A DNA stretch of 64,000 nucleotides from a virus: IMG/VR virus record IMGVR_UViG_3300044642_000548, positions 1 to 64,000 of that record; one strand, given 5' to 3'. Within the stretch, counting starts at the first letter, position 1; each line of letters begins with the position of its first letter. A program made the translations under genes and the position numbers. A model generated the notes under the pieces. That model had not been told where the DNA came from, searched no databases, and saw nothing but the letters and a program-made list of their open reading frames with translations. Shown piece by piece: positions 1 to 64,000 of the stretch.

Positions 1-243
1 ACAACCATTGTCAACTAAAAACTTAATGTTGGTATCTCCTCTTAAAAACCATAATAATTCAGTTACAATTTGTTTCCAAGCCATCTTCTTGGTTGTAAGA
101 ACTGGAAATCCATCTTGCATATTATGACGAATGGTATAACCAAAAATACTTTTGGTTCCTGTACCTGTTCTGTCTTTCTTTTCAACTCCGTAATCCAATA
201 TGGTTTGGAGTAATTCTTGGTATTGTTTATCTAGTTTGTTCAT
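1..243 (-). CDS. thyA: Thymidylate synthase, N-terminal part (cut by window edge)
   Basis: Thymidylate synthase methylates dUMP to dTMP using methylene-tetrahydrofolate and supplies dTTP for phage DNA. Translating the minus strand from the ATG at 243 gives about 80 residues with the family's N-terminal signatures: [11 protein letters not shown] (dUMP phosphate-binding arginine loop), FPVLTTKK and [11 protein letters not shown]. The reading frame is open to the left edge, so the catalytic Cys region lies outside the window. An in-frame ATG at 249 is an alternative start (MKMNKL). The start overlaps the upstream 48-residue ORF. The signatures are seen directly; the function is the known family role. 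Confidence 0.95.
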
Positions 244-373
244 CTTCATCTTTGTTTAATAATTTACATCCTTCTTCCCAAATGTGTGACCCATACATAT
301 AAGGATGTTCAATAACCTCTTCAAGAAATTCCTCAAGTTCTTTTATTCTGTTATCCTTTTCTTCTTCCGTCAT
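227..373 (-). CDS. Small acidic hypothetical protein (48 aa)
   Basis: A 48-residue ORF starting [13 protein letters not shown]. It is rich in Glu, and its first half is probably helical. Its 3' end overlaps the thyA start by 17 nt, and its ATG overlaps the stop of the 28-residue ORF upstream (TGA within ATGA), so it is probably translated by coupling. No family recognised. Support is the tight overlap with both neighbours, typical of this region. Confidence 0.6.
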
Positions 374-456
374 CTTTCAAATTTTGATTTAATTTTCATC
401 CAAACTATTTCAGGGTAATTCCATACCCACCAAAAAAATATATAAATTTTTTTCAT
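370..456 (-). CDS. Tiny aromatic-rich peptide (28 aa)
   Basis: A 28-residue ORF starting MKKIYIFFWWVWNYPE. The N-terminal half is hydrophobic and aromatic and could sit in or at a membrane. The C-terminal half is basic (KIKSKFER). Both ends overlap neighbours in ATGA fashion: the stop of the 453-623 gene overlaps this start, and this stop overlaps the next start. That double coupling is the main evidence that it is translated. Function unknown. Confidence 0.5.
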   Translation of the reverse strand: MKKIYIFFWWVWNYPEIVWMKIKSKFER

Positions 457-623
457 CGTTTCTTACTTCTTAATTCATTTAATCTTTCAAGATCACCAAC
501 TTTATCATACCCTTGAGTTACAACATATTCAAGTGTGATTAATTCTCTATATTCTTCGTTTGTTAAATTACCACGGGAACTCTCAACAATCTCATTATAG
601 ATTTCCTCAAATGTACTACTCAT
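453..623 (-). CDS. Small hypothetical protein (56-58 aa)
   Basis: Protein of about 56 residues beginning MSSTFEEIYNEIV and ending in a basic RSKKR tail. It is probably all helical. The frame is open further upstream to a TTG at 638. ATGs at 629 and 623 are better starts, because the preceding gene stops at 616-618 and the ATG at 623 gives a short overlap. No family recognised. Confidence 0.6.
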   Translation of the reverse strand: MSSTFEEIYNEIVESSRGNLTNEEYRELITLEYVVTQGYDKVGDLERLNELRSKKR

Positions 624-858
624 ATTCATTGATCGCAATTTCAGTTTCTATTTCATGAATTTTATTTTTCACATAGTTCTCCAACTCTTTACTCACTCTG
701 AGATATTCATTTCTTAAATCGTGAAATTTATCATCCTCAATTTCTTCAAAACTTGAGTAACTTTCAAAACAATAATGAAATCCTTCAGCACCCATTCGGT
801 ATCTAACGCTTTCAAAATCTTCTAATTGATTGTGTAACTTATTTAATTTTTCCTCCAT
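616..858 (-). CDS. Hypothetical coiled-coil protein (80 aa)
   Basis: An 80-residue charged protein starting MEEKLNKLHNQLEDFE. Heptad-like Leu/Glu/Lys spacing at the start and end suggests short coiled-coil segments around an aromatic middle (FHYCFESYSSFEE). It overlaps both neighbours by about 8-20 nt in one minus-strand run. Function unknown. Confidence 0.65.
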   Translation of the reverse strand: MEEKLNKLHNQLEDFESVRYRMGAEGFHYCFESYSSFEEIEDDKFHDLRNEYLRVSKELENYVKNKIHEIETEIAINEYE

Positions 859-1027
859 CTCCTATTTTATTTTTATTAATTCTTCTTTCTACTATTTCAA
901 TAAGATCATCATTTATTTTATTCTCCTGATCATCATCTAAACTATCATACCACTCACTAAAACCCTGATTTTCGTATAGTTTATCCAACATCTCATAAAC
1001 AAGTTTATAATAATCAATTTTTTTCAT
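839..1027 (-). CDS. Small acidic hypothetical protein (62 aa)
   Basis: A 62-residue protein starting MKKIDYYKLVYEMLDKLYENQG with a basic end (NKNKIGDGGKIK). Its ATG shares a base with the stop of the upstream gene at 1027, so the two are probably translationally coupled. No motif or family recognised. Confidence 0.65.
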   Translation of the reverse strand: MKKIDYYKLVYEMLDKLYENQGFSEWYDSLDDDQENKINDDLIEIVERRINKNKIGDGGKIK

Positions 1028-1332
1028 TATATCAACCCCAATTCTTTTCTGTATTGTTTTATTTTATTTCTAACAGGTTGGTATTCATCTTGATTTGTTG
1101 GTTGATGACCACCCATAACCGCACTATTAATCATTGCCTCATTTTTTAAAATGAATGATAGTTTTTCCTGATTAGTTAATTCATATGGAACCACCTCAAC
1201 TCGTATAAACTCTCTAATCATAGCACGGATCTTATCAATCTGTTTTGTTGGATCTGCTTTTGTTCCGTGAGACATGACAGATGTTTGATAGATAGTTCTA
1301 CTTAATTCCATTATTTTTTTATCAAATCCCAT
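1027..1332 (-). CDS. Hypothetical protein (101 aa)
   Basis: A 101-residue protein of mixed helical character starting MGFDKKIMELSRTIYQT, with a Lys/Arg/Gln-rich end (RNKIKQYRKELGLI). No signal peptide, membrane segment or known motif was seen. It lies 1 nt downstream of the repeat-array gene and shares its transcription unit. Function unknown. Confidence 0.7.
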   Translation of the reverse strand: MGFDKKIMELSRTIYQTSVMSHGTKADPTKQIDKIRAMIREFIRVEVVPYELTNQEKLSFILKNEAMINSAVMGGHQPTNQDEYQPVRNKIKQYRKELGLI

Positions 1333-1333
1333 C

Positions 1334-2398
1334 TTAATCTAATTTTTCCCCAACTCTAATTATACCTTCAACTCTTGCAATGTTATTTGAACAATCTTGG
1401 TGAGTTTCTTTTACACCATCTTTTATTGTTACAACAACTTCTCTTGTTCTGTGATGATTTTCTTCAATAACTTCTTTAACACCAAATCTAATTGCTTCAT
1501 CAAGATATTCATTAAATGGTTTTGTCCTATCTTCTTTTCCGCGATAGTAATTACCCCAATCCATATTACCATCTTGTGCCGGTAGTGGTTGTAGTTCTTT
1601 AACACCATACTCCATTACACCTTCAACAATACTTTCAGCATTTACCCACTCATCCATTGGTTTGGTATCCTTAACACCATTTTGAATGGTATCTTCAACT
1701 GAAAACGTTTGGTATGACATCGAGGTTTTGGTGTCCTTCACCCCATTTTGAATTGCCTCATCAACGGCAGCAAAATTTGTAGGATTAGTTTCTTTCACAC
1801 CATTTTGAATGGTATCTTCAATAGCGAATGAATCGGCAATTGATTCAGGTACGGTGCGTTTAACTCCATTTTGGATGGTGTCTTCAACATATTGGTTATA
1901 TCCATCGTAATAAAAACTGGTGTTCTTCACCCCATTTTCAATGGTGTCTTCAACCGCGAAGTGTTTATTTGCAGCAAATTGCCGGGTGTGTTTCACCCCA
2001 TTTTCAATGGTGTCTTCAACAGATTCTTCTATTTTCAAATTTAGTGTTTTGGTGCGTTTCACCCCATTTTGAATGGTGTCTTCAACACCAGGTGGATTAG
2101 GATTTGACACATCTAAAATGTGTTTTACCCTATTCATATTCAAAAATCTTGACTCAAACCATTCGGTAACATATTCATTTTTATCATTAATATCTAAAGA
2201 AACAAATTTAAAGGCAGATCTAAAAAAATTATAATTAAACCACAATGTTCGTTCTTTTGTGTACTCAACGATCCATTTTCTATCATCAGTATGAATTAAC
2301 CATAAAGATCCATTATTATGATAAACATCAGCGTCTTTACTCATTTTATCAATTATTTCAAATAATAACCTCTTTACAATTTTCTCTTTGTTATTCAT
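1334..2398 (-). CDS. Repeat protein with VEDTIxNGVK array (354 aa)
   Basis: Residues 1-100 form a small domain ending in a WFE segment (EWFESRFLNMNRVKHI). A similar segment ends the 93-residue protein at 11547-11828. The rest is an array of a roughly 12-residue repeat, VEDTIQNGVKRT or VEDTIENGVKHT. Seven copies are nearly identical and about four C-terminal copies are degenerate, spaced about 21-22 residues apart. The spacers are 7-12 residues long and differ from each other. The repeats are conserved at the DNA level too (see the repeat entry). No enzyme motif or known family recognised. The layout suggests a repetitive binding or linker protein. It overlaps the next gene upstream by 8 nt. 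Confidence 0.75.
   Translation of the reverse strand: MNNKEKIVKRLLFEIIDKMSKDADVYHNNGSLWLIHTDDRKWIVEYTKERTLWFNYNFFRSAFKFVSLDINDKNEYVTEWFESRFLNMNRVKHILDVSNPNPPGVEDTIQNGVKRTKTLNLKIEESVEDTIENGVKHTRQFAANKHFAVEDTIENGVKNTSFYYDGYNQYVEDTIQNGVKRTVPESIADSFAIEDTIQNGVKETNPTNFAAVDEAIQNGVKDTKTSMSYQTFSVEDTIQNGVKDTKPMDEWVNAESIVEGVMEYGVKELQPLPAQDGNMDWGNYYRGKEDRTKPFNEYLDEAIRFGVKEVIEENHHRTREVVVTIKDGVKETHQDCSNNIARVEGIIRVGEKLD
1363..2090 (-). repeat. Coding direct-repeat array with unique spacers
   Basis: About 33-36-nt direct repeats recur every 63-66 nt inside the 354-residue ORF. Strong copies lie near 1669, 1735, 1793, 1857, 1922, 1987 and 2052 on the plus strand. Weaker copies lie near 1363, 1402, 1472 and 1600. 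Each contains a core close to CCATTTTGAATGGTGTCTTC. Spacers of about 24-33 nt are unrelated to each other. The period is always a multiple of three and the frame stays open, so this is a protein repeat rather than a CRISPR. Confidence 0.85.
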
Positions 2399-2825
2399 TA
2401 TTTTGTTTTTTCAAATAGTATTTTTCAAAGATACTAATATTTTCAATACCAACATCAATTATATTATCTAATACTTCATCAACGGTTAAATTTTTTTCTA
2501 AAAAGTATTCAATTTTATCTAATAACTCTTCGGTTAATACAGTATCATCTTTTAACAATTCTTCAGTTAAATCCTCAATAACGTATTCAATATTATATTT
2601 AAAAAGTACATTACTAATCTTTTCCTCCAATTTTGTTTCAAGAAAGAACATATCCCAAGCAGGATATTGATCACCTGAAGAAGAATCATTCACACCTTCC
2701 AAAGTTAGTTTAACCGCCCATCTAGTTTCCTCAAAATTCATTTTATCCCATAACTGAATTGTTAATTCCTCATTAGATAAAACGTAATTATATTTTATGA
2801 TTTTATAATCTTTTAGATTTATCAT
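2391..2825 (-). CDS. Acidic hypothetical protein (144 aa)
   Basis: A 144-residue protein starting MINLKDYKIIKYNYVL. The first part looks like beta strands, the second like acidic helices (EELLKDDTVLTEELLDKIEYFLEKN). It overlaps the glycosyltransferase gene upstream by 4 nt and the repeat gene downstream by 8 nt. No family recognised. Confidence 0.7.
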   Translation of the reverse strand: MINLKDYKIIKYNYVLSNEELTIQLWDKMNFEETRWAVKLTLEGVNDSSSGDQYPAWDMFFLETKLEEKISNVLFKYNIEYVIEDLTEELLKDDTVLTEELLDKIEYFLEKNLTVDEVLDNIIDVGIENISIFEKYYLKKQNNE

Positions 2826-3745
2826 TTATTTTTCATTTTTAAAAACTCTAAAACCCCATTAAAAGCAGCATTAACTGATGTGTGACATTCATATGTTGGT
2901 TTTTTTTCATAACAAGCCGGTGCTGCAAAACTATTCCATCTTGTAATTTTTTGATCTCCAATCACATTATATTTCATATCTGACTGACAAAATAATTTAC
3001 AAGAACCCCCAACAAATTTGTGTTTATATTCCTGCGATCCATTCCTAAATGGGGATCTATATGCCGGATTAATTGCTCCCCCTAATTCCAAAATATTTAC
3101 ATCTGTAGTCCCAGCAAAAGGTAATAAACCAGCATTCATAGTTATGGTAACCAAACTATTATTAACCAAATGCCATAACTGAGACAAATTTAATTTATTT
3201 ATCAAATTTATCACATTAGGATTGTCAATTTCTATAGAGCTTTTTATATCATCACCATAACTTATATCTTTACCAGTAACAACAACTTTTATCCCTAACT
3301 TTAAAATCATTTCAGTTAACTTTTCCCATTTTTCTTTGTCCCACGTTCTACATTCCCAAGTTTTTGACGGACTTATTACAATGTAATCACCTTCAGGTAA
3401 GTCAATGTCAATTGGATCCGGATAAAAATTAATTGTTTTTTCTTCTGGCGTTAAAATAAAACCCAAATGAGTTGACCAATAATCGGTGAGATGCATTTTT
3501 CTAATTTGTTTTTGAACATCCTCAAAATTATGACCATTACAATCATAAAATTCTTGACCACCAGGTAAAAATTCATTTTGGTTAGTGTCATATATTTTAC
3601 CAACATATGGGTTGTTCTTAAAGATAATTGGGAAATTAGTTTCAACATCTATCTTATCATTATGACACACACTCAAATATCTTAACACAGGTGTTGAATA
3701 TAACACATCACCAAAACAACCTTCTATTTTAAATCCGTATCTCAT
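2822..3745 (-). CDS. GT9-like glycosyltransferase, copy 1 (307 aa)
   Basis: Resembles glycosyltransferase family 9 (ADP-heptose:LPS heptosyltransferase-like). Near the N-terminus is FGDVLYSTPVLRYLS, matching the family's GD.L..TPvl..l motif. The middle has YIVISPSKTWECRTWDKEKW, the GT9 'sP......k.W....w' strand-loop. The C-terminal half has VTITMNAGLLPFAGTTD, where GT9 enzymes have D.g..HlAaa. Cysteines cluster near the C-terminus. Donor and acceptor cannot be read from sequence. It is a tandem paralogue of 3748-4665 and follows a methyltransferase, suggesting glycan modification of host or virion. Confidence 0.75.
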   Translation of the reverse strand: MRYGFKIEGCFGDVLYSTPVLRYLSVCHNDKIDVETNFPIIFKNNPYVGKIYDTNQNEFLPGGQEFYDCNGHNFEDVQKQIRKMHLTDYWSTHLGFILTPEEKTINFYPDPIDIDLPEGDYIVISPSKTWECRTWDKEKWEKLTEMILKLGIKVVVTGKDISYGDDIKSSIEIDNPNVINLINKLNLSQLWHLVNNSLVTITMNAGLLPFAGTTDVNILELGGAINPAYRSPFRNGSQEYKHKFVGGSCKLFCQSDMKYNVIGDQKITRWNSFAAPACYEKKPTYECHTSVNAAFNGVLEFLKMKNK

Positions 3746-3747
3746 TA

Positions 3748-4665
3748 TTAATTTTTATTTTCAAGTAAATTTAAAAATGTTTTAAATACATTTTCTGGCG
3801 TTGGATGGCACTCATAAGTTGGTTTATTTTCAAAACATTTTGCTATTGGAAAACCTCCAGTAACTTTAATATCCCCACTTGAATTATACTTCATGTCAGT
3901 ATGACAAAATATTTTACATTCACCCCCAACAAAATAATGTTTATAATCTTGTCTACCATGTCTGTATGGTGCCCGATAATAAGGATTAATTGTACTTCCC
4001 ATTGCAATTATGTTGGCATCTGTTGTACCTGCGAACGGCCATAATCCTGCGTTCATCGTAAATATCACTAAACTATTCTCAATTATATGCCATAACTGTG
4101 AGGTATTTAATTTATTGATTAGATCAATAACTTTATCACCACCAACACGCATAACACCTCTGTTAAATTCATGGTCGTAATTTATTTCTTTACCAACAAC
4201 AACAACTTTTGTACCCGTACTGATGATCATATCTATTAATGTTTCCCATTTCTCTTTATCCCATGTACGACAAGTAGTTGTAACGGAAGGATTTATAACA
4301 ACATATCTTCCTTCAGGTAACTCCATATCCAATTCATCAGGATAATATAATAAAGTTTTTTCTTCAGGCGCTAAAATAAATCCAAGATTACTTGAATAAA
4401 AGTCAATTGAATGCATTTTTCTTTGCCTAAACATATCCCCTTCAAATATTCGTTTCGCTTCATAAACGATTATATCTTCAGGAAAAAATTCACCATTTTT
4501 GGTGTTATATACTTTTTCCACATAAGGATTGTTTTTGAATAGATCAGGAAACATTGTCTCAACATGAAACTTTTTATTATGACACCTGCTCATGTAAGCA
4601 ATTACAGGTGTCATATATATCGTATCTCCAAATGTCTCAGAAACTTTTATTCCAAATTCTCCCAT
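3748..4665 (-). CDS. GT9-like glycosyltransferase, copy 2 (305 aa)
   Basis: Tandem paralogue of 2822-3745 sharing the same blocks in order: FGDTIYMTPVIAYMSRCHNKK, YVVINPSVTTTCRTWDKEKW, VIFTMNAGLWPFAGTTDANI and a Cys-containing tail (GGECKIFCHTDMKYN). The two copies are about as long as each other and separated by 2 nt, which indicates a local duplication followed by divergence. The role is presumed transfer of a sugar to an unknown acceptor. The start ATG at 4665 overlaps the stop of the methyltransferase gene by one base. Confidence 0.75.
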   Translation of the reverse strand: MGEFGIKVSETFGDTIYMTPVIAYMSRCHNKKFHVETMFPDLFKNNPYVEKVYNTKNGEFFPEDIIVYEAKRIFEGDMFRQRKMHSIDFYSSNLGFILAPEEKTLLYYPDELDMELPEGRYVVINPSVTTTCRTWDKEKWETLIDMIISTGTKVVVVGKEINYDHEFNRGVMRVGGDKVIDLINKLNTSQLWHIIENSLVIFTMNAGLWPFAGTTDANIIAMGSTINPYYRAPYRHGRQDYKHYFVGGECKIFCHTDMKYNSSGDIKVTGGFPIAKCFENKPTYECHPTPENVFKTFLNLLENKN

Positions 4666-5291
4666 TATTTTCTTTTCTTAAAGATACAAGTTAAAATGTT
4701 AGGATATTCTTCACCAGAAACTCTTATTAAATCTTCAACATTTGAATAATCAACCATGTCATACCCCATTTCATTGAAGAAGTTTTCAATTGACTTTTCA
4801 TTAAAATGCCACAAATGTTCATCAGGTCTTCTGTGTTTCCAATTCATAAACCATTCTTCACTAAAGTTGTGACACCAAGGTAAACTAATGTAGACGTAAT
4901 TACAATCCAAATCTTTTACGAAATCAATTTCCTCAAAATGTTCCAATACATCAAAGAATGAGATCACCTCGTAATGTTTATCAAATATATTATCAGTGTA
5001 TGTAACACCTTCAGGTACAGGATATCCTGAAACATCATTACCATATGACTCAATAACACCTTTACAGACCTTTAAGAAATCACCATTACCATATCCAATA
5101 TCTAGTATGGATTGTGGCCAGTAACCTAAAGTCCCAACTAAATATCCAAGTCGAATACCAGCCATTTGAGGTCCTTTTTCACCGTATTGATTATATCTTT
5201 CATCCACATATTTTGTATCATACGTTTGGATCTTATTAACGATAGATTTTTGTTTTATTAAACCATTTTCAAGTATTTCGTAATTTTCCAT
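4665..5291 (-). CDS. Class I SAM-dependent methyltransferase (208 aa)
   Basis: Contains a SAM-binding motif I, ILDIGYGNGDFLKVCKG, and a later acidic/aromatic strand VISFFDVLEHFEEID. This is the pattern of Methyltransf_11/23-type small-molecule or sugar methyltransferases. The tail WHFNEKSIENFFNEMGY is typical of this group. The gene is coupled to two GT9-like genes downstream, so a methylated glycan product is a reasonable inference. Substrate unknown. Confidence 0.8.
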   Translation of the reverse strand: MENYEILENGLIKQKSIVNKIQTYDTKYVDERYNQYGEKGPQMAGIRLGYLVGTLGYWPQSILDIGYGNGDFLKVCKGVIESYGNDVSGYPVPEGVTYTDNIFDKHYEVISFFDVLEHFEEIDFVKDLDCNYVYISLPWCHNFSEEWFMNWKHRRPDEHLWHFNEKSIENFFNEMGYDMVDYSNVEDLIRVSGEEYPNILTCIFKKRK

Positions 5292-5305
5292 TAATTTTTT
5301 ATTTA

Positions 5306-5551
5306 TTATTTTATTGTGGCAACTAATGCGTGTTTAGCAGTATTTGTTTCCTCATCATAATGACAATCACAAATTACCACAAAATCAACATCAATTTTTT
5401 TTGGTGGATTATTTTCTTTAATCCATTTCACACTTTCATCAGAAAGTGAGAATATATTATTATAAGGTTTTTCAGTAGGTATCTGTATCACCCAATTACC
5501 TTTATAACCTGTTTCTTCATCAGGTTCAAAATATATTAACGTACCTTTCAT
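5306..5551 (-). CDS. Hypothetical protein (81 aa)
   Basis: An 81-residue, probably beta-rich protein starting MKGTLIYFEPDEETGYKGNW. It has a CDCHYDEE segment but no full metal site. It lies 14 nt upstream of the methyltransferase in the same run. No family recognised. Confidence 0.65.
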   Translation of the reverse strand: MKGTLIYFEPDEETGYKGNWVIQIPTEKPYNNIFSLSDESVKWIKENNPPKKIDVDFVVICDCHYDEETNTAKHALVATIK

Positions 5552-5725
5552 TTACTGACCATCGTTTTGCTCTTCATAGAGCATATCTCTCAACATTTTA
5601 TTTTCTTCAACAAGTAGTTCACATTTTTTAGCTTCCTTCAACATTGAGTACGACATGATACTACCTAAAACACAACCAATAACAATTCCAATTGCTATCG
5701 CGATCTTATCTATTTTATTTTCCAT
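5552..5725 (-). CDS. Small single-pass membrane protein (57 aa)
   Basis: A 57-residue ORF. After a short basic start (MENKIDK) comes one hydrophobic helix (IAIAIGIVIGCVLGSIMSYSM), then an acidic helical tail (EENKMLRDMLYEEQ). This is a bitopic membrane protein with a short coiled tail. The stop codon directly abuts the start of the 5306-5551 gene. Function unknown. Confidence 0.65.
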   Translation of the reverse strand: MENKIDKIAIAIGIVIGCVLGSIMSYSMLKEAKKCELLVEENKMLRDMLYEEQNDGQ

Positions 5726-5738
5726 ATTGTTTTATTTT

Positions 5739-5972
5739 TTATGATTCTAAATATTTTCCTTGTATTGCCTGAACTTTGTAACTAATCACGTCACGTAAAT
5801 AATGTCCTATAGTATAAAGAATACCACTATCTACTTTATTTCTAATCATTTGTTTTTCAAAATTCCAAACTAAAACTCTTGCTGAACGAGTTTGTTCATA
5901 TGTCTCACAAGAGTCAATAACTTTCTCAATCCATTTTTGTACGTCTCCGTAGTGTGTACTTCTTTTTTCCAT
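5739..5972 (-). CDS. Hypothetical protein (77 aa)
   Basis: A 77-residue helical protein starting MEKRSTHYGDVQKWIEKV. A TATATTTG box lies only 5 nt upstream of the ATG, so its transcript may be nearly leaderless. A terminator separates it from the prohibitin gene upstream, making it the first gene of a new transcription unit. No family recognised. Confidence 0.7.
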   Translation of the reverse strand: MEKRSTHYGDVQKWIEKVIDSCETYEQTRSARVLVWNFEKQMIRNKVDSGILYTIGHYLRDVISYKVQAIQGKYLES

Positions 5973-5976
5973 AATA

Positions 5977-5984
5977 CAAATATA
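5977..5984 (-). promoter_or_regulatory. Bacteroidota-type -7 box (TATATTTG)
   Basis: Minus-strand TATATTTG matches the Bacteroidota -7 consensus TAnnTTTG. It sits 5 nt upstream of the ATG at 5972 and just after a terminator, at the start of a transcription unit. No clear -33 TTTG was found at the ideal spacing. Confidence 0.5.
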
Positions 5985-6001
5985 ATAAAAGTTTTTTAAA
6001 T

Positions 6002-6033
6002 AAAAAACCCCACCTGTAAAAAAGATGGGGTTT
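6002..6033 (-). terminator. Rho-independent terminator of the prohibitin unit
   Basis: An 8-bp stem AAACCCCA/TGGGGTTT is followed on the minus strand by a T run. It lies about 20 nt past the stop of the prohibitin-like gene at 6052. Confidence 0.9.
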
Positions 6034-6051
6034 AATTATAATATTAGTGAA

Positions 6052-6954
6052 TTACTTAATGTTTAATAAAGTTCCTGATCCACCAGCCACTGTTGTAGGA
6101 AGTTTCCCATCCCAAGCATTCCACTTAACATATTCAATATACAATGGAGACAATTGGTTTTGTTTAATTTTGATTGCCAATGCCGCCGCTTGTGCGTTGA
6201 TGATAGTTTCTGCCGAGTCAGCTCGTGCCACAGCCACCTTACGTCTACCTTCAGAGATCGCAGCGATCGCTTGTTGCTCTGATGCTTCCGCTTGTTGGAT
6301 TGCCTTTGTTTTTGCTATAATAGATTCTTGTAATGCATCAGGTGGGATAATATTAGTTCGTAATTGAGACACATTAAACCACTTAGATAAACGTACATTA
6401 CATTCGGTTACAATAGCCGCCTCAAATGCTTGTCGGTGATTAAAGATACTATCTACTTCCCATGTATTAGCAACATCATTAACCGCTCCGATAATGGCAT
6501 TTTTCAACCAACCTTGTTCAATCTCTTTGATATCTTTTCTTAAGTTAACAAACATATCTCCAATCGCATCTTCACGTAATGAATAGTTGAACGTTGGTTT
6601 AATAGTCGCAGAGAACCCACCTTTTAGGATCACACCTTGATCTTCGTATTCAATATGTTGTTGGTATGTTGGGAACTCTAAAACTTGTTCTGTCCAACTA
6701 TTATAAAAAACCCAACCTGTCTTATATTGATAACTTGACACTCCTCGTTGATTACCAATCAAATTAATTTTTAATCCTTTGTGACCCGAATCAATTTTTT
6801 CAATTGAATATGGTTGGAATATTGTAACCAAAATTCCAATCACCGCAACGGCAATTCCCATTATAGTTCTACGGTCATCGTCATTTGCACGACCTGATAA
6901 AAACATCATTGCCCCAATAGCAATAAACACAATAAATAATACAATACTAATCAT
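6052..6954 (-). CDS. SPFH/prohibitin-like membrane protein (300 aa)
   Basis: Two N-terminal hydrophobic helices (about residues 2-20 and 30-48) precede an SPFH (Band 7) domain beginning near IEKIDSGHKGLKINLIG. This is followed by a long Ala/Glu/Lys/Gln-rich helix (AKTKAIQQAEASEQQAIAAI) typical of prohibitins, and a short C-terminal segment. Prohibitins form ring- or cage-like membrane scaffolds. A phage copy could organise or protect the host inner membrane. It overlaps the 73-residue membrane protein upstream by 8 nt and ends in a strong terminator, so the two form one unit. Confidence 0.88.
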   Translation of the reverse strand: MISIVLFIVFIAIGAMMFLSGRANDDDRRTIMGIAVAVIGILVTIFQPYSIEKIDSGHKGLKINLIGNQRGVSSYQYKTGWVFYNSWTEQVLEFPTYQQHIEYEDQGVILKGGFSATIKPTFNYSLREDAIGDMFVNLRKDIKEIEQGWLKNAIIGAVNDVANTWEVDSIFNHRQAFEAAIVTECNVRLSKWFNVSQLRTNIIPPDALQESIIAKTKAIQQAEASEQQAIAAISEGRRKVAVARADSAETIINAQAAALAIKIKQNQLSPLYIEYVKWNAWDGKLPTTVAGGSGTLLNIK

Positions 6955-7168
6955 TTTTTTCTTCTTTTTTAAATAAACTAACTGCCTTTTTTACTATTAA
7001 TTTTACTTGAAAAATTGTGTAAGCCAAGGCTACTAAACTTACAACAATTTGGATTTCACTTGCCACCTCTCTACTAAGGATATATTCAAAATATAAATTG
7101 ATTAGATAGAGATAGATCGTTGTTAGTATTATGACTCCCCATAGTCCTAACTTTTCTGTTTTAAACAT
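6947..7168 (-). CDS. Small two-helix membrane protein (73 aa)
   Basis: Two hydrophobic segments (LWGVIILTTIYLYLINLYF and EIQIVVSLVALAYTIFQVKL) are followed by a basic tail ending KKEEKND. It overlaps the prohibitin-like gene by 8 nt and is the first gene after a host-type promoter, so it is probably co-made with the prohibitin. No family recognised. Confidence 0.75.
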   Translation of the reverse strand: MFKTEKLGLWGVIILTTIYLYLINLYFEYILSREVASEIQIVVSLVALAYTIFQVKLIVKKAVSLFKKEEKND

Positions 7169-7206
7169 TTACTTCATTTATTTTATATGATTTAACTTGT
7201 GAATGA

Positions 7207-7238
7207 CAAATCTACACATTAATTTTAGATTTACCAAA
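7207..7238 (-). promoter_or_regulatory. Host-type promoter before the prohibitin unit
   Basis: Minus strand: TTTG at 7235-7238, then a 20-nt spacer, then TAGATTTG at 7207-7214. This matches TTTG-N19/20-TAnnTTTG. It overlaps the stop codon of the KWCT gene upstream and lies about 38 nt before the ATG at 7168. Confidence 0.55.
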
Positions 7239-8105
7239 TAAATCTTCTGTTTTTTTACTTAAAGTTTGAATTACTTTTTCCAATTCATCTTTTCCTTCTA
7301 TTTTCCCACTTTCTCCGTATTTCTCCAACAAATTAACTTGTCGTAAAAATTCATCTAAATTAACTGATTTCAGAACATTAACAGTTTTTTCAACATCAGT
7401 TTTAGCCTTTTCAATTATATACTTTTCATAAGTATAAACTCTTATTTTAGCCATTATTTCAAATAGTTCAAACATAGTCCAATCATTCAAAATAACTTTT
7501 TGCTCATTAACTTCAGTATCAATTTGATTATAAATTGTATAATATGTGGTCAAGTGTTCATTTTTACTACGTGAATAAAATGCAACCTTATTATAATTTT
7601 TAGCTCTTTCTTTTTTTGAGATCAAATAAAACAAATAACCGTCTTTAGTGTAACTTGTAAACTGATAAGAACTTGATTTACTGGCGGTACACCATTTAGT
7701 ATCCGCACCATATTTTAGGGATCCCTTTAAAGTTAAAGGACTAATTAAAAGATAATCATCATTTTCAATTAAAACATCAATATGATCTTCACGAATAAAT
7801 TCATTTTCCTCTTTTAATGCTTTAGCATTTTCAACTATCCTAAATAACTGCATCATAGATTTATATTGACTACTATAAATGTCTTTATTTTGAATATATG
7901 GTAACAACTGATCAAACTCATTAATTATTTTAACATACTGAGGTGCCGATACTCCCTCAACTGGACGTTCATTTCTTGTTGACCACATCTTAAACATAAA
8001 TTCAAGATATTTTTTGGTTGGTGTTTTATCTCCCTCAAAAAATTTATCACCCGTAGATTTATTAACTTTTGGGTATTTTTTTCTTAGTTCATCAATTTTT
8101 GCCAT
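7212..8105 (-). CDS. KWCT-motif protein, member 1 (297 aa)
   Basis: One of four proteins in this window with the motif [L]KYGAxTKWCT. Here the KWCT is at about residues 137-140, within SLKYGADTKWCTAS. Before it is a strand block LIENDDYLLISPLTLKG. After it comes an aromatic F..Y...GYLFYLISKK strand. The N-terminal 45 residues (DELRKKYPKV...KKYLEFMFKMW) resemble those of members 2 and 3. The invariant Lys-Trp-Cys-Thr suggests a catalytic or metal-binding Cys, but the biochemical role is unknown. Its start overlaps the cytidylyltransferase stop by 14 nt. Confidence 0.75.
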   Translation of the reverse strand: MAKIDELRKKYPKVNKSTGDKFFEGDKTPTKKYLEFMFKMWSTRNERPVEGVSAPQYVKIINEFDQLLPYIQNKDIYSSQYKSMMQLFRIVENAKALKEENEFIREDHIDVLIENDDYLLISPLTLKGSLKYGADTKWCTASKSSSYQFTSYTKDGYLFYLISKKERAKNYNKVAFYSRSKNEHLTTYYTIYNQIDTEVNEQKVILNDWTMFELFEIMAKIRVYTYEKYIIEKAKTDVEKTVNVLKSVNLDEFLRQVNLLEKYGESGKIEGKDELEKVIQTLSKKTEDLFGKSKINV

Positions 8106-8505
8106 TGTTTATTCTTTTTTTAAGTTCTGTACTTGAGAAATTGTGTTTTCTTTCATTGTAGTATAACACAATACTCCTATCTAAACATATTTGTTTTGCG
8201 GTGAAATCTTTACCCTTATAGTCCTCACCAATAATTCTAACATCTAATTTTAATGTGTTAAAAAGATCTTCTAAATCTTTTTCAGTTTCGTATGGTATGA
8301 TCTCATCAACGAATTTACAACCTTTAAGTTGAATGTATCTTTCAACGACCGATTGTATTGGTTTGTTTTTTTCTGGTCTATCAATTGTTGGATCTGTTTG
8401 TAACGCAATAATTAAATAATCACATTGAGTTTTAGCTTCCTCCAACATCTTTACGTGTCCCGCATGAAATAAATCAAAACAGGAGCAAGTTATTCCTATC
8501 TTCAT
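8092..8505 (-). CDS. Cytidylyltransferase-family nucleotidyltransferase (137 aa)
   Basis: Has the hallmark HxGH motif in CSCFDLFHAGHVKMLEEAK near the N-terminus, then LIIALQTDP and VRIIGEDYKGKDFT. The ISSTE-like C-terminal signature is present as FSSTELKKRI. This is the pattern of glycerol-3-phosphate cytidylyltransferase/RfaE-type enzymes, which activate small alcohols or sugars with CTP or ATP. Length matches the family (about 130-140 aa). Substrate not determinable. It overlaps the lipoprotein gene by 4 nt. Confidence 0.88.
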   Translation of the reverse strand: MKIGITCSCFDLFHAGHVKMLEEAKTQCDYLIIALQTDPTIDRPEKNKPIQSVVERYIQLKGCKFVDEIIPYETEKDLEDLFNTLKLDVRIIGEDYKGKDFTAKQICLDRSIVLYYNERKHNFSSTELKKRINNGKN

Positions 8506-8744
8506 TTTGAATTATCTTTTAAAATATACGGTGGATAAATTCTTACTTCAGACCCATCACTATTAAAATAATATAATGTGTCACCATCAAAACTAATTGT
8601 ATCCGTATACCATATTGCATCATGCATTGGGTTCAACCCTGAGGTTGGGATATAAACTTTCCCGTGAATTTCATATTTATATTCTTTTCTCTTACAAGAA
8701 AACAATACTATCCCAACTAAAGTAATTAATATTAACTTTTTCAT
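8502..8744 (-). CDS. Small lipoprotein (80 aa)
   Basis: The N-terminus MKKLILITLVGIVLFSCKRK is a clear lipoprotein signal. Two basic residues and a hydrophobic core lead to a lipobox LFSC, giving Cys17 as the lipidated residue. The mature part is short and beta-rich. Phage lipoproteins often act at the envelope, for example in superinfection exclusion, but nothing here proves that. It overlaps neighbours by 4 nt on both sides. Confidence 0.8.
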   Translation of the reverse strand: MKKLILITLVGIVLFSCKRKEYKYEIHGKVYIPTSGLNPMHDAIWYTDTISFDGDTLYYFNSDGSEVRIYPPYILKDNSK

Positions 8745-8977
8745 AGATTTTCTTCTTTTATTTTAAGGTGTTTTTCTTTAAATTGATTTAATAATTCAAT
8801 GATCTCTTCAACAGTATCAAATGCCCATCTTTTTGTCTCAATGACATAAAAATCACCACCACCACCATTATCTGTTTTGATCGTTAAATATTGTTCCTCA
8901 GTTGTACAACAATCCGCCTCTTGGGTGTATGTCATTTCCAAAGTTTGACTTAATAAATTTGCTTTGATTGGGTCCAT
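8741..8977 (-). CDS. Hypothetical protein (78 aa)
   Basis: A 78-residue protein starting MDPIKANLLSQTLEMTY, with adjacent cysteines (ADCCTTEE), a glycine run (NGGGGDF) and an acidic helical tail. It is the first gene after a host-type promoter box, overlaps the lipoprotein start by 4 nt, and heads the unit running down to the prohibitin region. No family recognised. Confidence 0.7.
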   Translation of the reverse strand: MDPIKANLLSQTLEMTYTQEADCCTTEEQYLTIKTDNGGGGDFYVIETKRWAFDTVEEIIELLNQFKEKHLKIKEENL

Positions 8978-8994
8978 AAAATTATATTATTAGA

Positions 8995-9002
8995 CAAATA
9001 TA
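8995..9002 (-). promoter_or_regulatory. Bacteroidota-type -7 box (TATATTTG)
   Basis: Minus-strand TATATTTG, 17 nt upstream of the ATG at 8977, in the gap after the oxygenase gene. It matches TAnnTTTG. The -33 element is not obvious. Confidence 0.5.
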
Positions 9003-9030
9003 GTAATTATTTTTTAAATAAAACAAATTT

Positions 9031-9585
9031 TTAATAAAATTCATTCTCTCTAATCCAAATTACCGCAATATACTTGTAACCACTTTTTACGGGTAATCCA
9101 GCATGAAGGCTATCGTAATCTAAAGAACCATCATCTTTAATGTTGTCCCACAATACAAGTTTACCTTTTTTAGGATCAACTTTAATATTTAAATTTGGGA
9201 AATTTGTTTCTCCACCTTCAAAATCATCATTTAAGTAAACCAAAGCCGTTTTTAATCTTTGTCCACCTCTATTTACCTCATCCTCATAGTATTCTTCACC
9301 AGGATGAAAAAAATCATGATGATCTTTATATTCTTCACCAACACTATATTTAACAACATGAATACTTTCCATATTAATTTTTGGTAGTTTGGTCGTCTCA
9401 GAAATAAGGTCTCTATATTTTATAACAACATCCCCATGTTCTTCATCTAACCAAGCCCCTTTTGCAACTCTATACCCTTCAATACTCTCACCAAGAACTC
9501 CAACTTCATCAAAAATATCTGAGGCTAAACTTATTAAATTATCACATTCTTCGTACGATAAAAAATTATTAATTTCTATGACCAT
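9031..9585 (-). CDS. 2OG-Fe(II) dioxygenase, prolyl-4-hydroxylase-like (184 aa)
   Basis: Shows the double-stranded beta-helix signature of Fe(II)/2-oxoglutarate oxygenases. An HxD-type iron site is in YKDHHDFFHPGEEY, then ALVYLNDDFEGGETNFP, a distal His in SLDYDSLHAGLPV, and a 2OG-binding basic residue in GYKYIAVIWIRE. The GGET block (FEGGETNFP) is typical of phage and prolyl-4-hydroxylase members. It may hydroxylate a protein or nucleic-acid substrate; which one is unknown. It overlaps the small membrane ORF upstream. Confidence 0.88.
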   Translation of the reverse strand: MVIEINNFLSYEECDNLISLASDIFDEVGVLGESIEGYRVAKGAWLDEEHGDVVIKYRDLISETTKLPKINMESIHVVKYSVGEEYKDHHDFFHPGEEYYEDEVNRGGQRLKTALVYLNDDFEGGETNFPNLNIKVDPKKGKLVLWDNIKDDGSLDYDSLHAGLPVKSGYKYIAVIWIRENEFY

Positions 9586-9685
9586 ATTTTTTATTTTTAT
9601 AGTTTTTTATAATCCAACATATTGGCATAACAATAAGTAAAAAACCAATCCCAACCAAATGTAATATACCTTCTATTAACATCAT
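9569..9685 (-). CDS. Tiny membrane protein (38 aa)
   Basis: A 38-residue ORF. A hydrophobic helix (ILHLVGIGFLLIVMPICWII) is followed by a basic tail (KNYKNKKYGHRN). Its ATG overlaps the stop of the 9682-9984 gene as ATGA, and its 3' end overlaps the oxygenase start by 17 nt. Function unknown. Confidence 0.55.
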   Translation of the reverse strand: MMLIEGILHLVGIGFLLIVMPICWIIKNYKNKKYGHRN

Positions 9686-9984
9686 ACCGTAGTAAATTTA
9701 AGTTCCGCACCATCAATTATAACATCACATATACCACCATTCTCAATTATGGTATTGATTCTGGCTTCAGGTAATTTTACTTTATCAGGTTCACCAACCA
9801 ACTTATAACTCTTAGTTAGAGTTAATTTTGGATCTTTTATTAAGGATAGTACCGTTTCGTTTTCACAAACAACTCTTGAAGGGTATTGATTGCCCACCGT
9901 TACAATTGCAACATCTCCTAATTGGATCTCTTCATCTGAAACCAAGTACGGTTCCTTTTCCATTATAATAATCTTATTCATCAT
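9682..9984 (-). CDS. Hypothetical protein (100 aa)
   Basis: A 100-residue, probably beta-rich protein. It contains YLVSDEEIQLGDVAIVTVGN, a pattern I associate with small Bacteroidota and phage proteins, though I cannot name the family. It overlaps both neighbours and sits in the same minus-strand run. Function unknown. Confidence 0.7.
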   Translation of the reverse strand: MMNKIIIMEKEPYLVSDEEIQLGDVAIVTVGNQYPSRVVCENETVLSLIKDPKLTLTKSYKLVGEPDKVKLPEARINTIIENGGICDVIIDGAELKFTTV

Positions 9985-10291
9985 TTTTATCTTTTTTTAT
10001 ATATATGTGATTATGGTTCCAATTACCACACTGATCGCAAGGTTCGTATTCTTTTGAGTTATCCACATCATATTCAAACTCATCACCACTATTAATAACC
10101 ATCATTGTAATTTCAGTCCAATCACTCATTCCCAAATTGTTTTTTAATGATTTTAATTTATCAATTAATTGATCTTGTAAATCACTAATCATCTCAGGAT
10201 TTCTATTATCATACTCATGTATAAATAATGACTCATCATCAATTTCAACATCAGGACCAAAACAATTTTCACTTAATCTTATCTTTTTCAT
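9974..10291 (-). CDS. Acidic hypothetical protein with CxxC (105 aa)
   Basis: A 105-residue acidic protein starting MKKIRLSENCFGPDVEID. Near the C-terminus CDQCGNWNHNHIYI has two Cys and two His, which could bind one zinc. It overlaps the next gene by 4 nt. No family recognised. Confidence 0.7.
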   Translation of the reverse strand: MKKIRLSENCFGPDVEIDDESLFIHEYDNRNPEMISDLQDQLIDKLKSLKNNLGMSDWTEITMMVINSGDEFEYDVDNSKEYEPCDQCGNWNHNHIYIKKDKNDE

Positions 10292-10599
10292 AACCCAAAC
10301 TTGTATGTTCTATTTATATCCTCAATATACTCTTTAAGGTTAGTGATAGATTTTTCAAAATCAACTCTCGGAGTTTCACCAAATCTAACAGAATCTTCCT
10401 CATCTTTGATTAGTTGCCGACAACTACTATAGATTTCTTTAACCACGTTATGTAGGATTTCTTCTTTATCGTATTGTCTATTGATCTCCACTTCCATAAC
10501 GTCTCCTTCTAATTCTCTACAATACTCTATTAACTCCATAACTTCAGGTTCATCCATCAGGTGTCTATTATTTTTGAATATTTGATTTATATTTTTCAT
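10288..10599 (-). CDS. Hypothetical protein (103 aa)
   Basis: A helical, acidic protein. The frame opens at a GTG at 10614, but the ATG at 10599 (MKNINQIFKNNRHLMD) is a better start. It overlaps the upstream gene's 3' end by 32 nt. No motif recognised. Probably cytoplasmic. Confidence 0.65.
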   Translation of the reverse strand: MKNINQIFKNNRHLMDEPEVMELIEYCRELEGDVMEVEINRQYDKEEILHNVVKEIYSSCRQLIKDEEDSVRFGETPRVDFEKSITNLKEYIEDINRTYKFGL

Positions 10600-10966
10600 T
10601 GTAATGATTTTCACATAATGTACTATACCAACCTATATTTGTTCTTAACTCCCCTTTTTCACCGCAGATCTCACAGATTTCATAACTTTGATCTTCAGCA
10701 AGTCGGATTCTTTTATGTATTTCATCCGATCCCTCATTAATGTAAAACCGTAATCCACCAAATTTTTCTTTAACCTGACACAATTGTTTATTCCATCCAA
10801 GTTTAATGAGATCTTCTATTAGATCTTTAATGATTGGGTACCAACCCAAACCAACACTAAAAAAACCACTATCAGTAATTGGTGGTCTATCCGTAAAAAA
10901 CCCACTCTCAAGTCCTCCAATGGACTCAAGATACTCATTCATTTCTTCTTCTATATTTTTAGTCAT
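10568..10966 (-). CDS. Hypothetical protein with Cys-rich C-terminus (132 aa)
   Basis: A 132-residue protein starting MTKNIEEEMNEYLESIGGL. The C-terminal part has YEICEICGEKGEL, then a later TLCENHYNEKY. The CxxC...CxxH arrangement suggests a small zinc-binding module. The middle segment WNKQLCQVKEKFGGLRFYI is a recurring phage-type motif. It overlaps the HAD gene by 8 nt. Function unknown. Confidence 0.7.
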   Translation of the reverse strand: MTKNIEEEMNEYLESIGGLESGFFTDRPPITDSGFFSVGLGWYPIIKDLIEDLIKLGWNKQLCQVKEKFGGLRFYINEGSDEIHKRIRLAEDQSYEICEICGEKGELRTNIGWYSTLCENHYNEKYKSNIQK

Positions 10967-11543
10967 TTTTCAAAAACTTTAATATTTTTTCTTTAACTCC
11001 GCTCTGTTTTATTCCCTCATTTGATCTTGGCGTTAAAACAAAATTATCTATCGCCCATACATCTTTCCAATCCTCACCAATTTTACCCATATTTAAATCA
11101 TCAACAGAAACCCAATGTGTAACCTCAGGATGATCCTGAAGATATTGTCTGATTTCAATAGTTCGTGTTTGTTCTAAATCCCATCTTGGTGACCATATAA
11201 ATAAATTACCATGAACTTTACAATCTTGTATATTTGGTGTTAACGCAATTGGTTTTTTACTTATCCCATGTAATTCATAATATTCACCAAGTTCTTCAAG
11301 AGTTGCGTGTAGCTTCCAATCTGAACTTACCACAATTTCACATCCTGTCTCTTCAACAATCTCATTAAGGATCTTAATTGCCTTTTGATCAAAGTCATCA
11401 AATCGTACAGACACCGGACCCTCTTTTAGATTTGAGGAGGATTCAGGATTTTCAGAACGATATTTCGCCCATTTCTTTGTTCGTCCACCCCAATTATTGG
11501 AGAGACAAATTACACCATCATGATCTAAAAATAATACTTTCAT
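10959..11543 (-). CDS. HAD-superfamily phosphatase, RNA-repair type (194 aa)
   Basis: A HAD motif I variant FLDHDGVI (DxDG) at the N-terminus carries the nucleophile Asp. A motif II-like strand is IVVSSDWKLHATLEEL. The C-terminal VSVDDLNM gives the motif IV acids. The pattern matches the HAD domain linked to 'Swiss-army-knife' RNA repair proteins (HAD_SAK type), which remove terminal phosphates. With the RNA ligase (16514), cREC (17922) and P-loop kinase (22058) it could supply the 3'-phosphatase step of RNA end healing. That link is inference. Confidence 0.75.
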   Translation of the reverse strand: MKVLFLDHDGVICLSNNWGGRTKKWAKYRSENPESSSNLKEGPVSVRFDDFDQKAIKILNEIVEETGCEIVVSSDWKLHATLEELGEYYELHGISKKPIALTPNIQDCKVHGNLFIWSPRWDLEQTRTIEIRQYLQDHPEVTHWVSVDDLNMGKIGEDWKDVWAIDNFVLTPRSNEGIKQSGVKEKILKFLKND

Positions 11544-11546
11544 ACT

Positions 11547-11828
11547 TTATGTTATTGCACCTATTATATTAAACTTCTCCTCAAACCATTCTTCCATCAC
11601 TTTATAAACTTCTGTTAGTATGACAGGATCTTTATCATCAATTCTAAGTGTTCTTATCATTGGTTCAACCATTAACTTAAAATTCAAAAATATTATTTCG
11701 TCTTTTGGTTGATACTCAAAATAAACTTTACCTTCCTTATAATACAGCATTCGTTTAGGACTATACTCTAAATTACTATAGTGTAAGGAAAGAAACTTTT
11801 TAATTAATATTTTCTTGTTTGAGTTCAT
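11547..11828 (-). CDS. Hypothetical protein with WFE C-terminal motif (93 aa)
   Basis: A 93-residue protein whose end (VMEEWFEEKFNIIGAI) resembles the segment just before the repeat array in the 354-residue protein at 1334-2398 (VTEWFESRFLNM). Its N-terminus is basic and its middle beta-rich. This suggests that the two share a small domain. Function unknown. Confidence 0.65.
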   Translation of the reverse strand: MNSNKKILIKKFLSLHYSNLEYSPKRMLYYKEGKVYFEYQPKDEIIFLNFKLMVEPMIRTLRIDDKDPVILTEVYKVMEEWFEEKFNIIGAIT

Positions 11829-11862
11829 TTATGTAATAATAATAAATAAAAATCATATAGTC

Positions 11863-11892
11863 AAAAAAACCCCCACATTTCTGTGAGGGTTT
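11863..11892 (-). terminator. Terminator after the candidate structured RNA
   Basis: A stem AAACCCTCACA/TGTGGGGGTTT on the minus strand (one mismatch), with a T run at 11863-11869. It ends the transcript that carries the 12070-12504 gene and the structured segment 11895-12069. Confidence 0.85.
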
Positions 11893-11894
11893 CG

Positions 11895-12069
11895 TATAGT
11901 TTGTTTCAAGAATTAAAATTATGTAGACAAGAGTTTTAAATTTTAATCAAATGACTTTTGAGTATTTGAATAATGAGTTTGGGACCATTACGTTATCACT
12001 ATCAATTATCCGACTATGCAGCCTCCATGTATAGAACACATATCATTTTGACCCTATCCACAAACTATA
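11895..12069 (-). ncRNA. Candidate structured RNA closed by a 10-bp helix (~175 nt)
   Basis: No ORF fills this gap. On the minus strand it begins TATAGTTTGT and ends ACAAACTATA, a perfect 10-bp long-range helix that encloses the whole segment and is followed within 3 nt by a terminator. Inside, ATTAAAAT and ATTTTAAT flank a loop near 11912-11950. The 5' half is better mixed in base composition than the surrounding DNA. It could be an independent small RNA or a structured 3' UTR of the gene at 12070. No match to tRNA, tmRNA or a known riboswitch was seen. Confidence 0.45.
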
Positions 12070-12504
12070 TTAGATTTGAGTGGTTGCGTTGAATACATCC
12101 AAACGATCTTGGATTTCTTCAATACGAGTTTCCAACTCTTTAATTGTTTCATTTCGTCTAACCAAAGAGATTTCTGAGGTTTTAACACTCTCACTTTCTA
12201 ATCGGTAACGATCACGATTTGATTTACCTTCGGTACAATCCATTTTTTTAAGTGATTGAGCAATGGATTTCAACTCTGACATCAAAAAGATGTCTTCCAA
12301 TACCGGTGTGTTGGCAATATGGATTTTTGATTTCAAATTAGCCAACTCTTTTGTGTCTTCAGAGATTTTAGCCAATAGTATAATTGAACTATATGGTCTT
12401 TCATTTCCAACCTCTATTGAGTTGTATTCTTGCATCAACTTTGTGTTCTCACCAATCTGTTTGATCAGTTTATTTTTTTGTTTCAGAGCTTGCTTAATTG
12501 TCAT
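12070..12504 (-). CDS. Coiled-coil protein (144 aa)
   Basis: A helical, charged protein: MTIKQALKQKNKLIKQIGEN, a middle segment KSKIHIANTPVLEDI, and a long C-terminal coil (ETIKELETRIEEIQDRLDVF). The layout is loosely like the DIP1984/DUF6847 helical proteins (heptad helix, then an INxTN-like turn), but the match is weak. It lies just downstream of dnaK and is followed by the candidate structured RNA. Confidence 0.7.
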   Translation of the reverse strand: MTIKQALKQKNKLIKQIGENTKLMQEYNSIEVGNERPYSSIILLAKISEDTKELANLKSKIHIANTPVLEDIFLMSELKSIAQSLKKMDCTEGKSNRDRYRLESESVKTSEISLVRRNETIKELETRIEEIQDRLDVFNATTQI

Positions 12505-12555
12505 AATAAATATTTTTTGTATGAAAGTATAAGTTATAAATACCGTTAAGTCAAG

Positions 12556-12584
12556 CGGGACCCCAATTTATTTTTGAGGCCCCG
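12556..12584 (-). terminator. GC-rich hairpin after dnaK
   Basis: A 9-bp stem (CGGGGCCTC with GGGGTCCCG, including G-T pairs) lies 10 nt past the dnaK stop. There is no good T run on the minus strand (a T run exists on the plus strand), so it may be a weak terminator or an mRNA-stabilising 3' hairpin. Confidence 0.55.
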
Positions 12585-12593
12585 ATAACTTTT

Positions 12594-14450
12594 TTAAAGT
12601 ACTTCTTCAAATTCAACGTCAGACGGAGCATCATTACCTTCTTCAGTTGTAGTTTGTTCGTACAATGATTGACTAATATGGTGGAACTGACTATTAAGAT
12701 TTTCAATATCTTGATTAATCTTCTCAATGTCTTTTTTTGCGTAAGATTCTTTTAACGTTCCAAGTAATCCATCAAGTTCACTCTTTTGTTCTTCAGTTAA
12801 TTTATCTTCCAAATCTTTGATTGACTTCTCAGTTTGGAAGATTGTACCATCAGCCGTGTTTAGAACTTCAGCATCTTCTCTGAGTTTTTTATCCTGTTCG
12901 GCATTTAACTCAGCTTCTTGTTTCATTTTCTCAATCTCTTCTTTTGATAAACCTGAGGACGCTTCGATACGAATTGTTTGTTGTTTGTTTGTACCTTTAT
13001 CCATTGCAGAAACATTGATAATACCATTCGCATCAATATCAAACGTAACCTCAATTTGTGGAACACCTCTCATCGCTGGTGGAACACCATCTAAATTGAA
13101 CTTACCAATGGTTTTATTATCTTTTGCCATTGCTCGTTCTCCCTGAAGTACGTGGATCTCAACTGTTGGTTGATTATCTACTGCCGTTGAGAACACCTGA
13201 GATTTTTTAGTTGGGATCGTGGTGTTAGCATCAATCAATTTAGTCATAACTCCACCCATAGTTTCAATACCTAAAGATAATGGAGTCACATCTAATAATA
13301 AGACATCTTTAACATCACCAGCAAGTACACCACCTTGGATCGCCGCACCTAAAGCAACTACCTCATCAGGATTAACACCTTTAGATGGTTCCTTACCAAA
13401 GAATTGTTTAACCGCTTCTTGAATTGCCGGAATTCTTGTTGTACCTCCAACCAAGATAATTTCATCAACATCAGACACATCCATCTTAGCATTTTTCAAC
13501 GCTGTCTTACAAGGTTCAATAGTTCGTTTGATTAATGAATCTGCCAGTTGTTCAAATTTAGATTTTGATAAAGTTCTAACCAAGTGTTTTGGCATCCCAT
13601 CTACCGGCATCAAATACGGTAAATTAATTTCCGTTGATGAGGTTGAAGATAATTCAACTTTTGCCTTTTCTGCCGCTTCTCGTAAACGTTGTAACGCCAT
13701 CGGATCCTTGGTCACATCAATTCCATTCTCATCTTTGAATTCATTTGCTAACCATTCAATAATAACCTGATCAAAGTCATCACCACCTAAGTGAGTATCA
13801 CCATCAGTAGACAATACTTCAAATACACCATCACCTAATTCAAGAATAGAAACATCGTGTGTACCACCACCACAGTCAAACACAACCACTACCATATCTT
13901 TAGACATTTTATCTAAACCATATGCTAATGCCGCCGCTGTTGGCTCATTAATGATACGTTTTACTTCCAAACCCGCAATCTCACCCGCTTCTTTGGTTGC
14001 CTGTCGTTGAGCATCATTAAAATACGCTGGTACCGTAATAACCGCCTCAGTAACCGTCTCACCCAAATAATCCTCAGCAGTTTGTTTCATTTTTTGTAAA
14101 ACCATTGCGGAAAGTTCCTGCGGAGAATACTGTCGTTTATCAATATCCACTCTTGGTGATCCACCATCTCCTTTTACAACTTTATAAGGAACTTTCTTTA
14201 CCTCATTTTTAGATTCAGTAAAACTTGTTCCCATAAATCGTTTAATTGAATGTACGGTTTTTTCAGGATTGGTTACCGCTTGTCGTTTAGCCGGATCCCC
14301 AATCTTTCTTTCACCATCTTTAATGAATCCGATTACAGATGGCGTTGTTCGTTTACCTTCGTTATTTGTAATAACTACCGGTTCATTCCCTTCCATAACG
14401 GCCACACAAGAGTTTGTTGTACCTAAGTCAATTCCAATTATTTTTCCCAT
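12594..14450 (-). CDS. dnaK: Hsp70 chaperone DnaK (618 aa)
   Basis: A full-length Hsp70. The ATPase start is [17 protein letters not shown], then [13 protein letters not shown], the phosphate-2 loop [15 protein letters not shown], and [14 protein letters not shown]. The substrate domain has [14 protein letters not shown] and ends in the EEVL tail. Usual length is about 610-640. Two departures from host DnaK stand out: [10 protein letters not shown] instead of DLGGGTFDVS. It refolds or disassembles proteins with DnaJ, which this phage also encodes (40364). No GrpE was seen, so the host exchange factor is presumably used. An A-rich leader with no Shine-Dalgarno precedes the ATG. Confidence 0.98.
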
Positions 14451-14490
14451 TTTTAATTTTTAGTTTTTATTTTTTATTTATTATTACTTT

Positions 14491-14541
14491 TCAGTCGTAC
14501 CAAGTTTCCCAAAAAATGTTCCATTCGTAAAATACTGACAT
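14491..14541 (-). CDS. Possible 16-residue leader peptide ahead of dnaK
   Basis: A short ORF reading MSVFYEWNIFWETWYD, strikingly aromatic (three Trp, two Tyr, three Phe). It lies between the 96-residue gene and dnaK. Its ATG is inside the hairpin 14534-14550. It could be a leader peptide or chance; nothing else supports translation. Confidence 0.25.
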   Translation of the reverse strand: MSVFYEWNIFWETWYD

Positions 14542-14550
14542 TTTGTCAGT
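14534..14550 (-). terminator. ACTGAC/GTCAGT hairpin between genes upstream of dnaK
   Basis: A perfect 6-bp inverted repeat with a 5-nt loop, directly after the stop of the 14551-14841 gene and followed by ATTTTACG. It is a weak terminator or attenuator candidate. Not a CIRCE element. Confidence 0.4.
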
Positions 14551-14841
14551 TTACCAACTATCAACGTCTGTCAAATCTAATTCTGTGTCAGCTAATTCGC
14601 TGTATACTACGACATTTTGTCCTATACCACTACTTGAGAATGTATATTCGTAGTTTCCATAACTCCCATAGATTGCCTTTATGTGGCTCTGCCACTCCTC
14701 CAACTTTTTAACTTGATTTTCATCAAGAGTAAAAGTTTTAGTTTTACCTTTTTTAGGTGGAGGTGGTGGCATTTCACGATCTGTTATTTCACCATTTATT
14801 CTCAAATACATTTTGTTAATACGTTCTTGAGGTTCATCCAT
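14551..14841 (-). CDS. Hypothetical protein with poly-Pro segment (96 aa)
   Basis: A 96-residue protein starting MDEPQERINKMYLRINGE. A PPPPPKKGKTK linker separates a short N-terminal part from a C-terminal domain (FTLDENQVKKLEEWQSHIKA...), which has an acidic end (ELDLTDVDSW). It lies 6 nt downstream of the 67-residue gene. No family recognised. Confidence 0.65.
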   Translation of the reverse strand: MDEPQERINKMYLRINGEITDREMPPPPPKKGKTKTFTLDENQVKKLEEWQSHIKAIYGSYGNYEYTFSSSGIGQNVVVYSELADTELDLTDVDSW

Positions 14842-14847
14842 GACTTA

Positions 14848-15051
14848 CTATTTTTGAATAAACATATTTGTGTTAGCAATTGGGGCTCTAAATGTTGGGA
14901 TTTTTTTTCCTTCAAAATCCTCAACATAAACTTCATAGTGTTGTTCCATTACTTTTACCGTTGGGACGTTATCTTGACTATAAATCGTATCCCCTTGAGA
15001 GTTAACTACTTTAACTTCTCTTTTTGTTGTGTTAAATGTTAGTGTTTGCAT
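14848..15051 (-). CDS. Hypothetical protein (67 aa)
   Basis: A 67-residue, probably beta-rich protein starting MQTLTFNTTKREVKVVNSQGD. No signal peptide or motif was seen. It is grouped with the following 96-residue gene upstream of dnaK. Function unknown. Confidence 0.65.
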   Translation of the reverse strand: MQTLTFNTTKREVKVVNSQGDTIYSQDNVPTVKVMEQHYEVYVEDFEGKKIPTFRAPIANTNMFIQK

Positions 15052-15094
15052 ATTATTTTATTTATTTTTATCCTTGTTTATCTTCGTAATCTAA

Positions 15095-16195
15095 TCATGG
15101 TAATGTGTCACCCTCTTCATTTTCAAGATGAGCGAAAGCTCCCGCACGATCAAGAACCATAATGGAATCAATTTCTTTTTGAATCTCTCTCATTAACATT
15201 CTATCAGGTACAGCCATATTGTATTCAATTTCTATCGGTCCTTGCTCTTCTACCATTGGGTCTTCCATTATTCTCATTTCTTGATCCGTAATTGGGATTC
15301 GTCTGTTCAATCTTGGCATCAATCTTGGTAATTCTTCATTCACTGGCATTTCTTCAGTTGGCATATCCATCACCTCATCTACCGAATATTTATTCACTCT
15401 TAACCCATACTTACTTTTTTCCTCTTCACTAAATAACTCTGAATTAACACCATATTTTTCTGAATCCATTAAATCCATTAAGATAGTTAATTTTTCATAT
15501 GGTAAACCCATATGGAAAGAATCAATAACCTGATCAATCTCATTAAAGATTTGAACTCTATTATCATTATATCTTTCCGAATGACACCCAAATTTTCTAC
15601 CGGTTTCTTTATTAATAAGATAGATTAAAATACCATTTTTAGAGTATCTATAAAAATATTCAGGTTCATTTTTCATTGCTGTACACCATTTTGTTCCAGC
15701 ACCATATTTCAAAGATGCCTCAAAAGATAATGGTTTAAGCATCATAATTTCATCATCTTCATAGACAACAGAGATTTCTTTTCTAGATTTCTTCAATAAA
15801 TCTTTTGTTCTAGCAACCGACAATTGATTTGTAATCTCTTCAAAATTTTCGTATTTAGATATGTCATTTTGATCCACTAAACCTTTATCCAAAACCTCAT
15901 TAAATTCTCTTAAGATTTCAATATTTTCCGCTCTAAATTGATCTATAACCCAAGTTAATATTAATTTTTCAAAACCACTTGCATCACTCATCTTACTATT
16001 AACATATTCATATCTTAATCCATAAATACCTTCCTCTTGAGTGATTTCTTTTTCAAAATCAACCATTCTTTTTTTAAAAACTTTTACCATAAATGGTGTT
16101 AGTTTATTTGTTTTGCTTGGATCAAGTTTAGATATTAAACGAACCAAATTTATATCCATATTAGGATTTTCCTGAATTAAATGTTTTATTCCCAT
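15095..16195 (-). CDS. KWCT-motif protein, member 2 (366 aa)
   Basis: Has the family core EDDEIMMLKPLSFEASLKYG then AGTKWCTAM (KWCT about residues 169-172), followed by YFYRYSKNGILIYLINKETG. The N-terminus (IKHLIQENPNMD...DPSKTNKLTPFMVKVFKK) matches the 'DPt.T..Y..F..Ki.k' segment of member 3 at 21141. A C-terminal Met/Glu/Pro-rich tail of about 90 residues (EEMPVNEELPRLMPRL) is unique to this copy. Function unknown. The conserved Cys and Lys look functional. Confidence 0.75.
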   Translation of the reverse strand: MGIKHLIQENPNMDINLVRLISKLDPSKTNKLTPFMVKVFKKRMVDFEKEITQEEGIYGLRYEYVNSKMSDASGFEKLILTWVIDQFRAENIEILREFNEVLDKGLVDQNDISKYENFEEITNQLSVARTKDLLKKSRKEISVVYEDDEIMMLKPLSFEASLKYGAGTKWCTAMKNEPEYFYRYSKNGILIYLINKETGRKFGCHSERYNDNRVQIFNEIDQVIDSFHMGLPYEKLTILMDLMDSEKYGVNSELFSEEEKSKYGLRVNKYSVDEVMDMPTEEMPVNEELPRLMPRLNRRIPITDQEMRIMEDPMVEEQGPIEIEYNMAVPDRMLMREIQKEIDSIMVLDRAGAFAHLENEEGDTLP

Positions 16196-16196
16196 A

Positions 16197-16469
16197 CTAT
16201 AAAGGTAATTTATTTGTTATTTTTTTTATTATTTCTTCATCTTCTTGTGTTAACTGATAATAAGAATTCCATATTCTAAGGAGATTATCTCTTAATTCTT
16301 TTTCCCCTGGAGATTCTCGGTCACCTCTAACCACTTTACGTATTTCAGGATTTGGATGTGATTCCAAAATTCCATCTTCGTGTAACCATTCGGCCATATC
16401 TCTTTTATCATTGCGGCTCATTTCATTATAAACCTCATCTAAATCCACATCAATTCTAACCCAACTCAT
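16197..16469 (-). CDS. Hypothetical protein (90 aa)
   Basis: A 90-residue acidic protein starting MSWVRIDVDLDEVYNEMSRND. It is probably helical (DMAEWLHEDGILESH). It lies 1 nt upstream of the KWCT gene, and a terminator precedes it on the RNA ligase side. This protein type (an 'I.vDlddv...ls..d...la.wL..dg' pattern) recurs in phages, but I cannot name it. Confidence 0.65.
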   Translation of the reverse strand: MSWVRIDVDLDEVYNEMSRNDKRDMAEWLHEDGILESHPNPEIRKVVRGDRESPGEKELRDNLLRIWNSYYQLTQEDEEIIKKITNKLPL

Positions 16470-16492
16470 TTGTTATTTTTTTAAATATAAAT

Positions 16493-16527
16493 AAAAAAAG
16501 TGATCCCATCAAGTTAATGGGAGTCAC
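16493..16527 (-). terminator. Terminator of the RNA ligase unit, stop codon in the loop
   Basis: On the minus strand GTGACTCCCAT pairs with ATGGGATCAC (a 1-nt bulge) and is followed by a T run. The 5' arm is the last coding part of the RNA ligase gene, and its TAA (16514-16516) lies in the loop. Confidence 0.88.
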
Positions 16528-17647
16528 CTACGTTATTTTTTTCACCGTAAATTAAATAATCAGGGTTGATTACTTTTCCAATCTTATGACGATTACCAGA
16601 TAAACATTTTACAACAATACCTTCGTGAGGAACTTTAGTTCCTTGAATGTTGTTATTAAACACATATTTATCTTGTTCTTCTTTTGACCAAAGACCTGAA
16701 TATAAAGTTTCAACTTCTTCTAAACCTAAACATTTAAAATGAGTTGATTGGTAAATGTTATCAACATAAGATCCATCAACCTCAACGTCAAATCCCGCAA
16801 AACGGATTTCAGTTAAACCATAGTCGTAATTCTTTTGTATTCCGTGTCCATAGATTTCACCATAGATGATAAATCCTGAACCAACATCATTAGGATCAAA
16901 AGTATCTTTAACGTGATCCCAAAGTTTTTTACGGATATCATATTTTTCCGCAACTGTTTTCCACACATCAGTTGCATAAAAACCTTGAGAGTCAGATCCC
17001 TTCTCAACGTTGTGGGATCCATAAACGTATTCGTAACCAACCCATTGATTACCAAACCACCCTTTAATCTTATCAAGGATTGAAAGTTTTTTCTTTCTCA
17101 CAATACCGTAACGAGCATTGGTTCCGTGTAACTTACGAGTGATACATACTTCATCCTCCTCATTGAACATATCAGGTACGTTCTTCATATTTGGGAATTT
17201 GTAGTAAATGTGGAAGTTCGGGTTTTGGTGGTATTTGAATTTTCTTCCACCAACACTCATCTCAACCATCTTAACTGGTGGTTCATATTTAGTGATACCT
17301 AACAGTTCCATCATGTCGTGACCTTCATTTACATTGTTCTCCAAAGACCTTGGTGCCAAGTATTTGAATGGTATTAACAAACACTCAGAGTAAACTTTAC
17401 GAAGTTTAACGGTGCGAACTCTTTGACCTTTTCTTAGGTAATTAGTTACGCCCATTAAATCAGATAATTCAACAGGGATTACCGCATCGGTAGTTGCAAC
17501 AACAACCTTATCACCAACACTATATTCACCTTTCTTAGTAATGGCTTGCCAACCACCAACCAATGCAAGTTCAATGTTATCCGCTCCATCTATTGGTAAT
17601 ATCTCTCCGATCACACCAACATAACATACACTATTTAAATTTTCCAT
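16514..17647 (-). CDS. ATP-dependent RNA ligase, DRB0094/Rnl5-like (377 aa)
   Basis: Covalent nucleotidyltransferase motif I is present as CITRKLHGTNAR, where Lys accepts AMP (KxxGxx), in the middle of the protein. Motif III-like IIYGEIYGHGIQ, motif IV EGIVVKC and motif V-like IGKVINPDYL follow. An N-terminal OB-like module (residues about 1-150, GEYSVGDKVVVATTDAVIP) precedes the catalytic domain, as in the Deinococcus DRB0094 RNA ligase family. It seals RNA nicks, with likely partners being the HAD phosphatase, cREC and P-loop kinase in this window. The cREC gene is two genes upstream in the same run. Confidence 0.88.
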   Translation of the reverse strand: MENLNSVCYVGVIGEILPIDGADNIELALVGGWQAITKKGEYSVGDKVVVATTDAVIPVELSDLMGVTNYLRKGQRVRTVKLRKVYSECLLIPFKYLAPRSLENNVNEGHDMMELLGITKYEPPVKMVEMSVGGRKFKYHQNPNFHIYYKFPNMKNVPDMFNEEDEVCITRKLHGTNARYGIVRKKKLSILDKIKGWFGNQWVGYEYVYGSHNVEKGSDSQGFYATDVWKTVAEKYDIRKKLWDHVKDTFDPNDVGSGFIIYGEIYGHGIQKNYDYGLTEIRFAGFDVEVDGSYVDNIYQSTHFKCLGLEEVETLYSGLWSKEEQDKYVFNNNIQGTKVPHEGIVVKCLSGNRHKIGKVINPDYLIYGEKNNVGDSH

Positions 17648-17650
17648 TTT

Positions 17651-17911
17651 TTATACGTTTTCAAATTCTTTTTTTACTAAATCAATTTCTTCATTCACTC
17701 TATCAAGTTCTTTAGAGATCATTTCTTTAATAATCTCTTTGTTATAGAAACTGACCTCACCTTTTCTGTTGAATCCTCCAGAGTGTGTAAATCCAATCGT
17801 GACACTCAAACCACAAGATTTAAGCGCAGATTCCAATTTATACTTCTGTCTTTCCAACCTATCAAGGTTTTCTTTTACTTTTTTTGCTTGTTCAAATTTT
17901 TCTAATTCCAT
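17651..17911 (-). CDS. Small coiled-coil protein (86 aa)
   Basis: An 86-residue, highly charged helical protein (MELEKFEQAKKVKENLDRLE). A glycine-rich interruption (FTHSGGFNRKGEVSF) separates two helices, forming an antiparallel coiled-coil-like layout. It sits between the RNA ligase and cREC genes. Function unknown. Confidence 0.7.
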   Translation of the reverse strand: MELEKFEQAKKVKENLDRLERQKYKLESALKSCGLSVTIGFTHSGGFNRKGEVSFYNKEIIKEMISKELDRVNEEIDLVKKEFENV

Positions 17912-17921
17912 AACTTTATTT

Positions 17922-18365
17922 TTATACTGTATGTTCTATTTGTACTCTCACACAATTTTGTGGTAAACGATTGAGGTGTCGGTAATTGTTAATGTAACCC
18001 ATCATATTTGCACTACCAACAGCGTTTGCGGAATGAACTACAACTTCAACAACAGGTTTACCATCTAACCATTGATTCACTAACCATTTAGTACAATCCA
18101 TACCGGTTTTTTCGGTAATGTTATCGTAGTTAATTGAATAGTTTTTAGTAACACCATATAACCATTCTGACATAGCACTGTCACCCAAGTCGTGATCTAA
18201 TGAGATTAACTCAATGTTCTCCAAACCAATTGAGTTTATCTTTTGTACGAACTCGTCGTAAGAACGAACCACAGTCCACTCAGGAATACCATCCACCAAT
18301 GCATTGTTAGGACTAACCGGTGTTCTTACATCATCCAAATAAATTCTATATTTTTGTTTTTCCAT
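17922..18365 (-). CDS. Cyclic-phosphate-processing receiver-domain protein, cREC (147 aa)
   Basis: Matches the cREC family of receiver-like domains. The sequence starts YRIYLDDVRTPV, with YDEFVQKI following. A central LISLDHDLGD holds the acidic cluster, and the C-terminal half has VVVHSANAVGSANMMGYINN. The family was predicted from comparative genomics to process RNA ends with 2',3'-cyclic phosphate and is found with RNA ligases. Here it lies one gene upstream of the RNA ligase, which supports that role. Activity is inferred, not shown. Confidence 0.8.
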   Translation of the reverse strand: MEKQKYRIYLDDVRTPVSPNNALVDGIPEWTVVRSYDEFVQKINSIGLENIELISLDHDLGDSAMSEWLYGVTKNYSINYDNITEKTGMDCTKWLVNQWLDGKPVVEVVVHSANAVGSANMMGYINNYRHLNRLPQNCVRVQIEHTV

Positions 18366-18376
18366 TTTTATTTTTT

Positions 18377-18739
18377 TTAATTTTCATACATTCCACTTTC
18401 TTCATCATCTTTCATAAGTTTTACCAATAGAGCTTGTCTACTGTATTTTCTTATCAATTTGAATGTCTCCCCAATATCGGTAAAATCGCTTGGCGGTGTG
18501 TCAGTTCTTACAGGAAGAAAGATTATAGTAAACCCGTGATTACCCGCGAACTTCTCTTTTACTTTAATACCACAGATTTCATCAATATAAACCCAAGGAT
18601 AGTTACCCACAAGTTTAACTTCAATACCAATCTTTTTTAATCTTTCTACGAATACCGTGATTTTATCTCCGGTTATTTCTGAGTTACTTTTTGTTTCCAT
18701 ATCTATATAGGTTCCAAATTTTGTTTCTTTTTTTTTCAT
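18377..18739 (-). CDS. Conserved phage-type hypothetical protein (120 aa)
   Basis: A 120-residue protein with the block LVGNYPWVYIDEICGIKV, then EKFAGNHGFTIIFLPVR and TFKLIRKYSRQ. I recall this pattern as recurrent in Bacteroidota phages but know no function for it. It overlaps the membrane protein gene upstream by 4 nt. Confidence 0.7.
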   Translation of the reverse strand: MKKKETKFGTYIDMETKSNSEITGDKITVFVERLKKIGIEVKLVGNYPWVYIDEICGIKVKEKFAGNHGFTIIFLPVRTDTPPSDFTDIGETFKLIRKYSRQALLVKLMKDDEESGMYEN

Positions 18740-19017
18740 TTTAATATTTCAAAAAATATAATAGTTATTAATGAACCAATCAAATAACCAAAACCTGACC
18801 ATAAAGCAAGTTTTAATCTTTCTTTCCAAGTTTTTGATTCAACCATAAAACCAACAAATGGTAATGATAGAAATGGCCCAATAAATGCAAAAAACATCAT
18901 ACCAAGATAATCCTTATCTGAGACCACACTAATGTAAAAAGTACTCCCAATTTCAAGAACCGAAGCACTTAAAAACACAATGATATATTTCTTCTTAACT
19001 GTCCTTTCTACTACCAT
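18736..19017 (-). CDS. Three-helix membrane protein (93 aa)
   Basis: Three hydrophobic segments (IIVFLSASVLEIGSTFYISV, LGMMFFAFIGPFLSLPFVGF and LALWSGFGYLIGSLITIIFF) make this an integral membrane protein. The frame opens at TTG 19026. The ATG at 19017 (MVVERTVKKK) gives a positively charged N-terminus. It overlaps the small Cys protein upstream. Function unknown. Confidence 0.7.
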   Translation of the reverse strand: MVVERTVKKKYIIVFLSASVLEIGSTFYISVVSDKDYLGMMFFAFIGPFLSLPFVGFMVESKTWKERLKLALWSGFGYLIGSLITIIFFEILK

Positions 19018-19174
19018 AACATTCAAGTTTCTTATCCGTTACATTCCACAAATCTTTTTTTCCTTCCGTCATATGACAATTATGTTTTTTACCGGTTCTT
19101 TCGGCAAAACTAACAATCATATCATTGTGATGATTTTTGATAAAATGAGGACATTCCTTACATGGTTTTTTCAT
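18995..19174 (-). CDS. Small Cys/His-rich protein (59 aa)
   Basis: A 59-residue ORF starting MKKPCKECPHFIKNHHND, with further Cys at KKHNCHMTEG and KLECYGSRKDS. The four Cys and several His suit a one-zinc finger. Its 3' end overlaps the membrane protein gene by 23 nt. Function unknown; the Cys spacing supports a real protein. Confidence 0.65.
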   Translation of the reverse strand: MKKPCKECPHFIKNHHNDMIVSFAERTGKKHNCHMTEGKKDLWNVTDKKLECYGSRKDS

Positions 19175-19209
19175 ATAAGAACAAAGATAATAAAAAAATT
19201 TTGATTAAT

Positions 19210-20448
19210 TTACTTTAAGTAAGAAATTTTTTTGTGTATTGGTCTTTTTCCATACTTTTTTTCCATTAACTTCTGATGAAGTTCCCAATTAATGATAGAT
19301 TCATTAACCGGTTCATCATCTTTTGCCATAGCATAAAGTTTACCAATTTTTTTCAACATTTTTGTTGTAATGTAATTAAATTTTTCGCACTCGTCTTGGA
19401 AGAATCTTAAGGGGTCTTTTTCATATTTAACAATACTATTTATAATTTTTCTCCTTACTTTATCCACGTTTTTTTCTTCATCATCTTCCATAAATGAAGG
19501 TACATTACCCACCATTTGTCTAAAAAAACTTTTTAACATATCGTTCTCAGTACTAACCATTTCATCAAATATTTCAATTTTTATATTTGCAAGATTTATA
19601 AATACAAGTTCTAGTACTCTTTCAACTTTTTCTTGATCCGTCATTTCATCCGTATCTTCTCCAATATGGTTAAGTAATGCATCCACTCTGTCCATCCTTT
19701 CATACAAACCTTCAATAAGTTTTTCGTATGTAAAATTTTTAATTTCAATTAATTCTTTATAAACTCTATTGTTTTGTAAAAATTCCCTGAATTGAGATTT
19801 TGTTATATTTTCACTTTTAAGTCCAGATGCAATTTCAGTTGGTCTTACTAAATTTTCAGCAATAGAAGTATAGTACATATACCTAAAAAATTGTTTATCT
19901 ATCACAGGTATTCCAAATGTAGAGATTTTTTGTGTTGCACTATATTTTACATCTCTACCGATTAAATCAGTTTGTTTCGCTTGTTTATCGTACTTATGTT
20001 TTAGTTCATGCGCTAGTGAAGATAAATGTTCACTCTTGTTTTTTATTAAAGTTTCATATAACTGGTTAGGTTCCCAATATGGTGAAACCGCAAATGTTAT
20101 TACTAAAGCGGCATTCGTTGATGGTTTAACTTTTTTCATCATAATTTTTCTATCAAACCTAAATGTTTGACCCATACCCATTGATAGAACATCCGGTTCA
20201 CCATTGTATTCATCAAATTCTTTTACCTCAACCGATAACTCATAATGATCAATAATTATTTTTTTATTATACCCTAACTCAATATCTAAATCCCCCTCAA
20301 AATTATATTCTTCTTGTTTGGTATTAATGGTTTGAATATCTTTAGATACTATCTCAAATAGTTTTTCTGCGGCATCAAGAATATTGTCAGGAACACCTAA
20401 CGCCTCATTAATAATTCTACATTGACTTTCAGTTATAATAATTTTCAT
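19210..20448 (-). CDS. Putative HELKH zinc metalloprotease-like protein (412 aa)
   Basis: Residues 146-151 read AHELKH, an HExxH motif typical of zinc peptidases, set in a helix (HLSSLAHELKHKYDKQAK). An upstream strand block (LVITFAVSPYWEP) fits the usual edge strand. The rest is helical and charged. The N-terminus MKIIITESQCRIINEAL closely resembles that of the sigma factor at 22507 (MKIILTELQYQHLLNEG), suggesting a shared targeting peptide. A TATTTATT motif lies 3 nt before the ATG. Could be a virion-associated protease; not proven. Confidence 0.65.
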   Translation of the reverse strand: MKIIITESQCRIINEALGVPDNILDAAEKLFEIVSKDIQTINTKQEEYNFEGDLDIELGYNKKIIIDHYELSVEVKEFDEYNGEPDVLSMGMGQTFRFDRKIMMKKVKPSTNAALVITFAVSPYWEPNQLYETLIKNKSEHLSSLAHELKHKYDKQAKQTDLIGRDVKYSATQKISTFGIPVIDKQFFRYMYYTSIAENLVRPTEIASGLKSENITKSQFREFLQNNRVYKELIEIKNFTYEKLIEGLYERMDRVDALLNHIGEDTDEMTDQEKVERVLELVFINLANIKIEIFDEMVSTENDMLKSFFRQMVGNVPSFMEDDEEKNVDKVRRKIINSIVKYEKDPLRFFQDECEKFNYITTKMLKKIGKLYAMAKDDEPVNESIINWELHQKLMEKKYGKRPIHKKISYLK

Positions 20449-20451
20449 ACT

Positions 20452-20459
20452 AATAAATA
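20452..20459 (-). promoter_or_regulatory. Second-class promoter-like motif (TATTTATT)
   Basis: Minus-strand TATTTATT directly upstream of the ATG at 20448, a one-base variant of the TATTTATA motif found before the plus-strand and virion-like genes. The very short distance makes this copy less certain. Confidence 0.35.
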
Positions 20460-20475
20460 TATTGAGGATATTAAA

Positions 20476-21129
20476 TTATCCAATAACCCCAATTAAATCA
20501 TCTAAATGGTGATCACCTTCCATTTCAGGAACGATATCTCGTTTATCCATCATATGTACAATTTCAGTTATACTATATGGTGATAGATTGTTACCATCAA
20601 CACCAACATCTAATCGTTTACCTTTACCCCACTTTTTACTTGCAGGTAAGTGAACGTGTCCGTGAAGGTGTATAACACCTTTATTAAGACCATTCCAACT
20701 TTCAAATGGATAATGTGTCATAACAAAATCGGCACCGTCAATATTAACTTGGAGGTAATCGCTCACAGATAAAAACATATCTTTGATGTTATCTCTATTG
20801 TTTCTTATGTGTTGATCATGATTACCCATAACTAAATGAATATTCTTACACACCAAACGATCCAAGAAAATTCTAATACTTTCAAAACCACCGAACGCAA
20901 CATCACCCAATATAATTAATGTGTCGTTCTGTCCAACTTTTGAGTTTATGTTATCCACTAAAACATTATTCATTAGATCTATTGTGTGAAAATCTCTTGT
21001 ACTATTAATAGGAATCTCACCATCTTGGGTTCTCCAATTCGTTACCCCTCTACAAATGTTTTTATGGTTGTAATGTGGATCCGATGTGACCCACACTCTA
21101 CCTGTTGTTAATATTTTATCAAATTTCAT
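20476..21129 (-). CDS. Calcineurin-like metallophosphoesterase (217 aa)
   Basis: All metal-binding blocks are present in order: VWVTSDPHYNH (D-x-H), LIILGDVAFGG (GD), LVMGNHDQH (GNHD), FVMTHYPFESW and HLHGHVH (GHxH). Size and pattern match phage and bacterial YfcE/MJ0936-type phosphoesterases acting on phosphodiesters or monoesters. It lies downstream of KWCT member 3 in one run and could take part in nucleic acid end processing, but substrate is unknown. Confidence 0.9.
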   Translation of the reverse strand: MKFDKILTTGRVWVTSDPHYNHKNICRGVTNWRTQDGEIPINSTRDFHTIDLMNNVLVDNINSKVGQNDTLIILGDVAFGGFESIRIFLDRLVCKNIHLVMGNHDQHIRNNRDNIKDMFLSVSDYLQVNIDGADFVMTHYPFESWNGLNKGVIHLHGHVHLPASKKWGKGKRLDVGVDGNNLSPYSITEIVHMMDKRDIVPEMEGDHHLDDLIGVIG

Positions 21130-21140
21130 ATTCTTTTTAT

Positions 21141-22055
21141 TTAAGGTAAATCAATTGATTCATCTGACGTATACATATATTCTCTTAAATACTTTTCAAA
21201 ATCATCTCCATATGTACCATATGTACTGTAAGTTTTATATGCGTCAGTGCGGAAATCAGTATTTATGTCACCCATATAACCTCCGGTCAAATTTGTTGTG
21301 CCCGTACTATTGCTGATTAATAAATTTCTCACTCTATCAAGGATGTTATCCGAACCCAAATTATGTGGAATAATCTTATTATTATCTGGTAGTAAATCCC
21401 ATATTGATTCTTCTTTTTGTAATTCAGGTATTACCACCGACCATATTTCCTGAGGTATATTTAATAGTAATGGACTTGTCTCACTATCATCAGACAACCA
21501 CGCTTTTAAATCTTTATTATCCGTTTTATCTCTAGAGATAGCGTATTTAACATCCGTACTTCTATTGATCACATAAATAATTTTATAATTCTCAACATAG
21601 TTATTCCAATATTTTAATTCAGTTATACACCATTTAGTATTTGCCCCATATAACTTCGCCGCTTCATAACTTAATGGTATCATAACCAACCATTCTCCGT
21701 GTTCAAGTAATTTTTTGGTTTGTTTTTCTAACTCTTTCAATCTAAGAATTTCTTTAGCCTTATTAACCTCACTTTGTAAAGTTATAAAGGTGGTATGTTG
21801 ACTAATATCGTTTTTTTCAATTCTTTTTGCCTTACAATGTTTTTCAAACTCATTTAAGGTCTCTACATTCTCATCACCAAAAAGATCAACCCCAATTCCA
21901 TATCGTATGTCCATATTATCATACCAATTTTTCAAAATTTTAATTAGAAACTCCGAATACTTGTAAGTATCGGTAGGATCTATCATACCAATAAGATCAA
22001 TAATTGTAATGTTTAATTCAGGATGTTGTTCTTTTAATTTATCTAATCTACTCAT
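21141..22055 (-). CDS. KWCT-motif protein, member 3 (304 aa)
   Basis: Family core WLVMIPLSYEAAKLYG then ANTKWCITEL (KWC at about residues 141-143; the Thr is replaced by Ile, with Thr next). The following strand is KIIYVINRSTDVKYAISRD. The N-terminus DKLKEQHPELNITIIDLIGM...DPTDTYKYSEFLIKILKNW matches member 2. The tail is Gly/Tyr/Thr-rich (TNLTGGYMGDI, TYSTYGTYGDD). It lies 2 nt from the P-loop kinase gene. Function unknown. Confidence 0.75.
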   Translation of the reverse strand: MSRLDKLKEQHPELNITIIDLIGMIDPTDTYKYSEFLIKILKNWYDNMDIRYGIGVDLFGDENVETLNEFEKHCKAKRIEKNDISQHTTFITLQSEVNKAKEILRLKELEKQTKKLLEHGEWLVMIPLSYEAAKLYGANTKWCITELKYWNNYVENYKIIYVINRSTDVKYAISRDKTDNKDLKAWLSDDSETSPLLLNIPQEIWSVVIPELQKEESIWDLLPDNNKIIPHNLGSDNILDRVRNLLISNSTGTTNLTGGYMGDINTDFRTDAYKTYSTYGTYGDDFEKYLREYMYTSDESIDLP

Positions 22056-22057
22056 AA

Positions 22058-22459
22058 CTACAAATTTATTTCAAACCGATTTCTCATTGAGGTTAATGTT
22101 TCTTCAGGTACATTATGTTCGTTAATACCACCGTGCCTGTTTTCCACAATTATGGAAAAAATTTTATATTCAAAATATTCCGCCATTTCAAAATATGGTT
22201 TCATTTCCCATTCTTGAGTGAATGTGTTTGAAACAACAATTACGTTGTTTAATAACGCAGTATGATTTAATAGCATTGCACTATAAACACTATCCTGGCA
22301 CCATTTATGAGCCTCTTTAAGTTTAAACATATCAAATTTATACTCACCGTCTTTCATAAAAAACATATCAGTTTCAAAGTGAGTACCACCTAAAGATTTG
22401 GCAAATGTGGATTTACCGGATCCTGGAATTCCACGAACAATATATAATATTTTTTCCAT
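22058..22459 (-). CDS. P-loop kinase, polynucleotide-kinase-like (133 aa)
   Basis: Walker A is YIVRGIPGSGKSTFAKSL at the very N-terminus. Next is a switch Asp in GGTHFETDMFF. Later VIVVSNTFTQEWEMKPYF is a Walker B-like strand with a helix. This is the pattern of small zeta-toxin/Pnk-like kinases and N4BP2L1-type ATPases. With the separate HAD phosphatase and RNA ligase it could provide the 5'-kinase step of RNA repair, but kinase substrates in this group vary. The frame opens at TTG 22465; the ATG at 22459 is preferred. Confidence 0.8.
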   Translation of the reverse strand: MEKILYIVRGIPGSGKSTFAKSLGGTHFETDMFFMKDGEYKFDMFKLKEAHKWCQDSVYSAMLLNHTALLNNVIVVSNTFTQEWEMKPYFEMAEYFEYKIFSIIVENRHGGINEHNVPEETLTSMRNRFEINL

Positions 22460-22495
22460 AATCAAAATATAGAAAATTTTTTTTTAATAAACAAC

Positions 22496-22503
22496 TATTT
22501 ATA
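22496..22503 (+). promoter_or_regulatory. Second-class promoter motif (TATTTATA) before the sigma gene
   Basis: TATTTATA lies 3 nt before the plus-strand ATG at 22507 in the divergent gap between the kinase and sigma genes. It is an exact copy of the motif that precedes other plus-strand genes. Confidence 0.5.
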
Positions 22504-22506
22504 TGT

Positions 22507-23067
22507 ATGAAAATTATCTTGACTGAGTTACAATATCAACACCTATTAAATGAAGGTTTTAATTTTGATCTTGAATATAAAAGATTATACCCAAAACTAT
22601 TTAAACAAATTTGTTTAAGATATGCAAATGGTGATATAGAAAAGGCAAATGATTTTTGTCAATTAGGGTTTATTAAAGTTCACCAAAAAATGTCTATGTA
22701 CGATGGTTCAGGTAGCCTTGAAGGTTGGATTCAACGTATTATAAAAAATACAATTATTGATGAATTAAGAAAAGAAAAAAGATCTCCAAAAAGAAAAGAT
22801 GTTGATTTTGGTTATGAAGATTTAGGTCTTGAGGATATACCAAATGAAGAACCCATTTTTTCTATGTCAGATATTAAAGATGCGATGGAAAGTTTATCAC
22901 CATCATATAAAAGAATTTTTAATATGTATTATTTTGAAAATATGTCTCACCAAGAAATTGCCGATGAATTAGGAATTAGTGATGGGACCTCAAAATCAAA
23001 TTTATTTAAAGCAAAAGCAAATGTTAAATCTTATTTAGAAAAACTAAATAAAAAAAGGGAAGGTTAA
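22507..23067 (+). CDS. ECF-type sigma-70 family factor (186 aa)
   Basis: Region 2 runs about residues 20-95, with SGSLEGWIQRIIKNTIIDEL matching the sigma2 core-binding and -10 recognition helices. Region 4 runs about 130-185, with LSPSYKRIFNMYYFENMSHQEIADELGISDG as a clear helix-turn-helix. Region 3 is absent, as in ECF sigmas. An extra N-terminal peptide (MKIILTELQYQHLLNEG) precedes region 2 and resembles that of the HELKH protein at 19210. It is one of few plus-strand genes. It could direct host RNA polymerase to phage promoters. Confidence 0.9.
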   Translation: MKIILTELQYQHLLNEGFNFDLEYKRLYPKLFKQICLRYANGDIEKANDFCQLGFIKVHQKMSMYDGSGSLEGWIQRIIKNTIIDELRKEKRSPKRKDVDFGYEDLGLEDIPNEEPIFSMSDIKDAMESLSPSYKRIFNMYYFENMSHQEIADELGISDGTSKSNLFKAKANVKSYLEKLNKKREG

Positions 23068-23078
23068 CCCCTCCCTTT
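23054..23078 (-). terminator. Bidirectional terminator between convergent genes
   Basis: Stem AAAGGGA/TCCCTTT with an inner AGG/CC pairing. It overlaps the sigma gene's end and, on the minus strand, is followed by a T run. It ends minus-strand transcripts coming from 23614 and may also stop the plus-strand sigma transcript. Confidence 0.75.
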
Positions 23079-23134
23079 AAAGGTCGACAACGAATTGTCC
23101 GACTCCACCACCTTGTTTTACTAAACAAGGAAAA
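23079..23134 (-). other. Two strong hairpins in a convergent gap
   Basis: Between the stop at 23135 and the terminator, the minus strand has CCTTGTTT-AGTA-AAACAAGG (perfect 8-bp stem) and GTC-G-GACAA-TTCG-TTGTC-GAC, an 8-bp stem with one bulge and a UUCG tetraloop. No ORF covers them. They may be a structured 3' UTR or a processing or stability element. Confidence 0.5.
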
Positions 23135-23614
23135 TTAACTAAAGTTTGTTGAATCTGATATTCTTAATCCATCCACATAACGTTCAGGTTTACTCCAGGA
23201 AGTTCTACGTTCAGGATATTCCAAATAGTATGACTCAATATCATAACCATCTTCCTTACCCCAAGAAAGAGCCATATCAATGAATTTTTCCTGACTCATT
23301 TCATTTCCGTATTCATCTATAATACGTCCTGATCTAATGAATTTAAATAGTGATTCTTTATCCTTAAAATACTTATCATCATTAAAATTCCAAAGGAACT
23401 TCCACCCCATACTACGTTTACCTAAATGAACTTTTACATTATCACTAAACTCATCCCAAGGTGACCAATTGTCAAATTTAGTAGGATCCCCAATCGTAAA
23501 ATCTTTACTAACCGATTCCACAGTTAATTCCATTTGTCTAATTCTAGACATAAGACGATTTCGTCTTGTTTCCAATTCATTTACAGTTGGTATTCTGTAA
23601 TAATTTGTTCCCAT
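23135..23614 (-). CDS. Conserved phage-type MGTNYY protein (159 aa)
   Basis: Begins MGTNYYRIPTVNELETRR. It has KVHLGKRSMGWKFLWNF in the middle and IRSGRIIDEYGNEMSQEKF near the end. I recognise this combination (MGTNYY, H.GK.S.GW, G.I.DEYG) as a recurring phage protein of unknown function. Probably cytoplasmic. It lies 2 nt downstream of a lipoprotein gene. Confidence 0.7.
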   Translation of the reverse strand: MGTNYYRIPTVNELETRRNRLMSRIRQMELTVESVSKDFTIGDPTKFDNWSPWDEFSDNVKVHLGKRSMGWKFLWNFNDDKYFKDKESLFKFIRSGRIIDEYGNEMSQEKFIDMALSWGKEDGYDIESYYLEYPERRTSWSKPERYVDGLRISDSTNFS

Positions 23615-23616
23615 AT

Positions 23617-24069
23617 CTATATTCTTTCAATCCAAAGGTAGTAGTTTGGAGGATTAACCACACCTATTGAAATATCTGTAAATCTACCCCCAATTATATA
23701 TCCCATTTCTAAATTAACCTTATTCAGATTACCAGTCAAATACCCAAATATTGTGTAATTCAATGTTAAAGAATAAACAGTTCCAACTGAATTAAACCCA
23801 TAGTTATATGGTCCCATTGAATTATACTTATACACACTCTTTGTGATAAATTTAATTGTATCAGGTGGGGTCATATCCAATGGTAATCCCATTTCACCAA
23901 TACGGTATTGTTTGATCACCCAAGTTTGTCCAACCAATGAATACTCTGTAGTATCCTGTGGGTTTGGGTTAGTAGGAACCGGTGGTTGATACACTCCCGG
24001 TTCAATTACTTGTTTCTCACAAGAAAACAAACCCAAGGATAATACTAATAAAAAAAATATTCTCTTCAT
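23617..24069 (-). CDS. Lipoprotein (150 aa)
   Basis: The signal MKRIFFLLVLSLGLFSCEKQ has a lipobox LFSC with Cys17. A Pro-rich tether (YQPPVPTNPNPQDTTEYS) leads to a beta-rich domain (LVGQTWVIKQYRIGEMG). This is the lipocalin-like layout of many Bacteroidota outer-membrane lipoproteins. It was probably acquired from a host and placed at the cell envelope during infection. Role unknown. Confidence 0.8.
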   Translation of the reverse strand: MKRIFFLLVLSLGLFSCEKQVIEPGVYQPPVPTNPNPQDTTEYSLVGQTWVIKQYRIGEMGLPLDMTPPDTIKFITKSVYKYNSMGPYNYGFNSVGTVYSLTLNYTIFGYLTGNLNKVNLEMGYIIGGRFTDISIGVVNPPNYYLWIERI

Positions 24070-24072
24070 AAT

Positions 24073-24357
24073 CTATTGTGTTACTAATGATTCAATCTTA
24101 CTCTTAACTTGTTCTGACATTAAGATCTCACTCTCATTACTAATAATTACAGAGTTAACCAAAATTTTATATGGAATGTGAACTAAAAATGTATCACCAT
24201 TGTAAAAACTTAAATTGTGTTTTAACTCAATTGATCCATGAATCATTTTTAGAAACAATTTGAATTGAATCTGATCCATAAACTTCTCATCAATTAACAC
24301 ACCCATGTTCTCGTTGATGACTTTTAATGTGTATCCTGTAATTGTTGGTTTTGACAT
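24073..24357 (-). CDS. Hypothetical protein (94 aa)
   Basis: A 94-residue mixed alpha/beta protein starting MSKPTITGYTLKVINENMG. It is the first gene after a near-perfect host-type promoter, so it heads the unit that includes the lipoprotein at 23617. No family recognised. Confidence 0.7.
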   Translation of the reverse strand: MSKPTITGYTLKVINENMGVLIDEKFMDQIQFKLFLKMIHGSIELKHNLSFYNGDTFLVHIPYKILVNSVIISNESEILMSEQVKSKIESLVTQ

Positions 24358-24373
24358 ATTCTATAATTTTAAA

Positions 24374-24404
24374 CAAAGATAGTAAACTATTTTACAATAA
24401 CAAA
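24374..24404 (-). promoter_or_regulatory. Host-type promoter TTTG-N19-TATCTTTG
   Basis: Minus-strand TTTG (24401-24404), exactly 19 nt, then TATCTTTG (24374-24381), 17 nt before the ATG at 24357. An ideal match to the Bacteroidota primary-sigma consensus. Confidence 0.75.
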
Positions 24405-24410
24405 TTTTTA

Positions 24411-24863
24411 TTATAAAAAATTATCTTCATGTGTAAATCCTGATGAATCAATTTGTGGCCCATTATCAATTAAAACTTCAACTTTTATTTCACCATCAAC
24501 AAATTTTGACACGGAACAAAACTCAATTTCAACATCCCCTTCAAGTTGTAACTTAAACTCATTATATTGTTCTTCATTTTCAAATGAACCTATCTGTGTT
24601 GCCGGTGAGTTGTAGGTCTTTATCCTATATGATCCATATGGATTTTTAAGTTCCGAAAATTCCATAATAAGATTTTCAAATTTATAATTATCAGTACCAT
24701 CTTCGGTTACAAGTTTACCGTTCTCATCTCTTTTATAAAATGCCAATCTACGATAACCACAATTATTACAACCTATATATTCTTCTCCTGTTTTATAATA
24801 GAAGTCGCTAAACGCTTCTTGTTTACAGTTTGGACATTCGATATTATCAATTACACTTCCCAT
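24411..24863 (-). CDS. Hypothetical protein with N-terminal zinc ribbon (150 aa)
   Basis: Two CxxC knuckles, IECPNCKQEA and IGCNNCGYRR, about 20 residues apart form a rubredoxin-like zinc ribbon at residues 8-40. The rest is beta-rich (FENLIMEFSELKNPYGSYRI). It may bind nucleic acid or protein. It lies 1 nt after the 109-residue gene. No specific family recognised. Confidence 0.7.
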   Translation of the reverse strand: MGSVIDNIECPNCKQEAFSDFYYKTGEEYIGCNNCGYRRLAFYKRDENGKLVTEDGTDNYKFENLIMEFSELKNPYGSYRIKTYNSPATQIGSFENEEQYNEFKLQLEGDVEIEFCSVSKFVDGEIKVEVLIDNGPQIDSSGFTHEDNFL

Positions 24864-24864
24864 A

Positions 24865-25194
24865 TTATTTTGTTATTATATATTTTTTACCTTGTTTTTC
24901 TAACTTACCAACATAGTCGTTTTTATAATCAATTCCTGACCAAAAACCACTACCATCACTCCAAAGACCACGTTTATTATTTTTATAAACTTCTTCACCG
25001 AATGTAATATATTCCGGTTGATCGTGTTCAAGTAAAGATGCTGATCTTGTCATTTCACGTTTTTCTTGTGGTGTGTAATTTCCAGACCAATCTTGTCTAC
25101 ACAAGAAAGTTGCTTCTCCAACTATAACCTCTTGTCCATCAAGAGTTGCCTTCTTATCTAATTTCTTCTTGTAAGTATAAATGTAAGTTCCCAT
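24865..25194 (-). CDS. Hypothetical protein (109 aa)
   Basis: A 109-residue protein starting MGTYIYTYKKKLDKKATLDG with aromatic and Lys-rich character (GFWSGIDYKNDYVGK). No signal or membrane segment. It follows a terminator, so it starts a new unit with the zinc-ribbon gene. Function unknown. Confidence 0.65.
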   Translation of the reverse strand: MGTYIYTYKKKLDKKATLDGQEVIVGEATFLCRQDWSGNYTPQEKREMTRSASLLEHDQPEYITFGEEVYKNNKRGLWSDGSGFWSGIDYKNDYVGKLEKQGKKYIITK

Positions 25195-25200
25195 TGTTTT

Positions 25201-25230
25201 AAAATTTAAATCCCCCCAATTAAGGGGGGA
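25201..25230 (-). terminator. Terminator of the 25238-25696 gene
   Basis: A 7-bp all-GC-core stem TCCCCCC/GGGGGGA, followed by ATTTAAATTTT on the minus strand, lies directly after the stop at 25238. Confidence 0.85.
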
Positions 25231-25237
25231 AGATTAA

Positions 25238-25696
25238 TTAATTTTGACTAAACGCTTTATCAGCCCAAGTTTTTGCTCCCATTCGGGTCCAAATATTCAT
25301 GTCACACATATCAGGGAATGATTCTCTCATAGTCCCAACAGTTAATGTTTCCAAGAATGCTTTATCTATTGAAAACCACTTACCACCTTTAGTAGTATAA
25401 ACATTCATCCAATGACCAAACTCATTTTTCATTTGGATGTTAACTAATACATTTTTCTTATACCCACGAATAACACTAGAAGGTGTTCCTTTAGTATCGT
25501 GGATACTAATAAACCCTGCTCTACATTTTCCCGCGATACGGAATTCATATTCTTGATTCTCATCTTTAAGATGATTAGTAACTAGTACCTTATGTACCTT
25601 GTTTTTAACGATTGTACTAAAAGATCCGTAGAATACGTCACCAGCCATTGTTCCTTCATTAACTGTGATAATTGTGTTGGTTTTTGTAGTTGTCAT
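25238..25696 (-). CDS. Single-gene unit, hypothetical protein (152 aa)
   Basis: A 152-residue protein starting MTTTKTNTIITVNEGTMAGD, beta-rich in the middle, with an aromatic C-terminus (NIWTRMGAKTWADKAF). It has its own strong host-type promoter and its own terminator, so it is monocistronic and probably well expressed early. No family recognised. Confidence 0.75.
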   Translation of the reverse strand: MTTTKTNTIITVNEGTMAGDVFYGSFSTIVKNKVHKVLVTNHLKDENQEYEFRIAGKCRAGFISIHDTKGTPSSVIRGYKKNVLVNIQMKNEFGHWMNVYTTKGGKWFSIDKAFLETLTVGTMRESFPDMCDMNIWTRMGAKTWADKAFSQN

Positions 25697-25722
25697 AATT
25701 GTTTATGTTTTTAATTACACTA

Positions 25723-25753
25723 CAAAGGTAATACTATTTTTTAAACTGCCAAA
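25723..25753 (-). promoter_or_regulatory. Host-type promoter TTTG-N19-TACCTTTG
   Basis: Minus-strand TTTG (25750-25753), 19 nt, then TACCTTTG (25723-25730), about 26 nt upstream of the ATG at 25696. A perfect consensus match. Confidence 0.75.
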
Positions 25754-25765
25754 CAAAAACAAAAA

Positions 25766-25800
25766 ATCCCACAACTTTTTTTTTAAAAAAATTATGGGAT
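25766..25800 (-). terminator. Terminator of the NUDIX gene
   Basis: A long A/T-topped stem (ATCCCATAAT... paired with ...TTGTGGGAT) followed by TTTTTTG on the minus strand, about 90 nt after the NUDIX stop. The rest of the 25801-25891 gap shows no ORF or motif. Confidence 0.8.
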
Positions 25801-25891
25801 TATGTTTTGATTAACCATTAAATAACTGAGAAGGGGGATTTTGGTTGTTTTTGTATGATATAAATATACCATTATTTACCAAAATTCAATT

Positions 25892-26311
25892 TTATTTTAA
25901 ATTATTTACAATAATATTATAAAATTCATCATTTTTTTTATCCAATGGTAAATTATTAATACCAAAGTAACCACATTCAGTATGTTCTCCACCATCAACT
26001 GCGTTTTCTAAATCGGGATAAATCTCTTCATCCACCTCTAAAGAGTACACATACATAAATCCTTTTAAATAAGTCCCGTCTTTATTATAACGATCAATAA
26101 ATCCAACTAAATCTAAATTACCATCAACTTTGATATTTGTTTCTTCATAAAACTCTCTACGAGCAGCATCTTCAGGACTTTCCCCATCTTCTATCCCACC
26201 ACCAGGTATTGACCAAACGCCAGGTAAAGTATTATCATTACTTCTCTTACACAACAATACCTTATCATTACATTTAACTAATATACCGGAAAATCTTTTA
26301 TTTTTCTTCAT
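25892..26311 (-). CDS. NUDIX hydrolase (139 aa)
   Basis: The Nudix box is complete: GGGIEDGESPEDAARREFYEETNI fits Gx5Ex7REUxEExGU. The protein starts MKKNKRFSGILVKCNDKVLLCKR with WSIPGGG before the box. It hydrolyses nucleoside diphosphates linked to other groups, for example damaged or sugar nucleotides. The frame is open to 26392, but that would add a hydrophobic 27-residue lead overlapping the divergent gene. The ATG at 26311 is preferred. It shares a palindromic promoter motif with the plus-strand DUF192 gene. Confidence 0.9.
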   Translation of the reverse strand: MKKNKRFSGILVKCNDKVLLCKRSNDNTLPGVWSIPGGGIEDGESPEDAARREFYEETNIKVDGNLDLVGFIDRYNKDGTYLKGFMYVYSLEVDEEIYPDLENAVDGGEHTECGYFGINNLPLDKKNDEFYNIIVNNLK

Positions 26312-26317
26312 ACCTCC

Positions 26318-26331
26318 TATATTTATAAATA
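26318..26331. promoter_or_regulatory. Overlapping divergent TATTTATA motifs
   Basis: TATATTTATAAATA contains TATTTATA in both directions (26320-26327 plus, 26324-26331 minus) in the 19-nt gap between the NUDIX and DUF192 starts. One palindromic site could serve both genes. Confidence 0.5.
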
Positions 26332-26687
26332 TGGAAATAATAATAAACAATAATCTTTTTAATGTCAAATCAGCAATAACTGATAAAGACATTCAAGAAG
26401 GGATGAAAGGTAAAAAATTTAATGACACATTTAATGGAATGTTATTTGTAATGAATGAAGGTTATCATTCATTTTGGATGAAAGATTGTTTGATTTCTTT
26501 AGACATCATTTACATATCAGACGGTAAAATTCAAAAAATTTACAGTGACTGTCCTCCATGTAGGGAACAAGACAATACGAAATGTTCCCACTATGAAGGT
26601 GTTGGTGATATGATCTTAGAGATCAATGGTGGTGATTGTATCAAATACGATATCACCGAGGGAGATTCAATTTTGATCAAAGAGTGA
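26331..26687 (+). CDS. DUF192 family protein (118 aa)
   Basis: Matches DUF192: MKGKKFNDTFNGMLFVMNEG, then HSFWMKDCLISLDIIYISDG (the WMK.t..pLDi.f.d signature), and VGDMILEINGGDCIKYDI (the vLEl.aG signature). An extra Cys-rich turn (CPPCREQDNTKC) is unusual. No biochemical role is established for the family. It is on the plus strand, and its 3' end overlaps the convergent methyltransferase by 21 nt. Confidence 0.85.
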   Translation: MEIIINNNLFNVKSAITDKDIQEGMKGKKFNDTFNGMLFVMNEGYHSFWMKDCLISLDIIYISDGKIQKIYSDCPPCREQDNTKCSHYEGVGDMILEINGGDCIKYDITEGDSILIKE

Positions 26688-27512
26688 TTTCTGATTCGCA
26701 AATAAACTAACTCTTTCTAAAGCAATTTCCATATAATTAGGTGATAATTCAATTCCTAACCATCTACGATTTAATATTTCTGCCGCCACTAAAGTTGTTC
26801 CAGATCCCGCAAACGGATCTAATACTACATCGTTTTTGTAGGACAATATTTTGATTGCTTTCGTTGGGATGTCCATTGAGAAGGTCGCCTTGGTGAGTGA
26901 TTTTGTATCTGCAAAATAATTCCACTGACCAAAAACAAGCTCCATAAACTCTTTCTTATCTTCCTCTTCATAAACTACTTTTTTCTTTAATGTTCCATCT
27001 TCCTGTTCAATATCAGTTGGAACTCCGGTCCATTGTGGTTGACCTTTAACTTTTTTGATGTGTTGTTTCTTATACGCTAAGATAACACATTCTTTTGGGT
27101 TATAGATATATGGTGAACTAGGACTCATCCAAGATCCCCAAGCCGTTGTCTTGCTTCTATGTGGTGATTGTTCTTCAAGGTCAACGATTCCAAAGAACCC
27201 ATAACCAATCTCTTTCATAATTTGCCACATCTCAGATACAAAAAAGATACGACCTCCTTTTTTTTGACGATTAATCTCATATGGAATATTCAAAGCGATT
27301 CTTCCATCATCTTTTAATAATCTATACGCTTCTGTTAACCAATTTTTTGCAAACTCAACATATTCATCAAATTCAACATCATCTTCGTGAACATCATACG
27401 CAATGCCAACCCCATAAGGTGGAGACGTTACAATCAGATCTACCGTTCCTTCAGGTAGTGTTTTCATTACCTCAACACAATCCCCATTTATTATTTTTCC
27501 TGTTTCTATCAT
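26667..27512 (-). CDS. DNA methyltransferase, SPPY type (281 aa)
   Basis: The catalytic motif LIVTSPPYGVG (motif IV) is near the N-terminus. The SAM motif DPFAGSGTTLVAAEILNRRW (motif I) is at the C-terminal side, giving the beta-type order. It methylates the exocyclic amine of A or C in a short DNA target. No restriction endonuclease lies beside it, so it is an orphan, perhaps protecting phage DNA. A recognition domain (IEQEDGTLKKKVVYEEEDKK) fills the middle. Confidence 0.92.
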   Translation of the reverse strand: MIETGKIINGDCVEVMKTLPEGTVDLIVTSPPYGVGIAYDVHEDDVEFDEYVEFAKNWLTEAYRLLKDDGRIALNIPYEINRQKKGGRIFFVSEMWQIMKEIGYGFFGIVDLEEQSPHRSKTTAWGSWMSPSSPYIYNPKECVILAYKKQHIKKVKGQPQWTGVPTDIEQEDGTLKKKVVYEEEDKKEFMELVFGQWNYFADTKSLTKATFSMDIPTKAIKILSYKNDVVLDPFAGSGTTLVAAEILNRRWLGIELSPNYMEIALERVSLFANQKSLFDQN

Positions 27513-27528
27513 TTCTTTTTTTTGTTTT

Positions 27529-27666
27529 TTATAATAATAATAAATAAATAATTAAAAGTCCAGTGGTAACAACAAAAATACTTATAATACCCATTCCAAA
27601 TACTTTATAGTTACGTTTTACCTGTTCCTCCGATCTTCCTTGCCATTCATTCCTATCCCATTTCAT
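27529..27666 (-). CDS. Small membrane protein (45 aa)
   Basis: A 45-residue ORF. The N-terminal part is charged and polar (MKWDRNEWQGRSEEQVKRN), followed by a hydrophobic helix (GIISIFVVTTGLLIIYLLLL) to the end. This is a C-tail-anchored membrane protein. Its start overlaps the RmlB stop by 14 nt. Function unknown. Confidence 0.55.
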   Translation of the reverse strand: MKWDRNEWQGRSEEQVKRNYKVFGMGIISIFVVTTGLLIIYLLLL

Positions 27667-28591
27667 TTCCGTAAATTTTTTTTAGATAGTTTATTAAATT
27701 TAAAAATTCAGGTATTTGTCCATGTTTATTTTTATAGTAGTTATCCATTTTATTGGTATTTAAACCATATTTCTTATCATGACCTAATCTATCCTCAACG
27801 TGTTTTATTTTAACATCTTTATTTAAAATAATACCTATTTCTTTAATAATATCTAAATTAGTTAATCTAAAACGTGTTCCAATGTTAAAAATTTGATTTA
27901 TAACCTCATCATCAAACATTAGGTCACATATTACTTTTACATTATCATACACATACATCCATTCCCTTACCTGTTTTCCATCACCATAAACAGGTATTGA
28001 GTTACCCTCATTAATTGATCTTGTAATTGTTGGGAGGAATTTCTCTTCAAATTGATGTTCCCCAAAATTATTACAAGTTCTTGTGATTAAGTATGGTAAC
28101 CCATATGTCCTATTTGCGGAAATAACTAACATATCAGAAGCTGCCTTAGTTGATGAGTAATAGGAACTTGGTTTAATCTTATTCTCCTCTGTTGCAGTAT
28201 GGTTTATTGCAAAATGATCATCCATGTCCCCATAAACTTCATCAGTTGAGATGTGAATAAATTTCTTAAGATTTTTATTCTTTCTTGAAATCTCCAACAA
28301 ATTGAATGTTCCTTCCACATTAGTTCTAACAAATGGTAACCCATTTTTAATTGAATTATCTACATGAGATTCCGCAGCAAAATGAACAATATAATCAAAT
28401 TCACCAAGTTGATCTGCCGTCACCTCACAAATATCTTTTTGTAGAAACGAAACATTATGTTTGATATTTTCTCTTTTACCAGCATAAGTCAGTTTATCAA
28501 TACAAAGAACATCACATTCAAAGTTATCTAATAAGTGATTTATAAATGCGGAACCTATAAAACCCGCCCCTCCCGTTACTACTATTTTCAT
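27653..28591 (-). CDS. rmlB: dTDP-glucose 4,6-dehydratase (312 aa)
   Basis: Extended short-chain dehydrogenase. The NAD site is VVTGGAGFIGSAFINHLL, then FAAESHVDNSI, a catalytic STDEVYGD, the YxxxK pair in YYSSTKAASD, and RTCNNFGEHQFEEKFLP. It converts dTDP-glucose to dTDP-4-keto-6-deoxyglucose, the precursor of rhamnose and other deoxysugars. RmlA, C and D are absent from the window, so it may add to a host pathway or feed the GT9-like enzymes. Length is slightly below the usual 330-360. Confidence 0.93.
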   Translation of the reverse strand: MKIVVTGGAGFIGSAFINHLLDNFECDVLCIDKLTYAGKRENIKHNVSFLQKDICEVTADQLGEFDYIVHFAAESHVDNSIKNGLPFVRTNVEGTFNLLEISRKNKNLKKFIHISTDEVYGDMDDHFAINHTATEENKIKPSSYYSSTKAASDMLVISANRTYGLPYLITRTCNNFGEHQFEEKFLPTITRSINEGNSIPVYGDGKQVREWMYVYDNVKVICDLMFDDEVINQIFNIGTRFRLTNLDIIKEIGIILNKDVKIKHVEDRLGHDKKYGLNTNKMDNYYKNKHGQIPEFLNLINYLKKIYGNEMG

Positions 28592-28908
28592 AATGTTCCT
28601 GAAATTAATTGTGCAATTTTGTATCCCGTATAAGCACCGATTGCTGCCGATCCAGGAAGTACAATAAACTTACCTAACATGGTTTCGTATTTTTTTCTAT
28701 TCACAATATATGATATTAAAATGTAGTATAAAATATAGTTAATTAAAACCATGAAATCCATTTCTTTAGAAACAAAAACCACTACGGAGTTCCCTAATAA
28801 TCCCCAAGTAAAATTAATTAAAGTTTCTCTTATAAGTTCCCCCGGACTTGTTATCGCATCTAAAACAACAATCTCTTTTTCTAATACTTTTTTAGTTTTT
28901 TTATCCAT
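28588..28908 (-). CDS. Membrane protein (106 aa)
   Basis: A charged start (MDKKTKKVLEKEIVV) precedes hydrophobic segments (FTWGLLGNSVVVFV, DFMVLINYILYYILISYIV, FIVLPGSAAIGAYTGYKIAQ), giving two or three membrane helices. It overlaps RmlB by 4 nt and the DUF3310 gene by 8 nt. Function unknown. Confidence 0.7.
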   Translation of the reverse strand: MDKKTKKVLEKEIVVLDAITSPGELIRETLINFTWGLLGNSVVVFVSKEMDFMVLINYILYYILISYIVNRKKYETMLGKFIVLPGSAAIGAYTGYKIAQLISGTL

Positions 28909-29185
28909 TTTGATTTTCTAACATTTTAATATGGTGTTGTAAGTACCATAATGCCTTTTTTAAATCTTGTAATTCTTTATCCGAATCTTTCTTTCCGGCT
29001 CTTGAAATGTATTTTACTGTATTACCTAAACTAAATCCTAATCCCCAAGCATCTATTACCTTGATGGCTTCGTAAGGATTGTTTACTCCACCATAATGTA
29101 GTGGATGGTTAACTTGTTCTACTTTTAGTGGAGGACACTGACAAGGTCCTGTACCCCCACATAAACACACTTTTAAATTATCCAT
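28901..29185 (-). CDS. DUF3310 family protein (94 aa)
   Basis: Has the DUF3310 signature: VNHPLHYGGVNNPYEAIKVI, LGFSLGNTVKYISRAGKKD, then ALWYLQHHIK. A Cys-rich N-terminal lead (CLCGGTGPCQCPPL) is extra and could bind a metal. DUF3310 proteins are common in phages and probably nucleotide-related, but without proven function. It precedes the membrane protein and RmlB. Confidence 0.88.
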   Translation of the reverse strand: MDNLKVCLCGGTGPCQCPPLKVEQVNHPLHYGGVNNPYEAIKVIDAWGLGFSLGNTVKYISRAGKKDSDKELQDLKKALWYLQHHIKMLENQNG

Positions 29186-29187
29186 TA

Positions 29188-30312
29188 TTATTCCTCCTCT
29201 CTATATTCTTTTAATAATTCTTCATTTGATATGGCATTGTACTTACCACTTAAACCATCCATATCAACAAATCTAGTCATTATATCTTTCATTTCATAGA
29301 TTTGTTTAGTGGTGTCTAATGATTTAACAATCTCACGAATAATTTTGTATGGATCCGCGTTTGATCCAGGTCTACGATCTTCAACATAACCTTTCCATTC
29401 TTTTGCGGTATCTTGTGGAACTCTAATTGACGCTCCTCGATCAGACACACCCCAACTGAACTTATCAATTGATTGAGTTTCATACTCACCAGTTAAACGA
29501 AGGTTGTTGTTGGACCCATACGCTTTAATATGATCTTGGTGTCTTGATTCAAATGCATTAAACAAAGCCATAAAATATTTCTCATTCCCCTCGTTTCTCA
29601 TCATATCTGTTGAAAAATTTGTGTGGAGTCCTGATCCATTCCATTCTCCGTGAGTTAATGGTTTTGGATGTAGTTCAATATGATATCCGTATTTTTCCCC
29701 CATCTTAAATAAGAAGTAACGAGTCATCCAGAGATCATCTCCTCCTTTATGTTTTCCTTTTGAAAATACTTGATATTCCCACTGGCCTAAAGCAACTTCA
29801 GCATTTATACCGGTAATATCAATTCCGTAGTTTAAACACATTTCTAAATGTTCTTCAACAAAATCACGACCAACAACATTATGACCCACACCACAATAAT
29901 ATTCACCCTGACCTTTAAGAATGTTTCTTTTATGTCCTAAAATGTTTCCGTTAATTTCTTCACGAATAAAGTATTCTTGTTCAAAACCAAACCAAAGATC
30001 TTCAAAGTTATCTCCAATCTGAGATCTTTTATTTGATTCGTGTGGTGTACCATCAGGATTTAATACTTCACATAACACATACACAGTATCATTTATGAAT
30101 GGGAATCCATGGGTTGTATATTGTCTAACAGGTTTTAAAAGACGATCCGAATTACCTGTTTCCGCTTGAGAAGTGGATGATCCATCAAAATTCCATACCG
30201 GAATATCTTTTAATTCCATAGGAACTTCACTTTCAACAATTTTAACTTTACTTCTAAGGTTTGGTTCTGGTTTGTATCCATCAAGCCAAACATACTCTAA
30301 CTTAATTTTCAT
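29188..30312 (-). CDS. glnA: Glutamine synthetase, type II (374 aa)
   Basis: The length (374) and sequence fit the GSII (eukaryote-like) class, not bacterial GSI (about 470). LEYVWLDGYKPEPNLRSKV and VWNFDGSSTSQAETGNSD are the GSII beta-grasp signatures. Then FGFEQEYFI gives the catalytic ExE site, GQWEYQVF follows, and KPLTHGEWNGSGLHTNFS is the ATP/glutamate site. DRRPGSNADPY is near the end. It makes glutamine from glutamate and ammonia. It is rare in phages and may support nucleotide synthesis under nitrogen limitation. Confidence 0.95.
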   Translation of the reverse strand: MKIKLEYVWLDGYKPEPNLRSKVKIVESEVPMELKDIPVWNFDGSSTSQAETGNSDRLLKPVRQYTTHGFPFINDTVYVLCEVLNPDGTPHESNKRSQIGDNFEDLWFGFEQEYFIREEINGNILGHKRNILKGQGEYYCGVGHNVVGRDFVEEHLEMCLNYGIDITGINAEVALGQWEYQVFSKGKHKGGDDLWMTRYFLFKMGEKYGYHIELHPKPLTHGEWNGSGLHTNFSTDMMRNEGNEKYFMALFNAFESRHQDHIKAYGSNNNLRLTGEYETQSIDKFSWGVSDRGASIRVPQDTAKEWKGYVEDRRPGSNADPYKIIREIVKSLDTTKQIYEMKDIMTRFVDMDGLSGKYNAISNEELLKEYREEE

Positions 30313-30491
30313 TTGTTTTCATTTATGTATTTTATTATTTCTTCTTTTGATTTTCCCTCATTATGCATTCTATAAACATCTCTTGAGAAATCATCTCTCA
30401 AAAATGCCGCATCAACACTTAGATATCTTTCAATATCATAAATGTGTCTTATAATAAGTTCTTTTGTGAAAATTCTTTTATTGAATCCCAT
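30309..30491 (-). CDS. Hypothetical protein (60 aa)
   Basis: A 60-residue helical protein starting MGFNKRIFTKELIIRHIYDI, with R.D.YRMHNEGKSKEEIIKYI near the end, resembling a small DNA-binding or adaptor helix pair. It overlaps the glutamine synthetase start by 4 nt. Function unknown. Confidence 0.65.
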   Translation of the reverse strand: MGFNKRIFTKELIIRHIYDIERYLSVDAAFLRDDFSRDVYRMHNEGKSKEEIIKYINENK

Positions 30492-30630
30492 TTAAATTAG
30501 ATTTAAGGGTTTCGGATTTTTTTTCTTTTACATTTTTAATATATGCCTTTCTGATTTCTCTACCTAACTCCATATCATTTGGTAGATCCTTAATTAATTT
30601 TTCAATTAATTTGTCAAAATTTTTATCCAT
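30478..30630 (-). CDS. Small hypothetical protein (50 aa)
   Basis: A 50-residue basic helical ORF starting MDKNFDKLIEKLIKDLPNDM. Its end overlaps the 60-residue gene by 14 nt and its start abuts the upstream gene's stop at 30632. No family recognised. Confidence 0.6.
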   Translation of the reverse strand: MDKNFDKLIEKLIKDLPNDMELGREIRKAYIKNVKEKKSETLKSNLNGIQ

Positions 30631-30631
30631 A

Positions 30632-31414
30632 TTAAGAATTTAATTGTTCCTTGTTCTTTTTGTAGTTTTCCAACATTTGTACTTGGTTTACATAACTAAT
30701 CAACTTTCTTTTGAAAAGAGGTAAAAGTGTTTCATTAATCGGAAACTCACCCTCACAACTCATTTCAAATAGAGGTAACTTTGATTTATTTTCTGTGTTC
30801 CATTGACTAAATGTATTTATAATTTTTGTAATTGTCAAATTATTTTTTTTATCTGAATATATTAAATTCACTAAAGTTTTACTTTCAGGTGATTTTTTAT
30901 TAACAGGTTTAATATCATACTCCCAAACATAATACATCTCATCTTTAGGATTAATATAATAAAAATAACCTTTTTTTTGTAAAACTTCACTTTTGTTTTT
31001 CTTTAACTTCATAACAATACTATCAAAAACTATTTCCCAAACAGATTTTGCTATGTTAAAGTATTCTAACATCCTTGGAGCACTATACGAAAGTATTTTT
31101 GTAAATTCACCCATTTCATCACTTTCCAGTGTTGGGATTTCTTTGATCTTTAAATCTTTAACAAGTAACTCATCGTCTATTGTTGAAAATTTCTTATCGG
31201 TATAAATTATTTTCTTATCCTTAATTAAGGTTTGGATATTCGCTAAATGTAATGATAATTCAATGAAACTTGGATACAGTTCCATGTTGTCTAATTTTTC
31301 TCCCATTTTTTGGAAGTACGATAATAACTTGTATTCTTTGTGCTCTTGGTCAATAGGTTTTTCAAACATCCACTCGGTGTTCATTAAAAACTCTATTTTT
31401 TTCTTTCTTCCCAT
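30632..31414 (-). CDS. Conserved phage-type hypothetical protein (260 aa)
   Basis: Begins MGRKKKIEFLMNTEWMFEKP and contains YPSFIELSLHLANIQTLIKD, a pattern I recall from large myoviruses, then a mixed helical C-terminus. No enzyme motif was seen. A TATCTTTA box lies 6 nt before the ATG, suggesting its own promoter. Possibly a structural or assembly protein; unproven. Confidence 0.7.
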   Translation of the reverse strand: MGRKKKIEFLMNTEWMFEKPIDQEHKEYKLLSYFQKMGEKLDNMELYPSFIELSLHLANIQTLIKDKKIIYTDKKFSTIDDELLVKDLKIKEIPTLESDEMGEFTKILSYSAPRMLEYFNIAKSVWEIVFDSIVMKLKKNKSEVLQKKGYFYYINPKDEMYYVWEYDIKPVNKKSPESKTLVNLIYSDKKNNLTITKIINTFSQWNTENKSKLPLFEMSCEGEFPINETLLPLFKRKLISYVNQVQMLENYKKNKEQLNS

Positions 31415-31420
31415 TACACA

Positions 31421-31428
31421 TAAAGATA
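31421..31428 (-). promoter_or_regulatory. Possible -7 box (TATCTTTA)
   Basis: A one-base variant of TAnnTTTG, 6 nt before the ATG at 31414 in a 41-nt gap. Weak. Confidence 0.3.
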
Positions 31429-31455
31429 ATAATATTTTTCTATTCTGTAAAGATA

Positions 31456-32946
31456 TTAGTCAATTCTAAAGACAACGTAGTTTGTATTATCAACTCTAAT
31501 TTCATCATAAGTTCCGTCATAACTTGCCAATGTACCATAATCCGATTCACTTACTAATTGGTCCTTTAAACCTCTCACATCTACAAATTGTTGATACTCC
31601 ATACCATAGTCGTCCAACCATCTAACTGGATCATCTTTTATTTCATCCATTTTTTCTTCAACTTCTCTTTCAACAGTACTGTCATCAAGATCTCCATCCG
31701 GATTATCTTTTATTGTTTCTATCTCATCATTAATATCAACAATTCTTTCAGAAATATTTTCTGACATTTCATCCCAATCAATATCTTCATATACCGGATT
31801 CTTGAGAGTTGGTGTCCCATTTAATAAAACCGTACTACTACCGTCTTGGTTGGAAATAAAGTTTATTTTATTTCCGACACCATCAGTGTACTCCCAATTA
31901 TTTTCTCGGTTAACAACCAATTCTAATGGTGGTATAATACCATAGTTTAATAAAAATAACTCAACCTCTAATTCTTTTATTTCGGTTTCTTGAGATTTGG
32001 ACAGATATCTTGTCACATCATAATTATCCGGGTCATCATAGATCCATTCTCTTATTGTTTCCTCAAAATATTCAGCCACCTCATCACCATCAATATAATA
32101 AGATAAAGTATTTTTATCAAAATTACTTAAATCATCCACCATATCATCATAATAAGTTTCAAGAGATTTATCCGCTTCGTATTCGGTACCAACCGCATAT
32201 GTATTTCCATTTGTATCATCATGAATTGATCTAAATGTATCCATCTCATAATGATTATAACCGGTTGGAATTAATCCGTAAACATCATTATTTTTAGATT
32301 TAAGTTCGTCAATATCATATTGTAACTCATCATAATCATTTGTTAATTCATCAACCACATCAGCATCTGATTCAACATCAATCCTATCTTGGAGTTCCTC
32401 TAGTTTTTGTTCTAAACTTTTTAACTCTTCAATTTCATCTTCATCTAACTCATCAATATCACCCTCATTAACCATAAATCGGAATACCGCATGAGCCATT
32501 TCCCCAGTATTATCAGTATCGTTTAAATTCCACTCATCATCAATTCTTCTCTGATCGGCATCGTCTCTTTCTTTTTGTTTTTTACGTCTTTCAATTTCTT
32601 CCGAATATGGCGTACCATAATAAGTCCCAAGGACACCATATTCAACACCCTCTAAACTTTTTATATTTGTATTCCTAAAATCTAACTGTCCAGTTATTGA
32701 TAATTCACCCAAACTTTTAATAGGTTTATCGGATAAATTTAAATTACCATTAACTCTAAGTTTTTTACCTTTAAACATTGGTAACTTAGGTATTGCCTGA
32801 GCCACATAATTAACAGATCGTAACAATTTATAATACTGTTCAGGTGAAAGATCATAATAATCATTTTGATCTTCAGTTTCCTCAAATATTATAGTTTTTA
32901 TTAGATCAACTAAATCACTTTCCTTTATCTCTACTATTCTTGACAT
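31456..32946 (-). CDS. Large acidic protein with LRR-like segment (496 aa)
   Basis: The N-terminus MSRIVEIKESDLVDLIKTII is followed by a short phage-type leucine-rich stretch (LRVNGNLNLSDKPIKSLGEL, then LDFRNTNIKSLEGV). Then comes a long, extremely acidic, partly coiled-coil region (EDEIEELKSLEQKLEELQDR) with Tyr/Asp-rich segments. The frame opens at TTG 32964; the ATG at 32946 is preferred. No enzymatic motif. Composition and the nearby second-class promoter motif suggest a late or virion-associated protein, which is inference. Confidence 0.7.
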   Translation of the reverse strand: MSRIVEIKESDLVDLIKTIIFEETEDQNDYYDLSPEQYYKLLRSVNYVAQAIPKLPMFKGKKLRVNGNLNLSDKPIKSLGELSITGQLDFRNTNIKSLEGVEYGVLGTYYGTPYSEEIERRKKQKERDDADQRRIDDEWNLNDTDNTGEMAHAVFRFMVNEGDIDELDEDEIEELKSLEQKLEELQDRIDVESDADVVDELTNDYDELQYDIDELKSKNNDVYGLIPTGYNHYEMDTFRSIHDDTNGNTYAVGTEYEADKSLETYYDDMVDDLSNFDKNTLSYYIDGDEVAEYFEETIREWIYDDPDNYDVTRYLSKSQETEIKELEVELFLLNYGIIPPLELVVNRENNWEYTDGVGNKINFISNQDGSSTVLLNGTPTLKNPVYEDIDWDEMSENISERIVDINDEIETIKDNPDGDLDDSTVEREVEEKMDEIKDDPVRWLDDYGMEYQQFVDVRGLKDQLVSESDYGTLASYDGTYDEIRVDNTNYVVFRID

Positions 32947-32951
32947 ATAAT

Positions 32952-32979
32952 AATAAATATTCAATTCTTTACAAATATA
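32952..32979 (-). promoter_or_regulatory. TATTTATT motif and TATATTTG box before 31456-32946
   Basis: Minus-strand TATTTATT (32952-32959) lies just before the ATG, with TATATTTG (32972-32979) 13 nt further upstream. Both promoter classes could serve this gene. Confidence 0.4.
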
Positions 32980-32991
32980 ATAATCTTTAGA

Positions 32992-32999
32992 TATTTATA
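32992..32999 (+). promoter_or_regulatory. Second-class promoter motif (TATTTATA)
   Basis: An exact TATTTATA in the divergent gap, 24 nt before the ATG at 33024. Confidence 0.45.
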
Positions 33000-33023
33000 G
33001 ATAAATAAACCTAATAAAAACAA

Positions 33024-33164
33024 ATGATCATGGGATGCGGATGTAAAAAAAATCAAGCACAAGCGGCACCTCAACCACAAGCACAACCTCAGCCAGCACC
33101 ACAAAATGCTACGGTTCAGGAATCTGTGAAAAAAATTGTTGAGAAATATTACAAGAATAAGTAA
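33024..33164 (+). CDS. Small MGCGCK protein (46 aa)
   Basis: A plus-strand 46-residue ORF starting MIMGCGCKKNQ, or from the second ATG, MGCGCKK. Next is an Ala/Gln/Pro-rich linker (AAPQPQAQPQPAP) and a basic C-terminal helix (SVKKIVEKYYKNK). It has its own promoter motif and a good terminator, so it is a monocistronic unit. Small MGCGC proteins occur in other large phages, with unknown function. The Cys pair could bind metal or be acylated. Confidence 0.7.
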   Translation: MIMGCGCKKNQAQAAPQPQAQPQPAPQNATVQESVKKIVEKYYKNK

Positions 33165-33185
33165 TAGGTGTTATGCTAATTGTTG

Positions 33186-33215
33186 AGGTGGAGAATTATT
33201 TTTCCACCTTTTTTT
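33186..33215 (+). terminator. Terminator of the MGCGCK gene
   Basis: Stem AGGTGGA/TCCACCT with a 10-nt loop, followed by TTTTTTT on the plus strand, 22 nt after the stop codon. Confidence 0.9.
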
Positions 33216-33216
33216 A

Positions 33217-33224
33217 TATTTATT
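33217..33224 (+). promoter_or_regulatory. Second-class promoter motif (TATTTATT)
   Basis: TATATTTATT directly after the terminator and 8 nt before the ATG at 33233. One mismatch to TATATTTATA. Confidence 0.45.
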
Positions 33225-33232
33225 AATTAGAT

Positions 33233-34318
33233 ATGGATTTAAGACAAATTATACAAAATTTTAATGATGGTGATTGGGAAGATATATCACCTATTTTTAA
33301 TCGTAAAATTACGACTTTTTTAAAATTTTTAAAAGGTAAAAACTTATTAGATAGAATTGATATAAATCAGATACCGGAAGATGATTTTCCTGAAATGGAA
33401 TTTTTGGATTCTTTAGGTCTTTTAGATAATTTAGAATATAGATCAGTTCCAGACGAATCATCAAATAAATTTCTTTTGTATAAATTAGAGAAAAATCCAA
33501 AAGAAACTTTGTCATTTATTTGTGATGACCTTTTATCAGACGTTGAGCTAAGGGGTGAAGATTATTACCTTCGTTTAACAGACCGAGAAGAATTATCTCA
33601 ATTTTTTAAAGATTATGGTAGAAGTACTTCTCCCCGTGATGTTGCAAAATCAGTTTTAGGTGAAGATGATATATTTGAACCATATTGGGACACAACTAAT
33701 GATGTTTATAGGGATGTTATTGAAGTTTTAGATAAAGAAAATTTAGAAGTTATCTCTCATTATATAGTTGATCGTATTGGTAATCAGGTTTTATCAATTG
33801 ATGATTATGAAACTGAATTTTTTGATAGTATTTCAAATGAATCGGGAGAATTTACAATTACAACGGAAAATGTCGGTGAATTACTCAGAGATGAAGAATC
33901 AATGAAACTACTTCTTAATGACGATCTTGATGATTTAAAACAAGAATTGTACTCACTACACAGTAACTCATATAACAGTGCTTATGAAAGTGAAATTTAT
34001 GACGATGTTAGATCAGAATTAGAAAGATTATTTGTTGGTGACATAACCGAAGAACAGTCAACAAAGAATGATAGAACTTATTATACCCCATATATTAAAA
34101 TACGAGATTTTTATAATGATGTACACAGATTTCTTAGTTCATTTGAAGGTTCAGGATATAACGAAGATAACCTTGACTATCACGGATCATATACCGAAAT
34201 GATTAAACATTTAATGGATTCGGAAATAATGGATTACTTAGATTTTAGAATACCAGATTATCCTGACTACCGTGAAGTTGAGAAGAATATAAATGATATG
34301 TTATCAGATTATATTTAA
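33233..34318 (+). CDS. Acidic hypothetical protein (361 aa)
   Basis: A 361-residue plus-strand protein starting MDLRQIIQNFNDGDWEDISP. It is rich in Asp, Glu and Tyr throughout (YRDVIEVLDKENLEVI, DDLDDLKQELYSLHS), much like the protein encoded divergently at 31456. No domain recognised. Its acidity and Tyr content resemble 31456-32946, suggesting that the two belong to the same process. Could be virion-related. Confidence 0.7.
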   Translation: MDLRQIIQNFNDGDWEDISPIFNRKITTFLKFLKGKNLLDRIDINQIPEDDFPEMEFLDSLGLLDNLEYRSVPDESSNKFLLYKLEKNPKETLSFICDDLLSDVELRGEDYYLRLTDREELSQFFKDYGRSTSPRDVAKSVLGEDDIFEPYWDTTNDVYRDVIEVLDKENLEVISHYIVDRIGNQVLSIDDYETEFFDSISNESGEFTITTENVGELLRDEESMKLLLNDDLDDLKQELYSLHSNSYNSAYESEIYDDVRSELERLFVGDITEEQSTKNDRTYYTPYIKIRDFYNDVHRFLSSFEGSGYNEDNLDYHGSYTEMIKHLMDSEIMDYLDFRIPDYPDYREVEKNINDMLSDYI

Positions 34319-34379
34319 CTAAAAATCATTAACTATTTAGATATTCATTTAAAATCCATATCAATTGTAAAAAAAAGGT

Positions 34380-35075
34380 ATGAGATTAATAAATAAAAAT
34401 TCAAAAAGAGGCATTGTTAATTTATTTGCCGATTTCATTTTATCTAAAATTGATAAGAATGAAAATTCAATAATACAAGTTTCAGATGTGGGATCTTTTT
34501 ATGTTATAAATGGTATAACCACAAGTGAAACATTTTTAGATGTAAATTTAATAAGAGATGAATTTACGGAAAAATTTCAAGACATCTTAACGTCATTAGA
34601 AATAAAATCACTTAACGTTATTGATATTATCAAATATAACCAAGAAATTGGTAACATTGAGAAAGGATGGGTTAAAGTTAATAAACACCCGTTCGTTGAA
34701 GAACCTGAACCTTTAAGTGAAATATCAATCAATTCTGAATTCCCCTACGGTCATAGTTTAAACTGTGGTAGATTAATGGTTTACTACACCCACTATATGT
34801 TTAACCAAGTTTATAGCACAATAATGACTGATGAGGTTCACTTTTTCTTTAGTAAGAAAATTGATTCCAATGAAGATTTTAAAATTAAAATAGTGACAGA
34901 TAAAGGATTAGATAAAAATATTATTAAATCTTTAATATTAGACCTATTTGACTTTGATTTAGAGGACTTTAAAACTAAAGTGGATGGATATAATATAATT
35001 CAAGATATATTAGATCCTATGGGAGAAAAACCATATCTTATCCAAGATAGATTGGAAGACGTTATTGTCTTCTAA
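34380..35075 (+). CDS. Hypothetical protein (231 aa)
   Basis: A 231-residue plus-strand protein starting MRLINKNSKRGIVNLFADFI. It is mixed alpha/beta with a His/Pro segment (VNKHPFVEEPEPL) and ends VIVF. The upstream sequence has a weak TATTTAGA variant of the second-class motif. It runs to within 2 nt of the convergent glutaredoxin gene. Function unknown. Confidence 0.7.
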   Translation: MRLINKNSKRGIVNLFADFILSKIDKNENSIIQVSDVGSFYVINGITTSETFLDVNLIRDEFTEKFQDILTSLEIKSLNVIDIIKYNQEIGNIEKGWVKVNKHPFVEEPEPLSEISINSEFPYGHSLNCGRLMVYYTHYMFNQVYSTIMTDEVHFFFSKKIDSNEDFKIKIVTDKGLDKNIIKSLILDLFDFDLEDFKTKVDGYNIIQDILDPMGEKPYLIQDRLEDVIVF

Positions 35076-35076
35076 T

Positions 35077-35361
35077 CTATCTTTCAAAGAATTCTTTAAT
35101 GATTTTAGCACCCTGATTGATATCTTCAAAATCTCGGTCAGGGGCAAATAATCTAGTAACAGGATTATTCTCAGGTGATTCAATCAACATAAACGCAGGA
35201 ACAAACTCATTTTCTGTTACTTCAACAAATAAGTTATACTCTTCCTCATATTCGTGTATGTCACGATCAACATATTCAACACCCTCTTTGTCTAACATTT
35301 CTTTTAACATATGACAAAAAGGACATTGTTTCATCGTAAAAAGAACCGCTACCTTATCCAT
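35077..35361 (-). CDS. Glutaredoxin-like protein (94 aa)
   Basis: The active site CPFC sits in VLFTMKQCPFCHMLKEMLDK near the N-terminus, and the thioredoxin-fold cis-Pro is in ENEFVPAFMLIES. It reduces disulfides or glutathione adducts, for example to recycle ribonucleotide reductase. It overlaps the thioredoxin gene upstream by 8 nt, so the two are made together. Confidence 0.9.
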   Translation of the reverse strand: MDKVAVLFTMKQCPFCHMLKEMLDKEGVEYVDRDIHEYEEEYNLFVEVTENEFVPAFMLIESPENNPVTRLFAPDRDFEDINQGAKIIKEFFER

Positions 35362-35668
35362 TAATTAATTCAGTTAACATACCTTTTAGTTGTCCTTCGT
35401 TAAGAACACCAACTTTTGTGTCAATAACTTCACCAGAATTGATTACCTTAATCGTAGGGATACTTCTAATACCTAACGATGCCCCAACTTCTCTATTTAA
35501 ATCAACATTCATTGTATACATTTGTACGTCAGATGTATTTTCAGTTGAGATTCTCTCAAAGATGGGTTTCATCATTCTACATGGCCCACACCATTCAGCC
35601 CAAAACTCAATAATAAGTTTTTCACCTTTGTTGATTTTTTCTTGTAATTCTACACTCGTAATTTCCAT
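35354..35668 (-). CDS. trxA: Thioredoxin (104 aa)
   Basis: A classical thioredoxin. FWAEWCGPCRMMKPIFE has the WCGPC active site, and SLGIRSIPTIKVINSG has the cis-Pro. Length is the typical 104. It supplies reducing power for ribonucleotide reductase or acts as a polymerase processivity factor in some phages. It is coupled with the glutaredoxin downstream. Confidence 0.96.
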   Translation of the reverse strand: MEITSVELQEKINKGEKLIIEFWAEWCGPCRMMKPIFERISTENTSDVQMYTMNVDLNREVGASLGIRSIPTIKVINSGEVIDTKVGVLNEGQLKGMLTELING

Positions 35669-35673
35669 TTTTT

Positions 35674-36009
35674 TTACTTTAATTTTAACAAATTTTTTAT
35701 GAAGAATTTTACCTCTTCTAATTGATCAACATCATAATAAACTCTAACACTAAAATTTAATTCTGTTGCCGTAATCTTAGATAAATATATATAAAAACCA
35801 GATCTATGTCTAAAAATCCCTTCATTATATTTTATCTCCCCGTTGTACTCATCCCCATTAAGATATTCGATATCAAATTCTTTTTGGATTAATAAATCAG
35901 GAGTTAAAATAAGATGACTATTAACTTTTATTATACCATATAATTTTTGGTGTTTATCCTTAAGGATCCCCAAAAAGTCATTTTCCTTTAAAAAATATTT
36001 ATCTTCCAT
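35674..36009 (-). CDS. Hypothetical protein (111 aa)
   Basis: A 111-residue beta-rich protein starting MEDKYFLKENDFLGILKDK. The C-terminal helix is basic (VKFFIKNLLKLK). It precedes thioredoxin by 5 nt and follows the DUF932 terminator. Function unknown. Confidence 0.65.
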   Translation of the reverse strand: MEDKYFLKENDFLGILKDKHQKLYGIIKVNSHLILTPDLLIQKEFDIEYLNGDEYNGEIKYNEGIFRHRSGFYIYLSKITATELNFSVRVYYDVDQLEEVKFFIKNLLKLK

Positions 36010-36014
36010 AATTT

Positions 36015-36039
36015 AAAAAATGGGGTCCGTAGACCCCAT
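36015..36039 (-). terminator. Terminator of the DUF932 gene
   Basis: A perfect 8-bp stem ATGGGGTC/GACCCCAT with a 4-nt loop, followed by a T run on the minus strand, just after the stop at 36045. Confidence 0.92.
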
Positions 36040-36044
36040 AGTAT

Positions 36045-36800
36045 TTACAACATCGATTCAGCAGTTTCCCAAAGTTTTGTGTTAACATAATTCAAAGATG
36101 ATATGTTTTTCAAACTTCTTAAACTTGATCTACGACCTGTTTTTGTCTTATACTCAATACCCCCTCGGACAAATTTTTCCTGAACCATATTGAATGTTGA
36201 CCAAAGGTCATCTCCAGAATCTTCGTGTCTTAAAGGTGTTAATATTTCTTCAATATTTAACTCCGCAGGTACAGATCCCATTGACCATCTAAACTTAGAG
36301 GATTTTTCAACAAAATCAATCTTCTCATCAATTGTTAATGTTCTTGCCATCATTCTACCAACAGAATGTTCAATCTTAGGTAATTTCTTACTAAAACTTT
36401 CAGTCAATTCTTTAACCTCATCTAAAGTAAATGCCTTATGACGAATATTAAATCTTTCAGAAACAGACGTAGGGACAACAAGACCATTACTACAAACCAA
36501 ACGATAAAGACCAGCCCCCAAAGAAAACCCTGAAGTACCATTGTGTGAGTTACGAACAATCGCCTCAACTAAGGTATCACCAACTGCCGGTAATTGTTTG
36601 TTACGGAATTTAACTTCATGTAAAGCATGGATACCTCTACCCGTTTGATGTGCCGAAGAAACATCCCAACCTTCTCTTACAAAATATTCAATTACCTGAT
36701 CCGTAGGTACAAAAGAATATTTGTTAGTTAATTTACTTGAAGGTTCTGTTGCGAACACCGATGGTGCCACTTGTTTAATTAATTCTGGTGTGTAAATCAT
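36045..36800 (-). CDS. DUF932 family protein (251 aa)
   Basis: Matches DUF932 (plasmid/phage protein). Blocks are YSFVPTDQVIEYFVREGWDV, HEVKFRNKQ, IVRNSHNGTSGFSLGAGLYR and LVCSNGLVV, in the family order. Length is typical. DUF932 proteins are widespread early phage and plasmid products of unproven function, possibly DNA-related. It is monocistronic with its own host-type promoter and strong terminator. Confidence 0.9.
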   Translation of the reverse strand: MIYTPELIKQVAPSVFATEPSSKLTNKYSFVPTDQVIEYFVREGWDVSSAHQTGRGIHALHEVKFRNKQLPAVGDTLVEAIVRNSHNGTSGFSLGAGLYRLVCSNGLVVPTSVSERFNIRHKAFTLDEVKELTESFSKKLPKIEHSVGRMMARTLTIDEKIDFVEKSSKFRWSMGSVPAELNIEEILTPLRHEDSGDDLWSTFNMVQEKFVRGGIEYKTKTGRRSSLRSLKNISSLNYVNTKLWETAESML

Positions 36801-36823
36801 AAGTATAAATTTTAATTATACCA

Positions 36824-36854
36824 CAAAGATAATGCTTTTTTTAAAAACCACAAT
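36824..36854 (-). promoter_or_regulatory. Host-type promoter before DUF932 gene
   Basis: Minus-strand ATTG (36851-36854, three of four bases of TTTG), 19 nt, then TATCTTTG (36824-36831), 23 nt upstream of the ATG at 36800. Confidence 0.65.
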
Positions 36855-36872
36855 AACTTTTTTACTTTTTTT

Positions 36873-37169
36873 TTAATTTAAAAATATATCTCCGAATTTT
36901 GTTTTCATAATATGTTGTTCAATTTTTTCAATTGATCCTAACTTTTCCGTTAATTCAGGTGCCTTTAACTCTAATACAATATCTAAAATTTGTTGTTTAG
37001 TTAAAATAAAATCTTCACCTTTTTCAACATTTTCTAATGATTTTTCTTTCATTTTTTGAAAGAACTCATCTTTTTGTGCGGTACCAACTAAATCCATAAA
37101 ATCACTAGGATTGTTTTCAAAAAAAGTGATCATTTGACTTATGTAAACCTCAACATCTATGTTTTTCAT
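36873..37169 (-). CDS. Hypothetical protein (98 aa)
   Basis: A 98-residue protein starting MKNIDVEVYISQMITFFENN. It is helical and acidic (FILTKQQILDIVLELKAPEL). It lies 10 nt after the KWCT/LRR gene in one unit. The layout resembles small phage accessory proteins, but the family is not recognised. Confidence 0.7.
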   Translation of the reverse strand: MKNIDVEVYISQMITFFENNPSDFMDLVGTAQKDEFFQKMKEKSLENVEKGEDFILTKQQILDIVLELKAPELTEKLGSIEKIEQHIMKTKFGDIFLN

Positions 37170-37179
37170 ATTTTATAAT

Positions 37180-39243
37180 TTAGAACCCTACCATTCCGGT
37201 ACAGTGTTTTTTCATATTTTCAGGGAAGTGTAGTAAGAAAAAATCTTCATCCGGTGTCATATAATCCTTTAATTTTTTAGGTATTTTAATGTTTGGATCT
37301 GATCCCATAATTGAGAAGAACTCCAAACAAGTTAATTTAGAAATAGATCCCGGCAATTTATCCAATTGACTATTATTAGTTAAATTTAAGAATGACAATT
37401 GTCTACAATTTCCAATACTTTCAGGTATTGATTTAATATAATTATCAATTACCAATGTTTTAAGTTCAGTAAATCTTCCTATTGATTCAGGTAGTTTCTC
37501 CGCAATCACATCATTTGATTTATTCTCTATGTTAATAAATTCAACATTATCAGGAATAGAATCAAAATATTCCTCAAAACCAAATAGAGCAACATATTTA
37601 GACGCATCATCTTTAGGGTATTCTAATTGAACATATGATCCCATATCCTTAGAAACTAACTCCTTAGAGAATTTTCTTTTTAACTCTCTTAAATAAGGTC
37701 TCATTTCTAAGGTCTTAATTGTTTCAATATCACTTGAAGTTAACTGACTTAATGTCTTTGTAAGTAACTTCTCTTTTTTCTTTGACACATAATAACCTAG
37801 TGCCCCACCTTTAAGGACTTTAACCATCCCACCACTTAACTCAGTTCCTAAACCAATATATTTTCTTTGTAATTCTTCAGGTAATTTACCAAATATTACA
37901 TCACCATTACTCATATGACTAAAGTCAGGACCTCTTAATTCTATCCATAATTCAACTTCTTCAACACTACCTAACTCTTGTATTGGGTCATCAGTTTTTA
38001 AGTTATAAGATTTGTATCTCTGCATTTTTTCTTGATCCTCATTACTAAATGGTTTTGGTTCAAGATATTCTTTCTTATCTCGTAATGTAGGGACCTTTCT
38101 AATAATTTCAGACCAATCAATTTCTTGTCCACCAGCATATTTACCTGAATTGGTACCATCCGCCAATCTCATTCCTCCCCATCTATCAACAAGAACAACA
38201 ACCGCATAGTTCACATCAGATTCAGGTAAATTCTTACTAATAACATAATATAATGTTAAGTTTTGATTTAATCTATAATTGTAGTAGTAATTACTTGATC
38301 CTTCCCAAGATGTACACCATTTTCTATCAGGAGCGTGTTTTTTTCTAATGTTAATACATTTTTGTTTTTCATCAGGAGCAAAAATTAATATGTCATCATC
38401 TTCATACGCAATATCAACGTCATCTAAATCAATTTCAGGTAAACTATATTCATCTTCACCCATTGGTGTGTAACCATCAACTAAATGTTCAAAGTCATCA
38501 AATGTCATAAACGCACTTAATTTAGCGTTTAATGGAATTAATTCAAAGTGATGTACAAATCTTTTAACCCTTGGTAATATTACGGTAAGTGGATCATCAT
38601 CCGGATTTTCTTTAGAAAACTTTTCCGTCATCCTTTTTGTTAACTCATTTTCCCCTCTTTCATTAAATTTAGAAAAGAATTTACCAACTAAATCACTCAA
38701 CTGAGATGGTGTTAATTCAGTTATCTCTCTTTTGAATAATTTTTGTTCAGGGAACAAAGTTTTTAACTCAAAATATTTTTTAATATTTGTTTTCACTAAT
38801 TGTAAGTCAGCACCTTTATGTTTGGTAACAAATTCTTGAGCTATACTTTCAAGATCTTTTTTGGTTTTTTGTTTTGTGGATTTATCTGCGGTCAGATTTT
38901 TTAAACTCTCATAGTCGTACTTGAATATGTCTAAGGTATCTTGTACTCTTTTGTTTAAATCACGAATTCTATTTTGTAAATCTATATACTCTTGAGAAGA
39001 CGGTTCTAAAGTTTTTAACTCGTCGTTAAGTTGTTTAAGTTCATTTTTTTCATCTATAGCAAAACCACCTTTAAATCTTTCAAAATCAGATATTGTTTTC
39101 TTGATTTCATCCTCAGTATCATCAGTTTCTCCAGAAAACTTATCCAATAGTTTTTTAACCGTTGATTCGGGATATTCTAATAATATTTTTTTAATATTTA
39201 CGTTTTCTTTAATAACTTTTGATAAAATTCTTACTAATTCCAT
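37180..39243 (-). CDS. KWCT-motif protein, member 4, with C-terminal LRR (687 aa)
   Basis: The largest KWCT member. A helical, charged N-terminal region (1-260) precedes the core VDIAYEDDDILIFAPDEKQK and HAPDRKWCTSW (KWCT at about residues 308-311), then LTLYYVISKNLPES. The C-terminal 120 residues form leucine-rich repeats (LPESIGRFTELKTLVI, IPESIGNCRQLSFLNLTNN, LPGSISKLTCLEFFSI). The LRR may bind a protein partner while the KWCT core acts. A TATTTATA motif lies 15 nt upstream. Function unknown. Confidence 0.78.
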   Translation of the reverse strand: MELVRILSKVIKENVNIKKILLEYPESTVKKLLDKFSGETDDTEDEIKKTISDFERFKGGFAIDEKNELKQLNDELKTLEPSSQEYIDLQNRIRDLNKRVQDTLDIFKYDYESLKNLTADKSTKQKTKKDLESIAQEFVTKHKGADLQLVKTNIKKYFELKTLFPEQKLFKREITELTPSQLSDLVGKFFSKFNERGENELTKRMTEKFSKENPDDDPLTVILPRVKRFVHHFELIPLNAKLSAFMTFDDFEHLVDGYTPMGEDEYSLPEIDLDDVDIAYEDDDILIFAPDEKQKCINIRKKHAPDRKWCTSWEGSSNYYYNYRLNQNLTLYYVISKNLPESDVNYAVVVLVDRWGGMRLADGTNSGKYAGGQEIDWSEIIRKVPTLRDKKEYLEPKPFSNEDQEKMQRYKSYNLKTDDPIQELGSVEEVELWIELRGPDFSHMSNGDVIFGKLPEELQRKYIGLGTELSGGMVKVLKGGALGYYVSKKKEKLLTKTLSQLTSSDIETIKTLEMRPYLRELKRKFSKELVSKDMGSYVQLEYPKDDASKYVALFGFEEYFDSIPDNVEFINIENKSNDVIAEKLPESIGRFTELKTLVIDNYIKSIPESIGNCRQLSFLNLTNNSQLDKLPGSISKLTCLEFFSIMGSDPNIKIPKKLKDYMTPDEDFFLLHFPENMKKHCTGMVGF

Positions 39244-39258
39244 GTTGACTTTTTTTAA

Positions 39259-39266
39259 TATAAATA
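39259..39266 (-). promoter_or_regulatory. Second-class promoter motif (TATTTATA)
   Basis: Exact minus-strand TATTTATA, 15 nt upstream of the ATG of the KWCT/LRR gene at 39243. Confidence 0.5.
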
Positions 39267-39284
39267 TCTAAGAAATAAAAAAAA

Positions 39285-40124
39285 TTAGTAATTCATTATA
39301 AGTAACTCTTCACCCATATTTTGTTTCTCCCCTTTCTTAGCTGCCGCCGCTTTTGCAAACTCTTTTCTAACCCAAGTATATTTATCCTCAGGGAACCATT
39401 CACGAAGTAAGTCAAAGTCATAGTAAGACAATGAAAACTTACCTTTAACCTCATCTAACACATTTGCTAAACGCTCATGATCGTCACGATCAAAGTCGTG
39501 GTTGGAGTAGTAGTTCTCAGTTTTCCAATAAGGCGGGTCCAAGTAAATGTATGTTGATGGTGAGTCGTACTTATTGATTACATCCGCAAAATCCATGTTT
39601 TCAACATCTGTAATCTTTAAGAAATGATCTACCCAATCAGGTTTCATTAACTTGTCTCTAAAGGTAAGGTATTTTGACTTATATTTTCCTTTTAAGTCAA
39701 TAAATTTTGACGTTTCTGGTTTTGACCCACTAAAAACCTGAGTTAACACGTAAACATATTTAGCCGCAGCATCATAATCAACTCCATCAATTTTGAATCC
39801 GTCATTAAATAACTCACTTTGGAAAGAAACAAATTGTTCACGATATATTTCAGGTGTTACCTCATTACCAAATTTTTGACAGTCAATTGAGTTGATTGAC
39901 CTTAATAATTCAGTTGGGTTTTGAACACACTTAAATAAATTGTGGTTGAGTGGGTTAAAGTCGTTATACACAACTTTATTTAAATTGGGAAATTGTTTTA
40001 AATCCATGTTATAAAAACACCAAAACATACCTCCAAATGTTTCAAGATATGTTTCCATATTTTTATCATAGAAAGGGACAATCCACTTTCCAATTTTACT
40101 TTTACCTCCGATATATGATAGCAT
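39285..40124 (-). CDS. dam: Dam-type DNA adenine methylase (279 aa)
   Basis: D12-class N6-adenine methyltransferase. Motif I (SAM) is MLSYIGGKSKIGKWIVPFY plus YLETFGGMF, and catalytic motif IV is YIYLDPPYWKTENYY. Typical length is 260-290. It methylates adenine in a short target and could protect phage DNA or mark its replication state. It differs in type from the SPPY enzyme at 26667. Confidence 0.94.
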   Translation of the reverse strand: MLSYIGGKSKIGKWIVPFYDKNMETYLETFGGMFWCFYNMDLKQFPNLNKVVYNDFNPLNHNLFKCVQNPTELLRSINSIDCQKFGNEVTPEIYREQFVSFQSELFNDGFKIDGVDYDAAAKYVYVLTQVFSGSKPETSKFIDLKGKYKSKYLTFRDKLMKPDWVDHFLKITDVENMDFADVINKYDSPSTYIYLDPPYWKTENYYSNHDFDRDDHERLANVLDEVKGKFSLSYYDFDLLREWFPEDKYTWVRKEFAKAAAAKKGEKQNMGEELLIMNY

Positions 40125-40153
40125 AATTTTTTAGTGTAAAAATAGTTATTTTA

Positions 40154-40182
40154 TATTTATATGTCAATCAATAATATTTATT
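40154..40182 (+). promoter_or_regulatory. Two second-class motifs before the 55-residue gene
   Basis: TATTTATA at 40154-40161 and TATTTATT at 40175-40182, upstream of the plus-strand ATG at 40200 in the divergent gap with dam. Confidence 0.45.
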
Positions 40183-40199
40183 ATTAATAAAAAGAAATC

Positions 40200-40367
40200 A
40201 TGGAAGACGAAATGAAAACTGAAGCAACTCAAGTAACCGGATGTAGAAAATGTAACCAAACAACAGGAAGAACTCAAAAATTTGTTTTTATAACTGGAGG
40301 TTTAATGTTGATGTTATCAATCTACGGATTAGTATCATTAATTTATGATATTAAATCCTTATTCTAA
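40200..40367 (+). CDS. Small CxxC membrane protein (55 aa)
   Basis: A 55-residue plus-strand ORF: acidic start (MEDEMKTEATQVTG), a CRKC pair, then a hydrophobic helix (FVFITGGLMLMLSIYGLVSL). This is a single-pass membrane protein with a small metal- or disulfide-forming Cys pair. It ends within the convergent dnaJ stop. Its own promoter motif supports a real gene. Confidence 0.65.
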   Translation: MEDEMKTEATQVTGCRKCNQTTGRTQKFVFITGGLMLMLSIYGLVSLIYDIKSLF

Positions 40368-41293
40368 CCTCTATTATATTTTAAATATTGATTAATTAAT
40401 AAATCACCTTGTGGTTGATATTTGAACCCTTTACCCTTAACTCTTAACGGCATTGAGGTATCTATATTATTAGGAAACTTAATACTTATTGATCCATCGG
40501 GATGAGGTACCTCAAAATCCCCTTTTTGAAAATCTCCAATATTTAAAAATGCATTATATATTAAATTAGGTCCATCCTTTTCAAAATTTCCCTCATTTAT
40601 CGTTCTTATTCTCACAACTAAATTACCGTAACCCCCATTTCTGTAATCACCAAGTCCTTGTAACCTTAAAAATTGACCATCATCAATACCATGTGGTAAT
40701 TGTACTTCTATTGTGTTTATTGTGTTTTTAGCCCCTTGTCCACCGCAAGCATAACAAGCGGCGGTTGTTATTTTTCCAACACCATTACAAGTTCCACAAG
40801 CAACCTGTACAATTTGAATGAACATACCTGAACCCATTTGTTTAACTGTATATCCTTGTCCTCCACAAGTGTGACATACTTTCTTTTCACCACCTGTTCC
40901 ATTACAAGGATTACATTTATCCTTTCTATTATATGTCATTGTTTTCTTTCCACCCATATAAGATTCTATCACACCAATATGAACATCAATAACAGTATCG
41001 TGAACTCTAGTTTGTTGTCTACGATTACCACCAAACATACTGTTCATCATTTCTTCCATAGATGCTCCACCAAATCCACCCATGTTACCAAATGGATTGT
41101 TTTTTTGTTGATCGTACTGCCTACGTTTAGTTTCGTCACCTATTGTATCATAAGCCGTTGAGATTTTTTTAAACTTCTCTTCATCCCCTCCTTTATCAGG
41201 ATGGTTCTCTTTTACTAACTTTCTATATTCTCTTTTAATCTCCTCTTGGGTCGCACTTTCATTAACCCCCAAAACACTATAATAATCTTCCAT
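40364..41293 (-). CDS. dnaJ: DnaJ co-chaperone (309 aa)
   Basis: A complete type I DnaJ: J domain (YSVLGVNESATQEEIKREYR, HPD in ENHPDKGGDEEKF), a Gly/Phe-rich linker (GNMGGFGGASMEE), and a zinc-finger domain with four CxxCxG-type repeats (CNPCNGTG, CHTCGGQG, CGTCNGVG, CYACGGQG). The substrate domains follow. It is shorter (309) than host DnaJ (about 370), mainly at the C-terminus. It stimulates the phage DnaK at 12594. Confidence 0.96.
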   Translation of the reverse strand: MEDYYSVLGVNESATQEEIKREYRKLVKENHPDKGGDEEKFKKISTAYDTIGDETKRRQYDQQKNNPFGNMGGFGGASMEEMMNSMFGGNRRQQTRVHDTVIDVHIGVIESYMGGKKTMTYNRKDKCNPCNGTGGEKKVCHTCGGQGYTVKQMGSGMFIQIVQVACGTCNGVGKITTAACYACGGQGAKNTINTIEVQLPHGIDDGQFLRLQGLGDYRNGGYGNLVVRIRTINEGNFEKDGPNLIYNAFLNIGDFQKGDFEVPHPDGSISIKFPNNIDTSMPLRVKGKGFKYQPQGDLLINQYLKYNRG

Positions 41294-41344
41294 ATTTATT
41301 TTAACTTATTTACACTTATATTTAACAGATATATAATAATCAAA

Positions 41345-41980
41345 ATGGATAACTATATAATCGTATTGTTTAAAAATAAAACAAAAAAGAAAATTATCAA
41401 GAAATTTAAGACATTTGATAGGGCTAAAAAATTTTATGATAATTTAGTTAAGGAAAGTCAATCGGTTATATTTGGAATGAAAACGGAGAATGGTAAACCG
41501 TGTGAATATGAAATTGGTTTTCTGGAACGAGTAATTGCTCACAGACCTTATTTTGTAAGAGACCAATTTGGTAGACAAATTAAAATTGATCTTGATGATC
41601 CTGATTTTAACATCACGGTTATTAATCAATATAATAAGGAAGAATTAATATATGATCTTAATAAATCAAAGAAGATAACCGTTCCTACATTATTGAAACA
41701 ATACTTACCTAAAGTTGGAGTTAAATTAGTATCTAAACTTAACAATAAAATTGTTATACAAAACGATGATAAGATATTTCTTTTTTCACTTAAGAGTGAG
41801 GATGATTGTGATCGGTTAATGGATTGTCTTTCTTCCCATATGTTAAACGAGGGAAGGATTGATTGTCTTTTAGTTAAAGATTCTTCAAAAGAACAAAAGA
41901 AATATATGTACGATCTTTTGTCAGAAAATGGTTATTCTAAATCAGTTCTTTACCGTAGATTTACCACGTATAAGAGATAG
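41345..41980 (+). CDS. Hypothetical protein (211 aa)
   Basis: A plus-strand protein beginning MDNYIIVLFKNKTKKKIIKK. The frame is open to a TTG at 41246, but that would overlap dnaJ, so the ATG at 41345 is preferred. It is basic at the N-terminus, with later Ser/Asp-rich helices (LKSEDDCDRLMDCLSSHM). Upstream is a weak TATATTTAAC. No family recognised. Confidence 0.7.
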   Translation: MDNYIIVLFKNKTKKKIIKKFKTFDRAKKFYDNLVKESQSVIFGMKTENGKPCEYEIGFLERVIAHRPYFVRDQFGRQIKIDLDDPDFNITVINQYNKEELIYDLNKSKKITVPTLLKQYLPKVGVKLVSKLNNKIVIQNDDKIFLFSLKSEDDCDRLMDCLSSHMLNEGRIDCLLVKDSSKEQKKYMYDLLSENGYSKSVLYRRFTTYKR

Positions 41981-42262
41981 TACTTTAGAAAAAAACCCTT
42001 GTTTTTTAATTTCTTTTGGTGGTTCAACAATTTTAAATTCCCCATCTAAAATAAAAATAACTTCAACACCGGATAGATCAATTTTAAATTGTTTAAAACC
42101 TTGATCTATTTGCCTAAAATTTGATTGCACTTTTTTAAAGTCATCAAAAGGTAACTCAAGGACTATAGCACTTTTACCATTTGGAAATAGTGTTTGAGTC
42201 GCGTCTGTTATCATTGCTAACTTTTCAATTATCCCATCAATACTTTTTTGATCTTCTGCCAT
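41942..42262 (-). CDS. Hypothetical protein (106 aa)
   Basis: A 106-residue protein starting MAEDQKSIDGIIEKLAMITD and ending with a basic tail (SKVLSLIRGKSTVKN). Its 3' end overlaps the convergent 41345-41980 gene by 39 nt. The tail resembles that of the next small gene (IWQKIKKVLMG). Function unknown. Confidence 0.65.
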   Translation of the reverse strand: MAEDQKSIDGIIEKLAMITDATQTLFPNGKSAIVLELPFDDFKKVQSNFRQIDQGFKQFKIDLSGVEVIFILDGEFKIVEPPKEIKKQGFFSKVLSLIRGKSTVKN

Positions 42263-42399
42263 ATGGTTAGTTTTATTTTCTTTTTAACGGGAATAATATC
42301 TTCTTTATTAATTTTTTTAATTTGATTAATGAAACGATTTTTTTCGTTTATCAAATCAAGTTGGTCTTTTTCAATTTCATTATTTAGCCATTGTTGCAT
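42229..42399 (-). CDS. Small basic protein (56 aa)
   Basis: A helical, Lys-rich protein starting MQQWLNNEIEKDQLDLINEK with a basic amphipathic end (KLTIWQKIKKVLMG). An alternative ATG at 42435 would give 68 residues but a larger overlap with the upstream gene. It overlaps both neighbours by about 20-34 nt. Function unknown. Confidence 0.55.
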   Translation of the reverse strand: MQQWLNNEIEKDQLDLINEKNRFINQIKKINKEDIIPVKKKIKLTIWQKIKKVLMG

Positions 42400-42817
42400 T
42401 CCCTCCAACCGGCTTGATGGTTTCTTCTGTGTCATCTAACATAATTTTTTCTTCGATGATTTCAAATTTTAATGCTTGTAGATCATCTAACTTTTCTTTT
42501 TCAAACATCTTTTTAAGTTCATCCACCTTTACTTGGAATAATTTTTCCTTTTCTTCTCTTTCCTTATTATATGCAATTATATTTTTAATGTTTGATATAA
42601 TCTCATCAACTGATTTTTCATCAAATTCTGAAACAAATGAAAAGAATCTAAACCCTTGTTTTGATTTATCATTTTCAACCACTTTTTCTTCATTCACATA
42701 TTTTTTAGGTAATTTCCAAGTATCGGGAAATTCAATATCAAACGATAAGTATGTCTTTAATTTCCTAACCGATTGTAAATATGGGAATAATATTGTAAAT
42801 TCCTTAAATAAGCTCAT
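42380..42817 (-). CDS. Coiled-coil protein (145 aa)
   Basis: The first half is mixed (MSLFKEFTILFPYLQSVRKL), the second a long charged coiled coil (NKEREEKEKLFQVKVDELKK, EKLDDLQALKFEIIEEKIML). It is possibly a structural linker or assembly protein. It lies next to the small membrane protein gene upstream. No family recognised. Confidence 0.7.
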   Translation of the reverse strand: MSLFKEFTILFPYLQSVRKLKTYLSFDIEFPDTWKLPKKYVNEEKVVENDKSKQGFRFFSFVSEFDEKSVDEIISNIKNIIAYNKEREEKEKLFQVKVDELKKMFEKEKLDDLQALKFEIIEEKIMLDDTEETIKPVGGNATMAK

Positions 42818-43006
42818 TTATACTTGTATTAAATATGTTATTATATAACTTAATGCTAAACCGTTGAATAAAATCTCCTTACTACTTAAAACCATTCTTT
42901 CAGGATTTGTTTGTAATAAGGAGATAATAAATTTGAACGTTGTTCTCACCAATAAGATTGCCGAGAAAACAAAAACAAATAAATATATTGTATTAATATT
43001 AGTCAT
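42818..43006 (-). CDS. Two-helix membrane protein (62 aa)
   Basis: Starts MTNINTIYLFVFVFSAILLV with a second hydrophobic segment at the end (EILFNGLALSYIITYLI). The frame opens at GTG 43030, but the ATG at 43006 overlaps the stop of the histone-like gene (ATGACTAA), favouring coupled translation. Function unknown. Confidence 0.65.
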   Translation of the reverse strand: MTNINTIYLFVFVFSAILLVRTTFKFIISLLQTNPERMVLSSKEILFNGLALSYIITYLIQV

Positions 43007-43172
43007 TTTTTCTTGTTTCCAAAATCTCACCTCTAAGTGTTTGTAACAACGCTTTCAATTCTTGTGATGTTTTTCTAGCACGTGTTCCAGCACTTTTATT
43101 ACCACCGTAGAATTTAGTTACATCAACATTTAATTCTTCTGTCAACGTTTTAATTTTTTCTAAAGTTTCCAT
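42999..43172 (-). CDS. Histone H1-like DNA-binding protein, Bacteroidota type (57 aa)
   Basis: A 57-residue protein starting METLEKIKTLTEELNVDVTK. Next is FYGGNKSAGTRARKTSQELK, the hallmark of the small histone H1-like proteins of Bacteroidota ('GNKAAGTRARKA...E..kl'). These basic helical proteins bind and compact DNA. A phage copy may package or protect the phage genome or modify the host nucleoid. Its stop overlaps the start of the membrane protein gene. Confidence 0.8.
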   Translation of the reverse strand: METLEKIKTLTEELNVDVTKFYGGNKSAGTRARKTSQELKALLQTLRGEILETRKND

Positions 43173-43239
43173 TGTTTAAAATAATAATTGTTTATTTTTA
43201 TATAATCAAATCTAAATCAATAAATGTCGTTTGTAAATA

Positions 43240-43707
43240 CTATAAGAGTATATTTTTATCTAACGACTTATATATACTAGATATCATATCTAAATCAGAT
43301 TTTGTAAACGGTTTTTTTCTATCAAAAACATCCGTAAAAAAAGTAGGTATAGAATTCTTTATCTTATCCTCTTTTTGTAAATAAAATATCTCCATAAAAA
43401 AATCTAAGAAGTAATCAAGATGATCACCCTTCTCATTAAAAATGAGGCTTTCTTTATTAAAATTTTCTATTGTTTTTTTCCAACACCATTGAAAATGATT
43501 TTTCTTGTCGTCATCTGTCATGTTGATCTTTGTTTCAGATCCGTTGTTGTCATCACCCAAATATGTCTCAACTATCAAATAATATAGCGAAAAGGTGAAA
43601 TCATAATATAAATCCATTTTTTCAGGAATTATATTATTAATCCTAAACCAAATATCAACATCCTCAGGTTTCATCGGTTGGGTTATATAGTTAAAAAAAT
43701 TCTCCAT
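43240..43707 (-). CDS. Hypothetical protein, start codon inside a terminator (155 aa)
   Basis: A 155-residue, aromatic-rich helical protein starting MENFFNYITQPMKPEDVDIW. It has many Phe/Tyr (YYDFTFSLYYLIVETYLG, YFLDFFMEIFYLQKED). Its ATG (43705-43707) lies in the 3' arm of the terminator hairpin at 43692-43727, so its expression may be coupled to termination. No family recognised. Confidence 0.7.
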   Translation of the reverse strand: MENFFNYITQPMKPEDVDIWFRINNIIPEKMDLYYDFTFSLYYLIVETYLGDDNNGSETKINMTDDDKKNHFQWCWKKTIENFNKESLIFNEKGDHLDYFLDFFMEIFYLQKEDKIKNSIPTFFTDVFDRKKPFTKSDLDMISSIYKSLDKNILL

Positions 43708-43727
43708 AGATTTATGTCTATGGAGAA
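43692..43727 (-). terminator. Terminator whose 3' arm holds the next gene's start codon
   Basis: A perfect 11-bp stem TTCTCCATAGA/TCTATGGAGAA with a 6-nt loop, followed by TTTTTTT on the minus strand. It ends the 43756-45165 transcript, and ATGGAGAA of the next gene is part of the hairpin. Confidence 0.85.
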
Positions 43728-43755
43728 ATTATAATAAAGATATGGTATATGTAAA

Positions 43756-45165
43756 TTATTGGGTCTTTTGGTTATACCCAATTAAACTTTTCATTCTGTT
43801 AAACTCTTCGTTTAATTTTTCTGTTTTTTTATCAACACTTTCAAGTTTAATATTAACACCGCTTCCTGAGTTCTCACCCGTACCATCACTTATAGGTTGT
43901 TTAGATTTTCTATAAGCAGTTTCTTTAGCTTTGTGGAATTTTTTAGCCTTTTGTTTTTTAACTAATTTTTCACCTAAATCGGTTTCTTCCGCATTAGCCC
44001 ACTCAGGGTTATTACCAGTTCTTGACGAGCCTTTGATGTTATCTTTTACCCAATCTTCATCATATGTGATTTCTTCAGGTACAAGATCCTCCATACCAGG
44101 ACTCATATAATCATCTAAAAATTCTTTTCCACCATCAGACATAACATAAGCCTTTTTACTCATCTTTTCTAATTCACCGTTACCTTTGGGGAAATGTTTT
44201 GGATCTGTTGTAAATTTCTCTTTAGACCCATCTTTCTGATATTCAGTAATTTTCTTTGTGAATTCTTTCATGTATTCTTTATTCTCTTTACCCGATCCTT
44301 TGTGAGCCTTTTCATACGCTTCTAAACCTGCCGGTGTTTTTCCTTTCTTAATATTATCTTTTTCTTCCATAATAATTTGTTCTATCATATCAACAATTTC
44401 ACTTTCAGTAAATAATTCAGAATCATTACCTGATTGTAATTTGTATAATACTCCCTCTTCTAATGAAGAATTATCAGTATATTCTTTATTACCAAGTTTA
44501 AATTTACCACCTTTTGGTGTGTTCCTTAATTTATCTGTAAATGCATTACCTTCCGAAGTTTCTTCCTCTTCCATTGACCATTTGTCACCACATTCCATAC
44601 ATTCACCACGATTTTCTTTTGTTTCTTTTTTCTTTCTTAACATTTTAAAATCTTCCGCATCAATTTTATTGTGAGGTTTTGCTTGTTTTGCGATAAATTT
44701 TTGTCCTTTAGATAATAATCTTTCAGTAATTTCCTCAATATCAATTTCATCAATTTCATCAAAATCATCTAAACCTTCATCAGGTATTAACATACCCATC
44801 ATATCATCTTGGAATATGTTATGTTGAGTTCCTCCTTGTGGGTAATTAGTCCTACCTTTATAAGATAATTCTTTTCCACTTTCTTCTCTCTTAAACTTTT
44901 TCGGGTTGTATTTATATTTTTTGTCCATTTCAAGATCATCTAACCCAATTTCTAATACTTCACCGTCTTTCATATAACCACACTCCATACATTGCCCTTC
45001 AACCATAGGTGACCCACATTCGCAAGTTTCACCTTCCTCAACATAATCAAATGAAGAACCTGGTTTATTAAATTTTAATTTTTCCATTACTTCATTTGCC
45101 TTATCTTCTAAAGTTTCATTGAGGATTTTTTTCAATAAAACATCATAATATTTGTTATTTTTCAT
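43756..45165 (-). CDS. Zinc-ribbon protein, probably virion-associated (469 aa)
   Basis: A hydrophilic protein. The N-terminus is MKNNKYYDVLLKKILNETLE. A Cys4 ribbon follows (ETCECGSPMVEGQCMECGYM), then a second pair CMECGDKW further on. It is mostly Lys/Glu/Gly-rich and disordered, and ends in a helix (LNEEFNRMKSLIGY). No enzyme motif. Low complexity, size and an exact second-class promoter motif suggest a late structural or scaffold protein. It heads its unit and is followed by a strong terminator. Confidence 0.65.
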   Translation of the reverse strand: MKNNKYYDVLLKKILNETLEDKANEVMEKLKFNKPGSSFDYVEEGETCECGSPMVEGQCMECGYMKDGEVLEIGLDDLEMDKKYKYNPKKFKREESGKELSYKGRTNYPQGGTQHNIFQDDMMGMLIPDEGLDDFDEIDEIDIEEITERLLSKGQKFIAKQAKPHNKIDAEDFKMLRKKKETKENRGECMECGDKWSMEEEETSEGNAFTDKLRNTPKGGKFKLGNKEYTDNSSLEEGVLYKLQSGNDSELFTESEIVDMIEQIIMEEKDNIKKGKTPAGLEAYEKAHKGSGKENKEYMKEFTKKITEYQKDGSKEKFTTDPKHFPKGNGELEKMSKKAYVMSDGGKEFLDDYMSPGMEDLVPEEITYDEDWVKDNIKGSSRTGNNPEWANAEETDLGEKLVKKQKAKKFHKAKETAYRKSKQPISDGTGENSGSGVNIKLESVDKKTEKLNEEFNRMKSLIGYNQKTQ

Positions 45166-45179
45166 TTTCTTGTTTTTTA

Positions 45180-45187
45180 TATAAATA
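45180..45187 (-). promoter_or_regulatory. Second-class promoter motif (TATTTATA)
   Basis: Exact minus-strand TATTTATA, 14 nt before the ATG at 45165, between two unknown genes. Confidence 0.5.
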
Positions 45188-45952
45188 TCAATGTTTATTC
45201 AATTTTTCCATCTCCAAATAAATTATGTTTCTAATATAACTCTCTGTGAGACCATAAGATTCACTTATATTTGATATTACTTTCTTTAACCCTTCATTTT
45301 CAAAGATTTTAAGCGCATTAATATCACCCTGATTACAATAAGGAAACTTTTTACACTTTTTCTTAACTTGGACAAACTTACCACCAGGTAATTGTGTTTT
45401 ACGGCTTGGTCCCCAATCTTTTTTACTAGTTGACTTCGCCCACATCTTGGGTCCTGAATATTGACCTGATGATGTGGTACTTGCACCTTCTTTTGTTTCA
45501 ACCTTTTTAGGTCTATTACAAACACATTTAGATTTAACTCTATCACAAGAATCACAATACTCTTCTTCTTTCATCTCTTTGGACGTAAACAATTGACCTG
45601 AATATGCCCCCGCAGATACTGCACCCATTTCTTTAGGTTCTTCTTTTTTACCTTTAGTGACTTTTAATAATGAATTAAGGAAATCATTAAGATCTTCCGG
45701 ATCCTCCAACATTTTTTTCAATTCAACCCTTGTTTTATTTGCCGATAATCTTTTATTTTTTACCAACACTAAAATGTCTTTTAAATCATTCTTATCTTTA
45801 AGATAATCCTGAGGTTTTGTTTTTTTCTTTTTTTCGTTCTCTTCGGCCATTGGTTGGAAATTTTTTCTTTGTTTAGCCAATTCAGTTCCAGTAACTCCCA
45901 AATCGGTAGCATTTTTATTATATTCTTTATTAAATAAATCAATTAAATCCAT
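45188..45952 (-). CDS. Basic Cys-rich protein (254 aa)
   Basis: A 254-residue basic protein starting MDLIDLFNKEYNKNATDLG. Cysteines form a knuckle pair, EEYCDSCDRVKSKCVCNRP, and KKCKKFPYCNQGD follows. The C-terminal helix (YGLTESYIRNIIYLEMEKLN) resembles the helical ends of other proteins in this region. Possibly structural with a zinc ribbon. Its start overlaps the 81-residue gene by 1 nt. Confidence 0.65.
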   Translation of the reverse strand: MDLIDLFNKEYNKNATDLGVTGTELAKQRKNFQPMAEENEKKKKTKPQDYLKDKNDLKDILVLVKNKRLSANKTRVELKKMLEDPEDLNDFLNSLLKVTKGKKEEPKEMGAVSAGAYSGQLFTSKEMKEEEYCDSCDRVKSKCVCNRPKKVETKEGASTTSSGQYSGPKMWAKSTSKKDWGPSRKTQLPGGKFVQVKKKCKKFPYCNQGDINALKIFENEGLKKVISNISESYGLTESYIRNIIYLEMEKLNKH

Positions 45953-46197
45953 TATGAACTTTTGAATTTAGATTCCCAGAAACTTCTTTGCTGGTACATT
46001 ATGGTATAAAACTCCCTAAATGATTTAATAATTAACTCCTTAACGTCTTTTTCCAACTTACCTCTTTTCATCTCCTTAGAGATTCTTTCCACTAATTTGT
46101 CTTCAAATTGTTTGGCGGTAGAAGATCCTAAGAAATCTTTAATTTCTTTTTTAATAAGTGTTTCAATTTCTCTTTTATCTGCCTGTGTTAACGCCAT
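45952..46197 (-). CDS. Hypothetical helical protein (81 aa)
   Basis: An 81-residue charged helical protein starting MALTQADKREIETLIKKEIKDF. Its middle is KQFEDKLVERISKEMKRG and its end aromatic (FREFYTIMYQQRSFWESKF). Similar short helical proteins occur in myovirus tail and neck gene groups, but no specific match is claimed. Adjacent to envelope-like genes. Confidence 0.65.
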   Translation of the reverse strand: MALTQADKREIETLIKKEIKDFLGSSTAKQFEDKLVERISKEMKRGKLEKDVKELIIKSFREFYTIMYQQRSFWESKFKSS

Positions 46198-46198
46198 C

Positions 46199-46612
46199 TT
46201 AATTACTTACTACTTCGTATGTTAATGCTCCTATAATTACAGCGGAAACTATCTGTATGATTGTATTTTTTCTCTTTAATTTTTTGTTATCTGAAGTAAG
46301 GTCTTTATTGATGTTATCTACAATTTGAAACTTCTCATTTGTTTTTTGTATAATGGTTTCACTTGTTTTAACCTTTTCTTCCATGGTGGTAATCACCGAT
46401 TGTTGTAGATCAATTTTTTTATTTAACTCAATCACTTCCTCCTCAGTTAATTTTAAAATTGCTGTAGTTGAATCTAATTTATTTAAATCCAACATAATTT
46501 GTTTTCCCACAGTATACGGTAAACAAATTTCAGTTGTATCTTCCTTCTTAATTGTTTGACTGAAAGAGGTAATCCCAATTGCCATGAATACTATTAATAA
46601 TAAATTTTTCAT
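46199..46612 (-). CDS. Signal-peptide, coiled-coil, membrane-anchored protein (137 aa)
   Basis: The N-terminal signal-like helix (MKNLLLIVFMAIGITSFSQT) could be cleaved after FS-Q. It is followed by a long coiled coil (IELNKKIDLQQSVITTMEEK) and ends in a C-terminal hydrophobic helix (NTIIQIVSAVIIGALTYEVV). This bridge layout (exported coil with a membrane end) fits a spanin or envelope-linking role but is not diagnostic. It overlaps no gene and sits 3 nt from the next coiled protein. Confidence 0.65.
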   Translation of the reverse strand: MKNLLLIVFMAIGITSFSQTIKKEDTTEICLPYTVGKQIMLDLNKLDSTTAILKLTEEEVIELNKKIDLQQSVITTMEEKVKTSETIIQKTNEKFQIVDNINKDLTSDNKKLKRKNTIIQIVSAVIIGALTYEVVSN

Positions 46613-46615
46613 TTT

Positions 46616-46969
46616 TTAAAAATTATATCTTGATCGTAATAAACTATCAACTTGTTTAGCGTTAGAGTTTTTAATTTCTTTACCTTTTTGTTCGTAGTAA
46701 TTATTAACAACTTCTTTTTTAACTTTTATATTTGAGATTGTTGAATCTATCTTCAAAATCTCTTTATTGTATTCGGTTATTTTTTCATCTAACTGTTTCT
46801 GATATTCAATCATACTGTTAATATCTTTATCAAGTTGTTCAATTCTTTTTTTATCTTCCTTGGACATACCATTATCTTTACTTGTTAGATCATAAATTAA
46901 TAACCCAATTAAGATTAATAATATTGGTGTCATAATATATTTGAAATTTTCACTTAAAAACTTTCTCAT
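46616..46969 (-). CDS. N-anchored coiled-coil protein, i-spanin-like (117 aa)
   Basis: Starts MRKFLSENFKYIMTPILLIL, giving one N-terminal membrane helix. A periplasmic coiled coil follows (EDKKRIEQLDKDINSMIEYQ and later KIDSTISNIKVKKEVVNNYY). The ATG overlaps the previous stop as ATGA, favouring 46969 over the in-frame ATG at 47011. Topology matches inner-membrane spanins. With 46199 it could form a two-part envelope-spanning pair; that is inference. Confidence 0.65.
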   Translation of the reverse strand: MRKFLSENFKYIMTPILLILIGLLIYDLTSKDNGMSKEDKKRIEQLDKDINSMIEYQKQLDEKITEYNKEILKIDSTISNIKVKKEVVNNYYEQKGKEIKNSNAKQVDSLLRSRYNF

Positions 46970-47595
46970 AATCCACTTGTTTCCTTTCTTGTTGATACGA
47001 TTTTTGACCATTTTGTTTTAAACTTTTCATAATATGTTTTTAGTTTTGTTGACATTTCACTAAATTCATCATCAAGTTTAATCATGGTACCATTAATATA
47101 AACTCCGTTTCTTTCCGCAATTGAAAAGAAAAACTCAATATCTAACTCTGTTATTTTACCTGACCATTCAACATTTGTTGGATATAAATTTAATTTATTG
47201 AAGTCAGCCATTTCAGTAACTCCTTGTTTAAACTCATCCATAGTTTCTTGGAACGCCAACTTGTCATCTGTTGTTAATTGTAAGTCGCTAGTATTTTTAC
47301 TGTGAATTACTAAAATCGCACCTGAAATTCTATATGCCTTTTTTTTATCTGATTTTATTTCATCGTAATCCTCATCTTCTTCAGGTTTTTCAGCGGTTTC
47401 ATATTCGGTATCATCCTTAATCTTATCATCAATATCTTTCATTATATTAATACCCGCGTCAGGATCTTCAACTGGTTGTTCAATTAATAACCCATAAGTT
47501 TTTCTTATGCGATTATAATCTTCATTTAATTTATCACCCCCAATTAATTTTCTTGAAGCCGATAATAATTGTTTTAATTCGTCGTAATTACTCAT
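46966..47595 (-). CDS. Hypothetical protein, partly acidic (209 aa)
   Basis: N-terminus MSNYDELKQLLSASRKLIGG, then an acidic segment (DTEYETAEKPEEDEDYDEIK), and a C-terminal mixed domain (LYPTNVEWSGKITELDIEFF). No family recognised. It overlaps the amidase-like gene upstream by 8 nt, forming a run with the candidate spanins. Confidence 0.65.
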   Translation of the reverse strand: MSNYDELKQLLSASRKLIGGDKLNEDYNRIRKTYGLLIEQPVEDPDAGINIMKDIDDKIKDDTEYETAEKPEEDEDYDEIKSDKKKAYRISGAILVIHSKNTSDLQLTTDDKLAFQETMDEFKQGVTEMADFNKLNLYPTNVEWSGKITELDIEFFFSIAERNGVYINGTMIKLDDEFSEMSTKLKTYYEKFKTKWSKIVSTRKETSGL

Positions 47596-48187
47596 CGTAT
47601 AATTGTTTTATAAAATATTCAAAATTAAAAGCCGGACTAACATCAGTAAAATCACTATCAAAATTACTTCTTGTCACAATACCTTCAACTTTTTCTACAC
47701 CATTTATTTTCGTATTATGTTCAACACTTTTTAAAGGAATTAACGTTTCTTTTGTTATTTCAACACATAGTTTAGCAGTTATTTTTAACTGTTCTTCAAC
47801 ATAAGGTTGCCAAAAAAAATAATCTCTCCATTTACGTTCAAAAACCTTTTGATTATAAATATCTCCAATCCAATTAATGTGTGAATTTTTTAATGGTTCT
47901 TTTTCTAACCATCCTAAATTTTCTAACGATATAACAATAGAGTTCATATCAACCTTATCATTACCATTATATTTACCATACTCATCGTTCTCCAATAACT
48001 GTAAAATCTTTCCATCTCTGGTAACAATATAGTTTGGTATCTTATTATACTTACCGTTATATCTATATTTTAGTGATTGTAAATAATCCTTTACGTTTCG
48101 GGATGTGTTGGTTAGTATAATTTGTTTTTTGTTTTGGTTCTTCCCGACTGATTGGAAGTTCCCGTATTTCATCAGTTCATCCAGCAT
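47588..48187 (-). CDS. Amidase_2-like fold lacking catalytic histidines (199 aa)
   Basis: Resembles N-acetylmuramoyl-L-alanine amidase (Amidase_2) in layout. QIILTNTSRNVKDYL sits where IVIHHTA belongs, NYIVTRDGKILQLLEND where HYvI.rdG.i.ql belongs, and NSIVISLENLGWLEK where siGIELEN belongs. VEGIVTRSNFDSDFTDVSPAFNF sits where v.GHs......kDPGpaFdw belongs. The zinc His positions (HHT, GH) are T/N and V/T here, so zinc-dependent hydrolysis is unlikely. It may bind peptidoglycan or be a structural protein. It neighbours envelope-like genes. Confidence 0.65.
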   Translation of the reverse strand: MLDELMKYGNFQSVGKNQNKKQIILTNTSRNVKDYLQSLKYRYNGKYNKIPNYIVTRDGKILQLLENDEYGKYNGNDKVDMNSIVISLENLGWLEKEPLKNSHINWIGDIYNQKVFERKWRDYFFWQPYVEEQLKITAKLCVEITKETLIPLKSVEHNTKINGVEKVEGIVTRSNFDSDFTDVSPAFNFEYFIKQLYDE

Positions 48188-49256
48188 TATTTTTAGTGTA
48201 TCTTAAAACTTTAGGACCTTCTTGAGTCGTTGTTGTTGTAGTCGTAGTTTCATCATCCAACATTATATCCATATACAAATTGTCAGATTCAAATAATTCC
48301 TCAATATTAGGAACTACCTTTCCTTTTTCCACAAATACTTCAACAGGAACCTCAACAATCTTCTCAACCTCTTTAATTACCTCAACAGGAACCTCAACTA
48401 TCTTTTCAATTATAATAGGATCAACTTCATCGGTTACTTCATCGGTACTTGGTCGTTTTCTATTTGCCTTAAACGCCTGATTAGTCGCAATAACTAATGT
48501 GATTGCCAATGGATCAAATACAAAAATCAAAATAAGAATAAATAAATTTGCAACTTCATTAAGTCCCCAACCACTTAATTCACTAACATATTTAATTGCT
48601 CCAAGTTCATTACCTTCAATCTCTTGGGATTCCATGTCCAATATTTTAATGTCTAATCTAGTTATACTGTCGTTCATTGCATCAATTTTACCCGACACAA
48701 TATCTCGGTTGTCTTGAGCAGATTTTAACTGTTTCTCAAATGATTGTCTATTTGCATTATTTGCTCTTGTTACAATTTGACCTGTTTGTCTATCCACAGT
48801 TTGAGTTGTTGTATTGCTTGATAACCCGTCTCTCAACTTTGAGATGTCCTTATCCAATATTGTTTTTTCTTTAGTGTACTCTAATTTAATCTCCTCAAAC
48901 CTGTTTTTTTTAACCTCAATGTTTTTAATCTGTTTATCATTGATCTCTAATTTTGCAATGTTTGATTGGAATCCAGTACTCAATAAACCGTATATTCCGA
49001 TGGATGTGATAATTGACAAAATAATTAATGCCATTGTTAAATAAATCTTCAATGCTCCGTAAGTTTCTTTCCATTTATCGTGTAAATAAGTCGCAATTGC
49101 TATCTTGGAAACTTCCAAAAACCCACCCATAATAATAACAGGTATAGCAACCCCCACAAACACTATTGATAGTCCAACAACACTATAATAAGCCGCAGTT
49201 CCCGATAGACCCAACGCACAAAATAATAAAAACCAAGGTAAAAATTTTTCTTTCAT
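48177..49256 (-). CDS. Multi-helix membrane protein with long coiled coil (359 aa)
   Basis: N-terminal helices (FLPWFLLFCALGLSGTAAYY, VGLSIVFVGVAIPVIIMGGF, YLTMALIILSIITSIGIYGL) precede a coiled coil (KKNRFEEIKLEYTKEKTILD). A later helix (LNEVANLFILILIFVFDPLA) follows. The C-terminus has an IVEVPVEVIKEVEK repeat shared with the gene at 54772, and a TTTTTTTT run. The frame opens upstream of the ATG at 49256, which is preferred (MKEKFLPW). Possibly a membrane-linked assembly or injection protein. Motif TATTTATA lies 17 nt upstream. Confidence 0.7.
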   Translation of the reverse strand: MKEKFLPWFLLFCALGLSGTAAYYSVVGLSIVFVGVAIPVIIMGGFLEVSKIAIATYLHDKWKETYGALKIYLTMALIILSIITSIGIYGLLSTGFQSNIAKLEINDKQIKNIEVKKNRFEEIKLEYTKEKTILDKDISKLRDGLSSNTTTQTVDRQTGQIVTRANNANRQSFEKQLKSAQDNRDIVSGKIDAMNDSITRLDIKILDMESQEIEGNELGAIKYVSELSGWGLNEVANLFILILIFVFDPLAITLVIATNQAFKANRKRPSTDEVTDEVDPIIIEKIVEVPVEVIKEVEKIVEVPVEVFVEKGKVVPNIEELFESDNLYMDIMLDDETTTTTTTTQEGPKVLRYTKNNAG

Positions 49257-49273
49257 AATAATTGTTATGTGTT

Positions 49274-49301
49274 TATAAATATCAATAATAACATATTTAT
49301 A
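49274..49301. promoter_or_regulatory. Divergent second-class motifs between 48177 and 49307 genes
   Basis: TATTTATA occurs on the minus strand at 49274-49281 for the 49256 start and on the plus strand at 49294-49301, 5 nt before the ATG at 49307. Both divergent genes carry the motif. Confidence 0.5.
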
Positions 49302-49306
49302 ATCAT

Positions 49307-49756
49307 ATGTCATTACTTAGGAACACAATATTAAAACATTTACTTATTGAACGGACTATTGGTAATATGTCAGTTAATTTAAATTCTGATTTTTATCTTG
49401 AGATAAATAGGGAAAATCACGCTTGGGCAAGAAGAATGAGGCCTGATTTGGAGGGTAAGGGTAAAGATTTAACAGGTAAATATAGTTACGATTATAATCA
49501 AAGAGAAATAACTAATTCCGAGATAAATGAAGTATTACTTAAAGCAAAAAATAAAATAGCCGAAAAAATAGTTTCCCACCATATAGTCACAAATGTAAGA
49601 TTTGTTGTTAAATCATTAAAATGGGAGATTGCAATTGCAATTCAACCTGTTCAAAAAAATGACTTAGAATGGACATTAAATGTGATCACTGTTTTTAGAG
49701 AATCAAAAGAAAATCCTTTTAGAGTTGCCGGTTGGCAAACAGTTATATGGGTATAA
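49307..49756 (+). CDS. Hypothetical protein (149 aa)
   Basis: A 149-residue plus-strand protein starting MSLLRNTILKHLLIERTIGN. It is beta-rich with a Trp-containing middle (NRENHAWARRMRPDLEGK) and an aromatic end (VAGWQTVIWV). Monocistronic, with its own second-class promoter motif, like other plus-strand units. No family recognised. The context suggests a late product. Confidence 0.65.
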   Translation: MSLLRNTILKHLLIERTIGNMSVNLNSDFYLEINRENHAWARRMRPDLEGKGKDLTGKYSYDYNQREITNSEINEVLLKAKNKIAEKIVSHHIVTNVRFVVKSLKWEIAIAIQPVQKNDLEWTLNVITVFRESKENPFRVAGWQTVIWV

Positions 49757-49784
49757 AAAACCCCCCACCGGTACCAGTGAGGGG
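49756..49784 (-). terminator. Terminator of the sigma-factor transcript
   Basis: On the minus strand a 9-bp stem CCCCTCACT/GGTGGGGGG (two G-T pairs) with loop GGTACC is followed by TTTTTT. It ends the transcript starting at the sigma gene after about 105 nt of structured RNA. Confidence 0.88.
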
Positions 49785-49889
49785 ATGTAGTTTCACTATA
49801 CCATATAGATATAGTTGAGGAATTTCACCCAGGGAACCTCGTGTCCCATTCCGCCGAGTTATAAGGGTAATCTCGGTTCAACCCTTTTC
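49785..49889 (-). ncRNA. Candidate pseudoknotted RNA after the sigma gene
   Basis: No ORF. On the minus strand AAGGGT...CCGAG...ACCCTT...CTCGG forms an H-type pseudoknot. Next, GGGA...GAGG...TCCC...CCTC can form a second. ACTATA...TATAGT is a stem-loop, and the terminator follows. The gap is more GC-balanced than its surroundings. It may be a regulatory 3' UTR of the sigma gene or a small RNA. Not a tRNA: no acceptor or T-arm pattern fits. Confidence 0.5.
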
Positions 49890-50690
49890 TTACAAATAAT
49901 CAAATAGTTCCGAACTATCGTTTCTTAATCGTCTTAACGCCTTTTCTTTAATCTGACGTACTCTTTCTTTTGTGAGACCAAAATCACTACCAATGTCCTC
50001 TAAAGTTCTTGGAGTTCCTGTTAACCCAAAGTAATCCCCAATGATTGACTTCTCACGATCATCTAAAACATCCAACAAGGTCATCATTTTTTCTTTTAGA
50101 ATATCTTTTGTATGAAAAGAAGCATCAGGAGCCTCAGCATCTTGATTCGCAATCATATCAATAAGAGTATCTCCCTCATCATTAATTCTCATGTCCAAAT
50201 CAATGATTGATGGTAATGTGGAAAATTTGTCTTCCAACTTCTTACCTGTCTGTTCCAACTCTTTCTTTGCTCTATGAAGATCTTGAACAACATTCACCGG
50301 TAATCTTATTGTTCTCGCATTATCATTTAACGATTGAATAATTGATTGTTTAACCCACCATACCGCATAAGATATAAATCTAAGGTCTTTTCCCCAATCA
50401 AAGTTTTTGATTGCCTTCATCAAACCATAATTACCCTCAGCAATTAGATCTTGTAAATCTAAACCTTGGTTTTGGTACTGCTTCGCCACAGTAATGACAA
50501 ATCTTAAGTTACCTATAAGAAGTTCTTCCTCAATTTGTTTTCTCTCTTTGTCTGAAATCTCATTTGATTTCATCTTAACGGCTAACTCACGCTCTCTGTC
50601 GGGAGTCATTACTTTGATTTTTCTGATGTCTTTAAGGTAGTGGTAAACTTCGTCTTGGTTAATAGGTATTCCTAAGTTTTTGTCCTTCAT
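49890..50690 (-). CDS. Primary-type sigma-70 factor (266 aa)
   Basis: Region 2: EELLIGNLRFVITVAKQYQN, LDLQDLIAEGNYGLMKAIKN, then the -10 recognition and melting helix LRFISYAVWWVKQSIIQSLN. Region 3: IRLPVNVVQDLHRAKKELEQ. Region 4: RTLEDIGSDFGLTKERVRQI, the canonical helix-turn-helix. It closely resembles the short RpoD of Bacteroidota (about 287 aa). Phage RpoD copies are unusual. It could sustain or redirect recognition of TAnnTTTG promoters. Its 3' end leads into a candidate structured RNA. Confidence 0.95.
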   Translation of the reverse strand: MKDKNLGIPINQDEVYHYLKDIRKIKVMTPDRERELAVKMKSNEISDKERKQIEEELLIGNLRFVITVAKQYQNQGLDLQDLIAEGNYGLMKAIKNFDWGKDLRFISYAVWWVKQSIIQSLNDNARTIRLPVNVVQDLHRAKKELEQTGKKLEDKFSTLPSIIDLDMRINDEGDTLIDMIANQDAEAPDASFHTKDILKEKMMTLLDVLDDREKSIIGDYFGLTGTPRTLEDIGSDFGLTKERVRQIKEKALRRLRNDSSELFDYL

Positions 50691-50693
50691 TTA

Positions 50694-51185
50694 TTAATTT
50701 TTGATTGATTGTGAATAATTATCTAATTTTTCTTTTTCTTCTTTTGTTAAGGATTGTACTCCCTGATCTTTAATTTTCTCTAAAATCTCGTCTATTGTTA
50801 GATAACAAATACTGTGATTTGACCCACTAAAACTTTCCTTTAGAAACTCAATAAAGTTAGGGGATATATCTCCACTATCTTCATTTTGACTATTAACCGC
50901 CATAAGGTGTTTGAGATGATCTGGTTCCATGTTTGAAGCAATCACCTTTGGTGTTGGGATTAAAATATACTTAAAATAACCGATATCTTCTGTTATAATA
51001 TCAACATACATTGATAATTCACTATGTGACATCTCAGTCACAAAGTTAAAAACTACGTGTGATGGACCGAATACATATTTAATCTCATCCGAATCAACGA
51101 TTGGTGATAATTCTTCGGCAATTTGGTGAATATCATCTTCGGTTTTTTCTCCTTCCGAATAATAAACAAAAAGTAAGTACTTCAT
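50694..51185 (-). CDS. Hypothetical protein (163 aa)
   Basis: A 163-residue protein starting MKYLLFVYYSEGEKTEDDI. Its tail ILEKIKDQGVQSLTKEEKEK resembles the C-terminal ILDKI..kG..sLt.eEk motif at the ends of Bacteroidota rhomboid proteins; no rhomboid domain is present. It heads the sigma-factor unit, 3 nt upstream of it, and has a host-type -7 box. Function unknown. Confidence 0.65.
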   Translation of the reverse strand: MKYLLFVYYSEGEKTEDDIHQIAEELSPIVDSDEIKYVFGPSHVVFNFVTEMSHSELSMYVDIITEDIGYFKYILIPTPKVIASNMEPDHLKHLMAVNSQNEDSGDISPNFIEFLKESFSGSNHSICYLTIDEILEKIKDQGVQSLTKEEKEKLDNYSQSIKN

Positions 51186-51210
51186 ATATTTGTGTTTTTA
51201 ATTAATTCAA

Positions 51211-51218
51211 CAAAGATA
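51211..51218 (-). promoter_or_regulatory. Bacteroidota-type -7 box (TATCTTTG)
   Basis: Minus-strand TATCTTTG, 25 nt before the ATG at 51185, in a 63-nt gap after the endonuclease VII gene. It matches TAnnTTTG; the -33 element is unclear. It probably drives the small gene and the sigma factor. Confidence 0.6.
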
Positions 51219-51248
51219 CTAAATTATTTAGTATATGTACTAATTTTT

Positions 51249-51782
51249 TTAGGCATTTATACTATTTTTTTTCAATTCCTCAGGTATAACAGAATATTCT
51301 TTATCATTATTAAGTTTATTCCTTTGGTCACTTAATGACATATTACAATGACCACATATATAACCAAGAACTGTATCATCTATATGATGTTTGTGCCAGT
51401 TACCAATCCAAGATCTATCACATTTTGGACAAACATCTCCTTTTTTTGGTTTAGGTATTTTTTTAGAGTTTTTAAAAACCTCACTTCTACCATTATTAAT
51501 TTTTTTTGAGCAAGTTAGACATATCGCATTTGATCTCATCAAATAACCATTTTTATCTACCCTACCTTGATAAAAACTAAATTGTGTGGCCGGTAAAAAT
51601 TCTAAACACTCCCTACATTCCAAATGACCCTCAGGGATCCCCATTGTTAAAATCAATTTAACGTTTTCTAAATTTTCCGCAATAATTGCACCATTTGATT
51701 TAGTATTTGTTAAAAGATCTCTATTTGATAGTTCCTTTATAATTTCATCTAAAGAAACATCAGATAAGTCAACTTTATCCAT
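51249..51782 (-). CDS. Endonuclease VII-like HNH nuclease (177 aa)
   Basis: Zinc and catalytic features of phage T4 Endo VII (gp49) type. VCPKCDRSWIGNWHKHHIDD then LGYICGHCNMSLSDQRN gives two CxxC pairs and an HH-D HNH core. An N-terminal CRECLEFLPATQF plus ICLTCSKKI adds another zinc ribbon. It resolves branched DNA such as Holliday junctions before packaging. It lies directly downstream of sbcC. Confidence 0.88.
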   Translation of the reverse strand: MDKVDLSDVSLDEIIKELSNRDLLTNTKSNGAIIAENLENVKLILTMGIPEGHLECRECLEFLPATQFSFYQGRVDKNGYLMRSNAICLTCSKKINNGRSEVFKNSKKIPKPKKGDVCPKCDRSWIGNWHKHHIDDTVLGYICGHCNMSLSDQRNKLNNDKEYSVIPEELKKNSINA

Positions 51783-51783
51783 G

Positions 51784-54159
51784 TTAATTTAACACTCTTG
51801 ATACATTATTTTCCTTTTCAATTTTTACAATAGTATCGCCCCACTGACTAATCATTGGGTTGTGGCTAATTAGGAACACTTTACCAAAATACTCTTTAAT
51901 TTTTTGGAAGAACTCAGATACCATCTCAAGGTTATCATTTGATATTTTTCCAAATACCTCATCAAATACTACAATATTTGGTTTCGGTAATGTGCAAATT
52001 TTACTTAGTACCGAACGTAACGCTAAAGACGCAATTGTTCTTTCATAACCTGATCCCGAAACCATTAATTTTTCAATACCAGTGCTATTATCGACCATCA
52101 AAAATTCAACTTCATTTTTGTCATTAATTCTAATTTCTAATTTGAAGTAACAACTATCTTCCATCAATCTTTGTAGTTCTGAGTTAATCAGTGGCATCAT
52201 TGTTTTCATAATAATTTTTGATAACCCATTTTTACCGTACGCCTCTAAATAAATTTTGTAAATTTTTTCTCTACCCTCTTCTAACTTAATCTTATCAATT
52301 AATCCTTCGTTATTAACAATCTTCTCGTTAAATGATTTGATTTGATATTCATTATTTGAAATTTGAGAGTTTTTATTCTTTTTAATGTTTTCAAGTTCAT
52401 CCAATCTTAGATCCGCCTTAATCAACATTTCATCAATTTTAGTGTTCTCTTTGATTTTATCCTGAACTTTACCCCAACTATCCAATTTACCTTTTAAGGT
52501 CCCAATCTTCAAATCACAACTTTCAATACTTAACTCATATTTTTCTTTGATAAGTTTGTTTTTTTCATACTCATCAAAATCTTTTTTAAGTTGTACGAAC
52601 TGTTGTTCTCTGCCGGATAAATCCGTCATTAAGGTTGTTTTTTGGTCTCTATGCGTGATATAAACGGCAAGTTGACTAATTTTTTGTTGAGTTATTGAAG
52701 CGTTCATTAACTCAATTCCACAGTGCTCACATTTGATACCATCACTCACAGAACTCTTCAATTTCTCAATCTCATTGATCTGTGTATCAAGCTCAATTTT
52801 CAACTTAAAGGTATCGTTATACTCCTCTTTAATTTTATCATGTTGGTCTTCGTGATAAAATTCTTTTGGTTCAATAACTTTAAGTTCTTCTGATTTCTTT
52901 TGAAACCCTGTTTTCTCTCGTTCCAAAGAATCAATTTCCTCCTGAGTTTTAGTCGGGTTCATCAAACTGATTTCATGGTCAATGTCTCCGTGTTTTTTCT
53001 TCAACATATCGTCACGATACTCTTTCCCTTTCAGGATTTTCTCATCAACATCACCAATCTCTGTTTTTAATACCTCAATTTGATCATTTAATTCAGCGAT
53101 TTGAGTTACATAAGTTTCATTATCTGTTTTCAACATTTCAGAATTATAAATGTTAGATAATTTTGACTTGTTGAAGTCCGAATAAACTTCTTTTGCAACT
53201 TCCTCTTTCCGTTTCAAAAACTCAAGTCCCATAAAACGAGACAACACTTGACCTCTTGCCGTTGGTTTTGATTCCAACAATTCCTCAAGGTTTGTTGCCG
53301 TAGTTAAAATGGTCATAAGGAAATCTTCCTTTGTACCGATGGAATTCTTAATGAACGCCTCAGTTTCCCTTCTTTGTTCTCCAGTGAAGTTTTGTAAACT
53401 ACCGTCAGCCAATTTTTTGAAGAAGTCCAATTCTGTCTTAACATTCCATTCACCTTTCTTAGAAAGTTTTCTTTCAATGTTTCTAACTATGATGTACTCC
53501 TCACCATCAATTGTGATCTCACCTTTAACCGTTACTTTATTTTTGTCAGTAAATCGGTTGAAGATTTCCTCCGCTTTAGTAGTTTTTGTCGTCTCATTAA
53601 AAAATAAGAACATTAACAAATCCACCGTAAGAACTGTTTTTCCCCCAAAGTTTGGTGGGTTTGATTCTACAACCACAACACCATCACACTTATCAAAATC
53701 CAATCTTTGGTTCTCACCATATGATAAGAAATTAGAGAACTCTATGTTTCTGATATACCATTTCTTGAATTGTGTGGTTTCAACTTCCTCTTCTTGCATT
53801 TTGTTCTCAACCATTCTGTTGATCCCTAAAACGTCATCCAAGTGACCGTCATAACCTTTTGATTCCAAGAATTTTTTCAACAAGTCAAGTTGGTAATTAA
53901 CGTCAGCAACATTCACCGATACATCAATAGTTTGCATACTATCTTTCTCAATGTTTTTAACCTTAGTTAATACATTCACATTAGTCGTGTTATATTTCTT
54001 TTGGAAATAATGTTTAACACTCTTAATCTTATCTTGTGTGAAATTTTCAGGTAAGTCCTCCCATACAACTTGAATTGATGGGTTTTCAAACGTAGAAAAA
54101 TCTAAATCTTTTATCATTATATTGTAATTGAATAATTTTGGGGGATTGAATAAATCCAT
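51784..54159 (-). CDS. sbcC: SbcC/Rad50-like ATPase, T4 gp46 type (791 aa)
   Basis: Walker A sits in ESNPPNFGGKTVLTVDLLMF (about residue 170); the first Gly of GxxGxGK is not typical. Long coiled coils flank a zinc hook GIKCEHCGIELM near residue 476. The signature and Walker B (ASLALRSVL, NIVVFDEVFGK) are near the end. A roughly 130-residue N-terminal extension precedes the ATPase. It works with SbcD (55358) to process DNA ends for recombination-dependent replication. Length fits. Confidence 0.93.
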   Translation of the reverse strand: MDLFNPPKLFNYNIMIKDLDFSTFENPSIQVVWEDLPENFTQDKIKSVKHYFQKKYNTTNVNVLTKVKNIEKDSMQTIDVSVNVADVNYQLDLLKKFLESKGYDGHLDDVLGINRMVENKMQEEEVETTQFKKWYIRNIEFSNFLSYGENQRLDFDKCDGVVVVESNPPNFGGKTVLTVDLLMFLFFNETTKTTKAEEIFNRFTDKNKVTVKGEITIDGEEYIIVRNIERKLSKKGEWNVKTELDFFKKLADGSLQNFTGEQRRETEAFIKNSIGTKEDFLMTILTTATNLEELLESKPTARGQVLSRFMGLEFLKRKEEVAKEVYSDFNKSKLSNIYNSEMLKTDNETYVTQIAELNDQIEVLKTEIGDVDEKILKGKEYRDDMLKKKHGDIDHEISLMNPTKTQEEIDSLEREKTGFQKKSEELKVIEPKEFYHEDQHDKIKEEYNDTFKLKIELDTQINEIEKLKSSVSDGIKCEHCGIELMNASITQQKISQLAVYITHRDQKTTLMTDLSGREQQFVQLKKDFDEYEKNKLIKEKYELSIESCDLKIGTLKGKLDSWGKVQDKIKENTKIDEMLIKADLRLDELENIKKNKNSQISNNEYQIKSFNEKIVNNEGLIDKIKLEEGREKIYKIYLEAYGKNGLSKIIMKTMMPLINSELQRLMEDSCYFKLEIRINDKNEVEFLMVDNSTGIEKLMVSGSGYERTIASLALRSVLSKICTLPKPNIVVFDEVFGKISNDNLEMVSEFFQKIKEYFGKVFLISHNPMISQWGDTIVKIEKENNVSRVLN

Positions 54160-54161
54160 TT

Positions 54162-54404
54162 TTATTTTTGTAACTCAGAAACTTGGTCTTCAACTTGTGA
54201 TTCATTAACCTCTACTTCTTCAACAACTTGAAACCCTAATTCTTGTCCGTTTAATTCAACATTTAGGTTTTCTTCATTTTCCATTGCCATTTTTCGTGCC
54301 TCAAACATTCGTTCAATTGCCTTGTTCATTGCGTATTTGTCTTGTGCAATTTTTCTGTTTCGTTTTTCCACTTTTGCTCTGTGAGCCTTTGCCGCTTTTC
54401 CCAT
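54162..54404 (-). CDS. Small basic/acidic hypothetical protein (80 aa)
   Basis: Starts MGKAAKAHRAKVEKRNRKIA: strongly basic, then a helix, then acidic (VVEEVEVNESQVEDQ). The basic start could bind nucleic acid. It lies 2 nt from sbcC and 17 nt from the membrane gene. Function unknown. Confidence 0.65.
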   Translation of the reverse strand: MGKAAKAHRAKVEKRNRKIAQDKYAMNKAIERMFEARKMAMENEENLNVELNGQELGFQVVEEVEVNESQVEDQVSELQK

Positions 54405-54421
54405 TGTTATATTATTTGTTA

Positions 54422-54775
54422 TTATTTATTACTCGGTCTATTTTCTTCAAACCATTCAATTATTGCATTAATCCCCCAAACTGAACCTGCGGATAACATT
54501 CCATCAAAGAATACGGAATAATATTCATTAAGTCCAATAAAATGTGAAATTGGTGAATAAAAAGTTAATGATAGGAAAAACCCTACCCATGTTCCCGTAC
54601 ATAACATACAAGAAATTAAGTCAGATACAAATTTAAAAAATGGTCTAGTTAAGAACCATCCTTCATTACTACCCGCTTTTTTAATATTATTTCTCAACCC
54701 ATTAAAGATTGATCCATACACTAATATTGTGGTCATACCATATGCCACAATCATCCAAATTAATAATTCTATCAT
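54422..54775 (-). CDS. Membrane protein (117 aa)
   Basis: Starts MIELLIWMIVAYGMTTILVYG, with a second hydrophobic segment (CTGTWVGFFLSLTFYSPISH) and a third near FFDGMLSAGSVWGINAIIEWF. A membrane protein with about three helices inserted between the recombination genes. Its start overlaps the coiled-coil gene stop by 4 nt. It has no recognised family. Confidence 0.7.
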   Translation of the reverse strand: MIELLIWMIVAYGMTTILVYGSIFNGLRNNIKKAGSNEGWFLTRPFFKFVSDLISCMLCTGTWVGFFLSLTFYSPISHFIGLNEYYSVFFDGMLSAGSVWGINAIIEWFEENRPSNK

Positions 54776-55386
54776 AATCTATTATTTAAATTTGATCCCC
54801 TAAGAAAAACAGCCCCTTTATTTGAACTGATGTTCTCAAGATCTCGGTTTATTTTTTCTAATTCTTTTATTCTTTCGTTTTTTGTTTGAAGTTCTTTTCT
54901 TAAGGTAAGTAATGTTTCTTGTAACATTTCCATCCTATCATCCGGTTTCTCAACCTCTTTAATGACTTCAACGATTTTCTCCACCTCTTTGATTACTTCA
55001 ACCGGTGGTTTGTCTACAATTATGTCTAAATTACGTCTAAGTTCGTCTAATTCTTCATCCTTTTTAGACATTTCATTTTCCAACTTGGTAATTTTTTCAA
55101 CAAGTTCGTTTTCGTTATTTTGGTCACGTATGTATTCTATTTTTGTAATAACTTTTTCAACAGGAACCTCAACTATTTTCTCAACCTCTTTGATAATTTC
55201 AACAGGAACTTCTACAATTTTTTCTTGTTCGGTTTCCCCTAAAAATCCATATTTCTTTATATCAAACCCTTGTTTGAAACATAAATACATAAAGTTGTTT
55301 ACGTCTTTTATTTCTTGGGATTCACAAAATGCCATTACTAACTGAATCGTTTCCTTACTAAATATTTTGGAGTTTTTCTGTTCCAT
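54772..55386 (-). CDS. Coiled-coil protein with IVEVPVE repeats (204 aa)
   Basis: From the ATG at 55386 (MEQKNSKIFSKETIQ) it has a short folded start, then tandem EKIVEVPVE-type segments (VPVEIIKEVEKIVEVPVEKV and PPVEVIKEVEKIVEV). These are followed by long coils (LTLRKELQTKNERIKELEKI). The frame opens at TTG 55401. The same peptide, and similar DNA, occurs at the end of the membrane protein at 48177. It lies between SbcD and the membrane gene. Function unknown. Confidence 0.68.
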   Translation of the reverse strand: MEQKNSKIFSKETIQLVMAFCESQEIKDVNNFMYLCFKQGFDIKKYGFLGETEQEKIVEVPVEIIKEVEKIVEVPVEKVITKIEYIRDQNNENELVEKITKLENEMSKKDEELDELRRNLDIIVDKPPVEVIKEVEKIVEVIKEVEKPDDRMEMLQETLLTLRKELQTKNERIKELEKINRDLENISSNKGAVFLRGSNLNNRL

Positions 55387-56137
55387 TTTCAATGTCTTCA
55401 AATGATTTTATGGAGAACTTTAAAAATGGTTTTGGGTTCGGTAGATCAACATACGAATATTCTTTTTTGACAATGTCATAAATACCATATCCATGTTTGC
55501 CAATACTTTCTCCAATATTCTGTTGAATAGGGCTTCCAATCATATAACCTTTACCGGTTTTGAATTTGAATTCCTGTCTTTTATGTATATCACCACATAG
55601 TACGGCTTCAAGTCCGTTGAACTTATCCACATCATATGCTTCTTCTCCAAAATCAAAACCAAGATCGGTTTTCATTCCTTGAATTGGTCCGTGAAATAAA
55701 CCAATTTTAATTCCCGTGGCAACATTCAAATCCGGTGGGATATTAGCCTGATATTGCGAATAGACACACCAACTAATATTCTCATCCTCATACACACCTC
55801 TATCTCGGTAGTACACAATATCCTCATTCCTCAAAGAATTAATAATAGGAGTAAGAGCATCTAATCTTTCGGTATTGTTTACCAAAAAGTCGTGATTACC
55901 AGGTATAATAACAGTTTTAGCAATGAATGAACATTCAGTTAAAATCCAAGCAACAATCTCAATAAGTTCGGGTGTTATTTGGTTTTTAGAATGAACTAAA
56001 TCACCCGTAAATATTATACGGTCAGGTTCTAATTCTTTCCATTGTTTAATTGCCGTCTCTAATATTGATCGGTATAAATCGTGATCTTTAAATAATCTGA
56101 TATGTAAATCAGAAAAGTGTACTATTTTCTTAATCAT
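55358..56137 (-). CDS. sbcD: SbcD/Mre11-like nuclease, T4 gp47 type (259 aa)
   Basis: Phosphoesterase metal motifs in order: VHFSDLHIRL (DxH), IIFTGDLVHS (GD), VIIPGNHDFLVN (GNHD), IGLFHGPIQG (H), AVLCGDIHKRQ (GDxH). It is short for the family (about 340), as in phages. It forms the recombination complex with the SbcC-like protein. It overlaps the next gene upstream (56130) by 8 nt. Confidence 0.93.
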   Translation of the reverse strand: MIKKIVHFSDLHIRLFKDHDLYRSILETAIKQWKELEPDRIIFTGDLVHSKNQITPELIEIVAWILTECSFIAKTVIIPGNHDFLVNNTERLDALTPIINSLRNEDIVYYRDRGVYEDENISWCVYSQYQANIPPDLNVATGIKIGLFHGPIQGMKTDLGFDFGEEAYDVDKFNGLEAVLCGDIHKRQEFKFKTGKGYMIGSPIQQNIGESIGKHGYGIYDIVKKEYSYVDLPNPKPFLKFSIKSFEDIENGTEKLQNI

Positions 56138-56375
56138 TTAATTGTGTTTTGTCTCTGCAATATATTTCAAATGGTGGTTTAAATGGGTCATCAGTTTTAG
56201 GAAATGGGTTAACCGGTATTGGTATTCTGTTAGGATCAAACATACCAGGTTGGTTCACTTCTTTAACTTCTTTCATTTTATTCTGAATTCCCTCAATGTC
56301 GGATTGTTGAATAACTGTCCAACTTCTATTGGTCATAAATCCTTCTAACCAAATGTAAAATTCTTTGTATGTCAT
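56130..56375 (-). CDS. Conserved phage-type protein (81 aa)
   Basis: Begins MTYKEFYIWLEGFMTNRSWT. The 'YKEFYxWLEGF' start recurs in phage proteins, though I know no function. The middle is Pro-rich (PIPVNPFPKTDDPFKPPFE). It overlaps the SbcD start by 8 nt and the next small ORF by 4 nt. Confidence 0.68.
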   Translation of the reverse strand: MTYKEFYIWLEGFMTNRSWTVIQQSDIEGIQNKMKEVKEVNQPGMFDPNRIPIPVNPFPKTDDPFKPPFEIYCRDKTQLND

Positions 56376-56518
56376 ACTAATTCTCTACTATAAAGGTTTG
56401 CTAAAATAATTCTTGCTAACTTAAAATCTTTTGATCTGTTTAATCTTAAACCATACGCAAGCGATATAGTTTTCAAATGAGGATATACCTCACTTATTGT
56501 CATTTTTCCAATTTCCAT
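56372..56518 (-). CDS. Small hypothetical protein (48 aa)
   Basis: A 48-residue basic helical protein starting MEIGKMTISEVYPHLKTISL. The frame opens at GTG 56557 and another ATG at 56545. The ATG at 56518 starts 1 nt after the upstream gene's stop and is preferred. It overlaps the 81-residue gene by 4 nt. Function unknown. Confidence 0.6.
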   Translation of the reverse strand: MEIGKMTISEVYPHLKTISLAYGLRLNRSKDFKLARIILANLYSRELV

Positions 56519-56519
56519 T

Positions 56520-56732
56520 TTAATCAAATAATATGAAGTCCTCATTAACAAACCCACATGAATTACACATATATGTTGGGAATGGTACGATCGTATCTTC
56601 TGAACTTCCGGTTAATAACTTTGGTACTTTTTTTAATAATACCACTTCTTTGAAGTACTTTGACCCACAATCCTCACAAGTAACCGTTGGTTGTTGTTTA
56701 AGGTCAATTCTTGGTTTTAAAATATCATCCAT
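56520..56732 (-). CDS. Small zinc-ribbon protein (70 aa)
   Basis: Two CxxC knuckles, VTCEDCGSKYF and YMCNSCGFVNE, about 34 residues apart form a zinc ribbon over most of the 70 residues. Similar short ribbons in phages can act in transcription or DNA binding, but no family is claimed. It lies about 20 nt after the PD-(D/E)XK nuclease gene. Confidence 0.75.
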   Translation of the reverse strand: MDDILKPRIDLKQQPTVTCEDCGSKYFKEVVLLKKVPKLLTGSSEDTIVPFPTYMCNSCGFVNEDFILFD

Positions 56733-56751
56733 TTAATATAATTTTTAAAGT

Positions 56752-57606
56752 TTATTTTTTCAAATATTGTTTAACATTCATCTCTAAGATAGTATTAATT
56801 GTCTTTTTATCAACTCTATGTTCAACATACTCTCTTTCTTCTGTTATTAGAACAATAATACATCCTAATAGTTGGATATTCTCATATTTAGATCCCTCTA
56901 ACATTTTTAACAATAACTTACCATATAGTGGAAGTTGTGTTTTATAGTGACCAAGAGCATTATCCGGTAAGTGATCAAGAGGTGTCTTCATTTGCTTTGT
57001 AAACTTATTGGTTTCAAAGTTTTTTGGTTTGTTTGTTTTCCAATCCGTGATAAGTATACCAACTTGACCATTAACACCAATAACTAACCAAACCTTATCA
57101 GGTTGTCCTGTATATCCTAATTCAGGGTGACCCAATACAATTTCAGTATCTAATAATACACATCCTCGTTCTTTAAGAAGATCAATGTATTTTTTGCCGG
57201 CCACTATCATCGTATCACTTTTAACGATTTGTTCGGCATCACATTTAAAAACAGGTTGTCTCAATTCTTTCTCAAGACCGAACTCATTTAACGTATGTTC
57301 TTCTAAAAAGAAGTGAGATCTAGATCCAATGTTTACCGAGTACTCACCAGCCGCCGCCCATTCTTCTAATAGTCGTTGTTGTTCGTACGGATCTCCATTT
57401 GCCTTTCTGTATGAAATTCCTTCAGAATCAAATTCCTCATAAAATGATTTAAGAACTTTTGAAACAGATGGGAAATCATCTCTTAATTTACCATCAACAT
57501 CTATCATCGTATACTTATGAGAATCCTCCTCAAACGTTAGTTTAAGTTCTTTTTGCTTCTGAGCAATTATCTCACGTATTTCGTTAGCAACTTCTTTTAA
57601 ATCCAT
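56752..57606 (-). CDS. PD-(D/E)XK nuclease, RecB/Cas4-like (284 aa)
   Basis: Core nuclease motifs: LGHPELGYTGQPDKVWLV gives the motif II Asp, and GILITDWKTNKPKNF gives D-x-K (the D..WKT.. signature). It probably trims DNA in recombination or DNA end handling. A host-type -7 box lies upstream, so it may head an early unit. Cas4-like Cys clusters were not seen. Confidence 0.82.
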   Translation of the reverse strand: MDLKEVANEIREIIAQKQKELKLTFEEDSHKYTMIDVDGKLRDDFPSVSKVLKSFYEEFDSEGISYRKANGDPYEQQRLLEEWAAAGEYSVNIGSRSHFFLEEHTLNEFGLEKELRQPVFKCDAEQIVKSDTMIVAGKKYIDLLKERGCVLLDTEIVLGHPELGYTGQPDKVWLVIGVNGQVGILITDWKTNKPKNFETNKFTKQMKTPLDHLPDNALGHYKTQLPLYGKLLLKMLEGSKYENIQLLGCIIVLITEEREYVEHRVDKKTINTILEMNVKQYLKK

Positions 57607-57626
57607 ATTTTATATAATTAATTTCA

Positions 57627-57634
57627 CAAAGATA
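57627..57634 (-). promoter_or_regulatory. Bacteroidota-type -7 box (TATCTTTG)
   Basis: Minus-strand TATCTTTG, 20 nt before the ATG at 57606, in a 41-nt gap after the primase gene. It matches TAnnTTTG. The exact -33 element is not clear. Confidence 0.6.
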
Positions 57635-57647
57635 ATACTTTTTTTTA

Positions 57648-58547
57648 TTAATCTCTAATTTTTACAAAAAAATCTTCAATTTTTCCTCGTAGGTCACAAA
57701 CATCTTGATCCATAGGTAAATGAACTATCTTAATTCTATCATATAATTCACCCCCATTTAATTCACGATATAGTTTAACCGCATTGTCCCAAGCATCCCC
57801 ATCCAACGCAATGATAATATCACCTTTCGCTTTGGTATATATCTTCTCAAATAAAATTTCGGACATATGTTTTCCTAACATTGGGATTGAATTATCTAAG
57901 AAAAATCCATCAAACACACCTTCTACTAAATAAATGTCTTTACCCCAATCAATTAATCTCTCATTGAAGATGATCTTATCTTTTTCTGCTTCAGGGTTTT
58001 TATACTTGAACTTACTTTTGGTGTCCCAACTTCTGGCAATATAATAATTTAATTCTCCTTTACTGTTATAGGATGGAACGACAATGCGACCTGTATGACT
58101 ACCACGATCACAAAAGCCAATATTATATTTTTCAATAATTTCATCTGTTATCCCTCTATTTTTTAGGTAATTATACGCTTGTCGTCTAACCGGATAAACC
58201 ACACTTGAATCCTTAAATAAGGTAAATCCTTCAGGTAAGGTAAGTTTCTTTGTTTTTCTTTGTTTTGGTTGTACGGTCTCAGGTTTCAAAACATTATATA
58301 GTTTCTTTAACTTTTTATTACCGTACTTATCAAATAATTTACCTAAAGAACCATGCGTTCCATCAACATCCCCACATGACCAACATTTATAAACATTATT
58401 TATGTAGTTTATTTCTAAATTATGTTTATTCCTACCCTCATCACACACAGGACAATTAAAAGATATTTGACCTCTATTAGGATAATGTAATCCATGATCC
58501 CCTAAAAGATCCTCAAGTAATTCAACTATTGCTTCGCTTTCATCCAT
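57648..58547 (-). CDS. DnaG-type primase (299 aa)
   Basis: An N-terminal zinc finger: FNCPVCDEGRNKHN and YKCWSCGD (CHC2-like, though Cys4). Then a Toprim domain: IYLVEGVFDGFF (the acidic 'EG..D' Toprim motif) and IIALDGDAWDNAV (DxD). Length is short for bacterial DnaG (about 600) but usual for phage primases. It makes RNA primers for lagging-strand synthesis. The frame opens upstream at GTG 58589; the ATG at 58547 is preferred. No helicase domain follows. Confidence 0.88.
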   Translation of the reverse strand: MDESEAIVELLEDLLGDHGLHYPNRGQISFNCPVCDEGRNKHNLEINYINNVYKCWSCGDVDGTHGSLGKLFDKYGNKKLKKLYNVLKPETVQPKQRKTKKLTLPEGFTLFKDSSVVYPVRRQAYNYLKNRGITDEIIEKYNIGFCDRGSHTGRIVVPSYNSKGELNYYIARSWDTKSKFKYKNPEAEKDKIIFNERLIDWGKDIYLVEGVFDGFFLDNSIPMLGKHMSEILFEKIYTKAKGDIIIALDGDAWDNAVKLYRELNGGELYDRIKIVHLPMDQDVCDLRGKIEDFFVKIRD

Positions 58548-58608
58548 TTTTAGTAATATAGACAAAATAAAAGAACATATCAACTTCACAAGTTTTTAAT
58601 AAGTTCTA

Positions 58609-58616
58609 TATTTATA
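58609..58616 (+). promoter_or_regulatory. Second-class promoter motif (TATTTATA)
   Basis: Exact TATTTATA inside TATATTTATA, 3 nt before the ATG at 58620, in the divergent gap with primase. It serves the virion-like genes 58620 and 58843. Confidence 0.5.
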
Positions 58617-58619
58617 GAT

Positions 58620-58841
58620 ATGCCAACAAATATAACAATAAACAATGTTACTGGTGCACAACCATTTGATATATATGTGTGTGATTCACCAATAACAACT
58701 TGTATTTATGTCGCTACCATTAATACAATTGACATACCATATAGTTTTGATATTCCTGTTGTTTATTCAAGTTTAACAGAATTTGTTGTAAAAGTGGTGG
58801 ATAATAATAATTGTATCGTTACGGATACTTTAAATATATAA
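58620..58841 (+). CDS. Small beta-rich protein, probably virion-associated (73 aa)
   Basis: A 73-residue protein starting MPTNITINNVTGAQPFDIYV. It is Thr/Val/Ile-rich with two Cys (ITTCIYV, NNNCIVT), like small beta-sandwich structural proteins. It is followed after 1 nt by the 528-residue PT-rich protein and carries the second-class promoter motif. A structural or decoration role is inferred from context. Confidence 0.65.
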   Translation: MPTNITINNVTGAQPFDIYVCDSPITTCIYVATINTIDIPYSFDIPVVYSSLTEFVVKVVDNNNCIVTDTLNI

Positions 58842-58842
58842 T

Positions 58843-60429
58843 ATGAGTTGTAGTACAAATATTTGCATAAGCGGTACCGGAGTATATGATGACACATATA
58901 CCATTGATGGTCTATATAATAGTTTAGATTACTATACGGGAGCCACTAATGGTTACTATATTTTTTATTCAACATCAGAAAGTAGGTGGTGTTTAGCATC
59001 TAATTTAGGTGACCCTTGTATTTTATTTGGTCCAAACCCAACATCAAGTAGTTGTCCCGATTTTTATCCATCAATTTTGTCTGATGGGGTTTGTGATCCA
59101 ACACCTCCCACACCAGCACCTTGTGATATTGATTTTGATGCAGAATTTGATTGTGATGTTCCACCAACTCCAACCCCTACCCCAACCTCAACTTTAACTC
59201 CAACCCCAACAATGACTCCCACGCCAACTAATGTATGTGGTGGGGTCTCATTAGATGTCACCGCAAACACATATTCACCCACCCCCACACCTACACCAAC
59301 AAACACACCAACACCCTCATCACCAATTGATAGACCTTGTAATTATGATGGTGTTGCAAAATTTAATAATGTTGATGGATTTATTGTTTGTGCCACAAGT
59401 AAGAAATTTGAAGATTGTTTTACTGGTATTGAATACTACACAACACAAACTTTATTTGACTCAGTTGGTAATATATTAGTAGTTGGGGATGTTTATGGTG
59501 GTACAATAAACGGTAAATCATCTTGTTTTATATTCCAAACAATAGTTGATAATATAAGTGGTGGTGATAAAATTGTTATTACTACAGAATATGGTCCTTC
59601 TAGTGATGGTAGTTGTTTAGATTGTATTCCAACCACCTCTACACCAACACCAACACCAACAATGACCCCAACACCAACAACACCTTGTTCGTGTAACGCA
59701 TATACAATATCAAACTTTAATTCTGCGGCTCAGATTGGAGTTATTACATTTAACGATTGTTCAGATAATAGATTAGTGGATTTAAGACCGTCGTCTATGG
59801 GTTGGCAATTTTGGGCTGATCGAGTAGTTCGTATTTGTTCCACCACAATACCAACTATTTCAGTAGGTAGCGCCGTAATAACTAATGTTGGTATATGTTG
59901 TAATAGTAATCTTTGTGTTCAATATTTATTAAATAATAATAGTCCGGTTAATGGTCAATCATATATTTATACCGATTTATCAGGACTATCCACAACTCAA
60001 ACATTAAATGCATACCAAAGCATAATTGTTAATTCATTATCAACACCATATTCATTGTTTGGTGGAATAATTGTTAGTGAAACAGGTATACCTTGTTTCC
60101 CAAGTCCAACACCTACTCCAACACACACACCAACACCATCATCCACAAACCAAATTACAAGTTATAATTGGACTAGTGGAGCAAATTGGTGGTCTACGGA
60201 TATATTGGCTTGTAGTAATTATGTATCATTTGCAAGTAATGGATGGATTACATCTACTTCATTACCTGTTGTCGGAATTCCATTAATCGATGCTTTATCA
60301 AATTTACCAATAACAGGTCAAAATAATCAATGGATTGCAATATCATCTGTATTAGCACCATCAGTTGTGGTTTATGCCGTACAAGTAGATTCTACAGGAA
60401 CAATAATTGACGTAGTACTTTGTCCATAA
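58843..60429 (+). CDS. Cys-rich protein with Pro-Thr repeats, fibre/decoration candidate (528 aa)
   Basis: A plus-strand protein with four blocks of PT repeats (TPTPTPTSTLTPTPTMTPTP, TPTPTNTPTPSSPI, STPTPTPTMTPTPT, SPTPTPTHTPTPSS) linking Cys-rich beta domains (SCSTNICISGTGVYDD). Extended PT linkers are typical of surface or adhesive proteins and may be flexible or glycosylated. A similar layout exists in the 844-residue protein at 61203. Function as a tail fibre or head decoration is inferred. Tandem terminators follow. Confidence 0.72.
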   Translation: MSCSTNICISGTGVYDDTYTIDGLYNSLDYYTGATNGYYIFYSTSESRWCLASNLGDPCILFGPNPTSSSCPDFYPSILSDGVCDPTPPTPAPCDIDFDAEFDCDVPPTPTPTPTSTLTPTPTMTPTPTNVCGGVSLDVTANTYSPTPTPTPTNTPTPSSPIDRPCNYDGVAKFNNVDGFIVCATSKKFEDCFTGIEYYTTQTLFDSVGNILVVGDVYGGTINGKSSCFIFQTIVDNISGGDKIVITTEYGPSSDGSCLDCIPTTSTPTPTPTMTPTPTTPCSCNAYTISNFNSAAQIGVITFNDCSDNRLVDLRPSSMGWQFWADRVVRICSTTIPTISVGSAVITNVGICCNSNLCVQYLLNNNSPVNGQSYIYTDLSGLSTTQTLNAYQSIIVNSLSTPYSLFGGIIVSETGIPCFPSPTPTPTHTPTPSSTNQITSYNWTSGANWWSTDILACSNYVSFASNGWITSTSLPVVGIPLIDALSNLPITGQNNQWIAISSVLAPSVVVYAVQVDSTGTIIDVVLCP

Positions 60430-60432
60430 AAA

Positions 60433-60486
60433 AAATATCGTCTATAAAGACGATATTTAAAAATATCGGTCAAAAAGACGATATTT
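60433..60486 (+). terminator. Tandem terminator-like hairpins
   Basis: Stem 1: AAATATCGTCT/AGACGATATTT at 60433-60458. Stem 2: AAATATCGGTC/GACGATATTT (one bulge) at 60461-60486. Both follow the 528-residue gene's stop and share the same arms, suggesting duplication of a terminator. Confidence 0.8.
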
Positions 60487-60518
60487 AAATTTATATGTTA
60501 ATTATCATATAAAGTAAA

Positions 60519-60540
60519 ATATATGTTGTTTAACATATAT
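60519..60540 (-). terminator. Terminator of the RuvC-like gene
   Basis: Minus-strand stem ATATATGTT/AACATATAT with a 4-nt loop, followed by TTTTACTTT, directly after the resolvase stop. Weak in GC but symmetrical. Confidence 0.65.
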
Positions 60541-61148
60541 TATTCCCATATACCTTTTGATCTCATATAACCTAACACACAGGTATATGCATCTGTTTGA
60601 TCAAAATTCTCTTTCTTAAGTGTTTGATTTTTTGTATATTGCCATTGGATCTGTGGTTCTCTTTTAGCAACTAATTCCCATATAACCATTTTCTTATCAA
60701 CGTCTTTTGGGAGACCCCCAAATAGTACGTGTTTCTTCTTATCATTTTCTTTAACCAATTCAGGAAAAGCAAATTTCCTTGAATTATATGTAGAAATGAA
60801 TTCAGGCACAATACCAATAATATCATAAATCGTTTTACATATTAATGTATTAAACCTTAATAAGGTTTGAATGGTATATACGTTATTTGAATTAAGTAAT
60901 GGTTCTTCAATGATCACACTAACGATACCTAATTTTTTATAATCCTCTAATTTTGTTTTAAAAATTTCAGATTTAAGTATTAACTCTAACATTTTATTAT
61001 CCTCAGTATCTTTTGATTTTGGTCTTGGTGATACATGAGTTAATTCTAATAGTTCTTGTGTCTTGATATCAAATAAGGCCCATCCTATTGTTTTAGTGGA
61101 AATATCTAACCCTAAAACTTTAGGTGAGTTTTTAATTGGTGTTCTCAT
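60540..61148 (-). CDS. RuvC-like Holliday-junction resolvase (202 aa)
   Basis: RNase H fold with catalytic acids at VLGLDISTKTIGWALFD (Asp), SVIIEEPLLNSNN (Glu) and ENFDQTDAYTCVLGY (Asp pair). This gives the D-E-D-D RuvC order. Length is slightly above host RuvC. It cuts Holliday or branched DNA and is a second resolvase beside the Endo VII at 51249. It lies between two virion-like genes. Confidence 0.85.
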   Translation of the reverse strand: MRTPIKNSPKVLGLDISTKTIGWALFDIKTQELLELTHVSPRPKSKDTEDNKMLELILKSEIFKTKLEDYKKLGIVSVIIEEPLLNSNNVYTIQTLLRFNTLICKTIYDIIGIVPEFISTYNSRKFAFPELVKENDKKKHVLFGGLPKDVDKKMVIWELVAKREPQIQWQYTKNQTLKKENFDQTDAYTCVLGYMRSKGIWE

Positions 61149-61202
61149 ATAATGATTATTTTATAATAATATAATTAGACGATAATAAAACTAAAGTTTT
61201 TA

Positions 61203-63737
61203 TTATAAATCAAACTTAACTAAGAACTGTTGTATCCCTTGTCTTAAAACAGGTGATTGTAGTTTTGATACAACCAACACGTCTTTTTTGTCATCTAATA
61301 ACGCAATTTCAGTAATATAAGATTTTGTTCCTGGTGTCCATGTCGGATTTGACGTATTTTGGAATTCAGTATAATTTAAATTAACTTTATACATCATTTC
61401 ATAAATCGTTGCTTGAATATCGGTTTCAATCCCACCATAAAAATAATATTCATCACCAAAATTTAATTTTGGACTTGTATTACCAAGTGGGGTTAAATCA
61501 ATATAGTCATTTAAGTTATAATATGGAGCCGAATTATACAAAGATTCCGTTACTATAAATGTGGTACCTGTTAAGGCATCTTCAGTAATATAACCATTAA
61601 TTGTGTCTCCACTAATACTATTTGTAAAATCTATTAACCTCCAATTAGATGGATTTGGTCTAGTACCTGTTGGTACTTTTTGTGCCAAAACTTCAAATTT
61701 AGTAGCATAAAAACCATTTGGTATATCACAAGTTGGGCAGAATGTGGTAGTAGTTGTAACAGGACTATATACTGTTGTTGTAGTTGTTATTGGACTATAC
61801 GTTGTTGTGGTTGTTGTTGGGTTGTATCCCGGTACAACTAAACATCCAAATTCACCACCAAATCTTATCGCCACGTTTTTAGACGTATCAGGGAAACAAT
61901 CGTTATTATTACCCGTTATCTTAATATAATAATTGGAATGTAATGAATTTGTAAATCCGTAATCATTAGTTAAACGATATGTAATATACATAGTTTCATT
62001 ACTACCCGTTAATATACCATTAATCGTAGATGAGGTTGTATCACATATATTCGGAGTTATTAATGATACTTGAGGTGCCGGTAATGTCCAATTTCGATTT
62101 GCTTTATATGACATTGCCGCAACAATTTCTTCATCATCAATAATAATAGTTTGACTATCAGGGAAAACTTTACCTATTCTACTTGGTAATCCATTAGCAT
62201 TAGGGTGAGTATCCCATAAGTGATAATATCTTAAACCAGGGTTATTCATATCATTATTAAGATTAGATTCCATGAAATGAACCTCAAATAATCCTTTACC
62301 ATCAAATCCCGGAGGATCTACCCAAAATGTATCACCAAAACAACATTCAGGATTTTTATGCCACATAATCCAAGGAATGTGAACCTTAAAGTTTCTTGCC
62401 TGACCGGTTGTGTCGTCAGGGTTAGATGGATCATACGGTTCTAACGCAAATTTCTCACCATAGAAGAAGTCAATCGTTTGATTTGTATAATGTATTATCG
62501 CAATCGCTTTTTGTTCTTCAGGTTCAACTTTTACCACCTCATCAAATGAGTTGTAGTAATATGTGTCAGTAGTTTCAGCACTTAAAGTTGAATTAACATA
62601 AAAGGTTTGTCCTGAATTTGAATTATATCCAAAATACTCCTTACTTCCTATATAATTAACTGATCCAAAATAAGTATAGTCCTCAAATTGAGTTGATCTT
62701 AGACCCGCAGGACTTTCAGTCCAAGGAATATTCATATTCCAAATTTTAACATCAAACTGATCAACATCACATATTGTTTCATAGTTAATAACATCATTAT
62801 CCCAATGTGGACTTGGCGTTATACTATCATATAATTCTGTCATGGTTTTAGGGTATACTAAAGCCCTAAAACAACATTCATTACTAATTAAACCAAAATT
62901 TGGTGTTGTTCTATCTAATGTAATTTTATTTTCACACACCGCAATGATTCTATAGGTTAATATTGGATAACAACTATACATAGACATTAAACAAACAGGA
63001 TCCGGTGGAGCCGGACATTGTCTACTTGGTGTTGGTGTTAAACATTGAGTTTTTGATGGTGTTGGTGTAGGGGTAGGACTAGCACAATTTATTGTTCCAC
63101 TAGTCGCAGAAGGTGTTGGGGTTGGAGTTGGGGTTGATCCTTGAGATGCCGTTGGAGTTGGGGTTGGTAGATTAACACAAGTACAATTGTTACAACCCAA
63201 ACCATCGAAATAAATTGTAATGAAATCACCAACATCAAATGATCCGGTTAAAAATGTATTACAACCAGAATAAATTAAAGTAATTTCATTAGTACCATTT
63301 AATGAAAATGGATCAACTAAATAATTGGATGTTTTAACATAATTACTACTTGTTAATGCACTCCATGTGATTGTACTAGCGGTTGTATTACCCGTAAAAA
63401 ACCCTCTCAAAGGAGCCCTATTAAAAACGTTTTCAACAGTAGAATCCATGTATGGAATACCATAAGTGTTACCGTCATTTCCATCAACATAATATGGATA
63501 TTTAACATTTTGTTTGTTTGATTTTGGTATACCGTCACTATTTTGACTACCAAATGGTGGTATTAATACAAAACTATTTGCTTGATTATAAGTACTAGAA
63601 ACTTTATCGTAAGAAACTTCACTATCTCCAATTTGGAAATATGATATATTGAAATTGCCTTGAGACATTTTCAATCTACCTGTATCTGTCATTCTAGTGT
63701 TAACAAGTCCTGATGTATTTTTTATTATATATGCCAT
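61203..63737 (-). CDS. Large virion protein with PT and Thr-run linkers (844 aa)
   Basis: N-terminus MAYIIKNTSGLVNTRMTDTG then NFNISYFQIGDSEVSY resembles tail or baseplate-attached fibre N-termini. The middle has PT repeat blocks (TPTPTPTPSATSGT) and Thr runs (PTTTTTTYSPITTTTT). Cys-rich beta segments (CTCVNLPTPTP) separate larger beta-rich domains (GEKFALEPYDPSNPDDTTGQ). It is probably a tail fibre or baseplate wedge-like protein; not proven. TATTTATA lies 6 nt upstream. It faces the next partial gene. Confidence 0.75.
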   Translation of the reverse strand: MAYIIKNTSGLVNTRMTDTGRLKMSQGNFNISYFQIGDSEVSYDKVSSTYNQANSFVLIPPFGSQNSDGIPKSNKQNVKYPYYVDGNDGNTYGIPYMDSTVENVFNRAPLRGFFTGNTTASTITWSALTSSNYVKTSNYLVDPFSLNGTNEITLIYSGCNTFLTGSFDVGDFITIYFDGLGCNNCTCVNLPTPTPTASQGSTPTPTPTPSATSGTINCASPTPTPTPSKTQCLTPTPSRQCPAPPDPVCLMSMYSCYPILTYRIIAVCENKITLDRTTPNFGLISNECCFRALVYPKTMTELYDSITPSPHWDNDVINYETICDVDQFDVKIWNMNIPWTESPAGLRSTQFEDYTYFGSVNYIGSKEYFGYNSNSGQTFYVNSTLSAETTDTYYYNSFDEVVKVEPEEQKAIAIIHYTNQTIDFFYGEKFALEPYDPSNPDDTTGQARNFKVHIPWIMWHKNPECCFGDTFWVDPPGFDGKGLFEVHFMESNLNNDMNNPGLRYYHLWDTHPNANGLPSRIGKVFPDSQTIIIDDEEIVAAMSYKANRNWTLPAPQVSLITPNICDTTSSTINGILTGSNETMYITYRLTNDYGFTNSLHSNYYIKITGNNNDCFPDTSKNVAIRFGGEFGCLVVPGYNPTTTTTTYSPITTTTTVYSPVTTTTTFCPTCDIPNGFYATKFEVLAQKVPTGTRPNPSNWRLIDFTNSISGDTINGYITEDALTGTTFIVTESLYNSAPYYNLNDYIDLTPLGNTSPKLNFGDEYYFYGGIETDIQATIYEMMYKVNLNYTEFQNTSNPTWTPGTKSYITEIALLDDKKDVLVVSKLQSPVLRQGIQQFLVKFDL

Positions 63738-63743
63738 TTTGTA

Positions 63744-63751
63744 TATAAATA
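63744..63751 (-). promoter_or_regulatory. Second-class promoter motif (TATTTATA)
   Basis: Exact minus-strand TATTTATA, 6 nt before the ATG of the 844-residue gene at 63737 and just after the stop of the partial gene at 63757. Confidence 0.5.
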
Positions 63752-63756
63752 GTTAA

Positions 63757-64000
63757 TTATTGAATTTTTGGTGGTTTAGGATTAACAACTCTTATTGTAT
63801 CACAATCATTATTAATTCTCACATTGTTTATGAAAATATAATATGATGAAGTTGCAACAAAACAATGTGGTGTTGGTAATATAGGTGAAATCGTGTTAGT
63901 AAATGACCCACCTATTGTTGTTCCAAATGTCATATTTAAACTAACCCAAGTAAATTGTTTTGTTGTATTATATTGGAATGATCCTTGACAAGGGAATGGT
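63757..64000 (-). CDS. C-terminal end of a beta-rich virion-like protein (partial)
   Basis: Open from the right window edge to TAA at 63757-63759, giving about 80 residues. Readable parts include SFQYNTTKQFTWVSLNMTFG, SPILPTPHCFVATSSYYIFI and RVVNPKPPKIQ. It is Thr/Ser/Tyr-rich and beta-like, similar in style to the neighbouring fibre candidates. The N-terminus is outside the window, so the function is not called. Confidence 0.6.
   Translation of the reverse strand, partial: PFPCQGSFQYNTTKQFTWVSLNMTFGTTIGGSFTNTISPILPTPHCFVATSSYYIFINNVRINNDCDTIRVVNPKPPKIQ

Follow-up and report, generated by a model that had tools for sequence, protein, structure and literature searches.

The packaging RNA (pRNA) of phage phi29 is about 174 nt long and its 5′ and 3′ ends are paired with one another. 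The RNA family described herein is like pRNA in size and in its paired ends, and no Rfam family matched. A second kind of precedent is a structured RNA encoded next to the protein that binds it: for the RAGATH-18 reRNA of IS607 elements, the TnpB-bound RNA is 184 nt with its 5′ part 13 nt downstream of the gene, and a ribonucleoprotein was first suspected because the RNA co-occurred with that gene (PMC11061315). For large phages, two ncRNA candidates of the 280-kb Pseudomonas phage PhiKZ were identified by Grad-seq, one of them derived from a 5′ UTR (PMC8545117), and a survey of human microbiomes deals with thousands of candidate RNAs (PMC8040213).

The RNA considered here is encoded in a 64,000-nt stretch of viral DNA (the window), which belongs to a viral record of 75 kb. 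As in the TnpB reRNA system, a structured RNA lies just 3′ of a protein gene, but the adjoining protein is helical, has 144 aa and a predicted DIP1984-like fold, in contrast to the 390-aa average of IS607 TnpB (PMC11061315). With the PhiKZ candidates it shares its short length and an origin in intergenic sequence or a UTR in a large phage genome, and it differs in being a family with strong covariation, known here from sequence alone, rather than candidates in one phage (PMC8545117). We regard it as a new structured-RNA family of large phages, probably with Bacteroidota hosts. Measured against Rfam and the papers listed in literature searches, the family is new, its general kind (structured phage RNAs linked to a gene) is known, and its architecture is unusual. 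None of the papers listed in those searches is about this RNA.

The element and its setting in the window

The minus strand carries 19 of the 21 window ORFs of at least 300 aa, and the element (11895-12069, 175 nt), for which the original prediction named no strand, is read on the same strand with its 5′ end at 12069. It abuts the stop codon (12070-12072) of the gene for the 144-aa DIP1984-like protein (12070-12504, minus strand), which lies directly upstream. Behind it stands an intrinsic terminator (11863-11892, minus strand), recognized by its sequence, AAACCCTCAC-AGAAAT-GTGGGGGTTT followed by a T run when read from 11892 to 11863, and the next gene (11547-11828) starts 34 nt past this T run. 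The original prediction had described a terminator 2 nt further on, and the minus-strand hairpin begins exactly 2 nt beyond the arm of the closing helix. A simple terminator scan did not include this terminator in its output, which may be because the AAA/TTT pairs run into the T run. The same prediction had noted perfect complementary ends, and in the strand as written TATAGTTTGT (11895-11904) and ACAAACTATA (12060-12069) are exact reverse complements with 155 nt between them; the 10-bp helix that was expected to close the segment is present in the folds of both strands. It had also called the segment ORF-free, correctly insofar as no ORF of at least 50 aa overlaps 11895-12069; the longest minus-strand ATG ORF within it has 13 codons and is not kept in 22 relatives.

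Two candidate explanations for the segment were tried and rejected at this level. A small protein encoded in the element would need a conserved ORF, and there is none among those with ATG starts, while a promoter of its own is not indicated by a sigma-70-like scan of 6 kb, with 28 sites against 27.4 expected. Judged on the window sequence alone, the inverted repeat is not beyond chance: perfect 10-bp inverted repeats whose arms are separated by 100-200 nt number 26 in the window, where 20 shuffled sequences average 25.6 (sd 7.2), and the fold z is -0.76 for the minus strand and -2.23 for the plus strand.

In sequence terms the adjoining protein falls short of the DIP1984 family, with 16.8 bits to NCBIfam NF038048 for the window protein and 37.4 for a relative (L031), both under the curated cut-off of 70. 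Its AlphaFold model (pLDDT 90.8) consists mainly of long helices, and Foldseek against PDB 3kdq gave TM values of 0.76/0.72 at E 3.9e-3, so that by its predicted fold the protein goes with DIP1984. The structure 3kdq, the best solved structural match, is that of DIP1984, an uncharacterised C. diphtheriae protein. In a viral fold library the top five matches were uncharacterised proteins of phages and giant viruses, their probability being high and their TM 0.45-0.59, and searches of Pfam, NCBIfam and PHROGs found no RNA-binding domain in the 144-aa protein.

Upstream of the gene-RNA pair lies a phage-encoded DnaK-like chaperone of 618 aa (12594-14450, minus strand), and between dnaK and the 144-aa gene there is a 9-bp GC-rich hairpin (CGGGGCCTC / GGGGTCCCG; 12556-12584, minus strand) with two G-U pairs and without a clear T run. 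A 5-kb query matched the 635-kb uncultured phage LR745206.1 at 70.5% DNA identity over 27% of its length. A partner at dnaK was rejected, as LR745206.1, whose dnaK is similar to that of the window, has neither a DIP1984-like gene nor the RNA right behind it. Other minus-strand genes of the window encode a 'Swiss Army Knife RNA repair protein' HAD domain (10959-11543; Pfam HAD_SAK_2, E 4.7e-21), an SbcC-like protein (51784-54159; phrog_77, E 4.6e-39) and a protein that matches a leucine-rich repeat below threshold (37180-39243; 34.7 bits vs. a cut-off of 40).

Covariation and architecture of the RNA

A search with the 144-aa protein returned 34 viral loci with 65-100% identity, and in 34 of 34 the element is at the same place, each with a terminator-like hairpin behind it and with variable sequence past the terminator. 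These loci reduce to 22 distinct sequences, which were aligned and used to build the covariance model R1, a model that is made from the RNA family itself and gives the window element 179.7 bits. Three helices, P1 (10 pairs), P2 (10) and P4 (4), are paired in 91.5% of cells. Double-sided changes were found at 12 pairs and in 47 cells, against 7.4 pairs and 19.4 cells in shuffled alignments, with 0 of 500 shuffles reaching either figure, the structure being scored on 22 sequences from the same alignment from which it was derived; with the partners displaced by 1-3 columns, no more than 5 pairs and 13 cells showed such changes. With 49 sequences, in an alignment fitted to the model structure, 20 of the 25 model pairs and 198 cells have double-sided changes, against 12.9 and 55.9. 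The prediction had named covariation at the closing helix as one of its checks, and 3 of the 10 P1 pairs have double-sided changes with 97.7% of P1 cells paired.

The pairing of the ends was also assessed independently of any alignment by a swap test, in which 32 nt counted from the stop codon were cofolded with the sequence that precedes the terminator (or follows the core). Across 68 loci in 29 groups, swapped ends had a mean of -10.4 kcal/mol and own ends one of -18.9 kcal/mol, a value reached in 0 of 20,000 permutations, a count that is not a strict probability because the groups are related. The test omits 7 of 75 loci, two with other sequence between (L119, L122) and five in which no 3′ anchor was found (L116, L118, L127, L146, L153), and the 3′ end was set by hand in three (L090, L148, L150). 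For the groups of L125 and L152, 16 and 12 of 56 swaps equalled the own ends, and the ends of L116, L127, L146, L153 and L154 were paired by eye only. The arms of P1 are quite different among relatives, TATAGTTTGT/ACAAACTATA in the window type, ATATCTG/CAGATAT in L109 and TGGTTGGG/CCCAACCA in L132, and each set is self-complementary, from which it follows that the structure is kept and the sequence is not. The search for covariation across relatives was positive in the aligned test (0/500 shuffles) as well as in the swap test and, in our judgement, establishes the element as a conserved structured RNA.

Read as minus-strand RNA, the helices contain 46 G-U against 11 A-C cells, and this excess, the flanking genes and the terminator favour the minus strand as the source of the functional RNA. 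The 5′ arm of P1 (TATAGTTTGT, 12060-12069) pairs with the 3′ arm (ACAAACTATA, 11895-11904), both with compensatory changes and brought together by the swap test. Between P1 and P2 lies an internal loop, GGAU (12056-12059) opposite UGAA (11905-11908), where tandem G-A pairs are conceivable; 17 of 29 group representatives, with P1 sequences differing, have a loop of this kind, in which GA stands 5′ and GA or ...AA stands 3′, by a rule that was fixed after the pattern had been seen, and 12 of the 29 are without it. P2 (5′ arm 12045-12055, 3′ arm 11909-11919, the same test covering both) has double-sided changes at 5 of 10 pairs and 90.4% of cells paired. As for the internal hairpins of the original prediction, the P4 hairpin (GGCU-GCAU-AGUC, 12012-12023) covaries among the 22 sequences, at 4 of 4 pairs with 78.4% of cells paired. 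A further helix proposed by RNAalifold, P5 (GAU..UUGA with UCAA..GUC), was rejected, with double-sided changes at 1 of 7 pairs and 14 of 500 shuffles equal on the covariation score.

The remainder is a core (11931-12010), seen in the alignments, which contains UCAA/UUAA repeats and in the window ends in UUUAAAACUC. At about 80 nt it is conserved in sequence and is taken as mostly unpaired. The 29 representatives have 4.0 UCAA per RNA against 1.9 when shuffled, and 30 of 68 gaps between neighbouring UCAA motifs in the core are 7 or 8 nt, against 5.7 at random (0/2000). When gaps of 7-8 or 14-16 nt are counted, the figure is 48 of 68 against 11.6 (0/2000), the 29 groups not being independent in this respect because the spacing is partly inherited.

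Linkage to the DIP1984-like gene among divergent phages

A profile search widened the set to 87 relatives, the best 80 of which have 41-100% identity and are not independent loci, some contigs being near-identical. Among these best 80 of 87, R1 matched beside the gene in 46 at E ≤ 0.01 and in 68 at E ≤ 5, so that 22 of the 68 adjacent matches have E above 0.01; 26 of the 46 are on contigs outside the 34 close loci. Orientation relative to the gene is shared by all 68. The R1 matches total 70, the other two being one off site (L074) and the window itself, and 12 of the 80 loci are without a match at E ≤ 5, among them L149, which is truncated by the end of its contig. In a model search of 17 records, in the large ones of which 150 candidates were scored, a single match with E below 2e-4 was obtained for 8, weak matches only (some off site) for 6, and none for 3. 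The RNA was found on many viral contigs, several of 214-304 kb, and the gene extends to uncultured phages of 462 and 595 kb, with 34.5 and 31.9% identity to that of L118, in which the closing helix is, by eye, further downstream of the gene. In the 595-kb phage (L154, LR756511.1) a 28-codon lysine/proline-rich ORF (MAKGKTPKKEPKK...) at approximately 2990-3080 separates the DIP1984-like gene from the presumed RNA. End pairing and gene linkage hold among very divergent phages.

As the loci were fetched with the gene as query, its presence in 51 of 51 compared loci is by construction, and the linkage was tested by scans made from the RNA side. A core RNA pattern gave 31 stretches across all viral contigs, all on contigs of the 34 gene-carrying loci, and a further 11 and 3 were retrieved with patterns derived from two other clades. 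In all 14 of the latter stretches the motif is preceded, at a distance of 83-118 nt, by the end of a DIP1984-like gene, including 4 on contigs that no protein search had returned (L173, L174, L175, L178). Every one of the 45 stretches in the three RNA-only scans is on a contig with a DIP1984-like gene, the patterns having been derived from known members such that distant members would escape, and the scans support the linkage. At one locus (L119) an ORF lies between gene and RNA, the RNA being approximately 190 nt from the gene (E 0.056). Synonymous conservation in 13 loci showed no clear rise at the gene end, with values of 0.74 for codons 121-134 (5 codons), 0.54 for codons 135-144 (6 codons) and 0.45-0.65 elsewhere.

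No other neighbour is constant. In mechanical ATG ORFs of at least 60 aa, four on each side in 51 loci, the next most common family, a HAD-domain gene related to that of the window, follows the DIP1984-like gene at 20 of 51 loci. Eight of the 51 (L110, L111, L112, L115, L117, L136, L137, L142) have a convergent gene downstream, and a ninth locus (L029) was left uncounted because its ORF overlaps the element; a leader function for the downstream gene is excluded by these eight. Model E values at the convergent loci are below 0.001 in L112, L115 and L117 and 1.1-3.6 in L137, L111 and L110, which had 0 of 56 better swaps, and L136 and L142 (close to L133) have no model match.

Known RNA classes were likewise considered. 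At gathering score Rfam 15 had no match in the window, and in 17 distant loci it had 9 matches, all tRNAs. At E up to 10, only sub-threshold matches lie at the element, the best being Leu_leader (30.4 bits vs. 50), which spans the terminator. An amino-acid operon leader (Leu_leader, Phe_leader) was rejected, as different genes lie downstream at different loci, convergently in 8 of 51, and the scores are below gathering. A TnpB/IscB-type guide RNA was also rejected, the adjoining gene encoding a 144-aa DIP1984-like protein and not a RuvC-type nuclease, and with regard to a retron setting, in the four ORFs on each side no gene other than the DIP1984-like one is shared by over 20 of the 51 loci. 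In the window and the 34 close loci the element follows the stop codon and ends at the mRNA terminator, the position of an intrinsically terminated 3′ UTR sRNA.

The window protein had no match among 50,697 phage records, the proteins of its relatives matched only LR756500.1 and LR756511.1 in a search of named phages, and the protein had no match on plasmids. R1 found nothing in 198 bacterial genomes of one class, a search with stricter filters and without a positive control. The only DIP1984 gene above the family cut-off in the 198 genomes (L164) has, by eye, no such element behind it. One relative is in a Bacteroidetes MAG, from which we infer the host phylum to be Bacteroidota.

In several distant loci no terminator follows the element, and the independent 3′ end is undefined there for that reason. 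The sequence of the window terminator (AAACCCTCACAGAAATGTGGGGGTTT, 11867-11892, minus strand) is also present in L023 after 5615, the RNAs being of different lineages, and relatives such as L013 or L022 have other terminator sequences, a distribution that suggests terminators may be exchanged. A block (CCGTTATCCGTTAGG...) past the terminator and before the next gene is found in L014, L017, L018, L022, L026 and L093, and is followed by a AAGGGGGAATTCGCTACTCCCCCTT hairpin in the first five, L093 being read to the start of the block only.

Possible roles of the RNA

From its position, the RNA very likely belongs to the 3′ end of the transcript of the DIP1984-like gene, and placement right behind a gene and ahead of a terminator fits a 3′ UTR-type RNA, one of the two forms foreseen in the original prediction; as for the other, the RNA may also be a discrete product. 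We propose, tentatively and as the likeliest mechanism, that the structured ncRNA is the partner of the DIP1984-like protein encoded upstream and is cut from the 3′ end of its mRNA. A minus-strand RNA of approximately 175 nt would be made at the 3′ end of the gene transcript and would be released at the closing helix when the mRNA is cut or decays, either retaining the terminator or losing it by trimming. Protein would grip the stem and the internal loop, and the repeated single-stranded core would offer several like binding sites to a multimer, either of the DIP1984-like protein itself or of another phage protein, such that one transcript would yield an RNA-protein particle of the phage. The steady gene linkage, the closed stem with its often kept loop and the repeated unpaired core together suggest a ribonucleoprotein by analogy with the TnpB reRNA (PMC11061315). 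Against the partner reading stand the negative domain searches for RNA binding, the uncharacterised nature of the best solved structural match and the distant loci without a terminator; moreover, constant linkage would equally be expected of an RNA with no role beyond regulating or stabilising that mRNA.

Two rivals are serious. In the first, the RNA is a cis-acting 3′ UTR element that shields the DIP1984-like mRNA from 3′ exonucleases, or binds its own product in feedback, and no free RNA is formed. Its position 3′ of the same gene, with P1 abutting or overlapping the stop codon in close relatives and a terminator behind it in 34 of 34 close loci, agrees with such a role, but a simple stabiliser needs no 80-nt core that is conserved in sequence and mostly unpaired, and in L119 the RNA is separated from the gene by another ORF. 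We consider a purely cis-acting element rather unlikely. In the second, the RNA acts in trans as an sRNA or sponge, its UCAA-repeat core titrating a single-strand RNA-binding protein of host or phage (e.g., a Bacteroidota RRM protein) or pairing with targets, which would account for a conserved, mostly unpaired core with repeats often 7-8 nt apart. There is precedent in Bacteroidota for single-strand binding of ncRNAs: RbpB of B. thetaiotaomicron is described as a global RNA-binding protein that prefers single-stranded regions of noncoding RNAs (PMC11697453). However, the most significant RbpB motif given there is 41 nt long (PMC11697453), the host phylum here is inferred only, and a trans-acting role leaves unexplained why the RNA stays beside one gene; we hold this explanation to be as improbable as the cis-acting one.

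The remaining alternatives fare much worse. Short motifs repeated in an AT-rich core might recall the iteron-like repeats of a DNA element, an origin or packaging site with ends that are palindromic by accident, but the excess of G-U over A-C cells in the minus-strand reading favours RNA and all 68 gene-adjacent model matches have the orientation of the gene, which makes this highly improbable. An ordinary spacer with a chance inverted repeat, consistent with the chance level seen in the window sequence alone, is refuted by the conservation and covariation in relatives and has practically no probability left, as the original prediction had maintained in stating that the segment was not random spacer.

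To return to the partner reading, its fuller form is a new type of phage ribonucleoprotein, in which a closed-ended UCAA-repeat RNA and its own DIP1984-like protein would form a multimeric particle in very large phages, a possibility that we put forward with still less confidence than the partnership itself. What the analysis offers is a conserved structured RNA without an Rfam match that is tied to one small uncharacterised protein family, and this tie opens a direct test. If binding is true, both the RNA and the DIP1984 fold would gain a role, and if the ribonucleoprotein is real, the so far unexplained DIP1984 fold would be given an activity.
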